Shown: piece after piece, positions 1-64,000 of the stretch | Position numbering within the stretch: position 1 is the stretch's first letter | Layout of the letters: each line of letters begins with the position of its first letter | NCBI RefSeq assembly: GCF_024757985.1 | Contig: NZ_CP103289.1 | Location: forward strand, 1,860,001-1,924,000 | Direction: 5' to 3' | DNA from: Cellulomonas sp. NS3 | Lineage (GTDB): Bacteria > Actinomycetota > Actinomycetes > Actinomycetales > Cellulomonadaceae | Length of the DNA: 64,000 bases | Program-made: the position numbers and the translations under genes | The notes under the pieces: model-generated | The model's input: only the letters and a program-made list of their open reading frames with translations | Databases searched by the model: none | What the model was told of the DNA's origin: nothing

Positions 1-36
1 CCCGCCGCCGACGCCGCCGAGGACGAGCAGGCCTGA
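1..36 (+). CDS. rpsP: 30S ribosomal protein S16, C-terminal end (partial)
   Basis: Only the last eleven codons and the TGA stop are inside the window, reading PAADAAEDEQA. Actinobacterial S16 proteins carry an acidic Ala/Glu-rich tail of this kind, and the gene directly before khpA-rimM-trmD-rplS is S16 in this phylum. The identification therefore rests mainly on synteny. The stop codon overlaps the ATG of khpA by one base, which suggests translational coupling. Confidence 0.75.
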   Translation, partial: PAADAAEDEQA

Positions 37-275
37 TGCTCGACGACGCGCTCGAGCACCTCGTGCGGGGCATCGTCGACCACCCGGACGACGTGCAGGT
101 CCGCACGAAGACGCTGCGTCGCGGTGAGCTGCTCGAGGTCCGGGTGCACCCCGACGACCTCGGCCGGGTCATCGGGCGCGGCGGTCGCACGGCGCGTGCG
201 CTGCGCACCGTCGTCGGCGCCCTCTCGACGGAAGGCCCGGTCCGGGTCGACGTCGTGGACGTCGACCGCCGCTGA
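36..275 (+). CDS. khpA: KhpA, KH-domain RNA-binding protein
   Basis: A 79-residue protein that is essentially one KH domain. The GxxG loop is visible as GRVIGRGGRTARAL near residues 45-60, within the usual KH fold for single-stranded RNA binding. KhpA normally acts with KhpB (Jag) as a global RNA-binding pair affecting cell elongation and RNA stability. It lies between rpsP and rimM, the standard place in Gram-positive bacteria, and its ATG overlaps the rpsP stop. Length matches the family (75-85 aa). A strong hairpin follows the gene. Confidence 0.93.
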   Translation: MLDDALEHLVRGIVDHPDDVQVRTKTLRRGELLEVRVHPDDLGRVIGRGGRTARALRTVVGALSTEGPVRVDVVDVDRR

Positions 276-298
276 GCTGTCGACCACCGTCGACCACA

Positions 299-338
299 CC
301 GAGAGGCCCGGCCCCTACCCTGGGGCCGGGCCTCTCGG
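299..338 (+). terminator. GC-rich hairpin after khpA
   Basis: A perfect 17-bp inverted repeat (299-315 with 322-338, 6-nt loop) sits between khpA and rimM. There is no T-tract. It could be a U-tail-less terminator, an attenuator, or an RNA processing or stability element separating rpsP-khpA from rimM-trmD. Confidence 0.6.
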
Positions 339-425
339 CGTCCCGCCCGTCGTCCCCGGCCGCCGCGCCGCTCCGCGTAACCCGTGCCGTCGACCGCCGG
401 CCCGCCCGCCCTGGAAGGAACCCCG

Positions 426-992
426 ATGCTGCTGACCGTCGCGAGGATCGTGCGCGCCCACGGGCTGCGCGGCGAGGTCGCGCTCGACCTGCGCACCGAC
501 GCGCCCGAGGAGCGGCTGGCAGCCGGGACCGTCCTCGTCACCGAGCCCGCGTCGGCCGGCCCGCTCACGGTCGCCCGGACGCGCGTGCAGCACGACCGCT
601 GGTTCGTCACGTTCGCCGAGGCGTCCGACCGCACCGCCGCGGAGGCGCTGCGCGGCGTCGACCTGCTCGCCGAGGAGGACGCCTCGGACGACGAGGACGC
701 GTGGTACCCGCACGAGCTCGCGGGCCTGCGCGCCGAGCACGTCGACGGCACGCTGCTCGGCGAGGTCGTCGGCCTCGAGCACCTGCCCGCGCACGACCTG
801 CTCGTGGTGCGCGAGCCGTCGGGGGAGCGCACGCTCGTGCCGTTCGTCCGGGCGATCGTGCCGGTCGTCGACGTGCCGGGGGGCCGCGTGGTGCTCGACC
901 CGCCGGCGGGGCTCATGGCGTCCGACGCGGAGAACATGGTCGTGAGCGACGAGACGAGCGGCGCGCCGGAGCCGTCCGGCGACGAGGGCTGA
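426..992 (+). CDS. rimM: Ribosome maturation factor RimM
   Basis: A 188-residue protein with an N-terminal RimM domain (starting [18 protein letters not shown]) and a C-terminal PRC-barrel (around [11 protein letters not shown] to VLDPPAGL). RimM binds S19 and assists maturation of the 30S head. The ATG at 426 is chosen because GGAAGGAA lies just upstream and the RimM domain begins at once; an in-frame ATG at 384 would add 14 Pro/Ala-rich residues unlike the family. trmD follows after one base, so the two are surely co-translated. Confidence 0.96.
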
Positions 993-993
993 C

Positions 994-1854
994 GTGCGCA
1001 TCGACGTCGTCACGATCTTCCCCGAGTACCTCGCACCGCTCGACCTCTCGCTCGTCGGCAAGGCGCGCAGCGCCGGGATCCTCGACCTGCGGGTGCACGA
1101 CCTGCGCACGTGGACGACCGACCGCCACCGCACCGTCGACGACACGCCGTTCGGCGGGGGCGCCGGCATGGTCATGCGCCCGGACGTGTGGGGGACCGCG
1201 CTCGACGAGGTGCTCGCCGGGGGCGGTCACCTGCTGGTGCCGACGCCGTCGGGCGCGCCGCTGACCCAACGCACCGCGGAGCGCCTCGCGGGCGAGGACC
1301 ACCTCGTCCTCGCCTGCGGCCGCTACGAGGGCATCGACGCGCGGGTCGCCGAGCACTACCGCACCGTCCCCGGCGTCCAGGTCAGCGAGTTCTCGCTCGG
1401 CGACTACGTGCTCAACGGGGGAGAGGTCGCGGCGCTCGTGCTGGTCGAGGCGGTCGCCCGCCTGCTGCCGGGCGTCGTCGGGAACCCCGCCTCCCTGGTC
1501 GAGGAGTCGCACGGCGCGGCGGGGCTGCTCGAGTACCCCGTGTACACCAAGCCGCCGCGCTGGGCGGGCCTCGACGTGCCCGAGGTGCTGCTCTCGGGCC
1601 ACCACGCGCGCATCGAGCGGTGGCGGCGCGACGAGGCGCTCGCCCGCACGGCCGAGCGCCGGCCGGACCTCGTGCGGGTGCTCGACGTCGGGCTGCTCGA
1701 CGCGCGCGACCGGGCGGTGCTCGCGGAGGCCGGGTGGGTCGTGGCCGACGGGCGGCTGACGCCCGTGGCTGCGGTCGAGGCCGAGGCCCACCCCGAGGCC
1801 GACCATGATGCCGACACGGAGCCGGACCTTCCCGCGGGCGCGCCGCAGGGCTGA
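994..1854 (+). CDS. trmD: tRNA (guanine37-N1)-methyltransferase TrmD
   Basis: A 286-residue SPOUT methyltransferase that makes m1G37 in tRNAs to prevent frameshifting. The knot motifs are visible: [13 protein letters not shown] and then [15 protein letters not shown], which form the SAM and tRNA site. The start is GTG at 994, one base after the rimM stop, and [12 protein letters not shown] is the typical N-terminus. The last 35 residues are a low-complexity acidic and His-rich tail outside the conserved enzyme core. Confidence 0.97.
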
Positions 1855-1890
1855 GTGCCGGGCGGTTTCCGGTCGCTGACGGGCGTGTGG

Positions 1891-2093
1891 CAGACTGGTC
1901 CGTTGGTGCGCACCGGCTGCGTCTCTGCCACAGGGGAGACGACCACGGCCGCTCGTCCCCGGTCCGCCGGGTCCGACGCACCGTCCATGAGCCATCGGGA
2001 CGCCCGCGCGGTCCGGTCAGACCACGTCTGACGGGTCGGCGGAGCGCCCTCGACGACGCGCCTGACCTGTGGCAGCGCGAGAGAGTGAACACC
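1891..2093 (+). promoter_or_regulatory. rplS leader with putative promoter
   Basis: About 240 nt separate trmD from rplS. A -10-like CAGACT at 1891-1896 would give a transcript with a leader of roughly 190 nt. The leader contains short inverted repeats (for example GTCTC...GAGAC around 1920-1940). Ribosomal protein leaders are often autoregulatory, but no known rplS leader motif could be matched by eye. Confidence 0.4.
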
Positions 2094-2459
2094 ATGCACA
2101 CGCTCGACCCCGTCGACGCAGCCTCGCTGCGCTCCGACATCCCCGCCTTCCGCCCGGGCGACACCCTCAAGGTGAACGTCAAGGTCGTCGAGGGCAACCG
2201 CTCCCGCATCCAGGCGTTCCAGGGCGTCGTCATCTCGCGTCACGGCGGCGGCGTCGGCGAGACCTTCACGGTCCGCAAGGTCAGCTTCGGCGTCGGCGTC
2301 GAGCGCATGTTCCCCGTGCACTCGCCCAGCCTGGAGTCGATCGAGGTCGTCACCCGTGGTGACGTCCGCCGCGCGAAGCTCTACTACCTGCGCGCCCTTC
2401 GCGGCAAGAAGGCGAAGATCAAGGAGAAGCGCGACTCGGTGCCGGCCAAGAAGGCCTGA
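2094..2459 (+). CDS. rplS: 50S ribosomal protein L19
   Basis: A 121-residue protein with the L19 signature running through [20 protein letters not shown] and the basic C-terminus [20 protein letters not shown]. It sits at the 30S-50S interface. The ATG at 2094 is preceded by GAGAGAG; an in-frame GTG at 2085 is possible but leaves no space for a ribosome-binding site. The gene has its own leader, and a hairpin follows it. Confidence 0.97.
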
Positions 2460-2478
2460 CGCACCTCGCACGGCTCGC

Positions 2479-2510
2479 ACGGGCGGTCACCGGTCTCGGT
2501 GGCCGCCCGT
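2479..2510 (+). terminator. Hairpin after rplS
   Basis: A 13-bp stem (2479-2491 with 2498-2510, one G-U pair, 6-nt loop) lies 20 nt after the L19 stop. There is no T-tract. It probably ends the rimM-trmD-rplS transcript. Confidence 0.55.
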
Positions 2511-2568
2511 CGGCGTCCCGGCGCTCGCGCGAACGTGCTGCAGCCGCTCCGCGGACGGCCGTCGCCGC

Positions 2569-2610
2569 GTGGTCGGGCGCGACCGGTCGGTGGTCGGGCG
2601 CGACCGGCCG
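2569..2610. repeat. Two tandem 21-bp repeats upstream of lepB
   Basis: Two adjacent copies of GTGGTCGGGCGCGACCGG plus YCG differ at one base. Each contains the inverted repeat GGTCG-N4-CGACC. They lie 47 bp before the lepB start, a place where paired operator sites could act, but no regulator can be named. Confidence 0.7.
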
Positions 2611-2656
2611 GTGGGACGTCGCGCCCGTACCGGCCGAGGCATGGAAGAGTGGTCGG

Positions 2657-3417
2657 GTGACCGACCAGGACGCCGCGGAGCGTGACGACACGACCTTCCC
2701 CGAGGGCAGCCGACCCGAGCGCCGCGGGCAGGCGCGCAAGCCCGCGCGGAGCTCGGGGCTCGCGTGGCTGCGCGAGTCGGTGATCATCCTGGTCAGCGCG
2801 CTCCTGCTGTCGCTGATCGTCAAGACGTTCCTCGTGCAGGCGTTCTTCATCCCGAGCGAGTCCATGCACGAGACGCTCATCGAGGGCGACCGCGTGCTGG
2901 TGAGCAAGCTGCGCCCGGGTCCCTTCGACCTGCGCCGCGGCGACATCGTCGTGTTCAAGGACCCCGGCGGCTGGCTGAGCGGGGCCACGGCGCCCCAGCC
3001 CAGCGAGGCGCGCAAGGTCGTCAACGAGGCGCTCACCTTCGTGGGCCTCCTGCCGCAGGACGCGGGCGAGCACCTGATCAAGCGCATCATCGGCCTGCCC
3101 GGCGACCAGGTCGCCTGCGAGGGCGACGGGGCCCCGGTCACGGTCAACGGCGTGCCGCTCGACGAGCCGTACCTGGCCCCGGGCGCCGTCCCGAGCATCA
3201 GCGCGTTCGACATCACCGTCCCCGAGGGCACGCTGTGGCTCATGGGCGACAACCGCGGCGCCTCCGCCGACTCCCGCGCGAACATGGGCTCCCCGGGCGG
3301 GCCGTACATGCCCGTCGAGAACGTCGTCGGCACGGCGTTCGTGACCGTCTGGCCCTTCGACCGCGCCGGGACGCTCACGAACCCCACGGACACGTTCGCG
3401 GCCGTGCCGGACCCCGC

Positions 3418-3421
<4 letters not shown>
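2657..3421 (+). CDS. lepB: Signal peptidase I
   Basis: A 254-residue membrane serine protease that cleaves Sec and Tat signal peptides outside the membrane. It has a 35-residue charged cytoplasmic tail, one membrane segment at about 40-62, the nucleophile Ser69 in FFIPSESM, the general base Lys142 in [12 protein letters not shown], and the C-terminal box [12 protein letters not shown]. The GTG start at 2657 is the only sensible one for the tail and helix. The stop overlaps the rnhB ATG (ATGA). Confidence 0.95.
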
Positions 3422-4392
<971 letters not shown>

Positions 4393-4465
4393 ACCTCGCG
4401 GCGGGTGCGGTCGCGAGCCGGCCTCCGCGCGCGGGACGGGCTCGACGATGGGGGATGATGACCGG

Positions 4466-4789
4466 GTGAGTGCGGAAGACCTCGAGAACTACGAGACCGA
4501 CATGGAGCTCGCGCTCTACCGCGAGTACCGGGACGTGGTCGGGCTCTTCTCGTACGTCGTGGAGACCGAGCGCCGGTTCTACCTCGCCAACCAGGTCGAC
4601 CTGCAGGTGCGGTCGGCCGCGGGCGAGGTGTACTTCGAGCTCGCGCTCGCCGACGCCTGGGTGTGGGACGTCTACCGCTCCGCACGGTTCGTGAAGTCGG
4701 TGCGTGTCGTGACGTTCAAGGACGTCAACGTCGAGGAGCTCGCGAAGGCGGAGCTCGACCTGGGTGGCGGACCCGGCTTCTCCCGCTGA
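4466..4789 (+). CDS. DUF2469 conserved actinobacterial protein
   Basis: A 107-residue protein of a family found across Actinobacteria next to rnhB and yraN; its function is unknown. The conserved text runs through SAEDLENYETDMELALYREY and FLANQVDLQV-like segments. GTG 4466 is chosen over ATG 4448 because the family begins SAEDLENYE. GATGAT, a possible -10, ends six bases before this GTG, and GGGGGA could instead serve as a ribosome-binding site. About 190 nt with no clear feature separate it from yraN. Confidence 0.9.
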   Translation: MSAEDLENYETDMELALYREYRDVVGLFSYVVETERRFYLANQVDLQVRSAAGEVYFELALADAWVWDVYRSARFVKSVRVVTFKDVNVEELAKAELDLGGGPGFSR

Positions 4790-4983
4790 CCCGGCCCTGC
4801 GAGCCCTGCCTCGAGCCCAGCCCCGGCGGGACGACCTCGAGGCGCACCGCGGCGCCCTGACCTCTCGGCGGTCCCCTCCGCCCACCCACAGCCCCGCGCG
4901 GTCGCCGGGCGGCCGCCGGTCCGCGACGCGCGCCCTCCGACGGCGTCGACGGTCCGCGAGCATCTCCCGCGGAGGTGGTCGCC

Positions 4984-5343
4984 ATGCGGGCGAAGGACGC
5001 GGTCGGCAGGTACGGGGAGGACGTCGCGGCGGCGTGGGCGTGCGACGCCGGGTGGACGGTGCTCGACCGGAACTGGCGGGGCGACGGCGGCGAGCTCGAC
5101 CTCGTCGCGCTCGACGGCGACGAGCTGGTGGCCGTCGAGGTCAAGACCCGGCGCAGCACCGCGTTCGGGCACCCGGCGGAGGCCGTGACCGCGCGCAAGC
5201 TCGCGCGCATCCGTCGCCTGACGGCGCAGTGGCTCGCCACGCACGACACCCGCCCGACGTCCGTGCGCATCGACGTGATCGCGATCCTGCTGCGGCGGGG
5301 CGAGCCGCTCGTGCTCGAGCACCTCGCGGGCGTGGTCCGGTGA
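4984..5343 (+). CDS. UPF0102 / YraN family putative endonuclease
   Basis: A 119-residue protein with the restriction-endonuclease-like core: GRYGEDVAAAWA, then GGELDLVALDG and VAVEVKTRR, giving the E-D-ExK active-site pattern. The family is thought to be a Holliday-junction-resolvase-like nuclease but its role is unproven. GGAGG at 4971-4975 supports the ATG at 4984 over the upstream GTG 4975. The stop overlaps the GTG of yifB, so yraN-yifB-dprA form a coupled DNA-processing operon. Confidence 0.92.
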   Translation: MRAKDAVGRYGEDVAAAWACDAGWTVLDRNWRGDGGELDLVALDGDELVAVEVKTRRSTAFGHPAEAVTARKLARIRRLTAQWLATHDTRPTSVRIDVIAILLRRGEPLVLEHLAGVVR

Positions 5344-6878
5344 CGCTCGGGCGCACGGTCGCCGTCGCGCTGCGCGGCCTGACCGGCCACGTCGTCGAGG
5401 TCGAGGCGCACCTGGCTGCGTCGCTGCCGGCGTTCACGCTCGTCGGGCTGCCCGACGCCGCGCTCGCCGAGGCACGCGACCGCGTCCGGGCAGCCGTGAC
5501 GTCGAGCGGGCTCGCGTGGCCCAACCGGCGGATCACGGTGAACCTGTCACCCGCGACGCTGCCGAAGTCCGGCTCGGCGTTCGACCTCGCGATCGCCGTC
5601 GCGACGCTCGCCGGGGCAGGGCTCGTGCGTCCCGAGGCGGTGTCCGGGGTCGTGCACCTCGGCGAGCTCGGCCTCGACGGACGCCTGCGGCCCGTCCGCG
5701 GCGTCCTGCCCGCCGTGGCCGCCGCGGTGCAGGCCGGCCACCCCCACGTCGTCGTCCCCGTCGCCAACGAGGCCGAGGCCCTGCTCGTCCCGGGCGCCCG
5801 CGTCGTGGGTGCGCGCAGCCTCGCGGAGGTCGCCCACCGGTACGGCGCCGACCTGGACGTCCCGGACGTCGTCGCGGTCGGTGCCGAGCACCTGGAGCCC
5901 GGATCGCCCGGGCCGGCGGCGGACCTCGCCGACGTCCTCGGGCAGGACGACGCCAGGGTCGCGCTCGAGGTCGCGGCGGCGGGCGGGCACCACCTGCTCA
6001 TGGTCGGACCGCCGGGCGCGGGCAAGACGATGCTCGCCGCCCGGCTGCCGGGGCTCCTGCCCGACCTCACGGAGACGGAGGCGGTCGAGGTCACCGCCGT
6101 GCACTCGGTCGCCGGCACGTTCGACCCGCGCGGCGGACTCGTGCGGCGGCCGCCGTACGAGGACCCGCACCACACCGCGACGCCGGCGAGCATCGTGGGT
6201 GGCGGCTCCGGCGTCCCCCGGCCCGGTGCCGCGTCCCGCGCACACCGCGGGGTGCTCTTCATGGACGAGGCGCCCGAGTTCTCGACCGCCGTGCTCCAGA
6301 CGCTGCGCCAGCCGCTCGAGCACGGGGAGCTGGTCCTGCACCGCGCGGCCGGGGTCGCGCGCTACCCGGCCCGCTTCCAGCTCGTCATGGCCGCCAACCC
6401 GTGCCCGTGCGGGCGGGCCGTCGGCAAGGGGCTCGACTGCACGTGCCGCTCCGAGCAGCGCCGCCGGTACTTCAGCAAGCTGTCGGGCCCCCTGCTCGAC
6501 CGCGTCGACCTCCAGGTCGACGTGCAGCCTGTGCCCCGGGCGGCCCTCGCCGGAGCGTCCGTCGCCGAGAGCACCGCCGTGGTCGCCGCCCGCGTCGCAC
6601 GCGCCCGCGAGGCGCAGACGGAGCGCCTGGCCGGGACCACGTGGCGCACCAACGCCGACGTGCCGGGCCGCTGGCTGCGCGCGCGGCTCGGGCCCGACCG
6701 CGTGCTGGTGCTCGACCTCGACCGCGCGTTCGACCGCGGGCTGCTGAGCCTGCGCGGCGTGGACCGTGTCCTGCGGGTCGCGTGGACCCTCGCCGACCTC
6801 GCGGGCCGGGACGCGCCGAACCGCACGGACATCGGTCACGCGCTGCTGCTGCGCACCCGTGGGCAGGCGGCCGGATGA
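5340..6878 (+). CDS. YifB/ComM family Mg-chelatase-like AAA+ ATPase
   Basis: A 512-residue protein. The N-terminal Lon-protease-like fold domain (1-190) contains the LVGLPDAALAEARDRVRAA motif. The AAA+ module has Walker A VGPPGAGKT at 222-230 and Walker B LFMDEAPEF, followed by the NPCPCG and DCTC cysteines typical of the family. In other bacteria ComM is a branch-migration helicase that helps integrate incoming DNA during transformation. GTG 5340 overlaps the yraN stop (GTGA) and its own stop overlaps dprA (ATGA). Confidence 0.94.
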   Translation: MTLGRTVAVALRGLTGHVVEVEAHLAASLPAFTLVGLPDAALAEARDRVRAAVTSSGLAWPNRRITVNLSPATLPKSGSAFDLAIAVATLAGAGLVRPEAVSGVVHLGELGLDGRLRPVRGVLPAVAAAVQAGHPHVVVPVANEAEALLVPGARVVGARSLAEVAHRYGADLDVPDVVAVGAEHLEPGSPGPAADLADVLGQDDARVALEVAAAGGHHLLMVGPPGAGKTMLAARLPGLLPDLTETEAVEVTAVHSVAGTFDPRGGLVRRPPYEDPHHTATPASIVGGGSGVPRPGAASRAHRGVLFMDEAPEFSTAVLQTLRQPLEHGELVLHRAAGVARYPARFQLVMAANPCPCGRAVGKGLDCTCRSEQRRRYFSKLSGPLLDRVDLQVDVQPVPRAALAGASVAESTAVVAARVARAREAQTERLAGTTWRTNADVPGRWLRARLGPDRVLVLDLDRAFDRGLLSLRGVDRVLRVAWTLADLAGRDAPNRTDIGHALLLRTRGQAAG

Positions 6879-8074
6879 CGGCCGCGCGGGGGAGCGGCAC
6901 CGAGGAGATGCTCGCGCGCGCCGCCTGGAGCCGGCTCGTGGAACCCGGAGACGCGGTCGCCGGGGCGCTCGTGCACGCCCTGGGAGCGCGTGAGTCGCTC
7001 GACTGGATCCGCTGGGCGGCGACCAGCGGGCGCGCGGAGTCTGCCGTCCAGACGCTCGTCGCACGCGAGGACGAGGCGCTCGCGCCGCTGCGACGGCGCC
7101 TCGGCGCGGCGCTCGCACGCTGGGAGCCGCGGCTCGCCGCCCTCGAGCCGGCGCAGGAGATCGAGCACGTGCACCGGCTGGGCGGGCGGTTCCTCCACCC
7201 GGGCGCTCCCGGCTGGCCAACCGGCCTCGACGACCTCGGCGCGGCCGCACCGCTGGGCCTCTGGCAGCGTGGCCGGCCGGAGCTCGACCGCCTGCTGACC
7301 CGCTCCGTCGCGCTCGTCGGCGCTCGCGCCTCGACCGCCTACGGCGACCGGGTCGCGGTCGACCTCGCCGACGGGCTCGCCGGCAGCGGCGTGTGCGTCG
7401 TGTCCGGCGGCGCGTACGGGATCGACGCCGCTGCGCACCGCGGGGCGCTCGCGGGTGGGGGCGCGACCGTCGCGCTGCTCGCCGGCGGGGTCGACCGCGC
7501 CTACCCGGCCGGCAACGCGCCGCTGCTCGAACGCGTCCTGGAGCAGGGCGGCTCGGTGCTCAGCGAGGTGCCCCCGGGCGGCGTCCCAAGCCGCAGCAGG
7601 TTCCTGATGCGGAACCGGCTGATCGCCGCGGTCAGCAGGGCGACGGTCGTCGTCGAGGCCGCGTGGCGCTCGGGGGCGCTGAGCACCGCGCACCACGCCG
7701 CAGCCCTCCTGCGCCCGCTCGGTGCCGTCCCGGGGCCCGTGACGTCCGTCGCGTCCGCCGGATGTCACCGCCTGCTGCGCGAGGGCGCGGCGATCTGCGT
7801 GACGGACGCCGCGGAGGTGCTCGAGCTCGCCGGACCGCTCGGCACGGCGCCCGAGGAGCGGCACGAGCAGGCCCGCCCGCATGACGGTCTGGACTGGGTC
7901 GCGGACCGCGTGCTCGACGCGCTGTCCCTGCGGTCCGCGGCCGACGTCGACACGCTCGCGCGTCGCGCCGGCCTGTCGCCGGGGGACGTCCGCGGTGCGC
8001 TCGGGACCCTCGAGCTCGCACGTCTCGCCGAGCTGCGGGCGACCGGGTGGCGCCGGACGCGCGCGGTCACGTGA
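6875..8074 (+). CDS. dprA: DNA-processing protein DprA
   Basis: A 399-residue protein. The Rossmann-like DprA/Smf core begins at SVALVGARASTAYGDR and includes SGGAYGIDAAAHRGAL, AGGVDRAYPAGN and FLMRNRLIAAVS, which bind single-stranded DNA and load RecA. A C-terminal winged-helix domain (about 330-395) is present. DprA protects imported ssDNA in transformation, though it is also found in bacteria not known to be competent. It is the last gene of the yraN-yifB-dprA operon, and no other competence genes are in the window. Confidence 0.95.
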   Translation: MTAARGSGTEEMLARAAWSRLVEPGDAVAGALVHALGARESLDWIRWAATSGRAESAVQTLVAREDEALAPLRRRLGAALARWEPRLAALEPAQEIEHVHRLGGRFLHPGAPGWPTGLDDLGAAAPLGLWQRGRPELDRLLTRSVALVGARASTAYGDRVAVDLADGLAGSGVCVVSGGAYGIDAAAHRGALAGGGATVALLAGGVDRAYPAGNAPLLERVLEQGGSVLSEVPPGGVPSRSRFLMRNRLIAAVSRATVVVEAAWRSGALSTAHHAAALLRPLGAVPGPVTSVASAGCHRLLREGAAICVTDAAEVLELAGPLGTAPEERHEQARPHDGLDWVADRVLDALSLRSAADVDTLARRAGLSPGDVRGALGTLELARLAELRATGWRRTRAVT

Positions 8075-8562
<488 letters not shown>

Positions 8563-9495
8563 ATGCAGACGGCGACGGGGGTCACGGAGGCGGCTCCGGC
8601 CGTCCGGCTCACGGCCGACTTCGCACTCCACCTCCGCGCTCAGCGAGGGCTCTCGGACCACACCGTCCGGGCCTACGTGGGCGACGTCGAGCACCTGCTC
8701 GCCCATGCCGCGCGCCACGGCCGCGCCGACCTCGGCGACATCGACCTGACGGTGCTGCGCGGCTGGCTCGCCGCCATGTCGACGGCCCAGCGCAGCCGGG
8801 CGACGCTCGCCCGTCGGGGCGCCGCGGTCCGCACGTTCTTCGACTGGGCGGTGCGTACCGGCCGCGTCGCGACCGACCCCGCGCTGCGGCTCGCGAGCGC
8901 GCGCCCCACCGTCGCGCTCCCCACGGTCCTCGGGGTCGACGACGCGGCCCGCCTGCTCGAGGTCGCCCGCACGCGTGCCGACGACGCCGACCCGGTGCAC
9001 CTGCGCGACTGGGCCGCGCTCGAGCTGCTCTACGCCACGGGCGCCCGCGTCGGCGAGCTCTGCCGGGCCGACGTCACCGACGTCGACGTCACCGAGCGCA
9101 CGCTGCACGTCGTCGGCAAGGGCGACAAGGAGCGCGTCGTCCCGTTCGGCCTCCCCGCCGCGGAGGCCGTCGCAGCCTGGCTCTCGACCGGCCGACCCGT
9201 CCTCGCGGAGGGCGGCACCGAGCCGGCGCTGTTCCTCGGCCGCCGCGGGGGCCGCGTCGACCAGCGCCAGCTGCGCGCGGTCGCCCACGACCTCGCGGCG
9301 CTCGCGGGTGTCGACGACATCGCCCCGCACGCCCTGCGCCACAGCGCCGCGACCCACCTCCTCCAGGGGGGTTCCGACCTGCGCAGCGTCCAGGAGGTGC
9401 TGGGTCACGCGAGCCTCGCGACGACCCAGCGGTACACCCACGTCACGGCCGAGCGCCTCCGCTCGTCGTTCGAGCAGGCACACCCACGAGCATGA
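8563..9495 (+). CDS. xerC: Tyrosine recombinase XerC
   Basis: A 310-residue site-specific recombinase that resolves chromosome dimers at dif with XerD. The SAM-like N-terminal domain (15-110) is followed by the catalytic domain with all six residues: Arg162, Lys186, His256, Arg259, His282 and Tyr291. ATG 8563 is preceded by GGTAGGGA; an upstream in-frame ATG at 8506 lacks a ribosome-binding site. Location before whiG and rpsB is the standard chromosomal xerC position in this group, so it is not a phage integrase. Confidence 0.94.
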
Positions 9496-10457
9496 CGGAA
9501 TCGGAGAGCACGATGACGGCACAGGCCGAGACGGTCGCGTCCCTCGCTGAGCGCGCCCGGAGCGTGACGGCCCCGGACGGCGTCGTCCCCCAGCCGCACG
9601 CCGCCGCGGTCGTCCCCGCGCACCGGCGGTTGAGCTCGGTGCCTGCGCCGGCGATCCCGGCCGCCGTCCCCGGCGACGTGGACCTGCTCGAGGTCGACCC
9701 GATCGAGGCCGCGTGGCGCGAGTTCAAGGCGACCGGCGACCGCCTGCTGCGCGAGCGGCTGATCCTGCACTACGCCCCGCTCGTGACGTCCGTCGCCTCG
9801 CGCGTCGGCATGCGCCTGCCCAGCACCGTCGAGCAGGCGGACCTCGTCTCGTACGGGATGTTCGGCCTCATCGACGCGATCGAGAAGTACGCGCTCGACC
9901 GCGCCGTGAAGTTCGAGACGTACGCGAGCGCGCGCATCCGCGGGGCGATCATCGACGAGCTGCGGGCGATGGACTGGATCCCGCGCTCCGTGCGCACCAA
10001 GGCCCGCGCGGTCGACCGTGCGTACGCCGAGCTCGAGGGGGAGCTGCACCGCACGCCCAGCGAGCAGGAGGTCGCCGGGCGGCTCGAGATGGGTATCGGC
10101 GAGCTCCGCGGCGTCTTCACCCAGCTCTCGACGGTCAACGTCGTCGCGCTCGACGAGCTCCTCGGCGCCGGTTCGGAGCGCTCGGACAAGGTGAGCCTCG
10201 TCGACACGCTCGGCGACCACCGTGCCCAGGACCCGGCGGGGTCGTTCGAGGCGCAGGAGACCAAGTTCCTGCTGGCGCGGGCGATCGAGCAGCTCGGTGA
10301 GCGCGAGAAGATCGTGCTGGTCCTCTACTACTACGAGGGCATGACCCTCGCGGAGATCGGCCGCGTGCTCGGTGTCACGGAGTCGCGGATCTCGCAGATG
10401 CACACCGCGGCGATGCTGCGGCTGCGCACCAAGCTCACGGAGTCGGACCGCGTCTGA
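9492..10457 (+). CDS. WhiG/FliA-family RNA polymerase sigma factor
   Basis: A 321-residue sigma-28-type factor. Region 2 contains the run from [17 protein letters not shown] to [18 protein letters not shown] and DWIPRSVR, region 3 is around [15 protein letters not shown], and region 4 is the C-terminal helix-turn-helix [17 protein letters not shown]. An 80-residue Ala/Pro-rich N-terminal extension precedes it. The family drives flagellar or motility genes (FliA) or sporulation (WhiG); Cellulomonas includes motile species, so a flagellar role is likely. ATG 9492 overlaps the xerC stop; ATG 9513 after GGAGAG is an alternative. Confidence 0.92.
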
Positions 10458-10643
10458 CGGCGTGGCGCGCGCTGCCCCGTCGCCCGTGGTGCCGCGTCAC
10501 TCTGCACACGCCGTCACCCTGCGGCGCCCTGTCACCCGGCGCCCCGAGCTGCCTCGCTGTGCGACGAGGCTCCATCGCCCGTCGCCTCGCTGCCCGGCGC
10601 CGTCCCGTACGGTGACGCGCTGCCGCCCTGACCCCGGCCCGCG

Positions 10644-11273
10644 TCACGGCGCGTCCGGCAGCAGCACCACCGGCCCTCGTCCCGCCAGCAGCATGAGCGG
10701 GTCGACGTACGCGTCGTCCGACGTCCGCACGCCCCAGTGCAGGCACGTGGCGGGCGCGCAGTGGCTCGCGTCACCGGCGACCTGACCGACGACCGCGCCC
10801 TGCTCGACCACGTCACCCGTCGCGACGCCCGGGGTGACCGGCTCGACGCTCGACCGGCGACCGTCCGGGTGCCGCAGCGTCAGGACGACGCGCCCCGCGA
10901 CGGGTCCCGCGAACGTCACGACGCCCGGGGCAGGCGCGAGCACGGGGTCACCGGGCGCGGCTCGCAGGTCGACGCCGCGGTGCCCGCTGAGCCAGCGCTC
11001 CTCGGGTGCGTCGAACTCGCGCACGACCTCGACCGGCTCGCGCAGGGGGAACGTGTAGCCGGGCTCGACCCCGGTACCCGCGCCGACGGCAGGCCCCGCC
11101 GCGACGTGCCCGGCAGCGACCGCGGCGAGCAGCACCGCGAGCACGGTCGCGACGAGCGCTGCCCGCAGCGCGCTCCTGGGGGCGAGCCGGGGGAGCGGAC
11201 CGGAGGTGCGCTCGGGTACGTCTCGGGGCCGGCGGCGGGTCGTCCGGCCGAGGGGCGCGCTCAGGCTGTCCAT
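10644..11273 (-). CDS. M23 (LytM-type) peptidase, exported
   Basis: A 209-residue protein with an N-terminal hydrophobic segment (about 35-60) acting as signal or anchor, then an M23 domain: GHRGVDLRAAPGDPVLAP provides the HxxxD metal ligands and CLHWGVR the last ligand. In the classical HxH motif the first His is catalytic; here it is Cys. The C-terminus YVDPLMLL is typical of the actinobacterial version found beside rpsB. ATG 11273 fits a -10-like CAGGGT seven bases upstream. It is convergent with the sigma-factor gene, and the 186-nt gap between them shows no strong terminator. Confidence 0.85.
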   Translation of the reverse strand: MDSLSAPLGRTTRRRPRDVPERTSGPLPRLAPRSALRAALVATVLAVLLAAVAAGHVAAGPAVGAGTGVEPGYTFPLREPVEVVREFDAPEERWLSGHRGVDLRAAPGDPVLAPAPGVVTFAGPVAGRVVLTLRHPDGRRSSVEPVTPGVATGDVVEQGAVVGQVAGDASHCAPATCLHWGVRTSDDAYVDPLMLLAGRGPVVLLPDAP

Positions 11274-11406
11274 GGCGGCGACCCTGCCCGCGCACGGCGC
11301 TCCGGAGGCCGGGCGCCTCGTCCCACCTGGGCGCCGGCGCGCGGTGTCCGGGCTGGGGGTGGTGCAGGCCACCGGGCGTGTGGCCGAGACCTCGGCGACC
11401 GTCCGC

Positions 11407-11412
11407 TAGACT
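11407..11412 (+). promoter_or_regulatory. Putative -10 of the rpsB-tsf promoter
   Basis: TAGACT fits the actinobacterial TANNNT -10 hexamer and lies about 260 nt before rpsB. No good -35 is visible at the usual spacing. Confidence 0.55.
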
Positions 11413-11420
11413 GACGCTCG

Positions 11421-11631
11421 CGACCGGTACGTGCCGGTCGACATCGCGCGTCATCATCTCCGCCCCGCAGGCACGCACCCGTTCCGGGTGCGGTCACGCA
11501 CGGGCACGAGGGTCGGCGCTGGCACCGGTCCGGGCTCGCAGCCCGGCGCCAGCAGCGACGTGGCGCCAGGGGCAACGACCGACCGGTCGGGGCCGACAAC
11601 CGAGAACGCGGGTCCCCGGCGTGGGACCCGC
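11421..11631 (+). promoter_or_regulatory. Structured rpsB leader with five hairpins
   Basis: The transcript from the TAGACT promoter would contain five consecutive inverted repeats: 11421-11427/11434-11440, 11474-11481/11485-11492, 11530-11535/11541-11546, 11545-11551/11561-11567 and 11608-11616/11623-11631. The third and fourth overlap and could be alternative. Such order suggests a regulatory leader, possibly bound by S2. Confidence 0.55.
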
Positions 11632-11673
11632 CCAGACGCGCGTGCCCACGGGTGCGCGCCGGAAGGACGTGCC

Positions 11674-12690
11674 ATGGCCGTCGTGACCATGCGCCAGCTG
11701 CTCGAGAGCGGTGTCCACTTCGGGCACCAGACCCGCCGCTGGAACCCCAAGATGAAGCGCTTCATCTTCACCGAGCGCAACGGCATCTACATCGTCGACC
11801 TGCAGCAGTCGCTGACGTACATCGACAGCGCCTACAACTTCGTCAAGGAGACGGTCGCGCACGGCGGCACGATCCTCTTCGTCGGCACGAAGAAGCAGGC
11901 GCAGGAGCCCGTCGCCGAGCAGGCCGCGCGCGTGGGCATGCCCTACGTCAACCAGCGCTGGCTCGGTGGCATGCTCACCAACTTCCAGACCGTCAACAAG
12001 CGGCTCCAGCGCCTCAAGGAGCTCGAGCTCGTCGACTTCGACGACGTCGCGGGCAGCGCCTTCACCAAGAAGGAGCTCCTCATCATGCGTCGCGAGCGCG
12101 ACAAGCTCGCCAAGACGCTCGGCGGCATCCGCGACATGACGAAGGTGCCCTCGGCGATCTGGATCGTCGACACGAACAAGGAGCACCTCGCGGTCGACGA
12201 GGCGCGCAAGCTCGGCATCCCGATCGTCGCGATCCTCGACACGAACTGCGACCCGGACGTCGTCGACTACAAGATCCCGGGCAACGACGACGCGATCCGC
12301 GCCGTCTCGCTGCTGACCCGCGTCATCGCGGACGCCGCGGCCGAGGGCCTCATGCAGCGTCACTCGGGCCGCAGCGGCGGCACGGACGCGGCTGCTGCCG
12401 ACGCCGAGCCGCTCGCCGAGTGGGAGCGCGAGCTCCTCGCCGGTGCCGAGGCCGACCTCGCGGGCGGGGCGACCACCCCGACCGAGGCCGCCCAGGCCGA
12501 GACGACCGAGGCCACCGCCGAGCCCGTCGTCGCCGCCACGGACGCTGCCGCGCAGGACGCCGCTACCGTCGGGGACGACTCCACGCCGGCCGGCGAGGCT
12601 GCCGAGGCCCCGGGCCAGGACGCCGCTCCCGCGATCGACGTCCCGGACGTCGCCACGCCCGCCGACGAGGGTGACGCCGCGTCCAAGTGA
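11674..12690 (+). CDS. rpsB: 30S ribosomal protein S2
   Basis: A 338-residue S2. The conserved core begins [20 protein letters not shown] and includes [20 protein letters not shown] and the C-terminal [13 protein letters not shown]. Residues from about 255 onward form an Ala/Glu/Thr-rich acidic tail of some 85 residues, longer than in most S2 proteins and without visible repeats. ATG 11674 follows GGAAGGA. It heads the rpsB-tsf operon behind a long structured leader. Confidence 0.97.
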
Positions 12691-12733
12691 CGCGCACCCA
12701 TCCCCATCTGACGACAAGGACGGACACAGACTG

Positions 12734-13573
12734 ATGGCGAACTACAGCCTCGCTGACATCAAGGCGCTCCGCGAGAAGACCGGCGCGGGGATGCTCGACG
12801 TCAAGAAGGCGCTCGAGGAGGCGGAGGGCGACGCCGACAAGGCGCTCGAGATCATCCGCGTCAAGGGCCTCAAGGGTGTCGGCAAGCGTGAGGGCCGCTC
12901 GGCCTCCGACGGTCTCGTCGCGGCGAACGTCGCGGCCGACGGCCAGGGCCGGACGGGCGTGCTCGTCGAGGTCAACTCGGAGACGGACTTCGTCGCGAAG
13001 AACACGACGTTCATCGCGCTCGCCGACAAGGTCCTCGCGGCCGCCGTCGCGTCGGGTGCCGCGGACGCCGAGGCGCTCCTCGCCTCGGACGTCGACGGCT
13101 CCTCGCTGCAGTCGGTCGTCGACGAGACGGCCGCGACGCTCGGCGAGAAGGTCGTCGTGCGCCGCGTGGCGCGCGTCACCGGCGAGCACGTCGAGGTCTA
13201 CCTGCACAAGGTCAACAAGGACCTGCCCCCGCAGGTCGGCGTCCTCGTGGCGACGGACGCGGCCGGAGCCTCGGTCGCGCGCGACATCGCGACGCACATC
13301 GCGGCGTACTCCCCGACGTTCCTCACGCGTGACGAGGTCGCCGAGGAGACGGTCGCCTCGGAGCGTCACATCGCCGAGGAGACCGCGCGCAACGAGGGCA
13401 AGCCCGAGGCCGCGCTCCCGAAGATCATCGAGGGTCGCCTGAACGGCTACTTCAAGGAGAACGTCCTGCTCGAGCAGGCGTTCGCCAAGGACCCGAAGAA
13501 GACGGTCGGCCAGGTCCTCACCGAGGCCGGCGGCACCGTCACGGCGTTCGTGCGGTTCCGCGTCGGCGCCTGA
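12734..13573 (+). CDS. tsf: Elongation factor Ts
   Basis: A 279-residue guanine nucleotide exchange factor for EF-Tu. The N-terminal UBA-like domain is [20 protein letters not shown], and the TDFVAKN motif that inserts into EF-Tu is present near residue 80. Domain repeats continue to the C-terminus [12 protein letters not shown]. Start ATG 12734 lies 43 nt after rpsB, the normal operon partner. A strong terminator hairpin follows. Confidence 0.97.
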
Positions 13574-13588
13574 GCACCGACGCGACCC

Positions 13589-13626
13589 CCGGTGGCCCCG
13601 GCCCGACCACGGGCCGGGGCCACCGG
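13589..13626 (+). terminator. rpsB-tsf terminator hairpin
   Basis: A perfect 16-bp stem (13589-13604 with 13611-13626) with a 6-nt loop starts 16 nt after the tsf stop. It has no T-tract. Confidence 0.7.
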
Positions 13627-13671
13627 TACGAGCACCCCAGACCGAGCACGTCGAGCACAGCAGGAGGCACC

Positions 13672-14415
13672 GTGGGCCAGGACGTGACCGCACCGGACCA
13701 GGACGGCGTGCTTCCTCGCCGGGTCCTGCTCAAGCTCTCGGGCGAGATGTTCGGCGGCGGCGCCGTCGGCCTCGCTCCCGACGTCGTCCAGCGGGTCGCG
13801 GCCGAGATCGCCGTGGCGGTCCGCAGCGGCGTGCAGGTCGCGATCGTCGTCGGCGGCGGCAACTTCTTCCGCGGCGCCGAGCTCGCGCAGCGCGGCATCG
13901 ACCGCGCCCGGGCCGACTACATGGGCATGCTCGGCACGGTCATGAACTGCCTCGCGCTGCAGGACTTCCTCGAGCAGGCCGGCGTCAGCACGCGCGTGCA
14001 GACCGCGATCACGATGGGTCAGGTCGCCGAGCCGTACATCCCGCTGCGGGCGATCCGGCACATGGAGAAGGGCCGCGTCGTCATCTTCGGCGCCGGCGCG
14101 GGCATGCCGTTCTTCTCGACGGACACGGTCTCCGTGCAGCGCGCGCTCGAGACGCACTGCCAGGAGGTGCTCATGGGGAAGAACGGCGTGGACGGCGTCT
14201 ACACCGCGGACCCGCGCACCGATCCCACGGCGGTCAAGCTGGACCACCTGACCTACACGGACGCGCTCGTCAACGACCTCGGCGTCATGGACGCCACGGC
14301 GATCAGCCTGTGCCGTGACAACGACGTGCGGATGCGCGTGTTCGGCATGGAGCCCGGCAACGTCACGCGCGCGCTGCAGGGTGAGAAGATCGGCACGCTG
14401 GTCACCGTCGACTGA
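13672..14415 (+). CDS. pyrH: Uridylate kinase
   Basis: A 247-residue UMP kinase of the amino acid kinase fold that makes UDP for nucleic acid and cell-wall precursors. Motifs: [11 protein letters not shown] near the N-terminus, [12 protein letters not shown], the conserved [11 protein letters not shown] and [12 protein letters not shown] 13672 is supported by AGGAGG at 13662-13667. It is followed closely by frr and cdsA, the usual pyrH-frr-cdsA order. Confidence 0.97.
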
Positions 14416-14479
14416 CGGGCGTCCGCGCCGCACGACCACCCCGCACGACCGCACCCCCCGAGCACATGAAGGAGCACCG

Positions 14480-15037
14480 GTGATCGACGAGACCCTCCTC
14501 GAGGCCGAGGACAAGATGGACAAGGCGATCGAGGTCGCCAAGGAGGACTTCGCGACGATCCGCACGGGCCGGGCGAACGCCGCCATGTTCTCGAAGATCT
14601 TCGTCGACTACTACGGCAGCCCGACCCCGCTGCAGCAGCTCGCGTCGTTCAACGTGACCGAGGCGCGCACGATCCTCATCACGCCGTTCGACAAGTCGTC
14701 GTCGAGCGCCGTCGAGAAGGCCCTGCGCGACTCCGACCTCGGTGTGAACCCGACGAACGACGGCAACGTCATCCGCGTCGTGCTGCCCGCGCTCACGCAG
14801 GAGCGCCGCAAGGACTACGTCAAGCTCGCCCGCACCAAGGCCGAGGACGCGCGCATCTCGGTGCGCAACATCCGCCGGCGTGCCAAGGAGGAGCTCGACC
14901 GCATCGCGAAGGACGGCGAGGCGGGCGAGGACGAGGTCGGTCGTGCGGAGAAGGAGCTCGAGCAGCTGACCAAGCGGCACGTCGACGCGATCGACACGGT
15001 TCTCGCCGCCAAGGAGAACGAGCTGCTCGAGGTCTGA
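14480..15037 (+). CDS. frr: Ribosome recycling factor
   Basis: A 185-residue factor that with EF-G splits post-termination ribosomes. The family text is clear: [46 protein letters not shown], and the C-terminal helices. GTG 14480 after GAAGGA gives the usual N-terminus; upstream in-frame starts would add unrelated sequence. The stop shares one base with the cdsA ATG. Confidence 0.97.
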
Positions 15038-15906
15038 TGCCCCAGAACGCCGCCCGCCTCGCCGCCGCCAGCGCACCCCGCACGCCCGGGGTCTCGCGCA
15101 CGGGCCGCGACCTGCCCGTCGCCGTCGTGGTGGGGCTGACGCTCCTCGCGATCGTCGGTGCCTCGCTGTTCGTGCGCAAGGAGGGCTTCCTCCTGCTCAC
15201 GGTGCTCGCCGTGGGCGCCGGGTTGTGGGAGCTGGCGCAGGCCTTCGCGCGGCGCGGGATCCACCTGCCGCTGCTGCCGCTGCTCGTGGGCGACGTGGGC
15301 ATCCTCGTGTCGGCCTACATGGCCGGCGCCGAGGCGCTGTTCGTCGCGTTCCTGCTCACGGTCGGCGGTGCCGTCGTCTGGCGGGTGCTCGACGGCAGCG
15401 GTGCGCCCGCGCTGCGCGACGCGACCGGTGCGGCGTTCGCGGCGGCGTACCTGCCGTTCCTCGCGGGCTTCGTCATGCTCCTGCTCGCGCAGCCGGACGG
15501 CGCGTTCCGTGTGCTGCTGTTCATCCTGCTGTGCGTCGCGAGCGACACCGGCGGCTACGTCGTCGGGGTCCTGATCGGCCGGCACCCGCTCGCGCCCTCC
15601 GTCAGCCCGAAGAAGACGTGGGAGGGGCTGATCGGCTCGCTCGTCCTGGCGTGCCTCGTCGGAGTCGTGGGGATCGGCGCGATGTTCGACGGCGCCCCGC
15701 TCGTCGGTGTGGCGCTCGGCGTCGCGACGGTCGTCACGGCCTCGCTCGGCGACCTGTCCGAGTCGCTGCTCAAGCGTGACCTCGAGCTCAAGGACATGGG
15801 CTCGTTGCTCCCGGGCCACGGCGGTCTGCTCGACCGCCTGGACTCGATGCTCCTCACGGCCCCGGTCGTGTACCTGATCCTCACCGTGCTCCAGCCGGTC
15901 GTCTGA
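15037..15906 (+). CDS. cdsA: Phosphatidate cytidylyltransferase
   Basis: A 289-residue integral membrane enzyme that makes CDP-diacylglycerol from phosphatidic acid and CTP, the entry to phospholipid synthesis. About eight hydrophobic segments are visible, and the CDS signature spans SPKKTWEGLIGSLV to GDLSESLLKRDLELKDMG and GHGGLLDRLDS. The N-terminal 25 residues are an Ala/Arg-rich cytoplasmic tail. Its ATG overlaps the frr stop. Confidence 0.96.
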   Translation: MPQNAARLAAASAPRTPGVSRTGRDLPVAVVVGLTLLAIVGASLFVRKEGFLLLTVLAVGAGLWELAQAFARRGIHLPLLPLLVGDVGILVSAYMAGAEALFVAFLLTVGGAVVWRVLDGSGAPALRDATGAAFAAAYLPFLAGFVMLLLAQPDGAFRVLLFILLCVASDTGGYVVGVLIGRHPLAPSVSPKKTWEGLIGSLVLACLVGVVGIGAMFDGAPLVGVALGVATVVTASLGDLSESLLKRDLELKDMGSLLPGHGGLLDRLDSMLLTAPVVYLILTVLQPVV

Positions 15907-15945
15907 GCGGCGCACCACCCCGAACCCCGAGAGGGGGTGCCCGTC

Positions 15946-17073
15946 ATGAGCGGGACACCCGTCACCCTGAACATGTCTGCGCCGACGCGCGGCGCCCGCG
16001 GCAAGCCGCCGCGCCACTTCGTCGACCTCACGCCCGAGCAGCGGGTCGAGGCCGTCACCGCCCTCGGCGAGAAGCCGTTCCGCGCCAAGCAGCTCGCGAC
16101 GCACTACTTCACGCACCTCACGTCGGACCCGGCGGAGATGACCGACCTGCCGAAGGCGAGCCGCGACACGCTGGCCGCGGAGCTCTTCCCGCAGCTGCTC
16201 ACGGCGGCGCGTACGCTCCAGGCCGACGGCGGCACGACCGTCAAGACGCTGTGGCACCTGTTCGACGGCGCGAAGGTCGAGTCGGTGCTCATGCGGTACC
16301 CCAACCGGTCGACGCTGTGCGTGTCGAGCCAGGCCGGCTGCGGCATGGCGTGCCCGTTCTGCGCGACGGGACAGCTCGGTCTGACCCGCAACCTGTCGAC
16401 CGCGGAGATCGTCGAGCAGGTCCGCGCGGCGGCGCGCTCGCTCGCGGACGGCGAGATCCCCGGCGGCCCGACGCGGCTGTCGAACCTCGTGTTCATGGGC
16501 ATGGGCGAGCCGCTCGCGAACTACAAGGCGGTCATGGAGACGGTGCGCCGCCTCGTGGCGCCCGCGCCCGACGGGCTCGGAATGTCGGCGCGCAACATCA
16601 CCGTCTCGACCGTCGGCCTCGTGCCCGCGATCGAGAAGCTCACGAACGAGGGCATCCCGGTGACCCTCGCCGTGTCGATGCACGCCCCCGACGACGAGCT
16701 GCGCGACACCCTCGTGCCGGTCAACACCCGGTGGAGCGTCGACCAGACGCTCGACGCGGCGTACCGGTACTTCCAGGTGACCGGCCGCCGCGTGTCGATC
16801 GAGTACGCCCTGATCCGCGACATGAACGACCACGCGTGGCGCGCGGACATGCTGGGCGAGAAGCTCAACGCGCGCGGCAAGGGCTGGGTGCACTGCAACC
16901 CCATCCCGCTCAACCCGACACCGGGGTCGATCTGGACGGCGAGCGATCCCGCGGTCGAGGCCGAGTTCGTGGCACGCTTGCGCGCGCACGGCATCCCGAC
17001 GACGATCCGTGACACTCGGGGGAGTGACATCGACGGCGCGTGCGGCCAGCTCGCAGCCGATGAGGAAGGGTGA
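15946..17073 (+). CDS. rlmN: 23S rRNA (adenine2503-C2)-methyltransferase RlmN
   Basis: A 375-residue radical SAM enzyme that methylates A2503 of 23S rRNA and A37 of some tRNAs. The cluster motif is CGMACPFC, followed by the glycine-rich [11 protein letters not shown]; the C-terminal [11 protein letters not shown] carries the methyl-carrying Cys. ATG 15946 is eight bases from GAGGGGG; GTG 15937 overlaps that sequence and is less likely. The stop overlaps the next gene's GTG. Confidence 0.96.
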
Positions 17074-17624
17074 GCGACGTCATGTTCCGGACCGTCTCGG
17101 GCCTGCGCACCGGTTACGACCCCGACGAGGTGGACGACTTCTTCGAGCACGCGCGGGCGGTGTACGAGAAGGGTCCCGCGGGGGCGCTCTCCGGACGTGA
17201 CGTGCGGACGGTCGCGTTCGACATGGTCCGCCGCGGGTACGTGACGTCGGCGGTCGACGCGGCGCTCGACCGGCTGGAGGCGGCGTTCGTGGCGCGAGCC
17301 CGTGCCGACTTCGTGGCGGAGCACGGGCAGCAGGCCTGGATGGACCGGCTCGCCGAGCAGGCGCGCACCCTGTACGGGCGGCTCACGCGGCCCGACGGCG
17401 AGCGGTTCGCCCCGCCGCACGGCCGCCAGCCGGGCTACGAGCCGGCGGACGTCGACGACCTCTGCCACCGGCTGATCGCCTACTTCGACAAGGGTCAGCC
17501 GCTCACGGCGCAGGAGCTGCGCTCGGCGACCTTCCGTCGCCGCAACGGCCGTGCGGGGTACGCCGAGGCCCCGGTCGACGCGTTCCTGGACCGCGCGGTC
17601 GAGGTCATCCTCGGCGCCGAGTGA
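17070..17624 (+). CDS. DivIVA-domain protein
   Basis: A 184-residue soluble protein with two related DivIVA-type modules: [20 protein letters not shown] near the start and [17 protein letters not shown] near residue 115. Between them lies a helical segment. DivIVA/Wag31 proteins mark poles and curved membrane in Actinobacteria, but this short two-module type lacks the long coiled coil and its role is unknown. GTG 17070 overlaps the rlmN stop (GTGA). Confidence 0.82.
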
Positions 17625-17736
17625 CCGCAGACCGCGCCGGGCAGCCCGGACGCGGTCCCTCCGTCCACGTCGGTCGAGGTGCTCCCGCGTCCCCGGCGTG
17701 CACGGGGCGTGGCGGCGGACCAGGGATGATGGGCAC

Positions 17737-18927
17737 GTGAGCCAGCGCACCGTCCTCCTGCTCGGGTCGACCGGGTCCATCGGGACCCAGGCCGTCGACG
17801 TCGTCCGCCGCAACCCCGACCGGTTCCGGGTCACGGGGCTCAGCGCCGGGGGAGCAGACCCTGCCGCGCTCGCGCGCCAGGCGATCGAGCTCGGCGTCGA
17901 GGCCGTCGCGGTCGCGGACCCTGCGGCAGCGGGCCCGCTCTTCGCGGAGCTGACGCGCGTGAGCGCCGAGGCCGGCCTGCGTCAGCTGGGCGTCGAGGTG
18001 CTGACCGGCCCGGACGCGGCGACGAGGCTCGCGGAGCGCCGCGCCGACGTCGTGCTCAACGGCATCACCGGCTCCGTCGGGCTCGGACCCACGCTCGCGG
18101 CGCTCGCGACGGGCAGCACGCTCGCCCTCGCCAACAAGGAGTCCCTGGTGGTCGGCGGGCGGCTCGTGCGGGCGGCCCAGCAGCGTCCCGACCAGATCGT
18201 CCCGGTCGACTCCGAGCACTCGGCGATCGCCCAGGCGCTGCGCGCGGGTGCGGCGCACGAGGTGCGCCGGCTCGTGCTGACCGCCTCGGGCGGGCCGTTC
18301 CGCGGGCGGGACCGCGACGAGCTGAAGGCCGTGACGGCGGAGCAGGCGCTGCACCACCCGACGTGGTCGATGGGTCCGGTCGTCACGGTGAACTCCGCGA
18401 CGCTCATGAACAAGGGCCTCGAGCTCATCGAGGCCCACCTGCTGTTCGACGTGCCCGTCGAGGACATCACCGTGGTGGTGCACCCGCAGTCGGTCGTGCA
18501 CTCGATGGTCGAGTTCGTCGACGGCTCGACGATCGCGCAGGCCTCGCCCCCGGACATGCGACTGCCGATCGCGCTCGGCCTGTCCTGGCCCGACCGCGTC
18601 GCAGACGCCGCGCCGGGGTGCGACTGGACGCGCGCGACGTCGTGGACGTTCGAGCCGCTCGACGAGGAGGTCTTCGGCGCGGTGGCGCTCGCGCGGGCGG
18701 CCGTCGCGGCCTCGGCGACGCACCCCGCGGTCCTCAACGCCGCCAACGAGGAGTGCGTCGCGGCGTTCCTCGCGGGGCAGATCGGCTTCCTCGACATCGT
18801 CACGACCGTCGAGCGGGTCCTCGCGGAGCACGACGGCACCGCGCCCGCCGACGTGCGGCTCGACGACGTGCTCGAGGCGGAGACGTGGGCGCGGGCTCGC
18901 GCGCACGAGGTGCTCGCCCGGCGCTGA
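17737..18927 (+). CDS. dxr: 1-deoxy-D-xylulose 5-phosphate reductoisomerase
   Basis: A 396-residue NADPH-dependent enzyme making MEP, the committed step of the non-mevalonate isoprenoid pathway. The NADPH motif [14 protein letters not shown] is at the N-terminus; [23 protein letters not shown] and the [19 protein letters not shown] region hold the metal and substrate site. GTG 17737 gives the family N-terminus, and GATGAT ends six bases before it, suggesting a leaderless transcript. ispG, another gene of the pathway, lies 3 kb downstream. Confidence 0.96.
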
Positions 18928-19047
18928 CCGCCGTGGTGCGCACCGCCCCCCGACGGGGCGCGCGGCGGGGGCGCCCGCTGCCCGCCGGCCGGGCGTCCGG
19001 TCACCGCCGGTCGGTCGGGCAGCCGATCACGACCGCCGGGCACCTGG

Positions 19048-20445
19048 TCACCACCGGACGAGCGGCAGCTCCGGGCTCTCCCACCCGGTCCGCGCCTCGA
19101 CCGCGTCCGCGAGCCGGCCGAGGTGCGACGCGAGCGCGAGCCCCGTCCGGCTCGCCGACGGCCGTGCACCGTCGTGGTCGACCCACGGCAGCCGGGTGAG
19201 CTCGGTGGCGCTCCCGGTGACGAGGTCCGCGAGCGTCCGCCCGGCGACGTTCGCCGCCGCGACGCCGCCACGGCCGAAGCCCGTGGCCCAGCCGAGCCCG
19301 GTGTCCCGGTCCAGCCCGACGCGCGGCATCCCGTCGCGCGTCACGGCGACCGGCGCCCGCCACGCGTGCGTGACGGGGGCCCCGGCGGCGCCGGGCAGGA
19401 GGTCGACGAGCCGGCCCTGCAGGTGCTCGGCCTCCGCCGCGGCGAGCCCGCCCGCGTCGCGACCGCCCGCCTCGCCACGGCCCGTGCCGGGACCGCCACC
19501 CGTGCCCGCCCACCGCCGACGACCGGGCAGCGCCGCGACGAGCCGGCCCTCCTCGGTGCGGCGGACCTCGAGCCGGTCGTGCGCGGCGTCCGCGAGGCCC
19601 TGACCGCGCGCGAGCCCGACGGCCTCCCACCGCGCGTCCCCGAGCGGCTCCGTCGCGACGAGGTCGAGGGCGGCCGCCGCGACCGGGCGGTCGACCCCAG
19701 CGATCGTCGGGGTCCACGCGCCCGCGGCCCGGACGACGACGCGCGTCCGCACCGTCCCGTGCTCCGTGACGACGGCGCCGGGCGAGACCCGCACGACGCG
19801 GGTGCCCTCGACCAGCCGGACGCCGCGTGCGACGAGCACGTCCGCGAGCCCGTGCAGCAGTCGCGCCGGGTCGAGCTGGGCGCTGTCCGGGGTCCAGGAC
19901 CCCCCGAGAACGCCCGGCACCCCCACGTGCTCCGCGACCGCGTCGGGCGCCAGGAGCTGCTCCTCGTCGCCCCAGGCACCGGCGTTGGAGGCTCGCGCCC
20001 GCACGCGCGCGAGCTGGGGCAGGGTCCGGGCCACCGTCACGGCCCCCGCGTACGTGAAGCCGCAGTCGATCTCCTCGGCGGCGGCGACACCCCCGACCTC
20101 GACGACCGCGTCGCGCATCGTGGCCCGCAGGCTACGAGCCGTGCCCGGGCCGTGGGCGCGCGCGACGTCCTCGGCGCTCACCGCGAGGCGTGCGGAGCAC
20201 GAGCCGAGGCCGCGCGCGCTCCCGCCCGCCGCCACCCGCTCCTGCTCGAGCACGACGACGTCGAGCGCGGGGTCGGCCTCGAGCAGGTAGTACGCGGTCC
20301 ACAGCCCTGCGGCCCCGGCCCCGACGACCACCACGTCCGCGCGGGTGTCCCCGTCGAGGCCACCGTCGAACCCGTCGTCGGGGTGCGCCCCGGGTGAGGT
20401 CCCGGCAGTGTCCCAGAGCGGCACGGGCAGCGGTGCCGGCGTCAC
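19048..20445 (-). CDS. FAD-dependent oxidoreductase, DAO (glycine/D-amino acid oxidase) family
   Basis: A 465-residue flavoprotein. The dinucleotide fold VVVVGAGAAGLWTAYYLLEA starts near residue 37 and LEQERVAAGGSARGLGSCSA follows; the DAO barrel continues to TGLGWATGFGRGGVAAANVA near the end, where the flavin is held. A Gly/Ala-rich insert lies around residue 310. Substrate unknown; this family oxidises secondary or D-amino acids. GTG 20445 follows GGGGAG and overlaps the stop of a small upstream ORF. It is an isolated gene, convergent with dxr. Confidence 0.85.
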   Translation of the reverse strand: MTPAPLPVPLWDTAGTSPGAHPDDGFDGGLDGDTRADVVVVGAGAAGLWTAYYLLEADPALDVVVLEQERVAAGGSARGLGSCSARLAVSAEDVARAHGPGTARSLRATMRDAVVEVGGVAAAEEIDCGFTYAGAVTVARTLPQLARVRARASNAGAWGDEEQLLAPDAVAEHVGVPGVLGGSWTPDSAQLDPARLLHGLADVLVARGVRLVEGTRVVRVSPGAVVTEHGTVRTRVVVRAAGAWTPTIAGVDRPVAAAALDLVATEPLGDARWEAVGLARGQGLADAAHDRLEVRRTEEGRLVAALPGRRRWAGTGGGPGTGRGEAGGRDAGGLAAAEAEHLQGRLVDLLPGAAGAPVTHAWRAPVAVTRDGMPRVGLDRDTGLGWATGFGRGGVAAANVAGRTLADLVTGSATELTRLPWVDHDGARPSASRTGLALASHLGRLADAVEARTGWESPELPLVRW

Positions 20446-20501
20446 CACGTGCTCCCCGAGGGGCGGGTCGCGGGTGTCGGGCGTCCGTCGGGCGCGCTCA
20501 T
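20442..20501 (-). CDS. Possible 19-codon leaderless upstream ORF of the DAO gene
   Basis: ATG 20501 starts a small frame (MSAPDGRPTPATRPSGSTW) whose TGA overlaps the GTG of the oxidoreductase in a GTGA arrangement. A strong -10-like TAGGGT (20508-20513, reverse strand) ends six bases before this ATG, so the transcript would begin at or next to the ATG. The peptide is Pro/Ser/Thr-rich with no known family. Its role would be translational coupling rather than a function of the peptide. Confidence 0.5.
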   Translation of the reverse strand: MSAPDGRPTPATRPSGSTW

Positions 20502-20703
20502 GGCGCGACCCTAGCGAGCGTGTCGCCCGCCCGCGCGGGGGCCGGTCCGCCGGTCGTGGCCGGCGCCGGAGCGACCCGCGACCCGGCGCGACCGCCCGCC
20601 GCGAGGGTGATCCGCGCATCCGGCGACCCGGTCACCCGTGAGGGCGGGGGATGATGGTCCCGGGACGGGCGGTCGACCGGACCGGAACGGGAGCGGAGCT
20701 GTC

Positions 20704-22017
20704 ATGGAGTACCTGGTCGGTGTGCTCGTGCTGGTGGTCGGCGTGCTCGTGTCGATCGCGCTGCACGAGGTCGGGCACATGGTGCCTGCGAAGCGCTTCG
20801 GCGTGCGGGTCAGCCACTACATGGTCGGCTTCGGGCCCACGCTGTGGTCGCGCGTGCGCGGCGAGACCGAGTACGGGCTCAAGGCGATCCCGCTCGGGGG
20901 CTTCGTGCGGCTCGTCGGGATGTACCCGCCCGCCGAGTCGGTCGGCAACCCGTCCCAGCGCGGCTTCTTCGGGCGGGTCGCCGCCGACGCGCGCGAGGTC
21001 AGCGCCGCCGAGATCCTGCCCGGCGAGGACGCCCGGGCGTTCTACCGCCTCTCCACGCCCAAGAAGCTCGTCGTCATGCTCGGCGGGCCGTTCATGAACC
21101 TGCTCATCGCGATCGGGCTGTTCGCGGTCCTGCTCTCGGGCTTCGGGCTGCCGACGTCGAGCACGACGCTCGACGCGGTCAGCACGTGCGTGATCCCCGT
21201 GAGCGAGGACGCGGACCGCACGTGCACGCCGGACGACACGCCGGCACCCGCCGCGGCTGCGGGGCTGCGGCCGGGGGACCGCGTGGTGTCGTTCGACGGC
21301 GTCGCGGTCGAGGAGTGGACGCAGCTCCAGGCGCTCATCCGGGCGTCGGGCGGCGAGGAGGTCGAGCTCGTGCTCGAGCGCGACGGCGAGCGGGTGACCA
21401 CGTCGATCACGCCGATCACCGCAGAACGCCCCGTGCTCGACGACGAGGGCCAGATCGTGCTGGGCCCCGACGGCGAGGCCCGGACCACGCAGGTGGGCTT
21501 CCTCGGCATGACGCCCGCGAGCGAGCTCGTCCGGCAGCCGCTCTCCGCCGCGCCCGCGTTCGTCGCGGACGCGACGTGGCGGACGTTCGGCGTGATCGCG
21601 AACCTGCCCAGCCACGTCGCCGGGCTCGCGGAGTCCGCGTTCACCTCCGAGCCGCGTGACCGCGAGGGGCTCGTGGGCGTCGTCGGGATCGGTCGCTTCG
21701 CGGGCGAGATCGCGGCCAACGAAGAGTACTCGGCCACCGAGCAGTTCCAGTCGCTGCTGAGCCTGATCGCTTCGCTGAACATCGCGCTCTTCGCGTTCAA
21801 CCTCATCCCGCTCCTGCCGCTCGACGGCGGCCACGTCGTCGGTGCGCTGTGGGAGGGTGCCCGCCGCCAGGTGGCGCGCCTGCGCGGGCTGCCCCGACCC
21901 GGACCGTTCGACACCGCGCGGCTCGTGCCGCTCGCCTACGGCGTCTTCGTGCTGCTCGCGGGCCTCGGCCTGCTGCTCGTCTACGCCGACCTGTTCAAGC
22001 CCATCACGCTCGGCTGA
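20704..22017 (+). CDS. M50 site-2 protease (RIP metalloprotease, RseP-like)
   Basis: A 437-residue intramembrane zinc protease. HEVGH in the first membrane helix (about residues 22-26) provides zinc ligands and the catalytic Glu; LPLDGGHVVGAL in the C-terminal part supplies the third ligand. A PDZ domain lies around AAGLRPGDRVVSFDGVAVEE. The mycobacterial homologue Rip1 cleaves anti-sigma factors. ATG 20704 directly precedes the first helix. It sits between dxr and ispG, as in many Actinobacteria. The 258-nt divergent gap before it holds the DAO promoter and no other gene. Confidence 0.93.
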   Translation: MEYLVGVLVLVVGVLVSIALHEVGHMVPAKRFGVRVSHYMVGFGPTLWSRVRGETEYGLKAIPLGGFVRLVGMYPPAESVGNPSQRGFFGRVAADAREVSAAEILPGEDARAFYRLSTPKKLVVMLGGPFMNLLIAIGLFAVLLSGFGLPTSSTTLDAVSTCVIPVSEDADRTCTPDDTPAPAAAAGLRPGDRVVSFDGVAVEEWTQLQALIRASGGEEVELVLERDGERVTTSITPITAERPVLDDEGQIVLGPDGEARTTQVGFLGMTPASELVRQPLSAAPAFVADATWRTFGVIANLPSHVAGLAESAFTSEPRDREGLVGVVGIGRFAGEIAANEEYSATEQFQSLLSLIASLNIALFAFNLIPLLPLDGGHVVGALWEGARRQVARLRGLPRPGPFDTARLVPLAYGVFVLLAGLGLLLVYADLFKPITLG

Positions 22018-22124
22018 GCCCGCGCTCGGCGCGGCCGGTGGGGTCGCGCGAGGGGAGTGGGTGGGTGTGGTGAGAGTCGTCACTCCCGGGCCCGCCCGAC
22101 GGCTGCGGGTGGGACAATGGGACG

Positions 22125-23285
22125 GTGAGCATCCCCCTCAACCTCGGCATGCCGGAGGCCCCCGCCCCGGTGCTGGCCCCCCGTCGCAAGACGCGCAAGA
22201 TCAACGTCGGCAAGGTCGCGGTCGGCGGTGACGCCCCGGTCAGCGTCCAGTCGATGTGCACGACCCCGACGACCGACATCAACTCCACGCTCCAGCAGAT
22301 CGCGGCGCTGACGGCGGCCGGCTGCGACATCGTGCGGGTCGCTGTCCCGAGCCAGGACGACGCCGACGCGCTGCCCGCGATCGCGCGCAAGTCGCAGATC
22401 CCGGTCATCGCCGACATCCACTTCCAGCCGAAGTACGTGTTCGCGGCGATCGATGCCGGGTGCGCCGCGGTGCGCGTCAACCCGGGCAACATCCGCAAGT
22501 TCGACGACCAGGTCAAGGAGATCGCACGCGCCGCGACGGACGCGGGCGTCTCCATCCGGATCGGCGTCAACGCGGGCTCGCTCGACCCGCGCCTGCTGGC
22601 CAAGTACGGCAAGGCGACGCCCGAGGCGCTCGTCGAGTCCGCGGTCTGGGAGGCGTCGCTGTTCGAGGAGCACGGCTTCCACGACTTCAAGATCTCGGTC
22701 AAGCACAACGACCCCGTGATCATGGTCCGCGCCTACGAGATGCTGTCCGAGCGCGGGGACTGGCCGCTGCACCTCGGAGTGACCGAGGCCGGCCCGGCGT
22801 TCCAGGGCACGATCAAGTCGGCGACGGCGTTCGGTGCGCTGCTGAGCAAGGGCATCGGCGACACGATCCGCGTCTCGCTGTCCGCGCCTCCCGTCGAGGA
22901 GGTCAAGGTCGGCATCCAGATCCTGCAGTCGCTCAACCTGCGCCCGCGCAAGCTCGAGATCGTCTCGTGCCCGTCGTGCGGGCGCGCGCAGGTCGACGTG
23001 TACACGCTCGCCGAGAAAGTGACGGCCGGTCTCGAGGGGCTCGAGGTCCCGCTGCGGGTCGCGGTCATGGGCTGCGTCGTCAACGGTCCCGGCGAGGCGC
23101 GGGAGGCGGACCTGGGCGTCGCGTCGGGCAACGGCAAGGGCCAGATCTTCGTGCGCGGCGAGGTCATCAAGACCGTGCCCGAGGCGATGATCGTCGAGAC
23201 GCTCATCGAGGAGGCCATGCGTCTCGCGGACTCGATGGAGCCGGTCGACGGAGCAGGCGGACCGACGGTCGTGACGGTCGGCTGA
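22125..23285 (+). CDS. ispG: 4-hydroxy-3-methylbut-2-enyl diphosphate synthase (flavodoxin)
   Basis: A 386-residue [4Fe-4S] enzyme that converts MEcPP to HMBPP in the MEP isoprenoid pathway. The TIM-barrel part begins [20 protein letters not shown]; the cluster cysteines are in [11 protein letters not shown] and [16 protein letters not shown] 22125 gives the family N-terminus. GACAAT (22113-22118) ends six bases upstream, so it is probably leaderless. Confidence 0.97.
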
Positions 23286-23362
23286 GGACCAGCCGACCGG
23301 GGCCGGAAGCAGCGCTGCGTCCGGCCCGGCACGCCGCCGGGACGTGGGGCAGAATCGCTGCC

Positions 23363-24265
23363 ATGGGACGTGGGCGCTGGGCCACGCAGGACCGCCAGGT
23401 CGCCGGTGGGCGCCTCCTGGGCGACGCCGACGTCGCGGCGGCCCTCGCGGTGTGCGCGCTCGACCCGGTCGCCTCGGTGCTCGCGACCGCACGCCTCGAG
23501 TCGGCCGCGCGCTCCGGCCTGCGCTCGACCGGGGGGCAGCTCTGGGGCTACGAGCAGGCCGGTGAGCTGCTCGCGGTCTGCTGGGCGGGGGCCAACCTCG
23601 TGCCCGTCGTCCCGGTCGAGGACGCCGCGGAGGACGCGCTCGACGGCTTCGCCGCGCTCGCGTCGCGGCACGGGCGCCGGTGCTCGTCGATCGTGGGCGA
23701 GGCCCCCGCGGTGCTGGGTCTGTGGGACCGGCTCGCCGACGAGTGGCCGCGGGCTCGCGAGGTGCGGGCCGACCAGCCGTCGATGGTGCTCGACGACGAC
23801 CCGGTGCTCGACCCCGACCCCGCGGTGCGCCGCTCGCACCCCGGGGAGTACCCGCTCGTGCTGCCGGCGTGCGTGCGGATGTTCGTCGAGGAGGTCGGGT
23901 ACTCGCCGGTCTCAGGGACCGACGGGCCCTACGAGGCACGCGTGCGCAGCCTCATCGCCGACGGGCGCTCGTTCGTGCGCATCGAGGACGGCGTCGCGCC
24001 CGACGGCGGGCCCGGGGTCGTGTTCAAGGCCGAGCTCGGCGCGGTCGCCGGCGGGGTCGCGCAGGTCCAGGGCGTGTGGGTCAGCCCGTCGCACCGGGGG
24101 CGCGGGCTGTCGGAGCCGGGCATGGCGGCTGTCGTGGCAGCGACCCGCCGTGACGTCGCGCCCGTGGTGAGCCTCTACGCGAACCACTACAACGCCCGCG
24201 CGCTCGCGGCCTACCGGTCCGTGGGGTTCCGGCAGGTCGGGACGTACGCGACGGTGCTGTTCTGA
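23363..24265 (+). CDS. DUF4081 domain-containing GNAT acetyltransferase
   Basis: A 300-residue two-part protein. The N-terminal DUF4081 region (about 10-130, from LGDADVAAALAVCALDPVAS) resembles a degenerate GNAT fold; the C-terminal GNAT domain has VQGVWVSPSHRGRGLSEPGM, with an acetyl-CoA-binding R-G-x-G loop, and NARALAAYRSVGFRQVGTYA. It follows ispG throughout Actinobacteria; substrate unknown. CAGAAT (23350-23355), a possible -10, ends seven bases before ATG 23363. Its final codons form the first copy of a 25-bp tandem repeat. Confidence 0.9.
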   Translation: MGRGRWATQDRQVAGGRLLGDADVAAALAVCALDPVASVLATARLESAARSGLRSTGGQLWGYEQAGELLAVCWAGANLVPVVPVEDAAEDALDGFAALASRHGRRCSSIVGEAPAVLGLWDRLADEWPRAREVRADQPSMVLDDDPVLDPDPAVRRSHPGEYPLVLPACVRMFVEEVGYSPVSGTDGPYEARVRSLIADGRSFVRIEDGVAPDGGPGVVFKAELGAVAGGVAQVQGVWVSPSHRGRGLSEPGMAAVVAATRRDVAPVVSLYANHYNARALAAYRSVGFRQVGTYATVLF

Positions 24266-24326
24266 CGCTCGGCGCACGGTCCTGTCCTGACGCTCGGCGC
24301 GACCGTGCTGTCCTGACGCTCAGCGC
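24251..24326. repeat. Three 25-bp tandem repeats across two convergent gene ends
   Basis: Copies at 24251-24275, 24276-24300 and 24302-24326 read ACSGTSCTGTYCTGACGCTC with RGCGC, differing at few positions. The first contains the stop of the GNAT gene, the third the stop of the reverse-strand glycosylase gene, so the whole intergenic space was made by repeat expansion. Confidence 0.9.
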
Positions 24327-25204
24327 AGCAGGCGCGAGAGCCGCCGGTCCGCGAGCGGCTGACCGCCCGTCTGGCACGTCGGGCAGTACTGCAGCGACGA
24401 GTCCGCGAACGACACCTCGTGCACGGTGTCGCCGCACGGCACACCGTCCCAGCCCGGGCACGGCTCGCCGGTGCGGCCGTGCACGCGCATCCCGCGCCGC
24501 TTGGCGTCCTTGAGCTCCGCGGCGGGCTTGCCGGCCGCGGCGCCGACCGCCTCGGTGAGCACGTCGACGACCGCCCGGTAGAGCGTGGCGGTGCGGTCGT
24601 CGTCGAACGAGCGCGTGGGGGTGAACGGGCTGAGCCGGGCGGCGTGCAGGATCTCGTCGGAGTAGGCGTTCCCGATCCCGGCGATGGTGCCCTGGTCGCG
24701 CAGCAGTCCCTTGACCTGCTGGTTGCGCGCCGCGAGGAGCTCGCGGAGCCGCGTCTCGGTGAACTCCGCCGAGAGCGGCTCGACCCCCAGGGTCGCGACC
24801 TGCGGGACCTCCTGCGGGTCGGTCACGACGTACACGGCGAGGCGCTTGCGGGTGCCGGCCTCGGTGAGGTCGAACCCGCTCCCGTCGTCGAACCGCACGC
24901 GCAGCGCGATGGGGGAGCGGCCCGGCTTGACGGCGGTCTTCGGGACGGCGTCGTACCAGCGCAGCCAGCCGGCGCGCGCGAGGTGCAGCACGAGGTGCAG
25001 CCCCGGCTCGTCGCCCACGGCCACGTCGATCCACTTGCCGTGCCGCTCGACGCCGATGACGGTCCGCCCGACGAGGTCCGCCGGGCCGGGCGCGAAGGTC
25101 TTGAGCGCGCTAATCGCCCCGACGTCGGCACCGGTCACGGCGCGCCCGACGACGCGGTCACGCAGGAAGGACGCGAGCGCGTCGACCTCGGGCAGCTCCG
25201 GCAC
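24320..25204 (-). CDS. Fpg/Nei family DNA glycosylase
   Basis: A 294-residue base-excision repair enzyme. After removal of the initiator, the N-terminus is PELPEV, whose Pro is the catalytic nucleophile; this fixes the start as GTG 25204 although the frame is open to ATG 25222. The helix-two-turn-helix region includes [20 protein letters not shown], and a C-terminal zinc finger has four cysteines ([13 protein letters not shown] and YCPTC). Oxidised purines or pyrimidines are the expected substrates. It is divergent from proS with 35 bp between. Confidence 0.92.
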
Positions 25205-25226
25205 GGGTCCATCGTGGAGCACGCAC

Positions 25227-25232
25227 TAGGCT
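25227..25232 (+). promoter_or_regulatory. Putative -10 for leaderless proS
   Basis: TAGGCT ends seven bases before the proS ATG, so transcription should begin at or next to the start codon. Confidence 0.6.
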
Positions 25233-25239
25233 CTGCGCC

Positions 25240-27051
25240 ATGCTGCTGCGCCTGTCCTCGCTGTTCGTCCGCACCCTGCGAGAGGACCCGGTCGACGCCG
25301 AGGTGGCGAGCCACCGCCTGCTCGTGCGCGCCGGGTACATCCGCCGGGCCGCCCCGGGCATCTACACCTGGCTCCCGCTGGGGCTGCGCGTGCTCGCCAA
25401 GGTCGAGGCCGTCGTCCGCGAGGAGATGGCCGCCGCGGGCGCGCAGGAGGTGCACTTCCCGGCGCTCCTGCCGAGGGAGCCGTACGAGGCGACGGGCCGC
25501 TGGACGGAGTACGGCCCGAACATCTTCCGGCTCAAGGACCGCAAGGGCGGGGACTACCTGCTCGCGCCGACGCACGAGGAGCTCTTCACGCTGCTCGTGA
25601 AGGACCTGTACTCCTCGTACAAGGACCTGCCGCTCGCGCTCTTCCAGGTGCAGACGAAGTACCGTGACGAGGCGCGCCCGCGCGCAGGCCTGATCCGCGG
25701 CCGCGAGTTCATCATGAAGGACGCGTACTCGTTCGACGTCGACGACGAGGGCCTCGCGGAGTCCTACCAGCGCCAGCGCGACGCCTACGAGCGGATCTTC
25801 ACGCGCCTCGGGCTGGAGTACGTCATCGTCGCCGCGACGTCGGGCGCCATGGGCGGCTCGCGCAGCGAGGAGTTCCTCACGCCGACCACGATCGGCGAGG
25901 ACACGTTCGTGCGCTCGGCGGGCGGCTACGCGGCCAACGTCGAGGCGGTCACGACGGTCGTCCCCGACGCCCTGCCGTTCGACGGCGCGCCGTCCGCGCA
26001 CGTCGAGGACACCCCGGACACCCCGACCATCGACACGCTCGTCGCGCTCGCGAACGAGCGCTTCGCGCGCCCCGACCGGGCCTGGACGGCCGCCGACACG
26101 CTGAAGAACGTCGTGCTCGCGCTCGTCCACCCGACCGGGGAGCGCGAGCTCGTCGTCGTCGGGCTGCCCGGCGACCGGGAGGTCGACCTCAAGCGCCTCG
26201 AGGCGGCCGTGTCGCCGGCCGAGGTCGAGCCGGCGGGTGAGCCGGACTTCGCCGCGCACCCCGAGATCGTCAAGGGCTACCTCGGCCCGGCCGTGCTCGG
26301 CCCCAACCCCACGGGCCAGGCGGCCGACGACGAGACGCGCACGAGCCTGCGCTACCTGCTCGACCCGCGCGTCGTGGCGGGCACGCGCTGGATCACCGGT
26401 GCGAACGAGCCCGGGCGCCACGTGTTCGACCTCGTCGCGGGCCGGGACTTCACCGCGGACGGGACGATCGAGGCCGCCGAGGTGCGCGCCGGCGACCCCG
26501 CGCCGGACGGCTCGGGCCCGCTCGAGCTCGCGCGCGGCATCGAGATCGGCCACATCTTCGCGCTCGGGCGCAAGTACGCCCAGGCGCTCGGGCTCACAGT
26601 GCTCGACCAGAACGGCAAGGCCGTCGTCGTGACGATGGGCTCCTACGGCATCGGCGTCACCCGCGTGCTCGCGGCCCTCGCCGAGGCGAACCACGACGAG
26701 CGCGGCCTCGCCTGGCCCGCCGGCGTGGCCCCCGCGCACGTGCACGTCGTCGCGACCGGCAAGGACCCCGCGGTGTTCGAGGCCGCCGAGTCGCTCGCCA
26801 CGACGCTGTCCACGCGCGGCATCGAGGTGCTCTACGACGACCGTCCGAAGGTCTCGCCCGGCGTGAAGTTCGCCGACGCCGAGCTCTTCGGCGTGCCGCT
26901 CGTGGTCGTCGTGGGGCGCGGGCTCGCCGAGGGCGTCGTCGAGGTCCGGCCGCGCGTGGTCGTCGACGGCGGGCCGCAGGCCGAGCAGGTCCCCGTGTCG
27001 GACGCCGTGGACCGCGTCGCCGAGCTCGTGGACGACCTGATCGCGGGTTGA
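25240..27051 (+). CDS. proS: Prolyl-tRNA synthetase
   Basis: A 603-residue class II synthetase of the bacterial type, with the editing (INS) domain between motifs 2 and 3. Motif 1 lies in [20 protein letters not shown], motif 2 in [19 protein letters not shown], the INS domain at about 225-405, motif 3 in [14 protein letters not shown], and the anticodon-binding domain from about 500 to the end. ATG 25240 starts directly at the family N-terminus [15 protein letters not shown], and no ribosome-binding site is seen, in keeping with leaderless expression. Confidence 0.97.
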
Positions 27052-27118
27052 GGGGCGCTCGTCGAGCCGGGCGCGCCGCCGACCGGCGGCCGCCCGGTCG
27101 ACCGGCTGCGCGCGAGGT

Positions 27119-27168
27119 CGACCGCCGCCCGGTGGCGCGCTGAGGACGACCGCCGCCCGGCGGCGCGC
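27119..27168. repeat. Two 22-bp direct repeats downstream of proS
   Basis: CGACCGCCGCCCGGYGGCGCGC occurs at 27119-27140 and 27147-27168, with a related sequence near 27075-27100. The copies contain short inverted repeats and may contribute to ending transcription between proS and the convergent lipoprotein gene. Confidence 0.65.
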
Positions 27169-27259
27169 CGGGGCCCGTGCGGTCGACCCGTCCCGGCAGG
27201 CCCGTCAGCCGGTCCCCGCAGGTGCCTCAGCGGGGTCGGACGGGGAGATCCCGTCGGGC

Positions 27260-28378
27260 TCAGCCGCCCGCGCCCCCCGCGGGCTCGGCCGGTCCGGCGT
27301 CGGGCGCGACGTCCGCGCCCGGCTGCTGCTCGGGGAGCCCCGGGAACGCGACGGGGGGAGCGCCGTGCGCCGCGGCCTCCGCGTCGGCGTTCCGCAGCGC
27401 CTCCAGCACCGGGACCCGGTCACCGGCGGGGGCGACCGCGACCGCGCTCGCGTAGGCGACGGTCAGCCGCAGCTCGAGCGTGCGCCCGAGCTCGACCGCG
27501 ACCGCGGGGTCGTCGATGCCGCCGGGCAGGGCGTACGCGGTGCGGCGCGGGTCGATCGCGGTGCCGTCGACCCCGGACTCGCGCGCCCATGCCTCGGCGC
27601 GTGCCCGGTGCGCCGCCGCGTCGGCCTGCGCGGCCGCGCGTGCGTCCCCGGTGAGCTTCGCCGCGACGACCTCGTACGCGTACCCGACCTCGTCCTCGGC
27701 GACCACGAGGTCGGCGTACGTCTCGGGCGTCAGCGGCCCCGGCTGGACCGACGCGGCCGGGCTCGGCGCGGGGTCCACGGGCTCGGGCGGGGTCGCGCCG
27801 ATCGCGGCTCCCAGCCGGTCGCGCAGGCTCGCTCGGGCGGTCGCGACGGACCCGAGCAGGCGGGCGAGCTGGCCGTCCTCGACGGCGTCGGCGTCGGTCC
27901 GTGCGGTGTCGGCGGCGGTCGCGACGAGCGCGAGGAGGGCGTCCGCGTCCGCGACGGGCGTGCGGGTCGGCGTCGTGCTCGGCGTGGGCGTGGGCAGCCC
28001 GGAGTCGTAGACACCGCCCAGCTGCTCGGCGTGCGCGGTCGAGAACGCGGTCACGTCGGCGAGCACCGGCGTCAGCGCGTCCTCGGGTGCGGCCGTGGCC
28101 GACCTGGCGTCCACGAGGTCCGCCGCCCCGGCGGCGAGAGCCAGGGCGTCGTCGACCGTCCGGCTGCGCACGAGCTCGACCGCGTCGGGGACGAGCGGCT
28201 CGGGCGGCGGGGTCTCCAGGCGCAGCCCGCAGCCCGAGAGCGCGAGGACCGCGCCGAGCACGGCGAGCACCAGCCGGGCGGGGCGGCCCGGTGCGTGCGC
28301 GCCGGCCCGGGGTGCGCGAGCGCCGCTCCCGGGCGGGACGGGGTGCGCGGACGGCTCCGCGAGGCAGGTGGCACTCAT
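27260..28378 (-). CDS. DUF4439 domain lipoprotein
   Basis: A 372-residue lipoprotein. A long Pro/Ala-rich N-terminus leads to a signal helix and lipobox LALSGC at about residues 54-59, so it is anchored outside the membrane. A helical region and a Pro/Thr linker (LPTPTPSTTPTRTP) precede the C-terminal ferritin-like DUF4439 domain, from about LTPETYADLVVAEDEVGYAY to ELRLTVAYASAVA. Function unknown. ATG 28378 is chosen because GGGAGGA lies nine bases upstream. It is divergent from rimP, with the shared region holding TAGGCT for rimP. Confidence 0.85.
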   Translation of the reverse strand: MSATCLAEPSAHPVPPGSGARAPRAGAHAPGRPARLVLAVLGAVLALSGCGLRLETPPPEPLVPDAVELVRSRTVDDALALAAGAADLVDARSATAAPEDALTPVLADVTAFSTAHAEQLGGVYDSGLPTPTPSTTPTRTPVADADALLALVATAADTARTDADAVEDGQLARLLGSVATARASLRDRLGAAIGATPPEPVDPAPSPAASVQPGPLTPETYADLVVAEDEVGYAYEVVAAKLTGDARAAAQADAAAHRARAEAWARESGVDGTAIDPRRTAYALPGGIDDPAVAVELGRTLELRLTVAYASAVAVAPAGDRVPVLEALRNADAEAAAHGAPPVAFPGLPEQQPGADVAPDAGPAEPAGGAGG

Positions 28379-28452
28379 CGCCCGCGATCCTCCCACGCGT
28401 GCGGCGCCCGTACGGTGGTGGCGCCCGCGGTCGGGCGGGTCGCGTCGAGTCG

Positions 28453-28458
28453 TTAGGC
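28453..28458 (+). promoter_or_regulatory. Putative -10 of the rimP-nusA-ylxR-infB operon
   Basis: TAGGCT fits the TANNNT hexamer and would give a leader of about 70 nt with GGAGG-like elements before rimP. Confidence 0.5.
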
Positions 28459-28536
28459 TGGGCGCCACAACATCACAGGGTCGGCAGTCCGGAGGGGCGC
28501 GTCAGGGTGACCCGCCGGAGCCGACAGGAGGCGACC

Positions 28537-29202
28537 ATGCCCGCGCCAGCACCGACGAACCGGGTCCGGGACGTCATCGAACCGGTCGTGAGCGGGGCCG
28601 GCCTGCACCTCGAGGAGCTCGAGGTGACGCGGGTCGGCGCGAGGACCGTCGTGAGCGTGGTCCTCGACCTCCACGAGGACGAGAGCGGCGGCCTGAGCCT
28701 GGACCGCATCGCGGACGTCTCGCGCGACATCTCGGCCGTCCTCGACGACGTGATCCCGGGGGAGAGCACCCTCGAGGTGTCCAGCCCGGGCGTCTCGCGC
28801 CCCCTGACCGAGCGGCGGCACTTCGCCCGCGCTCGCGGCCGGCTCGTGACGGTGCGCCTGCGCGACGGCGAGCCCGTGACGGGACGCCTCGTCTCGGTCG
28901 AGGGCGAGGGCCCGGCGACGGTGCTGCACGTCGTCCCCGAGCCCGTGAGCGTCAAGGGCCGCAAGCCCGTCGCCGCCCCGCCCCAGGACATCACGCTCGA
29001 CCGCGTGCGCGACGCGCACGTCGAGGTCGAGCTCGCCCGCCTCGCGCACGGGACCGACGCCGAGCTGTTCGGCGAGGACCTGGACGAGGGCACGGGCGCC
29101 GGCACCGACGACCTCGACGACGCGGACGACTTCGACCCGGACGGCTCGGCAACCGACGCCGCCGACCCCGACGCCGGTGCGCCGGCCACAGAGGAGAGCT
29201 GA
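28537..29202 (+). CDS. rimP: Ribosome maturation factor RimP
   Basis: A 221-residue protein needed for 30S assembly. The N-terminal domain includes [16 protein letters not shown] and [20 protein letters not shown], and the SH3-like C-terminal domain follows [20 protein letters not shown]. The last 45 residues are an acidic Asp/Gly/Ala tail. ATG 28537 follows ACAGGAGGCG. nusA begins two bases after the stop. Confidence 0.95.
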
Positions 29203-29203
29203 C

Positions 29204-30304
29204 GTGGACATCGACATGGCCGCCCTGCGGATGCTCGAGCGCGAGCGGGACATCAGTCTCGGCGTGCTCGTGTCCGCGATCGAGCAGGCGCTGCTGTCCG
29301 CCTACCACCGCACCCCCGGCGCGCACGCGACCGCGCGCGTCGAGCTGGACCGCAAGACCGGCCACGTGACGGTCTGGGCGCGCGAGCAGCAGCCGCCGCC
29401 CGAGCCCGCGGAGGACGGCGTCGCGGTGCCGCCCCCGGCTCCTGGGCCGGAGTTCGACGACACCCCGCAGGGGTTCGGGCGCATCGCCACGGCGACGGCC
29501 CGCCAGGTCATCGTGCAGCGCCTGCGCGACGCCGAGGACGACCAGGTGCTCGGCGCCTTCCGCGGCAAGGAGGGCGAGGTCCTCGGCGGGGTGATCCAGC
29601 AGGGTCGCGACCCGCGCGTCGTGCTCGTCGACGTCGGCGGCACCGAGGCGGTCCTGCCCGCGCACGAGCAGGTGCCGACCGAGCAGTACGTGCACGGGGA
29701 GCGCCTGCGCTCGCTCGTGCTCGAGGTCGCGCGCGGGCCGAAGGGTCCGCAGATCACGCTCTCGCGCACGCACCCCAACCTCGTGCGCCAGCTCTTCGCG
29801 ATGGAGGTCCCGGAGGTCGCCGACGGCTCGGTCGAGATCACCGCGATCGCCCGCGAGGCGGGTCACCGCACCAAGGTCGCCGTGCGGGGCCGCGTGGCGG
29901 GCCTCAACGCGAAGGGCGCGTGCATCGGGCCGCTCGGCGCGCGCGTGCGGGCCGTCATGGCGGAGCTGCACGGCGAGAAGATCGACATCGTCGACCACTC
30001 GGACGACCCGGCCGAGATGGTCGCGCACGCGCTGTCGCCCGCGCGTGTGCTGTCGGTCACGGTGGTCGACCCGGTCGCGCGGGCCGCCCGCGTCGTGGTG
30101 CCCGACTACCAGCTGTCGCTCGCGATCGGCAAGGAGGGCCAGAACGCCCGCCTGGCCGCGAAGCTCACGGGCTGGCGCATCGACATCCGCTCGGACGCCG
30201 AGGGTGCGGCGGGGGCCGCTGCCGACGGGCCCGCGGACGGGCGCCGGGACGAGCCGGCCCGCGGCGAGACGCAGCGGGGAGCCGGCTCCGGTCCCACGCG
30301 GTGA
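29204..30304 (+). CDS. nusA: Transcription termination/antitermination factor NusA
   Basis: A 366-residue RNA polymerase-binding factor. The N-terminal domain (1-150) begins [20 protein letters not shown]; the S1 domain follows around [20 protein letters not shown], and two KH domains end with [29 protein letters not shown]-like text. As in other Actinobacteria the acidic C-terminal repeats of proteobacterial NusA are missing. GTG 29204 after GAGGAGAG is chosen. Downstream ylxR has its own promoter-like TAGACT. Confidence 0.96.
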
Positions 30305-30314
30305 CGAGGCGCGG

Positions 30315-30320
30315 TAGACT
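30315..30320 (+). promoter_or_regulatory. Putative -10 upstream of ylxR-infB
   Basis: TAGACT lies 11 nt after the nusA stop and about 65-75 nt before ylxR. It matches TANNNT and resembles the -10 before rpsB, so ylxR-infB may be transcribed separately. Confidence 0.5.
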
Positions 30321-30393
30321 TCCGGAGGCTGGGCTGGATGCCCGGTTCTCCGCGCCGAGCAGGCGACCCCCTGACGCCCTTCCGGTGTCCGGC

Positions 30394-30657
30394 ATGGGCC
30401 CGCTCCGCACGTGCGTGGGGTGCCGGTCGACCGGCCCGAGGTCGGTCCTGCTGAGGACGGTCGTCGGGACGGGCACCGCGGGAGAACCCGCAGTGGTCGT
30501 CGACGTCGGTCGTCGGATGCCGGGCCGGGGGGCGTGGCTGCACCCCGAGCTTCACTGCCTCGAGCTTGCCGAGCGCCGTCGGGCGTTCCCGCGGGCCCTG
30601 CGTCATGCAGGTCCGTTGGACGCCGCACCGGTGCGCGAGCATCTCGAGCGTGGCTGA
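30394..30657 (+). CDS. YlxR (DUF448) family RNA-binding protein
   Basis: An 87-residue basic protein of the YlxR family, with PLRTCVGCRSTGPRSVLLRTV and the conserved GRRMPGRGAWLHPELHCLELA. It is a putative nucleic-acid-binding protein, always between nusA and infB. ATG 30394 is chosen; GTG 30385 would add only three residues and is equally possible. Confidence 0.9.
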   Translation: MGPLRTCVGCRSTGPRSVLLRTVVGTGTAGEPAVVVDVGRRMPGRGAWLHPELHCLELAERRRAFPRALRHAGPLDAAPVREHLERG

Positions 30658-30738
30658 GGGGAACCAGCGACCGGGTCCCGAACCCGGAAGCACCGAACCG
30701 TCGACATGGGAAGCGGGTTTGACAAGCCGATGGCTGCC

Positions 30739-30780
30739 CGATGAGCACGCACCGATGAGTACCCAGCGATGAGTACCTCG
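30739..30780 (+). repeat. Three 14-bp phased repeats in the infB leader
   Basis: CGATGAGYAC recurs at 30739, 30753 and 30767 with a 14-bp period in the 172-nt ylxR-infB gap. Each carries an ATGAG core. They lie 50-90 nt before the infB GTG. Confidence 0.75.
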
Positions 30781-30829
30781 CACTAACGACGGTCCGACCC
30801 TCTCCTGGGCGGACCGAGACAGGAGAGAT

Positions 30830-33772
30830 GTGGCCAAGGTCCGCGTCTACGAGCTCGCCAAAGAGCTCGGTGTGGAAAGCAAGACCATCATGACCAAGCT
30901 GGGCGACCTCGGGGAGTTCGTCCGCTCGGCGTCCTCGACGATCGAGCCGCCCGTCGTGCGCAAGCTGCGCGACCTCTACCCGGTGGGTGGTGGGTCCGCG
31001 CCCGCTCCGGCACCCGCCCGTCCTGCGGCGCCGAAGCCGGCCGCCGCGCCGGCCCCCTCGGCTGCCGCCCCTGCTGCGCCGGCCCCGGCCGCTGCTGCTC
31101 CGAGCCCCGCCGCGGCGGCGCCCGCCGCCCCAGCACCCGCACGTCCGGCCGCCCCGGCGCCGGCCGCTCCCGCGGCTCCGGCTGCCGCCGCCCCGGCTGC
31201 GCCGAGCGCCCCCGCCCGTGCGGCGAGCGCCTCGGCACCCGCCGCGCCGGCTCCCGGCGCCCCGGCCCCGGCACGTCGTCCCGGCCCTGCCGGCGACGCC
31301 GCGCGCCCTGGCCCGCGTCCGGCCCCGGCCGCATCGGCTCCGTCCGGTCGTCCCGGTGGCGCGTCGCGTCCCGGCAACAACCCGTTCGCGCCGTCGCAGG
31401 GCATGCCTCGCTCCGGTGGTCAGGGCGGCTCGGGCGGTCCCCGTCCGGGTGGCCCGCGTCCGGGCAACAACCCCTTCGCGCCCTCGCAGGGCATGCCGCG
31501 TCCCGGCGACCGTCGCGGCGGCGAGGCCCCCGCGGCCGCCTCGGGTGCCCCGGCCCCCGCGGGCGAGCGTCCCGGCGGTCCCCGTCCCGGTGGGCCGCGT
31601 CCCAACCCCGGCATGATGCCGGGCCGCAGCTCGAGCGGCGTCGGCCGCCCGGGTGAGCGACCGGGTCCCGGCGGTCGTCCGGGTGGTGGCGGCCCCGGTG
31701 GTCGTCCCGGCGGCGGCGGTGGCGGTTACGCCGGTCGTCCCGGTGGCGCTCCCGGCGGCGCTCCCGCGGGCGGTGGCGGCTTCGCCGGTCGTCCCGGTGG
31801 CGGCGGTGGTCGCCCCGGCGGTGCCGGTCGCGGCAGCACGCAGGGTGCGTTCGGTCGCGCCGGCGGTCGCCCTGTGCGCGGACGGAAGTCGAAGCGCGCG
31901 AAGCGCCAGGAGTTCGAGCAGATGCAGGCCCCCTCGCTGGGTGGCGTGCAGGTTCCCCGCGGCAACGGGCGCACGGTCGTGCGCCTGCGCCACGGCTCCT
32001 CGCTGAACGACTTCGCCGACAAGATCGACGCGAACCCCGCGAGCCTCGTCACGGTGCTGTTCCACCTCGGTGAGATGGCCACCGCGACGCAGTCGCTCGA
32101 CGAGGACACGTTCGGCACGCTCGCGGTCGAGCTCGGGTACGTCATCGAGATGGTGTCGGCCGAGGAGGAGGACCGCGAGCTGCTCGGGGCCTTCGACATC
32201 GACCTGGACCAGGAGCTCGCGGACGAGGACGACGAGCAGCTGCAGCCGCGGCCGCCCGTCGTGACCGTCATGGGCCACGTCGACCACGGCAAGACCAAGC
32301 TCCTCGACGCGATCCGCTCCACGGACGTCGTCGCGGGCGAGGCCGGCGGCATCACGCAGCACATCGGTGCCTACCAGGTGCGTCACGTCCACGAGGGCGT
32401 CGACCGCGCGCTGACCTTCATCGACACCCCGGGTCACGAGGCGTTCACCGCCATGCGTGCGCGTGGTGCGCAGGTCACGGACATCGCGATCCTCGTGGTC
32501 GCGGCCGACGACGGCGTGATGCCCCAGACGATCGAGGCGCTCAACCACGCCCAGGCGGCCGGCGTGCCGATCGTGGTCGCGGTCAACAAGGTGGACAAGG
32601 AGGGGGCCAACCCCGCCAAGATCCGCCAGCAGCTCACGGAGTACAACCTCGTGGCCGAGGAGTACGGCGGCGACACGATGTTCGTCGACGTCTCCGCGAA
32701 GCAGAACCAGGGCATCGACTCGCTGCTCGAGGCGGTCCTCCTCACGGCGGACGCGGCGCTCGACCTGCGGGCCAACCCCGACAAGGACGCGCGCGGCGTG
32801 GCCATCGAGGCCAACCTCGACAAGGGACGCGGTGCCGTCGCGACGGTCCTCGTCCAGTCGGGCACGCTGCACGTCGGTGACGCGATCGTCGCCGGCACGG
32901 CGCACGGCCGCGTCCGGGCGATGTTCGACGAGCACGGCGAGACGGTCACCGCAGCAGGGCCGGCGCGTCCGGTCATGGTGCTCGGTCTCGCGTCGGTCCC
33001 GCGCGCCGGCGACACCCTCCTGGTGGCGTCCGACGAGCGCACCGCGCGGCAGATCGCCGAGAAGCGCGAGGCGGCCGAGCGTGCCGCCCTCCTGGCGAAG
33101 CGTCGCAAGCGCATCAGCCTCGAGGACTTCACGCAGGCGCTCCAGCAGGGCAAGGTCGAGACCCTCAACCTGGTCCTCAAGGGCGACGTCTCGGGTGCCG
33201 TCGAGGCCCTCGAGGACGCGCTGCTCAAGATCGACGTCGGCGAGGAGGTCGACCTGCGCGTGATCCACCGCGGTGTGGGTGCCATCACGCAGAACGACGT
33301 CAACCTCGCGACGGTCGACAACGCGATCATCATCGGGTTCAACGTCAAGTACGCGGAGCGCGTCGAGGAGCTCGCCGACCGCGAGGGTGTGGACGTCCGG
33401 TTCTACTCGGTCATCTACCAGGCCATCGACGACGTCGAGGCCGCCCTCAAGGGCATGCTCAAGCCGGAGTACGAGGAGGCGCAGCTCGGCACCGCGGAGG
33501 TGCGCGAGGTGTTCCGCTCCTCGAAGTTCGGCAACATCGCCGGTTCGCTCGTGCGCTCCGGGGAGATCCGCCGCAACACGAAGGCGCGCGTGCTCCGCAA
33601 CGGCACCGTCGTGGGCGACAACCTCACGATCGAGTCGCTCAAGCGGTTCAAGGACGACGCGACCGAGGTCCGCGAGGGCTACGAGTGCGGTATCGGGCTC
33701 GGCTCGTTCAACAACATCGAGATCGGCGACACGATCGAGACGTGGGAGATGCGGGAGAAGCCGCGGTCCTGA
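30830..33772 (+). CDS. infB: Translation initiation factor IF-2
   Basis: A 980-residue GTPase that brings fMet-tRNA to the 30S subunit. An IF2-N module ([20 protein letters not shown]) is followed by a 350-residue disordered region, first Ala/Pro then Gly/Arg-rich, with [12 protein letters not shown] occurring twice. A second IF2-N module lies near 385-460. The G domain begins around 470 with [14 protein letters not shown] (G1 near 481), then DTPGHEAF and NKVDKEG; domains II-IV complete the protein. GTG 30830 follows AGGAGAG. The large linker is normal for high-GC Actinobacteria. Confidence 0.97.
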
Positions 33773-33815
33773 CCGCGTGCTCGACCGCACGACCCGCATG
33801 ACGCCGTGAACGTCG

Positions 33816-33845
33816 GGTGGCCCGGACCTGCTGGTCCGGGCCACC
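33816..33845 (+). terminator. Hairpin between infB and rbfA
   Basis: A perfect 13-bp stem (33816-33828 with 33833-33845) with the loop TGCT lies 43 nt after infB. There is no T-tract. rbfA follows 63 nt later, so this may be partial attenuation rather than a full stop. Confidence 0.6.
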
Positions 33846-33908
33846 TGGCGCTCCGGCACCTGTCGGCCCCGGGACGGGGTCCGACCGACGACGAAAGGCG
33901 GAGATGTC

Positions 33909-34364
33909 ATGGCTGACCACGGTCGCGCGAGGAAGCTCGCGGAGCGCATCCAGCAGATCGTCGCGCAGATGATCGACACGCGGATCAAGGACCCGCGTCT
34001 CGGGTTCGCCACGATCACCGACGTGCGCATGACCGGCGACCTCCAGCACGCCGACGTGTTCTACACGGTGCTCGGCGACGACGAGGCGCGTGCGGGGACG
34101 GCTGCGGCGCTCGAGAGCGCCAAGGGGCTCATCCGCTCCGAGGTCGGCAAGCAGACCGGGATCCGGCTCACGCCGACGCTCGACTTCCACCTCGACGCGG
34201 TGCCGGAGACGGCGGCGCACCTCGAGGCGGCGCTGCTCGAGGCCGCCCGCCGGGACGCCGAGGTCGCCGCGCTCGCCGCATCGGCCCGGTACGCGGGCGA
34301 GCCGGACCCGTACCGCAAGCCGGTCGAGGACGAGGGCGAGGACGCGGCGGACGACGTCCGCTGA
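33909..34364 (+). CDS. rbfA: Ribosome-binding factor A
   Basis: A 151-residue 30S maturation factor with a KH-like fold. Family text: HGRARKLAERIQQIVAQMI near the start, DPRLGFATITDVRMTGDLQH, and RLTPTLDFHLDAVPETAAHL. The last 30 residues form an acidic tail. ATG 33909 has AAAGGCGGAGATGTC just upstream. A strong bidirectional hairpin separates it from the convergent sulfur operon. Confidence 0.96.
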   Translation: MADHGRARKLAERIQQIVAQMIDTRIKDPRLGFATITDVRMTGDLQHADVFYTVLGDDEARAGTAAALESAKGLIRSEVGKQTGIRLTPTLDFHLDAVPETAAHLEAALLEAARRDAEVAALAASARYAGEPDPYRKPVEDEGEDAADDVR

Positions 34365-34379
34365 CCCGACGCGCGCACG

Positions 34380-34418
34380 ACGACGCCCGTGCCCCTCACG
34401 CTGGGGCACGGGCGTCGT
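34380..34418. terminator. Bidirectional terminator between rbfA and the sulfur operon
   Basis: A perfect 16-bp stem (34380-34395 with 34403-34418, 7-nt loop) lies in the 69-nt space between two convergent stops. It can serve both transcripts. Confidence 0.75.
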
Positions 34419-34433
34419 GGCGTCCGGGGGATG

Positions 34434-35009
34434 TCAGATCGACGGCACGAGCGACTCGTCCCGGCGCCGCTCCGACAAGAACGGCAGCGCCCGGGCGAGC
34501 GCCTTGTCGATGCGGGAGTCGAGCTCGGCGCCCGTCACCTGGTAGCTCGTGAACTCGCTGTCGTGCGCGTAGATCGCGAGCGGCAGCGTCTCGGCCTGGA
34601 AGAAGCCAAACAGCGGCCGGAACTGGTGCTCGAGGGCCAGGGTGTGCCGCTCGGAGCCGCCGGTCGCGACGAGCAGGACCGGGGTCCCGGCGAGCGCGGT
34701 CGGGGCCAGCAGGTCGAACACGTGCTTGAACAGGCCCGTGTAGGAGCCTTTGTAGATCGGGCTCGCCGCGACGACCAGGTCCGCCGCGGCGATCTCGGCG
34801 AGCGAGCGGGCGATGGGCGAGCCCGGGTCGCCGTACGTGTCGGTGAAGAACGGCACGAGGTCGGTCACGTGGAGGGTGGTGGCGTCGAGCGGCAGGTGCC
34901 GGCCGAGGCGCTCGACGATCTCGGCGACGAGCGCCGCGGTCTTGGACGGGACGCTCGGGCTGCCGTTGACGGCGACGACCTTGAGCGGGGTCTCGGTGCT
35001 GCGGGTCAT
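34434..35009 (-). CDS. NAD(P)H-dependent FMN reductase (SsuE/MsuE type)
   Basis: A 191-residue flavodoxin-fold reductase. VVAVNGSPSVPSKTAALV forms the FMN phosphate loop, and AASPIYKGSYTGLFKHVFDL is the typical SsuE/MsuE segment. It should supply reduced FMN to the flavin monooxygenase encoded just upstream in the same operon, so that sulfonates or related organosulfur compounds can be cleaved to sulfite. Start ATG 35009 follows GAGAGGACC. It is the last gene of the reverse-strand operon, ending at a strong hairpin. Confidence 0.9.
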   Translation of the reverse strand: MTRSTETPLKVVAVNGSPSVPSKTAALVAEIVERLGRHLPLDATTLHVTDLVPFFTDTYGDPGSPIARSLAEIAAADLVVAASPIYKGSYTGLFKHVFDLLAPTALAGTPVLLVATGGSERHTLALEHQFRPLFGFFQAETLPLAIYAHDSEFTSYQVTGAELDSRIDKALARALPFLSERRRDESLVPSI

Positions 35010-35035
35010 GAGGGGTCCTCTCGGGGTCGGGCGGG

Positions 35036-36409
35036 TCAGACGCCGGCCAGGGCGGGCTCGGCCTCGGGAGCCGTCGCGTACCGGTTCACGGGCCGGTCGA
35101 GCCCGAGGTGGTCGCGCAGGGTGGTGCCCGTGTACCCCTCGCGGAACAGCCCGCGCGCCCGCAGGAGCGGCACGACGTGCTCGGTGAACGCCTCGATGCC
35201 GCCGGGCAGGAACGGCGGCATGACGTTGAAGCCGTCCGCGGCGCCGTGCGTGAACCACTCGGTGATCGTGTCGGCGACCTGCTCGGGCGTGCCGGCCACG
35301 ACGCGGTGCCCGCGGGCTCCCGCGAGGCGGTGCAGCAGCTCGCGCAGGGTCGGCTGCTCGCGGCGCACGATGCCCGCGACGACCTGCCGGCGCGAGCGGT
35401 TGTTCTCGGTCACGTCGCCCGCGTCGGCGAACACGTCGAGCGGGACTGGCCGGTCGAGGTCCGCGACGTCGAACGTCGCCTCGGCGAGCGTCGCGAGCTG
35501 GCGCAGGCCGTACTCGGGCACCGTGAGCTCGTTGAACTCGCGCTCGAGCGCGCGGGCCTCCGCCTCGGTCCCGCCCAGGAAGGGGCTGATCCCCGGGAGG
35601 ATCTTGACCTGGTCCGGGCGGCGACCGTAGCGCTCGACGCCGGCCTTGATGTCGGCGTAGAACGCCTGTGCGTCGCTGAGCTGCTGGTGCGCCGTGAAGA
35701 TCGCCTCGGCGTGCCGGCTCGCGAAGGCGCGGCCCGCGTTGGACGCCCCGGCCTGGACGAGCACCGGGTGGCCCTGCGGCGGGCGCGGGGCGTTGAGCGC
35801 CCCCGCGACGCGCAGGTGCTCGCCGCGGAACGCCGCCGGGTGGATGCGGGAGGGGTCGGCGAACCGGCCCGTCGCGCGGTCCGCGAGCACCGCGTCGTCC
35901 TGCCAGCTGTCCCACAGTCGCGTGGCGACCTCGACGAACTCGCCGGCGCGCGCGTACCGCTCGCTCGGGTCGGGGTGCTCGTCGAGCCCGAAGTTCGGGG
36001 CGGCGGCGGACGCCGCGGTCGTCACGATGTTCCAGCCGGCCCGGCCGCCGCTCAGGTGGTCGAGCGTCGCGAACAGGCGAGCGAGGTTGTACGGGTCGTA
36101 GAAGGTGGTCGACGCGGTCGCGATGAGCCCGATACGGGTCGTGACGGCGGCGACCGATGCGAGGGTCAGGATCGGCTCGAGGTGGGCCGCGCTGTTGAAC
36201 TCGATGCCGGGGCTGAGCACCGGGCCGTCGGCGAAGAAGATGGCGTCGAACGCGGCACGCTCGGCGTGCTGGGCGAGCTCGTGGTGGTAGCCGGCGGTGA
36301 ACAGGCGGTCGACCGGGGTCGACGGGTGGCGCCAGGCGGCCTCGTGGTGGCCGACGCCGTTGATGAACAGGTTGAGGCTGAGCTGCCGGCGTGCGGGCTG
36401 GTCGGACAT
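35036..36409 (-). CDS. LLM-class flavin-dependent monooxygenase (NtaA/SnaA/DszA-like)
   Basis: A 457-residue bacterial-luciferase-like two-component monooxygenase. RQLSLNLFINGVGHHEAAWR at the N-terminus, AAFDAIFFADGP, and HLSGGRAGWNIVTTA are typical of the NtaA/SnaA/DszA branch, whose members use FMNH2 to oxidise chelators, sulfones or alkyl sulfur compounds. Placement between a sulfonate-type ABC transporter and an FMN reductase argues for organosulfur desulfurisation; the substrate cannot be fixed from sequence. ATG 36409 is used; 26 nt separate it from the reductase gene. Confidence 0.9.
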   Translation of the reverse strand: MSDQPARRQLSLNLFINGVGHHEAAWRHPSTPVDRLFTAGYHHELAQHAERAAFDAIFFADGPVLSPGIEFNSAAHLEPILTLASVAAVTTRIGLIATASTTFYDPYNLARLFATLDHLSGGRAGWNIVTTAASAAAPNFGLDEHPDPSERYARAGEFVEVATRLWDSWQDDAVLADRATGRFADPSRIHPAAFRGEHLRVAGALNAPRPPQGHPVLVQAGASNAGRAFASRHAEAIFTAHQQLSDAQAFYADIKAGVERYGRRPDQVKILPGISPFLGGTEAEARALEREFNELTVPEYGLRQLATLAEATFDVADLDRPVPLDVFADAGDVTENNRSRRQVVAGIVRREQPTLRELLHRLAGARGHRVVAGTPEQVADTITEWFTHGAADGFNVMPPFLPGGIEAFTEHVVPLLRARGLFREGYTGTTLRDHLGLDRPVNRYATAPEAEPALAGV

Positions 36410-36441
36410 GGTGGACCTCGCGATCGGTGGAGGGGAGAGGG

Positions 36442-37518
36442 TCAGGAGGCGTCCACGGGCTCGCCGTCGGGTCCGCTGTCCGGCTCGTAGGTGCCGTTGG
36501 CGTACGGGTTGTACTCGTTGCTGTAGACGTCGTCCGCGGTGAAGCGGCCCTTCTCGAGCTCGCCGTTGCGGACGAGCCAGTCGATCCACGTCGAGACCTC
36601 GCGCTCCTCGATGACGCCGCCGGGCGTGGAGACGCCCACCGACTTCCAGAAGGGCACGAGCTCCGGGGTCTCGCCGCGGTCGCGGCCCTCGATGATCTGC
36701 GTGTACCGCGCGTGCACCTCCTCGACGGGGGTGACCTGCGTCCAGCGGATCGCGCGGGCGATGCCCTGCACGTAGTCGGCGACGGCCTCGGGGTTCTCCT
36801 CGATGAAGTCGTCACGGAAGATGTACGACCCGTAGCTGAACTCGCCGAAGAGCTCGACCTCGGAGAACAGCAGGCGCAGCCCGCCGGGCTCGAGGGCCTT
36901 GTCCTGGAAGACCGAGCTGATCGCGACGACGTCGACCTGGCCCTCGCGCAGGACCTGCTCCGCGTTGACGGGCGGGACGACCGTCAGCTCGACCTGGGCG
37001 ATCTCGTCGGCGTCGAGCCCCTCGCGGGCGAGCCACTCGCGGATGACGAACTCGCTCTGCGCGCCGAGGGTGTTGATCCCGATCTTCTTGCCGATGAGGT
37101 CCCGCGCCCCGGCGACGGGAGAGCCCTCGAGCGTGTAGAAGCCGCCGAAGGCCTTGGTGTCGGAGCCGTAGTACGAGATGACGGACGTGACCTTCGCGCC
37201 CGACGACCGGAGCTTGACGATCGCGCCGTTGAACGCGCCGCCGACGTCGGTGGCGCCCGTCGCCGCGGACTGGATGCTCTGCGGCCCGCCGGTCGAGTTG
37301 CCGACCCACTCGAGCCGGACCTTCTCGAAGTAGCCGAGGTCGTCGGCCAGCTCGGGGAGCGTGACCTGACCGGCCGAGCCGTCGTAGCGGATCGTCGTCG
37401 TGCCGTCGGCGTCGACCGTCGCGGCGTCGGCAGCCCCCGAGCACGCGGCGAGCGTGAGGACGAGCGCTCCTGCGGGAACGGCGGAGGCCGCGGCGGACAG
37501 ACGTGAGGACAAGGACAT
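36442..37518 (-). CDS. ABC transporter substrate-binding lipoprotein (sulfonate/nitrate/taurine type)
   Basis: A 358-residue extracellular binding protein. The signal peptide ends at lipobox LAAC (Cys26). The mature part begins with RYDGSAGQVTLPELADDLGYF and includes KKIGINTLGAQSEFVIREWL and ENPEAVADYVQGIARAIRW, the SsuA/NMT1-like fold. It should deliver an alkyl sulfonate or related anion to the permease encoded just upstream. ATG 37518 has TGGAG eight bases upstream. The 100-nt gap to the permease gene has no clear feature. Confidence 0.9.
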   Translation of the reverse strand: MSLSSRLSAAASAVPAGALVLTLAACSGAADAATVDADGTTTIRYDGSAGQVTLPELADDLGYFEKVRLEWVGNSTGGPQSIQSAATGATDVGGAFNGAIVKLRSSGAKVTSVISYYGSDTKAFGGFYTLEGSPVAGARDLIGKKIGINTLGAQSEFVIREWLAREGLDADEIAQVELTVVPPVNAEQVLREGQVDVVAISSVFQDKALEPGGLRLLFSEVELFGEFSYGSYIFRDDFIEENPEAVADYVQGIARAIRWTQVTPVEEVHARYTQIIEGRDRGETPELVPFWKSVGVSTPGGVIEEREVSTWIDWLVRNGELEKGRFTADDVYSNEYNPYANGTYEPDSGPDGEPVDAS

Positions 37519-37618
37519 GAGAATGCTCCAGGGAGGTGTTTTCGGGGTCGACGAAAGGGCCGACGCCGTGCTGCGGACGAGCCGGTGGACGCGTGGGGAA
37601 ATGGCGGGGCGGGAGCGT

Positions 37619-38539
37619 TCAGGAGGACGCGGTGCGCCAGCGCGAGAAATGCCGTTCGAGGGTGAGGAGCACGCCGTTGACGCTCACGCCGACGAGCGCG
37701 ATCGCGATGATTCCGGCGTACATCTTCTCGATCTGGAAGTTGAACTGCGCGTACGTGATCAGGTAGCCGAGACCGGCCTTCGCCCCGACCATCTCGGCGG
37801 CGATCAGCACGAGGATCGACGACGCGCCGGCCATGCGGACCCCGGTGAACACCGTCGGGACCGCGGCGGGGAGCACGACCTTCTGTAACAGCCGCAACGA
37901 CGACAGCCCGAGCGAGCGGGCCGACTTCACGAGCAGCGGGTCGACCGAGCGCACCGCCGAGATGGTGGTGAGCAGGACGGGGAAGGTGCACGCGTAGACG
38001 ACGAGCGCGATCTTCGAGGTCTCACCGATGCCGAGGATGAGGATGAACACCGGCAGCAGCGCGAGCGCGGCCGTGTTCCGGAAGAGCTCGAGGAACGGGT
38101 TGAGGACGTCGGAGACGCGCCCGTACCAGCCGATCGCGACGCCGAGCGGGATCGCGGCCAGCACCGCGATCGCGAAGCCGGTGCCCGCGCGGCTCAGGCT
38201 CGCACCCAGGTGCAGGGCGAGCTCGCCGCTCGAGACGAGGGTGCCGAAGGCGCCGAGCACGCGGCTCAGCGGCGGGAGGAACACCGCGTCGACGAGCCCG
38301 ACGCGGGGTGCGACCTCCCAGAGCGCGAGGAACAGGACGAGGACGATCGAGGCCCGCAGCGCTCGTGCGGCGTGGGCGCGCACACGCCGGGAGAGCGGGG
38401 GAGTCGCGTCGCGGTCCGCGGCGAGCGCGGGCCGGCGCCCGAGCGTGGGCGGGTCCGCGAACGCGACGGTGTCCTCGGCGACCGGGACGGCGAGGGGTGC
38501 GGTGCCCGGGTCGGTCCGGGGTGACAGGGTGCTAGGCAC
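37619..38539 (-). CDS. ABC transporter permease (SsuC/TauC-like)
   Basis: A 306-residue membrane protein with about six transmembrane segments after a 60-residue N-terminal tail rich in Pro/Ala/Thr. The coupling-loop signature EAA-like segment SARSLGLSSLRLLQKVVLPA is clear and contacts the ATPase. It forms the channel of the sulfonate-type importer. GTG 38539 overlaps the end of the ATPase gene by 8 bp, so the two are translationally coupled. Confidence 0.92.
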   Translation of the reverse strand: MPSTLSPRTDPGTAPLAVPVAEDTVAFADPPTLGRRPALAADRDATPPLSRRVRAHAARALRASIVLVLFLALWEVAPRVGLVDAVFLPPLSRVLGAFGTLVSSGELALHLGASLSRAGTGFAIAVLAAIPLGVAIGWYGRVSDVLNPFLELFRNTAALALLPVFILILGIGETSKIALVVYACTFPVLLTTISAVRSVDPLLVKSARSLGLSSLRLLQKVVLPAAVPTVFTGVRMAGASSILVLIAAEMVGAKAGLGYLITYAQFNFQIEKMYAGIIAIALVGVSVNGVLLTLERHFSRWRTASS

Positions 38540-39386
38540 GGGCGGGCTCCAGCGTGGCGTGCAGGGGCAGGAGGTCGGTCGCGGCGTCGTCGGCGTCCGC
38601 GGTCGGGCTGTGCAGCTCGGTCCAGACCTGGTGCCGCAGGCGCCCGAACTCGGGGTCGGAGCGGATGTCGTCGGACCGGCCGCGGTCCAGGTGGACGTCG
38701 ATCACGGTGCGCAGGCGGCCGGGGTGCGGGCTCATCACCGCCACGCGCTGGCCCAGATAGAGGGCCTCGTCCATCCCGTGCGTGATGAAGACGATGGTGG
38801 TCCCGGTCGCGCGCCAGATGCGCAGGAGCTCGTCCTGCAGCGTCTCGCGGGTCTGGGCGTCGAGCGCCGCGAACGGCTCGTCCATGAGGAGCACCTCCGG
38901 CTCGAACGCGAGGGCCCGGGCGATCGCGACGCGCTGCTTCATCCCGCCGGACAGCTCGTGCGGGTAGCGCTGCTCGAAGCCGCTGAGGCCCACGAGGTCG
39001 AGGTAGCGTGCGGAGATCTCCGCACGCCGTGCCTTGCTGAGCCCCTTGGCCTCGAGGCCGAGCTCGACGTTCGCCCGCGCCGTCCGCCAGGGCAGCAGCG
39101 CGTACTGCTGGAACACGACGCCCCGGTCCAGACCGGGGCCGGTGAGCGGCTGGCCGTCGAGCAGGATCGCGCCCGACGACGGCTGCGTGAGGCCCGCGAG
39201 CAGGTCGAGCAGCGTCGACTTGCCGCATCCCGAGGGCCCGACGACGGTCAGCAGCTGCCCCGCGGGGACGTCGAGCGTGAAGTCGTCGAGCGCGGTGAAC
39301 AGCGTGCGGGCGCCGCGTCCGCGGGTGTCGTCGCGGACCGTGAAGTCCTTGTGGACGTGGTCGAACCTGAGCTTGGGCGTGGGCAT
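38532..39386 (-). CDS. ABC transporter ATP-binding protein (SsuB/TauB-like)
   Basis: A 284-residue ATPase, first gene of the sulfur operon. Walker A GPSGCGKST is at 50-58, the Q-loop follows in VVFQQYALLPW, the signature is LSGGMKQR, Walker B is VLLMDEPFAALD, and the switch His is in IVFITHGMDEA. A 45-residue C-terminal tail is poorly conserved. ATG 39386 is preceded by a small hairpin containing the ribosome-binding site. The 316 nt upstream on this strand separate it from a leader peptide ORF. Confidence 0.93.
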   Translation of the reverse strand: MPTPKLRFDHVHKDFTVRDDTRGRGARTLFTALDDFTLDVPAGQLLTVVGPSGCGKSTLLDLLAGLTQPSSGAILLDGQPLTGPGLDRGVVFQQYALLPWRTARANVELGLEAKGLSKARRAEISARYLDLVGLSGFEQRYPHELSGGMKQRVAIARALAFEPEVLLMDEPFAALDAQTRETLQDELLRIWRATGTTIVFITHGMDEALYLGQRVAVMSPHPGRLRTVIDVHLDRGRSDDIRSDPEFGRLRHQVWTELHSPTADADDAATDLLPLHATLEPARA

Positions 39387-39702
39387 GACCTGCCTTTCCG
39401 GGCAGGGGTGCGCGGGAGCAGGGCGGGCGGGGTGGGACACCGGCGAGACCACCGGTCCGGTGAGCAGCGCCGCGGGAACGGACGGCCCACCGACCGCGGG
39501 TGCACGGGCGCTCCCGGTCCGTCCGGACGCGTGGAGCGCGGTGGGCGCACGGGCCGTCCGTCGTGGAGCGGTGGGGAGCGGTCGTTGCGGGACCGTCGGC
39601 GGTCAGCCGGTGCGCGGCGAACGGGTCCCGACGTCGGGACGGAGGCTCAGCGGCGGCTGGACGCCCGGGTCGCGCGGTGGTGCGCCGGGCGTGGTGCGGT
39701 GA
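39387..39702 (-). promoter_or_regulatory. Leader region between leader peptide and ABC operon
   Basis: No gene is seen in these 316 nt. At the operon-proximal end (39389-39406) the reverse strand reads CCTGCC-CGGAAA-GGCAGG, a hairpin that holds the GGAAAGG ribosome-binding site partly in its loop, two bases before the ATG. The rest is GC-rich with several short inverted repeats. Given the leader peptide upstream, this is the likely attenuation segment. Confidence 0.5.
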
Positions 39703-39825
39703 CTACCGACAGAGCCGGCTGGCGACGCGCATGAGGTCGACGGCGCGCTGGGACGTGAGGTGGACCGGCAGGTGCCCGGACGGGCGACCCTCCGTGACCT
39801 CGCGCAGTGCGGCCTCGGTGAACAT
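39703..39825 (-). CDS. Putative sulfur-operon leader peptide (40 aa, ends VDLMRVASRLCR)
   Basis: A 40-codon ORF starting at ATG 39825: MFTEAALREV and ending QRAVDLMRVASRLCR-stop. The C-terminal VDLxRVASxxCR pattern is that of short putative leader peptides seen upstream of sulfur and cysteine genes in Actinobacteria. The single Cys codon is the second last before the stop, where slowed translation at low cysteine would stall the ribosome at the end of the ORF. TAGTTT (39833-39838) ends seven bases before the ATG, so the message is probably leaderless. The ABC operon lies 316 nt downstream. Confidence 0.72.
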   Translation of the reverse strand: MFTEAALREVTEGRPSGHLPVHLTSQRAVDLMRVASRLCR

Positions 39826-39832
39826 GTCGGGA

Positions 39833-39862
39833 AAACTAGTGACACGGTCCGCGCCGGCGCAA
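39833..39862 (-). promoter_or_regulatory. Promoter of the leader peptide and sulfur operon
   Basis: On the reverse strand, -35-like TTGCGC (39857-39862), an 18-bp spacer, and -10-like TAGTTT (39833-39838) are seen. The start point would fall at the leader-peptide ATG. Confidence 0.6.
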
Positions 39863-40204
39863 TACGCATCCATGGGGTGAGACGACCGCGTCGCCCGGAC
39901 TCGTGGACCATGCATTTCCGGGCCGTCGCGCGCCGCAGGAATCCCTGGGCGGGAACGGCCCGCGCGAAGAATGCTGCTGCTCCCACCGGGTGCGTCGCGG
40001 GACGTCGGAAATCCTGGCGCACAGGATTGCGTGGAACCGCGGAGCGGGGTCCCTTCTCGCTCCGGACCCGCCGACGGTCGTCGGGCGCGCGCCGGACGCG
40101 GGGTGCGGGCGAGCGGCACAGGGGAGCTCTCCACCCCTGCCGCGTCTGGGTCCGCCCTGTTAGCGTGGTTCACGCACATCGTCCCGGGCTGCTCCACATC
40201 GTCG
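39863..40204. other. Divergent intergenic region, sulfur operon / cellulase
   Basis: No gene is supported in this stretch. It carries the control regions for two accessory units reading apart, and its middle part (about 39895-40035) is less GC-rich than the surroundings. For the cellulase, TAGCGT at 40161-40166 could be a -10, giving a leader of about 50 nt. Confidence 0.5.
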
Positions 40205-40218
40205 TGAGAGCGCTCCCA
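40205..40218 (+). promoter_or_regulatory. CelR/CebR-like operator at the cellulase start
   Basis: TGAGAGCGCTCCCA differs at one base from the palindrome TGGGAGCGCTCCCA bound by the LacI-family regulators CelR (Thermobifida) and CebR (Streptomyces), which release DNA in the presence of cellobiose. It lies between the putative -10 and the coding start and touches the ATG at 40218. Confidence 0.85.
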
Positions 40219-43200
40219 TGAACGGAGACACCGTGGTTTCCTTCCCCGATGCGAGCGCCCGTGCCTCGGGCGCCGCTGCCGCCACCGTGGCGGTCCTCGC
40301 CCTCGCGGCCGCCGTCAGCCCGGTCGCCTTCGCCGGCCCCGTGACCGAGGTCCACGACTTCGCGACCGGACCGCAGGGCTGGTTCTCCTACCCACCCGAG
40401 GCGGTGACCACGTCGGCGGAGACCGGCGAGCTGTGCTCCGCCGTCGGCGCCCACACGGGCAACCCCTGGGACGTCGCGGTCCAGCACGACGCCGTGACGT
40501 TCGACCGCGACGCCACGTACGTCGTGGAGTTCGACGCGCACGCGAGCCGCGCCGTGACCGTTCCCGTGCAGGGCGGCCCCGGCTACCCGGCGGCGTTCGG
40601 GGGCTCGGTGGAGCTCGACGGGTCGGCGACGCCGGAGCACGTCGAGCTCACGTTCTCGCCGTCGGCATGGCCCACCGGTGAGGGCAGCCCGGTCGCCGAC
40701 GACTGGACCACGACCACCGGCAACGTCTCGTTCCAGCTCGGCAACCAGGGCGAGCCGTACGAGCTGTGCATCGACGACCTCTCGATCACGCCGCTCGGCA
40801 CCAACCTGATCCCGAACGGCGACTTCGCGAGCGGCACGACCGACCCCTGGTTCGTCGCCGGCGACCTCGGCACCGCGGACGTGTCCAGCGGCGCGCTCGT
40901 CGTCCCCGTGCCCGCCGGCTCGGGCATCTACGCTGGCGTCGGGTTCAACGGGCTCGCGATCGAGGAGGGGACCAGCTACACGCTGACCTTCGACGTCAGC
41001 GCGTCCGAGGAGCGCACGATCCGCGCGATCGTGGGCGAGAACGGGGGGAGCTACGGCACCGTCCTGGACAGGACCGTCCCGGTGACGACCGAACCCACGA
41101 CCGTCTCCCACACGTTCACCGCGACCGACTCCTACCCGGCGACGACGACCCCGGGCGGGCCGTTCGAGGGTCAGCTCGCGTTCCAGGTCGGCGGGCGCGG
41201 GGGCGACTGGACCTTCACGCTCGACGACGTCTCGCTGGTCGAGAGCCTGACGCCGCCCCCGCCCTACGAGCCCGAGACGGGACCGCGCGTCCGGGTGAAC
41301 CAGGTCGGGTACCTGCCGGCCGGCCCCAAGCAGGCGACGCTCGTGACCGATGCGACCGAGCCCGTCGTCTGGCAGGTCCGCACCGTGTCGGGCGGCGTGC
41401 TCGCCGAGGGGGACACGGTTCCCGCCGGCGTCGAGCCGAGCTCGGGCCTGAACGTGCACACGATCGACTTCGGCGCGCTCACCACCGAGCACGAGGGTCT
41501 CGTCCTGACGGCCGACGGCGAGACCAGCCGGCCGTTCGACATCGACCCCGACCTCTACCAGCAGCTCCGGTACGACGCGCTGAACTTCTTCTACCTCATG
41601 CGCAGCGGCGTCGAGATCGACGCCTCGATCAACGCCGACTACGCGCGGCCGGCCGGGCACGTCGACGTCGCGCCCAACCAGGGCGACGGCGCGGTCACGT
41701 GCCTCACGGCGGCCGACGAGGGGGCCGGCTGGGCCTACGGCGACTGGACGTGCCCCGAGGGGTACGCGCTCGACGTACGCGGCGGCTGGTACGACGCGGG
41801 CGACCACGGCAAGTACGTCGTGAACGGCGGCATCGCCGCGGCGCAGCTCCTGAGCACCTACGAGCGCAGCCTGCACGCCGGCACGGCCGAGCCCGGTGCG
41901 CTCGCGGACGGGACGCTCGCCGTCCCGGAGAGCGCGAACGGCGTCCCGGACGTGCTGGACGAGGCGCGGTGGGAGCTCGAGTTCCTGCTCAGCATGCAGG
42001 TGCCCGCGGACGGCGGGGAGTACGCCGGCATGGCGCACCACAAGATCCACGACGTGGGGTGGACGGGCCTGCCGCTGCTGCCGTCGCAGGACCCGCAGGA
42101 GCGCCGGCTCGCCCGGCCCTCGACCGCGGCGACGCTCAACCTGGCCGCCGCGGCCGCGCAGGGCGCCCGCCTCTTCGCCGACCACGACCCCGACTTCGCG
42201 GCCGAGCTCCTCGACGCCGCACGCACCGCCTGGGACGCCGCGCAGGCTCACCCGGCGGTGCTCGCCCCCGACGCCGCGGGCAACAACGGCGGCGGCGCGT
42301 ACAGCGACGGCACCGTCACGGACGAGTTCTACTGGGCCGCCGCGGAGCTGTTCCTGACGACGGGCGAGGACGCGTTCGCCGAGCACGTGCTCGCGAGCCC
42401 GCACGCGACGGGCGACGTCTTCGGGCCCGGCGGCATGAACTGGGGGAGCACCGCGGGCCTCGGGCGTCTCGACCTGGCGACCGTCCCGAACGACCTCCCA
42501 TCCCGCGACGCCATCCGGCAGTCGGTGATCGACGCCGCGGACGCGTACGTCGCCACGCAGGACGCGCAGGCCTGGGGGAGCACGTACGTGCGACCCGACG
42601 GCCTGTACGAGTGGGGCTCGAACAGCATGGTGCTCAACACCACGGTCGTGGTCGCGACCGCGTTCGACCTCACGGGCGACGAGACGTACCGGCGCTCGGC
42701 GCTCGAGGCGGTCGACTACCTGCTGGGCCGCAACGCGCTCAACATGTCGTACGTCTCCGGCTACGGCGAGGTCAGTGCGCAGCACCAGCACAACCGCTGG
42801 TTCCCGCTCTCGGTCCCGGGCGTGTCCCCGGACGGCTCGCTCGCGGGCGGCCCGAACTCGACGACCGGCACGTGGGACCCGACGATGCAGGCGGCGTTCG
42901 CCGGCGGCTGCGCGCCGTCGATGTGCTACCTCGACGAGCTGGGGTCGTGGGCGTCCAACGAGGTCGCGATCAACTGGAACTCCGTGCTCTCGTGGGTCGC
43001 GTCCTTCGTCGCCGACCAGGGTGACGGGTCCGCCGACGCGAGCACGCCCGTGCGGGTCACGCAGCAGCCGGCCGACGCGACCGTCGCGCCGGGCGCGAGC
43101 GCGACGTTCACCGCCGCAGCCGACGGCGTCCCGGCGCCGACCGTGCGGTGGCAGGTGCAGCGGCCCGGTGCCCGGTGGGCCGACGTCCCGGGGGCGACGA

Positions 43201-43598
43201 GCACGACGCTCACCGTGACGGCCGCGCTCGCCGACCACGGCACGCTCTACCGCGCCGTCTTCACCAACGCGTCCGGCTCCGAGGCCACCGACGTCGCCCG
43301 CCTCGCGGTCGTCGCCACCGAGCGGCTCGCGGTGCGGCTCTCGTCGCCCGCACTGCGGGCGGGTGGGCACGTGACCGTGGCGGTGCGGGGTGCGGCTGCG
43401 CGGGAGGTCGTGCAGGTCCGGCTCGGTGACGAGCTCCTCGAGACGCGGGCAGTGCGCAAGGACGGCACGGTGTCGATCAGCGTGCACGTGCCGCGCCACA
43501 CCGACCCCGGCGCGTACACCGTGACGGTGCGGGGGACGTCGTCCGGTCGCGAGGGTTCCGCGACGCTGCAGGTGCTGCCGGCGCCGCGTCGCTCCTGA
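40218..43598 (+). CDS. Secreted modular endoglucanase, GH9 (CenC-like)
   Basis: A 1126-residue cellulase with a signal peptide (cleavage after about residue 40, PVAFA), two CBM4-type jelly-roll domains (about 41-195 and 196-350) for amorphous cellulose, a CelD-type Ig-like domain (about 355-445), the GH9 (alpha/alpha)6 barrel (about 450-930), and two C-terminal Ig-like domains. Catalytic Asp526 and Asp529 are in WYDAGDHGKY; the acid Glu915 is in SNEVAINWN. This is the layout of Cellulomonas fimi CenC. ATG 40218 is listed; GTG 40233 after CGGAGAC is an equally good start. Confidence 0.94.
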   Translation: MNGDTVVSFPDASARASGAAAATVAVLALAAAVSPVAFAGPVTEVHDFATGPQGWFSYPPEAVTTSAETGELCSAVGAHTGNPWDVAVQHDAVTFDRDATYVVEFDAHASRAVTVPVQGGPGYPAAFGGSVELDGSATPEHVELTFSPSAWPTGEGSPVADDWTTTTGNVSFQLGNQGEPYELCIDDLSITPLGTNLIPNGDFASGTTDPWFVAGDLGTADVSSGALVVPVPAGSGIYAGVGFNGLAIEEGTSYTLTFDVSASEERTIRAIVGENGGSYGTVLDRTVPVTTEPTTVSHTFTATDSYPATTTPGGPFEGQLAFQVGGRGGDWTFTLDDVSLVESLTPPPPYEPETGPRVRVNQVGYLPAGPKQATLVTDATEPVVWQVRTVSGGVLAEGDTVPAGVEPSSGLNVHTIDFGALTTEHEGLVLTADGETSRPFDIDPDLYQQLRYDALNFFYLMRSGVEIDASINADYARPAGHVDVAPNQGDGAVTCLTAADEGAGWAYGDWTCPEGYALDVRGGWYDAGDHGKYVVNGGIAAAQLLSTYERSLHAGTAEPGALADGTLAVPESANGVPDVLDEARWELEFLLSMQVPADGGEYAGMAHHKIHDVGWTGLPLLPSQDPQERRLARPSTAATLNLAAAAAQGARLFADHDPDFAAELLDAARTAWDAAQAHPAVLAPDAAGNNGGGAYSDGTVTDEFYWAAAELFLTTGEDAFAEHVLASPHATGDVFGPGGMNWGSTAGLGRLDLATVPNDLPSRDAIRQSVIDAADAYVATQDAQAWGSTYVRPDGLYEWGSNSMVLNTTVVVATAFDLTGDETYRRSALEAVDYLLGRNALNMSYVSGYGEVSAQHQHNRWFPLSVPGVSPDGSLAGGPNSTTGTWDPTMQAAFAGGCAPSMCYLDELGSWASNEVAINWNSVLSWVASFVADQGDGSADASTPVRVTQQPADATVAPGASATFTAAADGVPAPTVRWQVQRPGARWADVPGATSTTLTVTAALADHGTLYRAVFTNASGSEATDVARLAVVATERLAVRLSSPALRAGGHVTVAVRGAAAREVVQVRLGDELLETRAVRKDGTVSISVHVPRHTDPGAYTVTVRGTSSGREGSATLQVLPAPRRS

Positions 43599-43604
43599 CG
43601 TCGG

Positions 43605-43640
43605 GTGCGTGGGACCCGGCTCCGGGCCGGTCCCACGCAC
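43605..43640 (+). terminator. Terminator of the GH9 gene
   Basis: A 12-bp perfect stem extended by three pairs past a one-base bulge (43605-43620 with 43626-43640) begins seven bases after the stop. There is no T-tract. Confidence 0.65.
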
Positions 43641-43904
43641 CTCGCGGGGCGGGGCGGGGGTCGCCCGGCGTGCGTCCTCGCACCCTCGCGCGGCGACGGC
43701 GTCCGACGTGCGCTCTCGCACCTCGCGCGGGCTGCGCGGTCCGGCGCGCTCCGGCCGGACCGTATCTGCGTCTGCCCACGCGTCGTGCAGGCGCAGAGTC
43801 GGAACATCGGCGCCCACAGGTCCGCACGTGCGGATCAGTCGGCAGGTCGTGACCGCGGTTCGGTGGCGTCCGTCGGGCATGAGCCGGCGGATAACCTGCC
43901 GGGC
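43641..43904. other. Intergenic region GH9-truB
   Basis: No gene is supported. It contains two near-copies of TCGCACC(C)TCGCGCGG (near 43677 and 43714), a perfect 14-bp palindrome TCCGCACGTGCGGA at 43821-43834, and the truB -10-like TAACCT at 43892-43897, which ends seven bases before the truB ATG. Confidence 0.6.
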
Positions 43905-45008
43905 ATGACCTCCACCGACGACGCACCACGGACCCCGCGGCAGCGCCCGGCGCCCGGCCCGCGCCGGCCCACCGCCCCGGACGGGCTCGTCGTCGTCGAC
44001 AAGCCCTCCGAGATGACGAGCCACGACGTCGTCGCCCGCATGCGCCGGATCGCCGGCACGCGCAAGGTCGGTCACGCCGGGACGCTCGACCCGATGGCGA
44101 CCGGCGTGCTCGTCGTCGGCGTGGGGCGCGCGACGAGGTTGCTCACGTACGTCGTCGGCGCCGACAAGGAGTACCGCGCGACGATCAGGCTCGGCGTCCG
44201 CACGACGACCGACGACGCCGAGGGCGAGGTCGTCGCCGTCGCCGACGCCTCGGGCGTGACGCGCGACGACCTCTCCGGGCCCGTCGCCGCCCTCACCGGG
44301 CGCATCGAGCAGGTCCCGAGCTCCGTGAGCGCGATCAAGGTCGACGGCCAGCGGGCGTACGCACGCGTCCGTGCCGGTGAGGACGTCGCGCTCGCCGCGC
44401 GCCCGGTCACCGTGAGCCGGTTCGACGTGCACGACGTCCGGGGCGCCGGGGAGCCCACCGCGGACGCGGGTGTACCCGTGCCTGCCGGTGCGCTCGACGT
44501 CGACGTCACGGTCGTGTGCTCGTCGGGCACGTACGTCCGCGCGCTCGCACGCGACCTCGGCGCGGCGCTCGGCGTCGGCGGGCACCTGACCGCCCTGCGC
44601 CGTACCCGCGTCGGCGGCTACGACCTCGCCGGGGCCCGGACGCTCGACGAGCTGCTCGCGTGGCCCGAGGACGTCCCCCTCGACGTCCTCCCGCTCGCGG
44701 ACGCCGCCCGGGCGACCTTCCCGGTCCGCGAAGTCACGGCCCAGGAGGCGGCGGCGCTGTCGTACGGGAAGCGCATCGCGGCGGACCCGGACGCCGGCGA
44801 GCCGGGCACCGCGACGAGCGGCACCGTGACGGGCGACGCCACGACGGACCGCGCCGCGACGGACAGCGCCGAGACGGCCGGCACACCCACCGACAGCGTG
44901 CGGGCCGGCAGCCCGGTCGCGGCGATCTCGCCCGACGGGACGCTCGTCGCGCTGCTCGAGCAGCGTGGGGAGCACGCGGCGCCCGTCCTCGTCTTCGCGC
45001 CCGCCTGA
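43905..45008 (+). CDS. truB: tRNA pseudouridine(55) synthase TruB, with Thr/Ala-rich insert
   Basis: A 367-residue enzyme forming pseudouridine 55 in the T-loop of tRNAs. The catalytic Asp is in GHAGTLDPMATG; motifs DGLVVVDKPSEMTSHDVV and SSGTYVRALARDLG are intact. Residues about 293-337 are a Thr/Ala/Asp-rich low-complexity insert between SYGKRIA and VAAISPDGTLVALLE, within the C-terminal PUA-like domain, where other TruB proteins are only a few residues long. ATG 43905 is preceded by TAACCT, consistent with leaderless expression. Confidence 0.95.
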   Translation: MTSTDDAPRTPRQRPAPGPRRPTAPDGLVVVDKPSEMTSHDVVARMRRIAGTRKVGHAGTLDPMATGVLVVGVGRATRLLTYVVGADKEYRATIRLGVRTTTDDAEGEVVAVADASGVTRDDLSGPVAALTGRIEQVPSSVSAIKVDGQRAYARVRAGEDVALAARPVTVSRFDVHDVRGAGEPTADAGVPVPAGALDVDVTVVCSSGTYVRALARDLGAALGVGGHLTALRRTRVGGYDLAGARTLDELLAWPEDVPLDVLPLADAARATFPVREVTAQEAAALSYGKRIAADPDAGEPGTATSGTVTGDATTDRAATDSAETAGTPTDSVRAGSPVAAISPDGTLVALLEQRGEHAAPVLVFAPA

Positions 45009-45119
45009 CCCGACCGCGTCGGGCGACGGCGGCCATGTCCGGACCGCCGGCGTGTGGGGTCCGGTCAGATGGGACCGCGCAGGCCCGGCCGGGTCCTGCG
45101 ACCGCCGCGCCCGCGTGCG

Positions 45120-45650
45120 TCAGGGGCGGTCGAGCAGGAAGCGCAGCAGCCCGGTGAGCGACAGGCCGTCGCCGATCCCGCCGTCGCGCACCAGGGCGCG
45201 GACCTCGTCGAGCGGGACCCACGCGACGCGCTCGGACTCGAACGCGTCCGCGGGCTCGCCGATGTGGGTGGCGCCGTCGGCGACGAACACGTGGAACGTC
45301 TGGTCGCTGGAGCCGTTGGTCGGGTGGTACTGCACCAGCGGGCGCAGCGGCCCGGGACGCCAGCCGGTCTCCTCGAGCGTCTCGCGGGCGCCCGCGTCCG
45401 CCGGCGTCTCACCGTCCTCGAGGCGCCCCGCCGGGATCTCCCAGCCCCAGCTGTCCGTGATGAACCGGTGGCGCCACAGCATCAGCACCCCGCGCTCCGG
45501 GTCGTGCACGACCGTGCCGGCGGCGTGCGCCGGCATCCGGACGACGTGGTGGTCGAGCCGTCCCACGCCCGGGACCTCGACGTCGACGAGCGCGACCCGC
45601 ACCCAGGGGGAGTCGTACACGGTCCGCTCGCCGAAGGTCTGCCATCGCAT
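45120..45650 (-). CDS. NUDIX hydrolase (ADP-ribose pyrophosphatase-like)
   Basis: A 176-residue hydrolase. The Nudix box GRLEDGETPADAGARETLEE with TGW matches GX5EX7REUXEEXGU and binds Mg. Upstream text WGWEIPAGRLE and downstream LVQYHPTNGSSDQTFHVFVA resemble ADP-sugar hydrolases; the substrate is not certain. ATG 45650 is the start: TAGGGT (45657-45662, reverse strand, read as ACCCTA) ends six bases upstream, a leaderless arrangement. Confidence 0.88.
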   Translation of the reverse strand: MRWQTFGERTVYDSPWVRVALVDVEVPGVGRLDHHVVRMPAHAAGTVVHDPERGVLMLWRHRFITDSWGWEIPAGRLEDGETPADAGARETLEETGWRPGPLRPLVQYHPTNGSSDQTFHVFVADGATHIGEPADAFESERVAWVPLDEVRALVRDGGIGDGLSLTGLLRFLLDRP

Positions 45651-45800
45651 CGTCCGACCCTAGGGCCGCGCGCCCCGCCCGACCTCACCCGGCCCGACCC
45701 CGCACCGGCGTGGGCACCGTCCGGCGGGACCTCCCGTGCGTGGCAGGCTTGTCCCCGCCTGACCGGCCGCCACCCGCGGCCCCGTCTCCGAGGAGCGCGA

Positions 45801-46805
45801 GTGCACCGCTGGACCGACCTTGCCGACGTGCCGGACGGCTTCGGCCCGTCCGTCGTGACGATCGGCAACTTCGACGGCGTGCACCGCGGCCACGTCAGCG
45901 TGCTGACCCGGCTCGTCGCGGACGCCCGCGCGTCCGACGCGGCCGCGGTCGCCGTCACGTTCACGCCGCACCCGCAGCAGGTGCACCGTCCCGAGCAGGC
46001 GCCGCCGCTGCTCACCGGTGACGCGGACCGCCTCGAGCTGCTCGCCGGGACCGGCCTCGACGCCGTGCTGCTCCTGCCGTACACGCTGGAGTTCGCGCGG
46101 CAGACGCCCGCCGAGTTCGTCGAGCGGTACCTCGTCGGGGGTCTCGCGGCCCGGACCGTCGTCGTGGGCCGCGACGTGCGGTTCGGCTGGGAGAACTCGG
46201 GCGACCTCGGCACGATGATCGAGCTCGGCCGCCGGTACGGGTTCACGGTCGAGGTGCTCGAGGACGTGGTGCCCGAGCCCAGCGCGAGCGAGGGCGAGGG
46301 GCACCGGCGGTGGTCCTCGACGTGGGTCCGGGAGCTGCTCGACGCGGGGGACGTCGTGGGCGCCGCGCACGTCCTCGGGCGACCGCACCGGCTGCGCGGG
46401 GTCGTCGTGCACGGCGACGCCCGCGGCCGCGAGCTCGGCTTCCCGACGGCCAACCTGGCGCCGGACGCGACCGGCATGGTGCCCGCCGACGGCGTCTACG
46501 CCGGCTGGCTGCGCCGGGTCACCGAGCCCGGCGCAGCGGCGGCGGACGCCCCGGAGGTGCTGCCCGCGGCGGTGTCGATCGGCACCAACCCGACGTTCGC
46601 GGGGCTCCAGCGCCGCGTCGAGGCGTACGTGCTCGACCGCACGGACCTCGACCTGTACGACGACGAGGTCGTCCTCGAGCTCGTCGACCGGCTGCGCCCG
46701 ACCGAGCGGTTCGACTCGGTGGACGCGCTCGTCGCGCAGATGCACGACGACGTCGCCCGTGCGCGCGTCGTCCTCGCGGGCGGGCCGGCGCCGACCGCCC
46801 GGTGA
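45801..46805 (+). CDS. ribF: Bifunctional riboflavin kinase / FAD synthetase
   Basis: A 334-residue enzyme making FMN and FAD. The FAD synthetase domain (1-185) begins [20 protein letters not shown] and has the SSTWVRELL segment; the riboflavin kinase domain contains [19 protein letters not shown] and [14 protein letters not shown] 45801 is chosen because AGGAG lies five bases upstream. The gene order truB-ribF-rpsO-pnp is standard in Actinobacteria. The product also supports the flavin-dependent sulfur operon. Confidence 0.96.
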
Positions 46806-46806
46806 A

Positions 46807-46835
46807 TTGGGTCGCAGGTCACCGACTGGTAACAT
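46807..46835 (+). promoter_or_regulatory. Putative rpsO promoter
   Basis: TTGGGT (46807-46812), a 17-bp spacer and TAACAT (46830-46835) form a reasonable sigma-70-type promoter. The leader to rpsO would be about 80 nt. Confidence 0.6.
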
Positions 46836-46923
46836 GCAGGTGCCGTCAGATCGGCCGCGGACCGAGAGCGCTCGGGTGGACATGCCCCGGAGCACCGCGC
46901 AACGAGTACACACCTGGAGAACC

Positions 46924-47193
46924 GTGCCCCTCGACAGTGCCACCAAGCAGTCCATCATGACCGAGTACGCCACCCACGAGGGCGACACCGGTTCCCCCGA
47001 GGTGCAGATCGCGATGCTCACGCAGCGCATCAAGGACCTCACCGAGCACCTCAAGGCGCACAAGCACGACCACCACAGCCGGCGTGGCCTGCTGCTCCTG
47101 GTCGGCCAGCGTCGCCGCCTGCTGGGCTACCTCCAGAAGGTCGACATCAACCGCTACCGCAGCCTGATCGAGCGTCTCGGCCTGCGCCGCTAG
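46924..47193 (+). CDS. rpsO: 30S ribosomal protein S15
   Basis: An 89-residue S15 that binds 16S rRNA early in assembly. Family text: [19 protein letters not shown] and [23 protein letters not shown] 46924 gives the usual length; further upstream the frame has unrelated sequence. It sits before pnp, as in most bacteria. Confidence 0.97.
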
Positions 47194-47200
47194 CACCTCG

Positions 47201-47234
47201 GACCAGCCCGGACCCCCCAAGGTCCGGGCTGGTT
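47201..47234 (+). terminator. Hairpin after rpsO
   Basis: A 14-bp stem (47201-47214 with 47221-47234, one G-U pair) with a 6-nt loop starts eight bases after the S15 stop. There is no T-tract. Confidence 0.7.
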
Positions 47235-47325
47235 CCGCGTCGGGCACGTCCAGGTGGGCGGACCCGGCAGGCACGACGAGCACCACCAGCACCACCCACC
47301 GCGCCGACCACCCGTCCGGTCCTCG

Positions 47326-47400
47326 GTAGTGGCGTCCGGAGCCCCGCTCCGGGTACCTCGATCGAAGACCGCCGTGGTCAGGCCGGCGCCTTCAACGAAG
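47326..47400 (+). ncRNA. Structured pnp leader (possible Actino-pnp RNA)
   Basis: The segment just before pnp has a CCGGAG/CTCCGG hairpin (47336-47341 with 47347-47352) and a GACC/GGTC hairpin (47367-47370 with 47376-47379). An RNA motif named Actino-pnp is known in the 5' leader of actinobacterial pnp and fits this place. The consensus could not be compared here, so the name is a proposal. Confidence 0.45.
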
Positions 47401-47412
47401 AGGAGGGCACCC

Positions 47413-49656
47413 ATGGAGGGTCCCGAGATCCAGTTCGCCGAGGCAGTGATCGACAACGGTCGCTTCGGCACCCGCACCGTGCGCTTCGAGACCGGGCGCC
47501 TCGCCCGTCAGGCGGCCGGCGCGGCCGTCGCGTACCTCGACGGCGAGACCACGCTGCTGTCGGCCACCACGGCCGGCAAGCACCCGAAGGAGCAGTTCGA
47601 CTTCTTCCCCCTGACGATCGACGTCGAGGAGCGGCAGTACGCCGCGGGCAAGATCCCCGGCTCGTTCTTCCGCCGTGAGGGCCGCCCCTCGACCGAGGCG
47701 ATCCTCGCGTGCCGGCTCGTCGACCGCCCGCTGCGCCCCCTGTTCGTCAAGGGCCTGCGCAACGAGGTCCAGGTCGTCGTGACCGTGCTGTCGATCCACC
47801 CGGACGACGCCTACGACGTCCTCGCGATCAACGCCGCGTCGATCTCGACGCAGCTCTCGGGCCTGCCGTTCTCCGGCCCGGTCGCCGCGGTGCGCGTCGC
47901 GCTCATCGACGGCCAGTGGGTCGCGTTCCCCCGCTACTCCGAGCGCGAGCGCGCCACGTTCGACATGGTCGTGGCCGGCCGCGTCGTCGGCGACGACGTC
48001 GCGATCGCGATGATCGAGGCCGAGGCCCCCGAGAAGGCGTGGAACCTCATCAAGGAGGAGGGCGCGACCGCCCCCACCGAGGACGTCGTCTCGCAGGGCA
48101 TCGAGGCCGCGAAGCCGTTCATCCGCGTGCTCGCGGAGGCGCAGGCCGACCTGGCCGCGCGCGCCGCGAAGCCCACGCAGGAGTTCCCGGTCTTCCCCGA
48201 GTACCAGCCCGACGCGCTCGAGGCCGTCCAGGCCGCGGCCGCCGGCCCGCTCGGCGAGGCGCTCACGATCGCGGACAAGCAGACCCGCGAGAACCGTCTC
48301 GACGAGGTCAAGGCCGAGGTCCTCGGCCAGCTCGCCGAGCAGTTCGCCGGCCGCGAGAAGGAGCTGTCCGCAGCCGTCCGCTCGGTCACCAAGACGCTCA
48401 TCCGCCAGCGCATCCTCACGGACGGCTTCCGGATCGACGGGCGTGGTCTGCGCGACATCCGCACGCTCTCGGCCGAGGTCGAGGTCCTGCCCCGCGTGCA
48501 CGGCTCCGCGATTTTCGAGCGCGGCGAGACGCAGATCATGGGCGTCACGACGCTCAACATGCTGCGCATGGAGCAGCAGCTCGACACGCTCTCCCCGGAG
48601 ACGCGCAAGCGCTACATGCACAACTACAACTTCCCGCCGTACTCCACGGGCGAGACGGGCCGCGTCGGTTCGCCGAAGCGTCGCGAGATCGGTCACGGGG
48701 CGCTCGCCGAGCGTGCGCTCATGACCGTCCTGCCGAGCCGCGAGGAGTTCCCCTACGCGATCCGCCAGGTCTCCGAGGCCCTCGGCTCGAACGGCTCGAC
48801 GTCGATGGGCTCGGTCTGCGCCTCGACGCTGTCGCTGCTCAACGCCGGCGTCCCGCTGCGCGCGCCGGTCGCCGGCATCGCGATGGGCCTCGTCTCCGAC
48901 CAGGTCGACGGCCAGACGCGCTACGCCGCCCTGACCGACATCCTGGGCGCCGAGGACGCGTTCGGTGACATGGACTTCAAGGTCGCCGGCACGCGCGAGT
49001 TCGTCACGGCCATCCAGCTCGACACGAAGCTCGAGGGCATCCCCGCCTCGGTGCTGACCGGCGCGCTGAACCAGGCCAAGGAGGCGCGCCTCGCGATCCT
49101 CGACGTCATCAACGAGGCGATCGACGCGCCCGACGAGATGAGCCCGTACGCCCCGCGCGTCATCACGGTCCAGGTCCCGGTCGACAAGATCGGCGAGGTC
49201 ATCGGCCCGAAGGGCAAGATGATCAACCAGATCCAGGCCGAGACCGGTGCCGACATCTCCATCGAGGACGACGGCACGGTCTTCATCGGCGCCACCGACG
49301 GTCCGTCGGCGGAGGCCGCGCGGGCGGCGATCAACGCGATCGCCAACCCGCACATGCCGGAGATCGGCGAGCGCTTCGTGGGGACCGTCGTCAAGACGAC
49401 CACCTTCGGCGCGTTCATCTCGCTGTCGCCCGGCAAGGACGGCCTGCTCCACATCTCGCAGATCCGCAAGCTCGTCGGCGGCAAGCGCGTGGAGAACGTC
49501 GAGGACGTGCTCGGCGTGGGCCAGAAGGTCCAGGTCGAGATCGGCGAGATCGACCCGCGCGGCAAGCTCTCGCTGCACGCGGTGATCGACGAGTCCGCGG
49601 CGACGGACGACGCGGCCTCGGCCGAGACCGTCGCCACCGAGCCGGCCGACGCCTGA
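47413..49656 (+). CDS. pnp: Polyribonucleotide nucleotidyltransferase (PNPase)
   Basis: A 747-residue 3'-5' phosphorolytic exoribonuclease. Two RNase PH cores (first with [20 protein letters not shown], second with [21 protein letters not shown] and the catalytic [19 protein letters not shown]) flank an all-helical domain; KH ([17 protein letters not shown]) and S1 ([20 protein letters not shown]) domains follow. ATG 47413 has AGGAGG six bases upstream. An M16 peptidase gene starts two bases after its stop. Confidence 0.97.
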
Positions 49657-49657
49657 C

Positions 49658-50992
49658 GTGCCGCTGGACCTCCCGCTCGCACGGCCCGGTGACCCGGGCA
49701 GCGAGCTGACCGCCGGGCAGGACGGCGACGCCATCGTGCGTCGGTCCGTCCTGCCCGGCGGGGTCCGCGTGCTCAGCGAGCACATGCCCGGCCTGCGCTC
49801 CGCGACCGTCGGGGCGTGGGTCGGCATCGGCTCGCGCGACGAGCGCGACGGGCACCACGGGTCGACCCACTTCCTCGAGCACCTGCTCTTCAAGGGCACG
49901 GCGCGGCGCAGCGCGATGGACATCGCCGAGGCGTTCGACGAGGTCGGTGGCGAGGCCAACGCGGCGACCGGCAAGGAGCACACGTGCTACTACGCACGCG
50001 TGCTCGACACCGACCTGCCCATGGCGGTCGACGTGATCGCCGACATGGTGACGTCCGCGCGCCTGGACACCGACGAGCTCGAGACCGAGCGCGGCGTGAT
50101 CCTCGAAGAGCTCGCGATGAACGACGACGACCCGAGCGACGTCGTGCACGAGCGTTTCGCGGAGGCCGTGCTGGGCACGCACCCGCTCGGACGCCCGATC
50201 GGCGGCACCCCGGACACGATCCGGGCGGTCCCGCGGGACGCCGTGTGGGAGCACTACCGCGAGCACTACCGCCCGGCGACCCTCGTGGTCACGGCCGCGG
50301 GCGGCGTCGACCACGACGTGCTCGTCAAGCAGGTCACGCACGCCCTCGCGGAGGGTGGTTGGGACCTCGCGGACGGCGCCGCACCGAACGCCCGACGCGG
50401 CGCCGAGGACGTCGAGGGCGGCACCCCGTCCGCGGGCTCCGAGATCACGGTCTCGCGGACGACGGAGCAGGCGAACGTCATCGTCGGGGGGACGGGGCTC
50501 ACCGCCACGGACCCGCGCCGGTTCACGCTCTCGGTGCTCAACGCGGTCCTGGGCGGCGGCATGTCGTCGCGCCTGTTCCAGGAGATCCGCGAGAAGCGCG
50601 GCCTCGCGTACTCGACGTACTCGTTCGCCTCGGGGCACGCCGACACCGGCGTCTTCGGGCTGTACGCCGGGTGCGCGCCGGGCAAGGTCGACGAGGTCAC
50701 GCAGCTCCTCGTGGCCGAGTGGGAGCGCCTCGCCGACTCCGGCATCACCTCGGCGGAGCTCCAGCGCTCGATCGGCCAGCTCTCGGGCGGCATGGTCCTG
50801 GGCATGGAGGACACGGGGTCGCGCATGAGCCGGCTCGGCAAGTCCGAGCTCGTGCACGGCGAGCTGCTCTCGGTCGACGAGACGCTGGAGCGGATCCGGG
50901 GCGTGCGCGCGTCGGACGTCCAGGAGCTCGCGGCCGAGCTCGCGGCGCGGCCCCGGTCGACCGTCCGGATCGGACCGTTCGCCGCCGCCTGA
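49658..50992 (+). CDS. M16 family zinc metallopeptidase
   Basis: A 444-residue processing-peptidase-like enzyme. The inverted zinc motif HFLEH is in HGSTHFLEHLLFKGT, and the distal Glu lies in ETERGVILEELAM. The C-terminal half is the non-catalytic M16 repeat, with SRLFQEIREKRGLAYSTYSF. It always follows pnp in Actinobacteria; substrate unknown. GTG 49658 starts two bases after pnp, indicating coupling. A hairpin (51008-51040) follows. Confidence 0.94.
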   Translation: MPLDLPLARPGDPGSELTAGQDGDAIVRRSVLPGGVRVLSEHMPGLRSATVGAWVGIGSRDERDGHHGSTHFLEHLLFKGTARRSAMDIAEAFDEVGGEANAATGKEHTCYYARVLDTDLPMAVDVIADMVTSARLDTDELETERGVILEELAMNDDDPSDVVHERFAEAVLGTHPLGRPIGGTPDTIRAVPRDAVWEHYREHYRPATLVVTAAGGVDHDVLVKQVTHALAEGGWDLADGAAPNARRGAEDVEGGTPSAGSEITVSRTTEQANVIVGGTGLTATDPRRFTLSVLNAVLGGGMSSRLFQEIREKRGLAYSTYSFASGHADTGVFGLYAGCAPGKVDEVTQLLVAEWERLADSGITSAELQRSIGQLSGGMVLGMEDTGSRMSRLGKSELVHGELLSVDETLERIRGVRASDVQELAAELAARPRSTVRIGPFAAA

Positions 50993-51007
50993 CGCCCTGC
51001 CCTCCAC

Positions 51008-51040
51008 CCACCCGCCTCGGCACCTCGCCGGGGCGGGTGG
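51008..51040 (+). terminator. Hairpin after the pnp-M16 operon
   Basis: A 9-bp stem continued by four pairs past a one-base mismatch (51008-51021 with 51027-51040) lies 16 nt after the stop. Confidence 0.55.
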
Positions 51041-51120
51041 CGTGCGTCCGGGGTGGGTGAGCCGCACGGCACCTCGTCACCGGGCGGCCCGGTGCGGCAC
51101 GGCGACTAGGGTGGTCACCC

Positions 51121-51879
51121 GTGAGCGAGCAGATCAGGGTCGCCGTCCTCGGGGCCGCAGGACGCATGGGGTCGACGGTCGTCCGCGCCGTCGAGGCGGC
51201 GCCGGGCCTCGAGCTCGTCGCGGCGCTCGACGCGGGGGACGACGTGGGCGCGGCGGTGAGGTCCGCGGGGGCCCAGGTCGCCGTCGACTTCACGGTGCCG
51301 GCCGCGACAGCCGAGAACGTGCGGGCGCTCGTCGACGCGGGCGTGCACGCGGTCGTGGGGACGACCGGCTGGACCGCCGACGCGCTCGACGCGGTCCGCG
51401 CCCAGCTCACGACGCGGCCCGGGGTCGGGGTGCTGGTCGCCCCGAACTTCGCGCTCGGCGCGGTGCTCGCGATGACGTTCGCGGCGCGGGCCGCGCGCTA
51501 CTTCGAGTCGGTCGAGGTCGTCGAGCTGCACCACCCCGACAAGGTCGACGCCCCCTCCGGGACGGCGCTGCACACCGCCCGGGCGGTCGCCGCCGCACGG
51601 GCCCGCGCCGGCGTCGGGCCGAGCCCCGACGCGACGACGACGGCGCTCGAGGGCGCTCGGGGCGCGGACGTCGACGGTGTGCGGGTGCACGCCGTGCGGC
51701 TGCGCGGCCTGACGGCGCACGAGGAGATCCTGCTCGGCAACCGCGGCGAGCAGCTGACGATCCGGCACGACTCCTTCGACCGCGAGAGCTTCATGCCGGG
51801 CGTCGTGCACGCCGTCCGGGTGGTCGCCGACCACCCGGGGCTGACGGTGGGCCTCGAGCACGTGCTGGACCTCGGGTGA
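51121..51879 (+). CDS. dapB: 4-hydroxy-tetrahydrodipicolinate reductase
   Basis: A 252-residue enzyme of the lysine/meso-diaminopimelate pathway, supplying peptidoglycan cross-bridge precursor. The NAD(P)H motif VAVLGAAGRMGSTV starts the protein; ELHHPDKVDAPSGTA is the substrate and catalytic signature. GTG 51121 has TAGGGT (51107-51112) ending eight bases upstream, suggesting a leaderless message. dapA lies 6 kb downstream, and a membrane protein gene follows after four bases. Confidence 0.96.
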   Translation: MSEQIRVAVLGAAGRMGSTVVRAVEAAPGLELVAALDAGDDVGAAVRSAGAQVAVDFTVPAATAENVRALVDAGVHAVVGTTGWTADALDAVRAQLTTRPGVGVLVAPNFALGAVLAMTFAARAARYFESVEVVELHHPDKVDAPSGTALHTARAVAAARARAGVGPSPDATTTALEGARGADVDGVRVHAVRLRGLTAHEEILLGNRGEQLTIRHDSFDRESFMPGVVHAVRVVADHPGLTVGLEHVLDLG

Positions 51880-51883
51880 CGCG

Positions 51884-52360
51884 GTGACGGGCGCACCGGC
51901 CCGGTCCACGTCGCGGCGGTGGCGTGCGATCGCCGGCGCCCTCGCGCTGACGGTACTGCTCGGCCTCTACGTGTGGGTCGTCGCCGTGCGCGGTGTCGCG
52001 CTGCTGCGGACCGGGGACCCGGTGGGGATCGTGCTGGGCGCCGCCATCCTCGTCCTGCCGCTGATCGCCGCGTGGTTCGTCGCCCGCGAGTGGCGCCTCG
52101 CGGTGCAGGTCCAGCGCATGGCCGACGAGCTCGCGGCGACGGGCGGGCTGATGGTCGACGACCTGCCGCGCTCACCGGGCGGGCGGATCGACCGGGTGGC
52201 GGCGGACGCGGCGTTCGAGGTCGTGCGGGCGCAGACCGAGGCCACGCCCGACGACTGGGGGTCGTGGTACCGGTTGGCGTTCGCGTACGACGCGTCGGGG
52301 GACCGGCGCCGCGCCCGGGCGGCCCTGCGCGCCGCGGCTCGGCTGCACCGGGGGCGGTAG
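51884..52360 (+). CDS. Small membrane protein with TPR-like tail
   Basis: A 158-residue protein of unknown function. Two transmembrane segments are visible at about 15-37 and 46-65, followed by a soluble part whose last 50 residues (PDDWGSWYRLAFAYDASGDRRRARAALRAA) look like one tetratricopeptide repeat. It starts at GTG 51884, four bases after dapB, so it is cotranscribed; similar proteins follow dapB in related Actinobacteria. Confidence 0.8.
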   Translation: MTGAPARSTSRRWRAIAGALALTVLLGLYVWVVAVRGVALLRTGDPVGIVLGAAILVLPLIAAWFVAREWRLAVQVQRMADELAATGGLMVDDLPRSPGGRIDRVAADAAFEVVRAQTEATPDDWGSWYRLAFAYDASGDRRRARAALRAAARLHRGR

Positions 52361-52445
52361 GGCGCCGGTCGCGGCTCTCGACGAGCACGGCAGCGGTCCG
52401 GCACGACGCCGGCGCGGCACCCGGTCCCCGAGCGCCCGCTCCGCC

Positions 52446-53012
52446 TCAGATGCTCGCGGACCAGCCGTGCTCGTGGACGCTGAGCGGCTCGCCGTCCGGC
52501 CCGGTGCCGGTCGCCAGCGCGCGGACGGAGTCGTCGGCGCCGAGGCCGGCCGAGGCGAGGAACCGGGCGCGCCCGGAGTCGCCGTCGAGCACCCACGTCT
52601 GCACGTGCGCGGCGCCGTCCTCGCGGAGGAGGTCGACCGCCGCGGCGAGCAGCCGGGACCCGTGACCGGCGCGCTGGGAGCCCGGTGCGACCTCCAGGCT
52701 GAGCAGCTCCCCGCCCGGGGCGGCGAGCGGGGTCTCCTCGGGTGCCGGCAGCGGAGCGACAGCGGCGAAGCCGACGACGTCCGCGCCCTCGCACGCGACG
52801 AGCACCCGGTAGCCGGGAGCGGGGGGCGACGTGATCGCTCGGGCCCAGCGCTCGGCGAACGCCGCACCGTCGAGCCGGTCGAGCACGTCGGCCCCGAGCG
52901 TCTCGGCGTGGGCGACGCGCCACGCGGCGAGCTGGATCGCGGCGATGGCGAGCTCGTCGCCCGGGACGGCGGGGCGGACGGAGACGTCCGCCTGCTCGCT
53001 GAACAGCGCCAT
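52446..53012 (-). CDS. GNAT family N-acetyltransferase
   Basis: A 188-residue acetyltransferase. SVRPAVPGDELAIAAIQLAAW starts the fold, and LLSLEVAPGSQRAGHGSRLL carries the acetyl-CoA-binding R-A-G-H-G-S loop. WVLDGDSGRARFLASAGL is the typical C-terminal helix. Substrate unknown. ATG 53012 has no clear ribosome-binding site. It reads toward dapB's operon and away from nothing else of related function. Confidence 0.86.
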   Translation of the reverse strand: MALFSEQADVSVRPAVPGDELAIAAIQLAAWRVAHAETLGADVLDRLDGAAFAERWARAITSPPAPGYRVLVACEGADVVGFAAVAPLPAPEETPLAAPGGELLSLEVAPGSQRAGHGSRLLAAAVDLLREDGAAHVQTWVLDGDSGRARFLASAGLGADDSVRALATGTGPDGEPLSVHEHGWSASI

Positions 53013-53167
53013 CAGGCGTGCGCGGCGTGCGGTCGTGCGGCATGGAGCGGGGTCAGGGGCACGACGGGTCTCCGGGGGAGCGAGGGGAGGTCGGTGGGGC
53101 GGTGCGACCGGACGGGCCGCGATGCGCTCGTCCGAGGCAGGCTACCAACGGGCCGGGACGGCGGGCC

Positions 53168-53491
53168 TCAGGGCATCCCGAACGCGCGCAGCACCCCGGC
53201 CGTGAGGGCGGCGGCCGCGACGACCACCACGAACGGTGCCCGCAGCGCGAGCGCGACGCCGGCGACCGCGAGAGCCGGCACGCGGGCGTCGAGGACGAGC
53301 GCCCGGCCCTCGGTCAGCGTCTGCACGCCGACGAGCGCGGAGAGCAGCGCGACGGTGACCAGCGCGGCGGTGCGAGCGACGCGCGGCTCGGCCAGCCAGT
53401 GCTCGGGCACCAGGTGGCCGACGAGCTTGATCGCGAAGCACACCGCGGAGGCGGCGAGGATCGCCAGCCACGTCAGGGTGTAGTCGCTCAT
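53168..53491 (-). CDS. azlD: AzlD family branched-chain amino acid exporter subunit
   Basis: A 107-residue membrane protein with about three to four hydrophobic segments, beginning MSDYTLTWLAILAASAVCFA and including ARTAALVTVALLSALVGVQ. AzlD is the small partner of AzlC (BrnFE type) in export of branched-chain amino acids. Its ATG overlaps the azlC stop (ATGA), so the two subunits are made in coupled amounts. Confidence 0.88.
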   Translation of the reverse strand: MSDYTLTWLAILAASAVCFAIKLVGHLVPEHWLAEPRVARTAALVTVALLSALVGVQTLTEGRALVLDARVPALAVAGVALALRAPFVVVVAAAALTAGVLRAFGMP

Positions 53492-54180
53492 CCGCGTGCC
53501 TCCCGGGCGGGGGTGCGCCAGCCGAGCACGATCGCCACCGCGGCCGCCGCGAGGACCGGGATGCCGGCGGGCGCGAGCGGCGTGAGCGCGAGGGCGACCA
53601 CGACCGCGACCGCGGCGACGACCCGGGCCGGCCCCGTCGCGAGCCGGGGCCAGACGAGGGCGAGGAACGCCGCAGCCGCGGCCGCGTCGAGCCCGTACCG
53701 GCGCGGGTCGCCGAGCGCGTCGCCCAGCAGGGCGCCGACGACCGTGAACGTGTTCCACAGCACGAAGACCCCGACCCCCGTCCACCAGAACCCCGCCCGG
53801 GCGGCCTGCGGGTCGGCGTGCGCGGTGCCGACCGCGGTCGACTCGTCGATCGTGAGCTGAGCCGCCACCGTCCGCCGGACGCCGCGGGCCCCGAGCAGCG
53901 GGGCGACCTGGACGCCGTAGAGACCGTTGCGGACCCCGAGCAGCCCCGCGGTCGCCACCGCGGCGCCGAACGCGCCCCCGGTGCCCACGACGCCGATGAA
54001 CGCGAACTGGGAGCCACCCGAGAACATCAGCAGGCTCAGGGCCATCGTCTGCGGCAGGTCGAGACCGGCGGCGACCGCGAGCGCCCCGAAGGACACCCCG
54101 TACAGCCCGGTCGCGACCGACACCGAGACGGCCTGGCGGATCGCGGCGCGCACCTCGGCGCGACGGTCGTCGGTCGTCAC
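53488..54180 (-). CDS. azlC: AzlC family branched-chain amino acid exporter subunit
   Basis: A 230-residue membrane protein with six to seven transmembrane segments; SVATGLYGVSFGALAVAAG and LMFSGGSQFAFIGVVGTGG are AzlC/BrnF signatures, and AQLTIDESTAVGTA the conserved central loop. It likely exports Leu/Ile/Val or Met with AzlD. GTG 54180 is chosen because GACAGT, a possible -10, ends six bases upstream and the protein begins at the family start. Confidence 0.9.
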   Translation of the reverse strand: MTTDDRRAEVRAAIRQAVSVSVATGLYGVSFGALAVAAGLDLPQTMALSLLMFSGGSQFAFIGVVGTGGAFGAAVATAGLLGVRNGLYGVQVAPLLGARGVRRTVAAQLTIDESTAVGTAHADPQAARAGFWWTGVGVFVLWNTFTVVGALLGDALGDPRRYGLDAAAAAAFLALVWPRLATGPARVVAAVAVVVALALTPLAPAGIPVLAAAAVAIVLGWRTPAREARG

Positions 54181-54233
54181 GCCGTCACTGTCGCACACGC
54201 AGCAGACGCGGCGCCCCGCCCGTGCGCGGCCCG

Positions 54234-55712
54234 TCAGAGCGACACGTACGTCGACTCGAGGTACTCCTCGATGCCGGCCTCGCCGCCCTCGCGACCGAGC
54301 CCGGACTGCTTGACGCCGCCGAACGGCGCGCTCGCGTCCGACACGAGCCCGCGGTTCACCCCGAGCATCCCGGCCTCGACCTGCTCCGCGAGGCGCATGA
54401 CGCGTCCCACGTCGCGCGTGAACGCGTAGGCCACGAGCCCGAAGTCGGTGCCGTTGGCGAGCTCGACCGCGTCGGCCTCGGAGCCGAAGGTGAGCACCGA
54501 GGCGACGGGCCCGAAGACCTCCTCGGTGACGACCCGGTCGTCGGGGGAGACACCGCTGAGCACGGTCGGGGCGTAGAAGTGGCCCGCGAGCGGCAGCTCG
54601 GGCCGGGCGCCGCCCGTGCGCACCCGGGCCCCGCCGTCGACCGCCGCGGTGACGACCTCCTCGACGCGGTCGACCGCGGACTTCTCGATCAGCGGTCCGA
54701 CGGTCGTGCCCTCGTCCGCGCCGTGCCCGACGACGAGCCGGTCGAAGGCCTCGGTCAGTGCGGCGGTGAACTCCTCGGCGACGCCCTCCTGCACGAGGAA
54801 CCGGTTCGCGGCGACGCACGTCTGCCCCGAGTTCCGCATCTTGGCGGTCACCGCGCCCTCGACGGCGGCGGCGACGTCCGCGTCGTCGAACACCAGGAAC
54901 GGGGCGTTCCCGCCGAGCTCCATCGAGGTCCGCAGGACGCGCTGAGCGGCGCCCGCGAGCAGCGTGCGGCCGACCTCGGTCGAACCCGTGAAGGAGAGCT
55001 TGCGCAGGCGCGGGTCGGCGAGGAGCGGCTCGGTCAGCGCGCGCGCCGAGGAGCTCGGCACGACGTTGACGACGCCCGTCGGCAGCCCGCGCGCCTCGAG
55101 CTCGGCGCGCACGATCTCCGCGAAGAACGACGTCGTGAGCGGCGTGAGCTGCGCGGGCTTGATCACGACCGGGCAGCCCGCGGCGAGGGCTGGGGCGACC
55201 TTGCGCGTGATCATGGCGATGGGGAAGTTCCACGGCGTGATGAGCAGCGCGGGACCCACCGGGCGGCGCAGGACCAGCTGGTGGTTGCTGCCCGCGGGCG
55301 CCTTGCGCGTGAGCCCGTTGATCCGCACGGCCTGCTCGGCGTACCAGCGCACGTAGTCGGCGGCGTACGCGACCTCGGCGCGCGACTCGGCGAGCGGCTT
55401 GCCGCCCTCCGCGGTGACGAGGGCCGCGACGTCGTCGGTGCGCGCGACGAGGGCCTCGTAGACCGCACGCAGCAGCTCGGAGCGCTCGCGAGGGGCGACG
55501 GCGCGCCACTCCGCCCAGGAGCGGTCGGCGCTGTCGAGGGCCGCGAGCGCGTCGTCGGGCCCCGCGTCGGCGACGTCGAGGATCGTGTCGGTCGTGGCAG
55601 GGTCGGTCACCGCGAACGTGGCCCCCGAGGTGGCGGGGCGCCAGGTCCCGTCGATCAGGAGACCGGTCGGGACGCGCTCGGCGACGGCGGCGGGCAGCGT
55701 GGTGGAGGTCAT
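54234..55712 (-). CDS. NAD(P)-dependent aldehyde dehydrogenase (succinate-semialdehyde type)
   Basis: A 492-residue aldehyde dehydrogenase. Catalytic Cys299 is in NSGQTCVAANRF and the general base Glu265 in MELGGNAPF; FTGSTEVGR binds the cofactor. The C-terminal GLVSDASAPFGGVKQSGLGREGG resembles GabD-type succinate-semialdehyde dehydrogenases, but no gabT neighbour supports that substrate. ATG 55712 is preceded by CACACT (a weak -10) six bases away. It is divergent from thyA with 54 bp between. Confidence 0.9.
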   Translation of the reverse strand: MTSTTLPAAVAERVPTGLLIDGTWRPATSGATFAVTDPATTDTILDVADAGPDDALAALDSADRSWAEWRAVAPRERSELLRAVYEALVARTDDVAALVTAEGGKPLAESRAEVAYAADYVRWYAEQAVRINGLTRKAPAGSNHQLVLRRPVGPALLITPWNFPIAMITRKVAPALAAGCPVVIKPAQLTPLTTSFFAEIVRAELEARGLPTGVVNVVPSSSARALTEPLLADPRLRKLSFTGSTEVGRTLLAGAAQRVLRTSMELGGNAPFLVFDDADVAAAVEGAVTAKMRNSGQTCVAANRFLVQEGVAEEFTAALTEAFDRLVVGHGADEGTTVGPLIEKSAVDRVEEVVTAAVDGGARVRTGGARPELPLAGHFYAPTVLSGVSPDDRVVTEEVFGPVASVLTFGSEADAVELANGTDFGLVAYAFTRDVGRVMRLAEQVEAGMLGVNRGLVSDASAPFGGVKQSGLGREGGEAGIEEYLESTYVSL

Positions 55713-55766
55713 CGGGCCAGTGTGGCGCGGCGTCGGGGCCGGCGCTACGGAGCCTAGGATGGCGCC

Positions 55767-56585
55767 ATGACGGAAGCGGCCACGATGCCCGTGACGACCC
55801 CGTACGAGGACCTCCTGAGGCTCGTGCTCGAGACCGGGACCCCCAAGTCGGACCGCACCGGGACGGGGACGCGCAGCCTCTTCGGTCACCAGCTGCGCTA
55901 CGACCTCTCCGCCGGGTTCCCGCTCGTCACGACGAAGCGCGTGCACCTCAAGTCGGTCGTCCTCGAGCTGCTGTGGTTCCTGCGCGGCGACTCGAACGTC
56001 GGCTGGCTCCGCGAGCAGGGCGTGACGATCTGGGACGAGTGGGCCGACGCCGACGGCGACCTCGGCCCGGTGTACGGCGTGCAGTGGCGCTCGTGGCCGA
56101 CGCCGGGCGGCGGCGAGGTCGACCAGCTCGCGCAGGTCATCGAGGCGATCCGCCGCGACCCCGACTCACGCCGCCACGTCGTCTCGGCGTGGAACGTGGC
56201 GGACATCCCGTCGATGGCGCTCGCCCCGTGCCACGCGCTGTTCCAGTTCTACGTGGCCGACGGCCGGCTCTCGTGCCAGCTCTACCAGCGCTCCGCGGAC
56301 CTGTTCCTGGGCGTGCCGTTCAACCTGGCGTCGTACGCGCTGCTGACGCACATGGTCGCCCAGCAGACGGGCCTCGAGGTCGGCGACCTCGTGTGGACCG
56401 GTGGGGACTGCCACATCTACGACAACCACGTCGACCAGGTCCGCGAGCAGCTCACGCGCGAGCCCTACCCGTACCCGACGCTCGCGCTGCGCCCCGCCGA
56501 GTCGATCGACGCGTACACGCTCGAGCACGTCGAGGTCGTCGGCTACCGCCACCACCCGCGCATCGCCGCGCCGATCGCCGTCTGA
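55767..56585 (+). CDS. thyA: Thymidylate synthase
   Basis: A 272-residue enzyme that methylates dUMP to dTMP with methylene-tetrahydrofolate. The catalytic Cys is in [12 protein letters not shown]; other motifs are [32 protein letters not shown] and [16 protein letters not shown] 55767 is used; TAGGAT (55755-55760) ends six bases before it. folA follows after 12 nt and regenerates the folate used here. Confidence 0.97.
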
Positions 56586-56597
56586 CGGGCGCGCCCC

Positions 56598-57107
56598 GTG
56601 AGCAGCATCGCCCTGATCTGGGCGCAGACGCTCGACGGCGTCATCGGCGTCGAGAACACCCTGCCGTGGCGCCTGCCCGAGGACCAGGCGCGCTTCCGTG
56701 CGCTGACCACCGGGCACCCGGTCGTCATGGGCCGCGCGACGTGGGAGTCCCTGCCGGAGCGGTTCCGCCCGCTGCCCGGCCGGGAGAACGTCGTGCTCTC
56801 GCGCCGCCCGGGGTACATCGCCGAGGGCGCGACCGTCGCGCCCTCGCTCGCCGACGCGCTCGCGCTGGTCGGGGACCGCGACGTCTGGGTCATCGGGGGA
56901 GGGGCGGTCTACGAGGCCGCGATCGCCCGCGCCGACCGCCTCGAGGTGACCGAGGTCGACGCGGTGCTCGCCGGTGACACCTACGCCCCGGTGGTCGACG
57001 GCGAGTGGGAGGTCGTCGAGCGCGTCCCCGCGGCGGGCTGGTGCACGTCCACCGGGCCGGACGGGCTGCGGTACCGCTTCGTGACGTACGAGCGCGCGCC
57101 GCGCTGA
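56598..57107 (+). CDS. folA: Dihydrofolate reductase
   Basis: A 169-residue NADPH-dependent reductase. ALIWAQTLDGVIGVENTLPW, MGRATWESLPERFRPLPGR and DVWVIGGGAVYEAAI are the substrate and cofactor motifs. It pairs with thyA in the folate cycle and is co-transcribed with it. GTG 56598 begins the family N-terminus directly. Confidence 0.96.
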   Translation: MSSIALIWAQTLDGVIGVENTLPWRLPEDQARFRALTTGHPVVMGRATWESLPERFRPLPGRENVVLSRRPGYIAEGATVAPSLADALALVGDRDVWVIGGGAVYEAAIARADRLEVTEVDAVLAGDTYAPVVDGEWEVVERVPAAGWCTSTGPDGLRYRFVTYERAPR

Positions 57108-57186
57108 GCATCGGCGCGGCGACCGTCACAGGGTCGACGAGCGGACGCGTCGCCCGGCCGGCGGACGCGTCCTCGGCCCGGCCGGG

Positions 57187-57909
57187 TCAGCGGCCGTCGC
57201 GACCGTCCGCGCTCGCGCGCTCGTCGAGGAGCTCGACGAGCCGGCCCACGCGGTCGGTCATGACCGCGTCGACGCCGAGGTCGAGCACGAGGCGCAGCTC
57301 GGCGTCGGTGTTCGGCGTCCAGCAGCACGTGCGGATGCCGAACGCCGCCATGGCCTCGACGGTCGCGGGTGCCAGGAGCCGGAACCACGGGTTGTAGAGC
57401 TGCGGGCGCAGCTGCGCGAGGAGCCGGACATCGGGCAGCGTCATGCTGTCGTCGTTGAGGTAGACGGTCGCCCCCGGGGCGGCGGCCCGGATCTCGAGCA
57501 GGCCGTCGGTCGAGCCGCAGAACGCGGTCGCGTCCGCGCGGGCCTGCCGCACGACGCGCAGGGCCGGCAGCGCGGCGACGGGGTGCTTCTGGTCCAGCAC
57601 GAGCGGGACGCCCGCGCTGTCCGCGACCTCGAGCAGCTCCGCGAGCCGGGGGACGCGGACGTCGCCGTCGCCGAGCCGAGCGATCTCCGGCCACGTCATC
57701 GCGGCGACCGGCCGGGGGTCGTCCCAGAGCCGGGCGAACGTGTCGTCGTGCACGACGACGACGGTGCCGTCCGCCGCGAGCTGGACGTCGACCTCGATGG
57801 CGTCGGCGCCCTGGCGGGCCGCGGCCAGCACCGCGGCGACGGTGTTCTCACGGTGCTCGACCGGGTCGCCGCGGTGGGCGATGGCGAGCGGGCGGTCGGG
57901 AGCGGGCAC
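57187..57909 (-). CDS. Glycerophosphodiester phosphodiesterase
   Basis: A 240-residue TIM-barrel enzyme that releases glycerol phosphate from glycerophosphodiesters. LAIAHRGDPVEHRENTVAAV holds the first His and Arg, and AIEVDVQLAADGTVVVVHDD the metal and second-His motif. There is no signal peptide, so it should be cytoplasmic. GTG 57909 follows GGAGGACACC. It reads toward folA. Confidence 0.92.
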   Translation of the reverse strand: MPAPDRPLAIAHRGDPVEHRENTVAAVLAAARQGADAIEVDVQLAADGTVVVVHDDTFARLWDDPRPVAAMTWPEIARLGDGDVRVPRLAELLEVADSAGVPLVLDQKHPVAALPALRVVRQARADATAFCGSTDGLLEIRAAAPGATVYLNDDSMTLPDVRLLAQLRPQLYNPWFRLLAPATVEAMAAFGIRTCCWTPNTDAELRLVLDLGVDAVMTDRVGRLVELLDERASADGRDGR

Positions 57910-58040
57910 GGTGTCCTCCGGTGTCGGGCGTCGGTGCGCAGCCCCGATCTCACACCGTCACGCACGTCCTGGCCGGTGGGCGCGCCGCGTCGGCGGACCA
58001 CCTGACGAGCACGCACGGTCGTCGGGGCGGCTCGGGACGG

Positions 58041-58046
58041 TAGTTT
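58041..58046 (+). promoter_or_regulatory. Putative -10 for leaderless dapA
   Basis: TAGTTT ends six bases before the dapA ATG. The same hexamer, in the same type of position, precedes the sulfur leader peptide. Confidence 0.6.
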
Positions 58047-58052
58047 GGGGCC

Positions 58053-58970
58053 ATGCCTCGCGCCACCTCGACCGCGCGCCCGTTCGGTGCCGTGCTCACC
58101 GCCATGGTCACGCCGATGACCCCGGACGGTGCGATCGACGTCGACTCGGCCGTCCGGCTCGCGACCCACCTCGTCGACCACGGGCACGACGGGCTCGTGC
58201 TCAACGGCACGACCGGCGAGTCGTCGACGACGCACGCACCCGAGAAGGCAGAGCTCATCGCGGCCGTCGTCGAGGCGGTCGGGCACCGGGCGAGCATCGT
58301 GGCGGGCGCCGGCTCGAACGACACCGCGCACGCCGTCCGGATGGCCGAGCAGGCCGCCGACGCCGGCGCGCACGGGCTGCTCGTCGTGAGCCCCTACTAC
58401 TCGCGGCCGTCCCAGGAGGGCGTGTACCGCCACGTCGTCGCGGTCGCGGACTCGACCCCGCTGCCCGTCATGCTCTACGACGTCCCGGGCCGCACGGGGG
58501 TGCGCTTCGCGGCGGACACGCTCGACCGCCTCGCCGCCCACGACCGCGTGATCGCCGTCAAGGACGCGTCGGGCGACCTCTACGCGAGCCTGACCGCGAT
58601 CGAGCGCACCGGCCTCGCCTGGTACTGCGGCGACGACAGCGCCTACCTCGCGATGCTCGCGCACGGCGCCGCCGGCATCGTCAGCGTCGTCGGCCACGTC
58701 GCCGGCGCGCGCCTCGCCGAGCTCACCGCCGCCTTCGACGCCGGCGACACCGCCCGTGCCCTGCACGTCTTCCGGTCGATCGTCCCGGCGATCGACGCGC
58801 TCAACGGAGCCGGCTTCCAGGCGGTCGCCGCCAAGGCCGCCGTCGAGGCCCTCGGCCTCATCCCGAACCGACACATGCGGCTGCCGCTGGTGGCCGCCTC
58901 CGACGACGAGGCGGAGGGGGTGCGCGCCGGAGTGCGCGTCGCCGGCCTCCTCGACGTCGTCCCCAGCTGA
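58053..58970 (+). CDS. dapA: 4-hydroxy-tetrahydrodipicolinate synthase
   Basis: A 305-residue TIM-barrel lyase, first committed step to lysine and diaminopimelate. GTTGESSTT is the conserved loop, LYDVPGRTG carries the catalytic Tyr, and the Schiff-base Lys170 is in VIAVKDASGDL. ATG 58053 is the start. The RNase J gene follows after 12 nt, a gene pair typical of Actinobacteria. Confidence 0.96.
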   Translation: MPRATSTARPFGAVLTAMVTPMTPDGAIDVDSAVRLATHLVDHGHDGLVLNGTTGESSTTHAPEKAELIAAVVEAVGHRASIVAGAGSNDTAHAVRMAEQAADAGAHGLLVVSPYYSRPSQEGVYRHVVAVADSTPLPVMLYDVPGRTGVRFAADTLDRLAAHDRVIAVKDASGDLYASLTAIERTGLAWYCGDDSAYLAMLAHGAAGIVSVVGHVAGARLAELTAAFDAGDTARALHVFRSIVPAIDALNGAGFQAVAAKAAVEALGLIPNRHMRLPLVAASDDEAEGVRAGVRVAGLLDVVPS

Positions 58971-58982
58971 CCCAGGAGAACC

Positions 58983-60668
58983 ATGAGCCATCCCCACCCC
59001 GAGCTGACACTGCCGCCCGCCCTTCCCGAGGGTGCGCTGCGCGTCGTCGCTCTCGGCGGGCTCGGGGAGGTCGGCCGCAACATGGCCGTCCTCGAGTACG
59101 CCGGCCGCCTGCTCGTCATCGACTGCGGCGTGCTCTTCCCCGAGGACCACCAGCCCGGCGTCGACCTGATCCTCCCGGACTTCGAGTACATCCGGGACCG
59201 GCTCGACGACATCGAGGCGATCGTGCTCACGCACGGCCACGAGGACCACATCGGCGCGGTGCCGTACCTCCTGCGCCTGCGTCGCGACATCCCGCTCGTC
59301 GGGTCGCAGCTCACGCTCGCGTTCGTCGAGGCGAAGCTCAAGGAGCACCGCATCAACCCGCTGACGCTCGCGGTCCGCGAGGGTCAGACGGAGCAGCTCG
59401 GGGTCTTCGAGTGCGAGTTCGTCGCCGTCAACCACTCGATCCCGGACGCGCTCGCGGTCGCGGTGCGCACCGGGGCCGGGACGGTCCTGCACACCGGTGA
59501 CTTCAAGATGGACCAGCTCCCGCTCGACGGTCGCGTGACCGACCTGCGCGCGTTCGCGCGGCTCGGTGAGGCCGGCGTGGACCTGTTCATGGTCGACTCG
59601 ACGAACGCCGAGGTCCCGGGCTTCGTCACGGGCGAGCGCGAGATCGGACCCGTGCTCGACGGCGTGTTCGCCGACTCCGCGAAGCGCATCATCGTCGCGT
59701 CGTTCGCCTCGCACGTGCACCGCGTGCAGCAGGTGCTCGACGCCGCGCACGCGCACGGCCGCAAGGTCGCGCTCGTCGGCCGGTCGATGGTCCGCAACAT
59801 GACGATCGCGGCCGAGCTCGGCTACCTCAAGGTGCCGGACGACGTGCTCGTCGACCAGAAGCAGATCGAGCGGCTGCCCGACGACGAGGTCGTGCTCATG
59901 TGCACCGGGTCGCAGGGCGAGCCGATGGCCGCGCTGTCGCGGATCGCGAACAACGACCACAAGATCTCGGTCGGTCACGGCGACACCGTGATCCTCGCGT
60001 CGTCGCTCATCCCCGGCAACGAGAACGCCGTCTACCGGGTGATCAACGGGCTGACCCGCCTCGGTGCCCGTGTCGTGCACGGCGGCAACGCCAAGGTGCA
60101 CGTCTCGGGGCACGCGAGCGCCGGCGAGCTCCTGTACTGCTACAACATCCTCAAGCCGCGCAACGTCATGCCGGTGCACGGCGAGGTCCGCCACCTCGTC
60201 GCGAACGCGGCGCTCGCGGTCAAGACCGGTGTCCCGGCCGACCGCGTGGTGCTCGCCGAGGACGGCGTCGTCATCGACCTCATCGACGGGCGCGCGCGGG
60301 TCGTCGGCGCGGTGCCGTGCGGGTACGTGTACGTCGACGGCTCGAGCGTCGGGGAGATCACCGAGGTCGAGCTCAAGGACCGGCGGATCCTCGGCGAGGA
60401 GGGCTTCATCTCGATCTTCGCCGTCGTCAGCTCGGCCGACGGCAAGGTCCTCGCCGGGCCGCAGATCCAGGCACGCGGGTTCGCGGAGGACGACGCGGTG
60501 TTCGAGGGCATCATGCCCGAGCTGGTCCAGGCGCTCGAGGACGCGGCACGCGGCGGGGCGTCCGACACCCACCAGCTGCAGCAGGTCGTGCGGCGCATCG
60601 TGGGCCGGTGGGTGTCGAACCGCCTGCGGCGTCGCCCCATGATCATCCCGGTCATCGTCGAGGCGTAG
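58983..60668 (+). CDS. rnj: Ribonuclease J
   Basis: A 561-residue metallo-beta-lactamase/beta-CASP nuclease with 5'-3' exo- and endonuclease activity. Zinc motifs: LTHGHEDHIGAVPYL, HSIPDALAV and HTGDFKMDQ. The beta-CASP part includes MCTGSQGEPMAAL and VHVSGHASAGEL, followed by a C-terminal domain. ATG 58983 follows AGGAGAACC. Together with PNPase it makes the core RNA-decay set in this window. Confidence 0.96.
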   Translation: MSHPHPELTLPPALPEGALRVVALGGLGEVGRNMAVLEYAGRLLVIDCGVLFPEDHQPGVDLILPDFEYIRDRLDDIEAIVLTHGHEDHIGAVPYLLRLRRDIPLVGSQLTLAFVEAKLKEHRINPLTLAVREGQTEQLGVFECEFVAVNHSIPDALAVAVRTGAGTVLHTGDFKMDQLPLDGRVTDLRAFARLGEAGVDLFMVDSTNAEVPGFVTGEREIGPVLDGVFADSAKRIIVASFASHVHRVQQVLDAAHAHGRKVALVGRSMVRNMTIAAELGYLKVPDDVLVDQKQIERLPDDEVVLMCTGSQGEPMAALSRIANNDHKISVGHGDTVILASSLIPGNENAVYRVINGLTRLGARVVHGGNAKVHVSGHASAGELLYCYNILKPRNVMPVHGEVRHLVANAALAVKTGVPADRVVLAEDGVVIDLIDGRARVVGAVPCGYVYVDGSSVGEITEVELKDRRILGEEGFISIFAVVSSADGKVLAGPQIQARGFAEDDAVFEGIMPELVQALEDAARGGASDTHQLQQVVRRIVGRWVSNRLRRRPMIIPVIVEA

Positions 60669-60682
60669 CCGAGCGCGCACCG

Positions 60683-60726
60683 GAGCCGGCAGGCCGACGG
60701 GGTCCCACCTCGTCGCCCGCCGGCTC
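60683..60726. terminator. Hairpin between RNase J and the EamA gene
   Basis: An outer 8-bp stem GAGCCGGC/GCCGGCTC (60683-60690 with 60719-60726) encloses a smaller CGACG/CGTCG stem. It lies in the 105-nt space between two convergent stops and may serve both. Confidence 0.55.
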
Positions 60727-60773
60727 TCGTGCGTCGGGGCGGTGCCGCTCGGGCCGGCGGCCTCCCGCCGTGG

Positions 60774-61694
60774 TCAGCCGGGGGCCGCGGTGCGTGCCAC
60801 CTCGGGTGCGGCGGGCTCGCCGGTCGGCGGCCTCCGGCGCGGCCGGCCCCGGACGGACGCCGCGGCGGACCCGGCGACGATGAGCACCGCGGCGGCGACG
60901 ACCGCGGCCGTGACCGGCTCGTCGAGCACCACGGCGCCGAGCGCGACCGCGACGAGCGGGTTGATGTACGCCACGAGCGTCGAGCGCGCCGCACCGACCT
61001 CGCTGATCAGGCGGAAGAACAGCACGAACGCGAACGCGGTGCACACGAGCCCGAGCGCAGCCAGCGACCCCAGCGCCGCTGCTCCGGGCACCGGGTGCGG
61101 CCCGGTGAGCAGCACGACCGGAAGGTAGACGAGCGCCGACAGCGACAGGCACACCGCGGTCAGGGTCACGGCCGGGACCCCCTGCAGCGACCGCGCCGCG
61201 ATGATCGGCGCCGCGGCGTACCCGAGCGCGGCGAGGAGCACCTGGGCGAGCGGCCACGCCTCCGCGGCGCCGGAGCCGGGCCCGGCGAGGACCGCGACCC
61301 CGGCGAGGCCCACCGCCAGACCGGCCCACCGCACGCCCGCCACGGGCAGCCGGTCGCCCACGAGGCGGCCCAGCACGACGGCCATGATCGGGACGGTGGC
61401 GACGAGCAGCCCCGTGGTCGAGCTCGCGAGCGTCCGCTCCGCGTTGGACAGGAGCACCCACGGACCGACGATCTCCAGGACGGCGAACGCGGCGACGGCG
61501 CGCCACCGACCGCGCAGCGCGCGCAGGCCGTCGCCGCGCAGCGCGAACGGCAGCAGCACGAGGGCGCCCAGCGCGGTGCGGACCAGCACGAGCATCGGCG
61601 GCGTGACGTCCTCGACCGCGACCTTGATGAGCAGGTAGGGCACTCCCCAGACGACACCGACGGCGACGAGCAGCACCCAGCCCCGGCGGCTCAT
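60774..61694 (-). CDS. EamA (DMT) family transporter
   Basis: A 306-residue membrane protein with about ten hydrophobic segments in two EamA repeats: the first begins GWVLLVAVGVVWGVPYLLIK, the second after GYAAAPIIAARSL; the drug/metabolite family end is STLVAYINPLVAVALGAVVL. Substrate unknown. The last 25 residues are a Pro/Arg-rich cytoplasmic tail. ATG 61694 overlaps the stop of the HTH_42 gene (ATGA), so the two are coupled. Confidence 0.9.
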   Translation of the reverse strand: MSRRGWVLLVAVGVVWGVPYLLIKVAVEDVTPPMLVLVRTALGALVLLPFALRGDGLRALRGRWRAVAAFAVLEIVGPWVLLSNAERTLASSTTGLLVATVPIMAVVLGRLVGDRLPVAGVRWAGLAVGLAGVAVLAGPGSGAAEAWPLAQVLLAALGYAAAPIIAARSLQGVPAVTLTAVCLSLSALVYLPVVLLTGPHPVPGAAALGSLAALGLVCTAFAFVLFFRLISEVGAARSTLVAYINPLVAVALGAVVLDEPVTAAVVAAAVLIVAGSAAASVRGRPRRRPPTGEPAAPEVARTAAPG

Positions 61695-62989
61695 GCGCCG
61701 GCCCGCACGAGCGTGAGCCCGCGGTGCGCCGCGAGCCGTTCCTGCTCCGCCTCGACGGCCCGCTGGACCGCCGGGGACCAGCGCTCCCAGGCGTCGACCG
61801 CCACGGTGAGCCGCCGGCCCGACGCCTTGGGTCGCCAGGTCCCGAGCACCTCGCCGTCGACGAGGACGGCACCCGGTCGGCCGAGCGTGCGCCAGAGATC
61901 CTTCTGCCGCGCGGGGTCCGCGACGAGGAGCGCCCGGTCGCGGGCCTGCAGGTAGAGGTCGAACGGCCCGAGCAGGCGCACGACGGGATCGTCGCCGCCG
62001 GGGTCGGTGCCCGCGTCGGCGAGCAGGGCGTCGGCGTCCGCCTCGAGGACCCAGCGCGTCTCGCCCTCGACGACCACCTCGCGCACGTCGGACGGCCAGC
62101 GAGCGGTGACGTCGGCGAGCGTGGCGTCGAGATAACCCGCGACGTCGTGGGGCGTCGCGGGCCCGAGGTGGTGCAGGTAGGCGCGCACGACGTCGAGCCG
62201 GTCGACCGCCGCCGGGCCGGGTGCCCCGGCGCCGGAGGCGGGAGCCGGGGACAGGTCGGCGACGTGGTCGGGTGGCCAGCCGGGGACCGGGCGCAGGACC
62301 GGCGGTGACGTCCCGGGCTCGAGCTCGAGCCCCGCGTGCAGCGCGGCGAGGCGGAACGGCATCTCGTACAGGTGCGTCGCGTCGCACGGGCGGCAGTAGC
62401 GCAGGTACGGCGCGGGCATCGCCGCGGTCAGCCGGGTCGACATCTCGCCCTTGATCGTGGGCTCCGCGACGATGCGGCGCATCTCCCGGGCGACGGCGGC
62501 GAGCGCGTCCGGCACCTCGATGCCGGCCTCGTGCAGCGGCTTGCTCGCGTCGTACACGCGCTTGGCGGCGTCGGCGGGGGAGTAGGGGCGGAGCGCGACC
62601 TCGACGCCGGGGAGGTCGGCCCGGCGGTAGGCGTGCGGCGCGCCGCGCACCGTCCACGCGAGCGCGAGCTCGCCGGGCCAGCGCTCGGGGTCGGCCGCGA
62701 CGGGGACCCCGCGGTTGGCGAGCGACCACGCGGCGCCGCCGGTGCCGGTGTCCTGCACGCCGAGGTCGAGCACGTCGGCGTCGTCCGGCCGGCGGGCGTC
62801 GTCGCCGGGCCGGTCGAGCTGCTGTGCCCGGACGCGGTGCCGCAGGACCTGCCCCCGGCTGACCGGGACGCCCGGACCCGCGTCGGACGCGGCGCTCGCC
62901 GCGGCCGCACGTGCACCGCCGCCGGTGCCCCGCCGGTCGCCCCCGCCCGTCGTCGTCCCGCTCGTGCCCGTCGTCCGCGCGCGCGCCAT
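61691..62989 (-). CDS. Winged-helix DNA-binding (HTH_42 / AlkZ-like) protein
   Basis: A 432-residue protein of the HTH_42 superfamily that includes the interstrand-crosslink glycosylases AlkZ and AlkX (YcaQ). Text such as RGVPVAADPERWPGEL, the region HHLGPATPHDVAGYLDATLADV and ALLVDGEVLGTWRPK-like C-terminus support it. Where AlkZ enzymes have a Q-x-Q active site, this protein reads LGVQDTG (Gln79-Asp80-Thr81), so glycosylase activity is doubtful. A 45-residue Gly/Ala/Arg-rich N-terminus is present. ATG 62989 has GGAGG six bases upstream. Confidence 0.8.
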   Translation of the reverse strand: MARARTTGTSGTTTGGGDRRGTGGGARAAAASAASDAGPGVPVSRGQVLRHRVRAQQLDRPGDDARRPDDADVLDLGVQDTGTGGAAWSLANRGVPVAADPERWPGELALAWTVRGAPHAYRRADLPGVEVALRPYSPADAAKRVYDASKPLHEAGIEVPDALAAVAREMRRIVAEPTIKGEMSTRLTAAMPAPYLRYCRPCDATHLYEMPFRLAALHAGLELEPGTSPPVLRPVPGWPPDHVADLSPAPASGAGAPGPAAVDRLDVVRAYLHHLGPATPHDVAGYLDATLADVTARWPSDVREVVVEGETRWVLEADADALLADAGTDPGGDDPVVRLLGPFDLYLQARDRALLVADPARQKDLWRTLGRPGAVLVDGEVLGTWRPKASGRRLTVAVDAWERWSPAVQRAVEAEQERLAAHRGLTLVRAGA

Positions 62990-63247
62990 GCCGCCACCTC
63001 CAGGGCCAGCGTGCCACCGGCCGCCGACACGCGGCACCGGCCCTGGACGGCCTCCTGCGTCCGCGCGGCGACTTCGGCAGGACTTCGTCGCGCAGCGGCG
63101 GCATCTGGCCGCCGGCGGCCGCCGTGGACGTCCGGCCGGCGAGCCGGCAAGGGGCGGCACAGCCACCCTGGTCGGCCCGCGACGCCCGACCGGTCGCCGA
63201 CGCGGTCCGTGGCCTGCGCGTCCTCGCGCGGCCGCGAACATCGTGGC

Positions 63248-63865
63248 CTAGGCGTCCTCGCGCGCGGCCGCGAACACCGCGGTCCCCACCGCGCCGAGCG
63301 CGCTGCGGAACCGCTCGTCCTGCTCGGCCGGTCCGCCGGGGAGCAGGCCGGCGAGCTCGAGCCCGACGAGCCCGTGCACGAGCCCCCAGAGCTGCACGGC
63401 GAGCTCGCGCGCGTCGTGGTCGCGGCGCGGTGCCCGGCTCGCCGCGAGCACGCGCTCGACCGCCTCGCGGAGCACGACGAAGGTCGGGTGCTCGGTGGCC
63501 GGTCCCTGGGTCGGCTCCTGCGCCCCCACGCGCGCGGCCTCGAACATCACCCGGTAGAAGTGCGGGTCCGTGAGCGCGCTCCTGCGGTACGCCACGCCGA
63601 GGGCCAGGAGGTCCGCCGCGGCGTCGTCCGTCGCGTCGACGCGCGCGAGGTGCGCGGCGAACCGGCGGAACGCCTCGTCCCCGACCGCGCGCACGAGCTC
63701 GTCCCGACCGCCGAACAGCGCGTAGACGGCCGAGGCGGACGTGCCGGCGTTCGCGGCCACGTCACGCACCCGCAGGGCGTCGACCCCGGACCGGGAGATG
63801 GCGGCGGACGCGACCTCGAGCAGCCGCTCGCGCAGCGCGTCGTCGTGCAGTCGCGGTCGGGGCAT
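63248..63865 (-). CDS. TetR/AcrR family transcriptional regulator
   Basis: A 205-residue repressor. The N-terminal helix-turn-helix (about 8-55) reads LRERLLEVASAAISRSGVDA and RDVAANAGTSASAVYALFGG; the C-terminal WHG-type ligand domain contains DPHFYRVMFEAARVG and ELAVQLWGLVHGLVGLELAGL. ATG 63865 is preferred to GTG 63898, which lies inside the operator palindrome; TACACT (63872-63877, reverse strand) ends six bases before the ATG. It is divergent from the gene at 63942 and probably controls it and itself. Confidence 0.88.
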   Translation of the reverse strand: MPRPRLHDDALRERLLEVASAAISRSGVDALRVRDVAANAGTSASAVYALFGGRDELVRAVGDEAFRRFAAHLARVDATDDAAADLLALGVAYRRSALTDPHFYRVMFEAARVGAQEPTQGPATEHPTFVVLREAVERVLAASRAPRRDHDARELAVQLWGLVHGLVGLELAGLLPGGPAEQDERFRSALGAVGTAVFAAAREDA

Positions 63866-63896
63866 GCGGCGAGTGTAGATCGCTTGACGCGAGTTC

Positions 63897-63924
63897 ACGA
63901 ACGGTGTTCTATAACGCTGTTCGT
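63897..63924. promoter_or_regulatory. 28-bp imperfect palindrome, probable TetR operator
   Basis: ACGAAC at one end and GTTCGT at the other frame a 28-bp dyad centred at 63910/63911, with inner GTT/AAC pairs also matching. TATAAC (63910-63915) inside it is a likely -10 for the rightward gene, with TTGACG (63884-63889) as a distant -35. Binding would block that promoter and overlap the regulator's own promoter region. Confidence 0.7.
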
Positions 63925-63941
63925 AAACCGAGGAGGAATCA

Positions 63942-64000
63942 TGATCGAGCTCACGGAGGCCGCCCGGACCACCGCCGGGATCGTCGCGCTCAGCATCGTC
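63942..64000 (+). CDS. Start of an unidentified gene (partial, runs off the window)
   Basis: Nineteen full codons are visible (MIELTEAARTTAGIVALSI, then a partial codon), with AGGAGG seven bases before ATG 63942. The hydrophobic stretch TAGIVALSIV suggests a membrane helix at the N-terminus. The family cannot be told. Its position opposite the TetR gene with a shared palindrome makes it the likely regulated target. Confidence 0.6.

Follow-up and report, generated by a model that had tools for sequence, protein, structure and literature searches.

Cellulomonas sp. NS3 carries, in the 64,000-nucleotide stretch of DNA analysed here (the window), a putative sulfur-scavenging operon preceded by a short ORF with a single Cys codon. 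The locus raises the question whether this ORF encodes a leader peptide that senses cysteine supply and, if so, by which mechanism.

The leader ORF and the operon

The promoter, the 40-codon ORF, the 316-nt gap and the gene order reported in a sequence-only reading of the locus were all reproduced on direct reading; all features lie on the reverse strand. The -35-like hexamer TTGCGC (39857..39862) and the -10 hexamer TAGTTT (39833..39838), a TANNNT motif, are spaced by 18 bp, and the leader ATG at 39825 is located 7 nt downstream of the latter, a leaderless-type start. A simple sigma-70 scan called no promoter at the leader, the -35 being weak, and an Rfam search of positions 38800-40300 at E values up to 1 was without match. 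The leader ORF (39703..39825; MFTEAALREVTEGRPSGHLPVHLTSQRAVDLMRVASRLCR) ends in VDLMRVASRLCR and contains one Cys codon, TGT at 39709..39711, which was read directly and which the family comparison points to as the candidate sensor codon. The same comparison delimits a conserved core (39709..39759) from a Leu at D-7 to this Cys at D+9, positions being counted from the Asp of the core. The distance from TANNNT to the ATG and the family match described below support the proposed leaderless-type leader peptide, whose translation we infer.

The operon consists of genes coding for an ABC transporter ATPase similar to TauB/SsuB (38532..39386, starting with the ATG at 39386), a TauC/SsuC-like ABC permease (37619..38539), an SsuA/NMT1-like substrate-binding lipoprotein (36442..37518), an FMN-dependent LLM monooxygenase of the NtaA/DmoA family (35036..36409) and an MsuE/SsuE-like NADPH:FMN reductase (34434..35009), and these identities, as first proposed, hold. 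The monooxygenase passed the cut-off of TIGR03860 (NtaA/DmoA; 536.8 bits, cut-off 279.7), and the FMN reductase and the lipoprotein scored under those of TIGR03566 (MsuE; 202.6 bits, cut-off 212.5) and TIGR01728 (SsuA sulfonate-binding; 69.4 bits, cut-off 163.5). The nearest solved structures of the monooxygenase (DszA, NtaA-type and MoxC/YtnJ) did not single out a substrate.

Alignment with Cellulomonas cellasea revealed 3 differences in the 123 nt of the leader and an identical stretch spanning both promoter hexamers, while the DNA upstream of the promoter and the distal spacer have clearly diverged and contain indels. Promoter and leader form a conserved island in this comparison; of the peptide and spacer whose conservation across Cellulomonas had been put forward as a check, the peptide is kept together with its promoter and the distal spacer is not. 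The ORF is short and its N-terminal half showed no conservation beyond C. cellasea among the leaders compared, as might be expected of a chance ORF or of a small protein acting in trans. The conserved island, the family match and the sulfur context argue against both, a fixed C-terminal register at the candidate sensor codon fits a role in cis, and we consider such an origin extremely unlikely.

Relation to known leader peptides

The window peptide matched the NCBIfam models NF042933 (E 7.8e-6, 25.5 bits, below the cut-off of 45) and NF042934 (E 5e-4, 19.6 bits, below the cut-off of 27), both named "putative leader peptide". The alignment to NF042934 covers profile positions 1-19 of 19 with the Cys in register at D+9, and among the 14 matches to this profile in the 4.78-Mb genome (E up to 10; 150 of 203 first-look candidates scored) the window leader ranked first and was alone in covering the full length. 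The peptide is of a kind already known, although its matches lie below the cut-offs. Leaders of NF042934 (cis_reg_atten) share core and position with it. The Ms5788A Cys-rich family (NF042933, the mycobacterial polycysteine leaders) has the AVDLxRVA core and the register in common with the window leader, but carries a run of Cys instead of one; the Ms5788A-type member tested (L090) passes the cut-offs of both models, and seven leaders of its type have a leaderless start. Canestrari et al. (2020) is reportedly the paper on these polycysteine leaders.

The claim of an undescribed system proved too strong, since Cys leader peptides are described in PMC1262725 and PMC4633059 and NCBI models this one. 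We found no description of the D+9/UGU rule, and NF042934, being an amino-acid profile, cannot carry it. The statement that such peptides are found upstream of actinobacterial sulfur genes was supported, many genes downstream of family leaders being sulfur genes. The motif defines a large actinobacterial family and has a much wider distribution than the earlier reading implies.

Register and codon usage at D+9

The pooled collection held 121 rows, 116 selected by a filter under which Cys at D+8 or D+10 would have qualified as well and five added by hand (four Oerskovia-type leaders and the window leader). All 121 carry Cys at D+9, and removal of identical 20-residue cores left 86 distinct leaders with the motif LxxRx[HA][VI]DLxRxx[SG]xxC. 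The 60 places fetched first were the best-scoring of a longer genome listing, so that one family (f6) dominates and the sample is not phylogenetically independent; with at most 22 candidates scored per genome, each count of matching genomes is a minimum, and chance accounts for some of the weak family matches across genomes. Nine of 120 fetched family places were without filter match: L116-L119 look like chance frames, L110, L194 and L199 have Cys at D+9 (TGT, TGT and TGC, with Glu for Asp in L110), L158 has Cys only at D+5 and L171 only at D+5 and D+7. Only an adjacent leader brought L162-L164 into the collection, and the leader proper of each ends in a stop at D+9. The gene behind the L163 leader, first taken for a monooxygenase, did not hold up as one.

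The D+9 Cys codon is TGT in 83 of the 86 distinct leaders, against a background of 15%; in the window itself, TGT makes up 2 of the 71 Cys codons of 40 genes predicted with a simple script. Cys at D+2 is encoded by TGC in 21 of 25 cases, and when every Cys position except D+9 is pooled over the 86 leaders, TGC makes up 65 of 100. TGT also leans at D+7 (10/16) and at D+10 to D+12 (18/30), and the UGU preference is not confined to D+9. The prediction of UGU and of C over G in the spacer was set down before a held-out set of 39 leaders was scored; L290 (core VDY) was left out and L287 was a duplicate, and 4 of the 37 scored were without Cys at D+9. The remaining leaders gave TGT at D+9 in 32/33, TGC at D+2 in 11/11 and C over G in the spacer in 33/33. 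A third set of 20 comprised three apparent chance frames (L295, L298 and L301), a stop at D+9 (L296), a Cys (TGT) at D+10 (L297), one leader with no Cys at D+9 (L314) and 14 with Cys at D+9, TGT in all 14.

A single Cys codon instead of a run, as proposed for the window leader, is common in the family: from D+5 onward Cys occurs just once in 55/86 distinct leaders, and between D-10 and the stop it occurs just once in 39/86, as TGT in 39/39. The placement of the Cys just before the stop, as given in the earlier reading, is not kept; from 0 to 10 residues follow it, and the register to DLxR is what is preserved. At D-4, Arg is found in 83/86 leaders and Gln in the window leader and C. cellasea. 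An in-frame start 5-8 nt past TANNNT is present in 33/86 leaders (53 without), and starts so spaced account for 33 of 291 in-frame candidates versus 2 of 228 out of frame. The conserved Arg codons are as variable as background (entropy 2.23 and 1.90 versus 1.88). Ser at D+6 is biased to AGC (48/61), of which none of the models gives an account. We set aside the idea of a DNA operator, a palindrome around GTCGAC (Val-Asp), since synonymous codons vary.

Homologous operons and exceptions to the register

Gene order at homologous operons was read in frame for 24 loci. The window-type peptide precedes 8 of 44 such operons, another 14 have a Cys-UGU candidate leader of a different kind, chosen by visual inspection, and no Cys leader was seen at 22. 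The expected conservation of the peptide upstream of homologous operons therefore holds in 8/44, and the link between the operon and this peptide type is not obligatory. The loci of the 14 by-eye leaders also hold leaderless-type ORFs without TGT, and the Rhodococcus candidate among them is without TANNNT at leaderless distance.

Some family leaders have, in place of Cys at D+9, a stop, Pro, Ser or Ala, or Cys only at D+5, D+7 or D+10. The leaders with a stop codon exactly at D+9 number six; TGA and TAG both occur, and selenocysteine at this position was dropped for that reason. Cysteine dioxygenase destroys cysteine, and a gene for it also sits behind a family leader. These stop codons, the dioxygenase leader and the conservation of the core at the amino-acid level would agree with a nascent-chain sensor in which a small sulfur metabolite, not uncharged tRNA-Cys, arrests the ribosome and the D+9 codon does no more than fix the register. 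The near invariance of Cys-UGU argues against such a sensor, and it is the codon that the poly-Cys relatives and the unrelated UGU candidates at homologous operons implicate; we regard the metabolite sensor as quite unlikely.

Composition and structure of the spacer RNA

The 316-nt spacer (39387..39702; C 48%, G 31%) is a candidate Rho-loading (rut) region, and the genome carries a rho gene. In 85/86 family leaders the RNA beyond the stop is rich in C and poor in G; (C-G)/(C+G) is 0.25 versus 0.05 in 260 controls, which were upstream regions, transcribed or not (p 4e-26), and the excess of C over G begins at the leader stop codon. This C-richness suggests a rut signal. Seliverstov et al. (2005; PMC1262725) describe Cys leader peptides with runs of Cys codons before cys operons without terminators, propose tna-like Rho termination while calling the prediction rather weak because the motifs are not conserved, and leave open how actinobacterial cysteine leaders work; by comparison, the C-rich onset was measured here over 86 leaders.

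A classical terminator/antiterminator attenuator is very unlikely. The window spacer and the leaders of several orthologue sets can be folded into strong local hairpins, but the long window hairpin is lost in C. cellasea, the window spacer folds no better than its shuffles (z -0.65; mean spacer z over the leaders -0.5), and T-runs are almost lacking, with TTTT within 200 nt of the stop in 3/86 leaders. No terminator hairpin with U-tract was found in the window spacer, and no conserved terminator was seen. The cysS uORF of Rhodobacterales (uORFC-8-2) is likewise a Cys-codon uORF but, according to PMC8632094, has two tandem Cys codons, dominantly UGC, and a terminator-like stem with a U run.

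Translation attenuation, in which pairing with leader RNA would close the Shine-Dalgarno region of the first gene until a ribosome stalled at the Cys codon opened it, is known from systems described in PMC13236596, where the cysteine genes of M. smegmatis are stated to have been shown to be so regulated. A small hairpin (CTGCC-CGGAAA-GGCAG) does lie over the window Shine-Dalgarno; it is weakened in C. cellasea, and the spacer is 316 nt long. In a permutation test, 74 leader ends paired no better with their own gene start (15/30 permutations at least as good), and for leader end against own spacer 6/30 permutations were at least as good. We consider translation attenuation improbable here.

Leader-start and leader-spacer pairing, UGU versus UGC folding and spacer folding all gave nothing general. 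RNAalifold placed local hairpins in the leaders of eight orthologue sets, the strongest of them ahead of cysteine dioxygenase; its column-shuffle z is inflated by contiguous conservation, and a synonymous-recoding test was relied on instead. Leader hairpins were slightly stronger than the recodings (mean z -0.35, s.e. 0.13), and some RNA-level constraint on the leaders is therefore possible.

A model for the leader and its family

By a slender preference we take the window element to be a cysteine-responsive leader-peptide attenuator with Rho-dependent termination. The model builds on what sequence comparison supports, namely amino-acid-level conservation, the fixed register, the UGU rule, the C-rich spacer and the sulfur context, and adds as putative elements the stalling, the role of charged tRNA-Cys, a nascent-chain contribution and Rho. 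The leaderless mRNA would begin at the peptide ATG, and the ribosome would make LxxRx[HA][VI]DLxRxx[SG]xx before UGU enters the A site nine codons after Asp. One tRNA-Cys, with anticodon GCA, was found among 46 tRNA matches in the genome, and would decode UGU through a G:U wobble pair. With Cys-tRNA in short supply, the ribosome may wait at UGU, aided by the nascent chain in the exit tunnel, and would cover the start of the C-rich spacer, so that Rho could not load and the sulfur-scavenging operon would be transcribed; with plentiful cysteine it would finish and leave, and Rho would halt transcription within the spacer. The presence of cysteine dioxygenase behind a family leader is not easily explained by such a starvation-on switch. 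E. coli tnaC, in which free tryptophan is sensed at the stop codon and the ribosome masks a Rho site, would work alike, a nascent-chain-held ribosome standing near the leader stop; the likeness drawn here is one of mechanism.

More tentatively, and at less than even confidence, the family as a whole may be a nascent-chain-primed single-codon sensor coupled to Rho, in which residues at fixed places in the exit tunnel (Leu, Arg, Asp-Leu, Arg and Ser/Gly) sensitise the A site at D+9, most members reading Cys-tRNA through UGU and others reading release through a stop. If this is true, one motif would govern sulfur acquisition across Actinobacteria and could be re-targeted in evolution by a single-codon change, and two mechanisms that are usually separate, codon-supply sensing and nascent-chain arrest, would be joined. 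A change of UGU to UGC is expected to weaken the switch, a one-base prediction which, with the register and the stop-codon subclass, makes the mechanism testable. The leader family could also serve to locate sulfur-scavenging operons of unassigned substrate, such as the window operon.

Results

Analysis of the window confirmed the minus-strand arrangement proposed by the sequence-only reading. The -10 hexamer TAGTTT is followed after 7 nt by the ATG of a 40-codon leader ORF (39825-39703) for which the peptide MFTEAALREVTEGRPSGHLPVHLTSQRAVDLMRVASRLCR was read from the sequence, and a 316-nt spacer separates this ORF from five genes coding for an ABC ATPase, a permease, an SsuA-like binding lipoprotein, an LLM monooxygenase and an FMN reductase. 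The genome is a single contig of 4.78 Mb. It is close to that of Cellulomonas cellasea, whose binding protein is 96% identical; its leader differed at 3 of 123 bases and the identical stretch spans both promoter hexamers, while the upstream DNA and the distal spacer have diverged, with indels. Promoter and leader thus stand as a conserved island relative to C. cellasea. Since rbfA and truB flank both the operon and the divergent GH9 cellulase gene (40218-43598) in the region 33909-45008, and with an E limit of 1e-40 the binding protein had no match in five of seven congeneric genomes, operon and cellulase gene are likely an insertion into the infB-rbfA-truB cluster.

The window peptide matched the NCBIfam models NF042933 (Ms5788A leader) and NF042934 (putative leader peptide), with scores under cut-off in each case, and was the best NF042934 match of its genome and the sole full-length one (150 of 203 candidates scored). 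NF042934 matches with E no higher than 0.02 turned up in at least 43 of 396 genomes sampled across the phylum and at least 89 of 396 across the order; scoring covered no more than 22 candidates in any genome, and some of the weak matches are chance. The family sample comprised 120 NF042934-matching places, the window leader and eight leaders taken from homologous operons; filtering left 121 rows with 86 distinct cores.

Alignment of the 86 cores on their Asp (D), invariant as the filter demanded, revealed a fixed register: Leu at D-7 (79) and D+1 (83), Arg at D-4 (83) and D+3 (85), and Ser or Gly at D+6 (80). Cys occupied D+9 in 121/121 rows, 116 of which came via a filter that also permitted Cys at D+8 and D+10. 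The distance from start codon to core varies, and 0-10 residues follow the Cys, so that a Cys codon just before the stop, as first proposed, does not hold across the family, while its being the single one is common (39 leaders). Compared with a background of 1.88, Arg synonymous-codon entropy was 2.23 (D-4) and 1.90 (D+3); these codons being about as free as background, the residues are kept as amino acids. Ser at D+6 was AGC in 48 of 61 leaders (background 24%) and in 24 of 31 held-out ones.

Of the 86 leaders, 83 spelled the D+9 Cys as TGT, a codon that made up 15% of Cys codons in the genes of these loci and 2 of 71 in the window (40 genes called by script). In the same peptides Cys at D+2 was TGC (21/25), as were 65 of 100 Cys codons outside D+9; the other TGT-leaning positions, D+7 (10/16) and D+10 to D+12 (18/30), belonged chiefly to poly-Cys leaders. 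All 39 single-Cys leaders, counted from D-10 on, had TGT. The UGU prediction was set down before 39 more places were fetched as a held-out set, in which D+9 Cys was TGT in 32/33, D+2 Cys TGC in 11/11, and C exceeded G past the stop codon in 33/33. A third set of 20 places, chosen for an early-ending profile match, gave TGT at D+9 in 14/14. The 46 tRNA matches included one tRNA-Cys gene, with anticodon GCA, so that UGU is decoded by wobble.

Six leaders carried a stop codon exactly at D+9, where UGU normally sits: TAG in L162, L293 and L296, TGA in L163, L164 and L278. An SDF-type symporter follows L278, L293 and L296; the gene behind L163 matched nothing but GST_C_2, and that weakly, and those behind L162 and L164 had no match. 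D+9 was Pro (CCA) in L260, Ser (TCA) in L285 and Ala in L314; L158 and L171 had Cys at D+5 or D+5/D+7 only, and L297 at D+10, likewise TGT. The protein start behind L260 matched a family-5 binding protein weakly and partially, and that behind L285 had no match. The stop class supports the fixed register and speaks against the Cys codon as indispensable.

The first downstream genes of 84 leaders, with starts set by a simple script and counted in the family loci alone, included those for SDF symporters (14), sulfite/nitrite reductase-type proteins (9), sulfonate-type binding proteins (7-8), cysteine synthase-type enzymes (7), DUF4395 (7), LLM monooxygenases (6), family-5 binding proteins (4), cysteine dioxygenase (4) and rhodanese (3).

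Conservation of the peptide upstream of homologous operons was partial. Among 44 distinct loci (two further ones were duplicates; L061 offered 366 nt upstream only), a core-type leader preceded eight (C. cellasea, five Oerskovia-type, two Nocardia). Another 14 had a different Cys-UGU candidate: MFQC[FC][GS]CRS in six Rhodococcus loci, a leaderless CCR-type peptide in five Cellulomonadaceae loci, and single cases in three; no Cys-UGU leader was seen ahead of 22. The CCR-type peptide, Cys-rich at its end and unrelated to the core type, precedes this operon at L079, L080, L081, L083 and L085; that of L083, the one tested, had no NCBIfam match. The usual order elsewhere is binding protein-ATPase-permease-LLM monooxygenase, and in C. 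cellasea and the window ATPase-permease-binding protein-LLM monooxygenase-FMN reductase; despite this change the leader stays at the operon 5' end. Cys-UGU leaders recur, with differing peptides.

Exactly at the stop codon of the 86 leaders the C fraction rose from 0.33 to 0.49 and the G fraction fell from 0.32 to 0.26. (C-G)/(C+G) averaged 0.25 over 110 nt past the stop (positive in 85/86) and was positive in 86/86 over 100 nt, against a mean of 0.05 and 62% positive in 260 control upstream regions (p 4e-26); the window spacer has 48% C and 31% G. TTTT occurred within the first 200 nt in 3/86, and no general structure was found in the spacer or in leader-to-start pairing. Compared with synonymous recodings, leader hairpins were slightly stronger (mean z -0.35). 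Among orthologue sets, that of cysteine dioxygenase had the strongest local hairpin in its leader RNA.

Discussion

A literature search reaching few subscription papers turned up neither the UGU rule nor the D+9 stop class. In Rhodobacterales cysS uORFs UGC is dominant (PMC8632094), unlike the UGU found here at D+9; the bias is therefore not general among Cys uORFs. For the cys leaders of mycobacteria, Seliverstov et al. put forward Rho termination of the tna kind but considered the idea rather weak, as the motifs lacked conservation (PMC1262725); our spacer figures strengthen that suggestion. A rho gene was found in the window genome.

Cysteine dioxygenase destroys cysteine. Leaders of the form ..RRVHMDL[VL]RYAGCVCRPS[CR] lie upstream of its gene at L106, L107, L125 and L126. 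A simple switch turned on by starvation does not accommodate this leader, and regulation there may have the opposite sign.

The register, UGU codon, spacer composition and gene context observed in the family are best read as a stalled ribosome masking a Rho site. The nascent chain would sensitise the ribosome at UGU; when Cys-tRNA is short the ribosome would halt there and hide the beginning of a C-rich Rho site, so that transcription of the operon would proceed.
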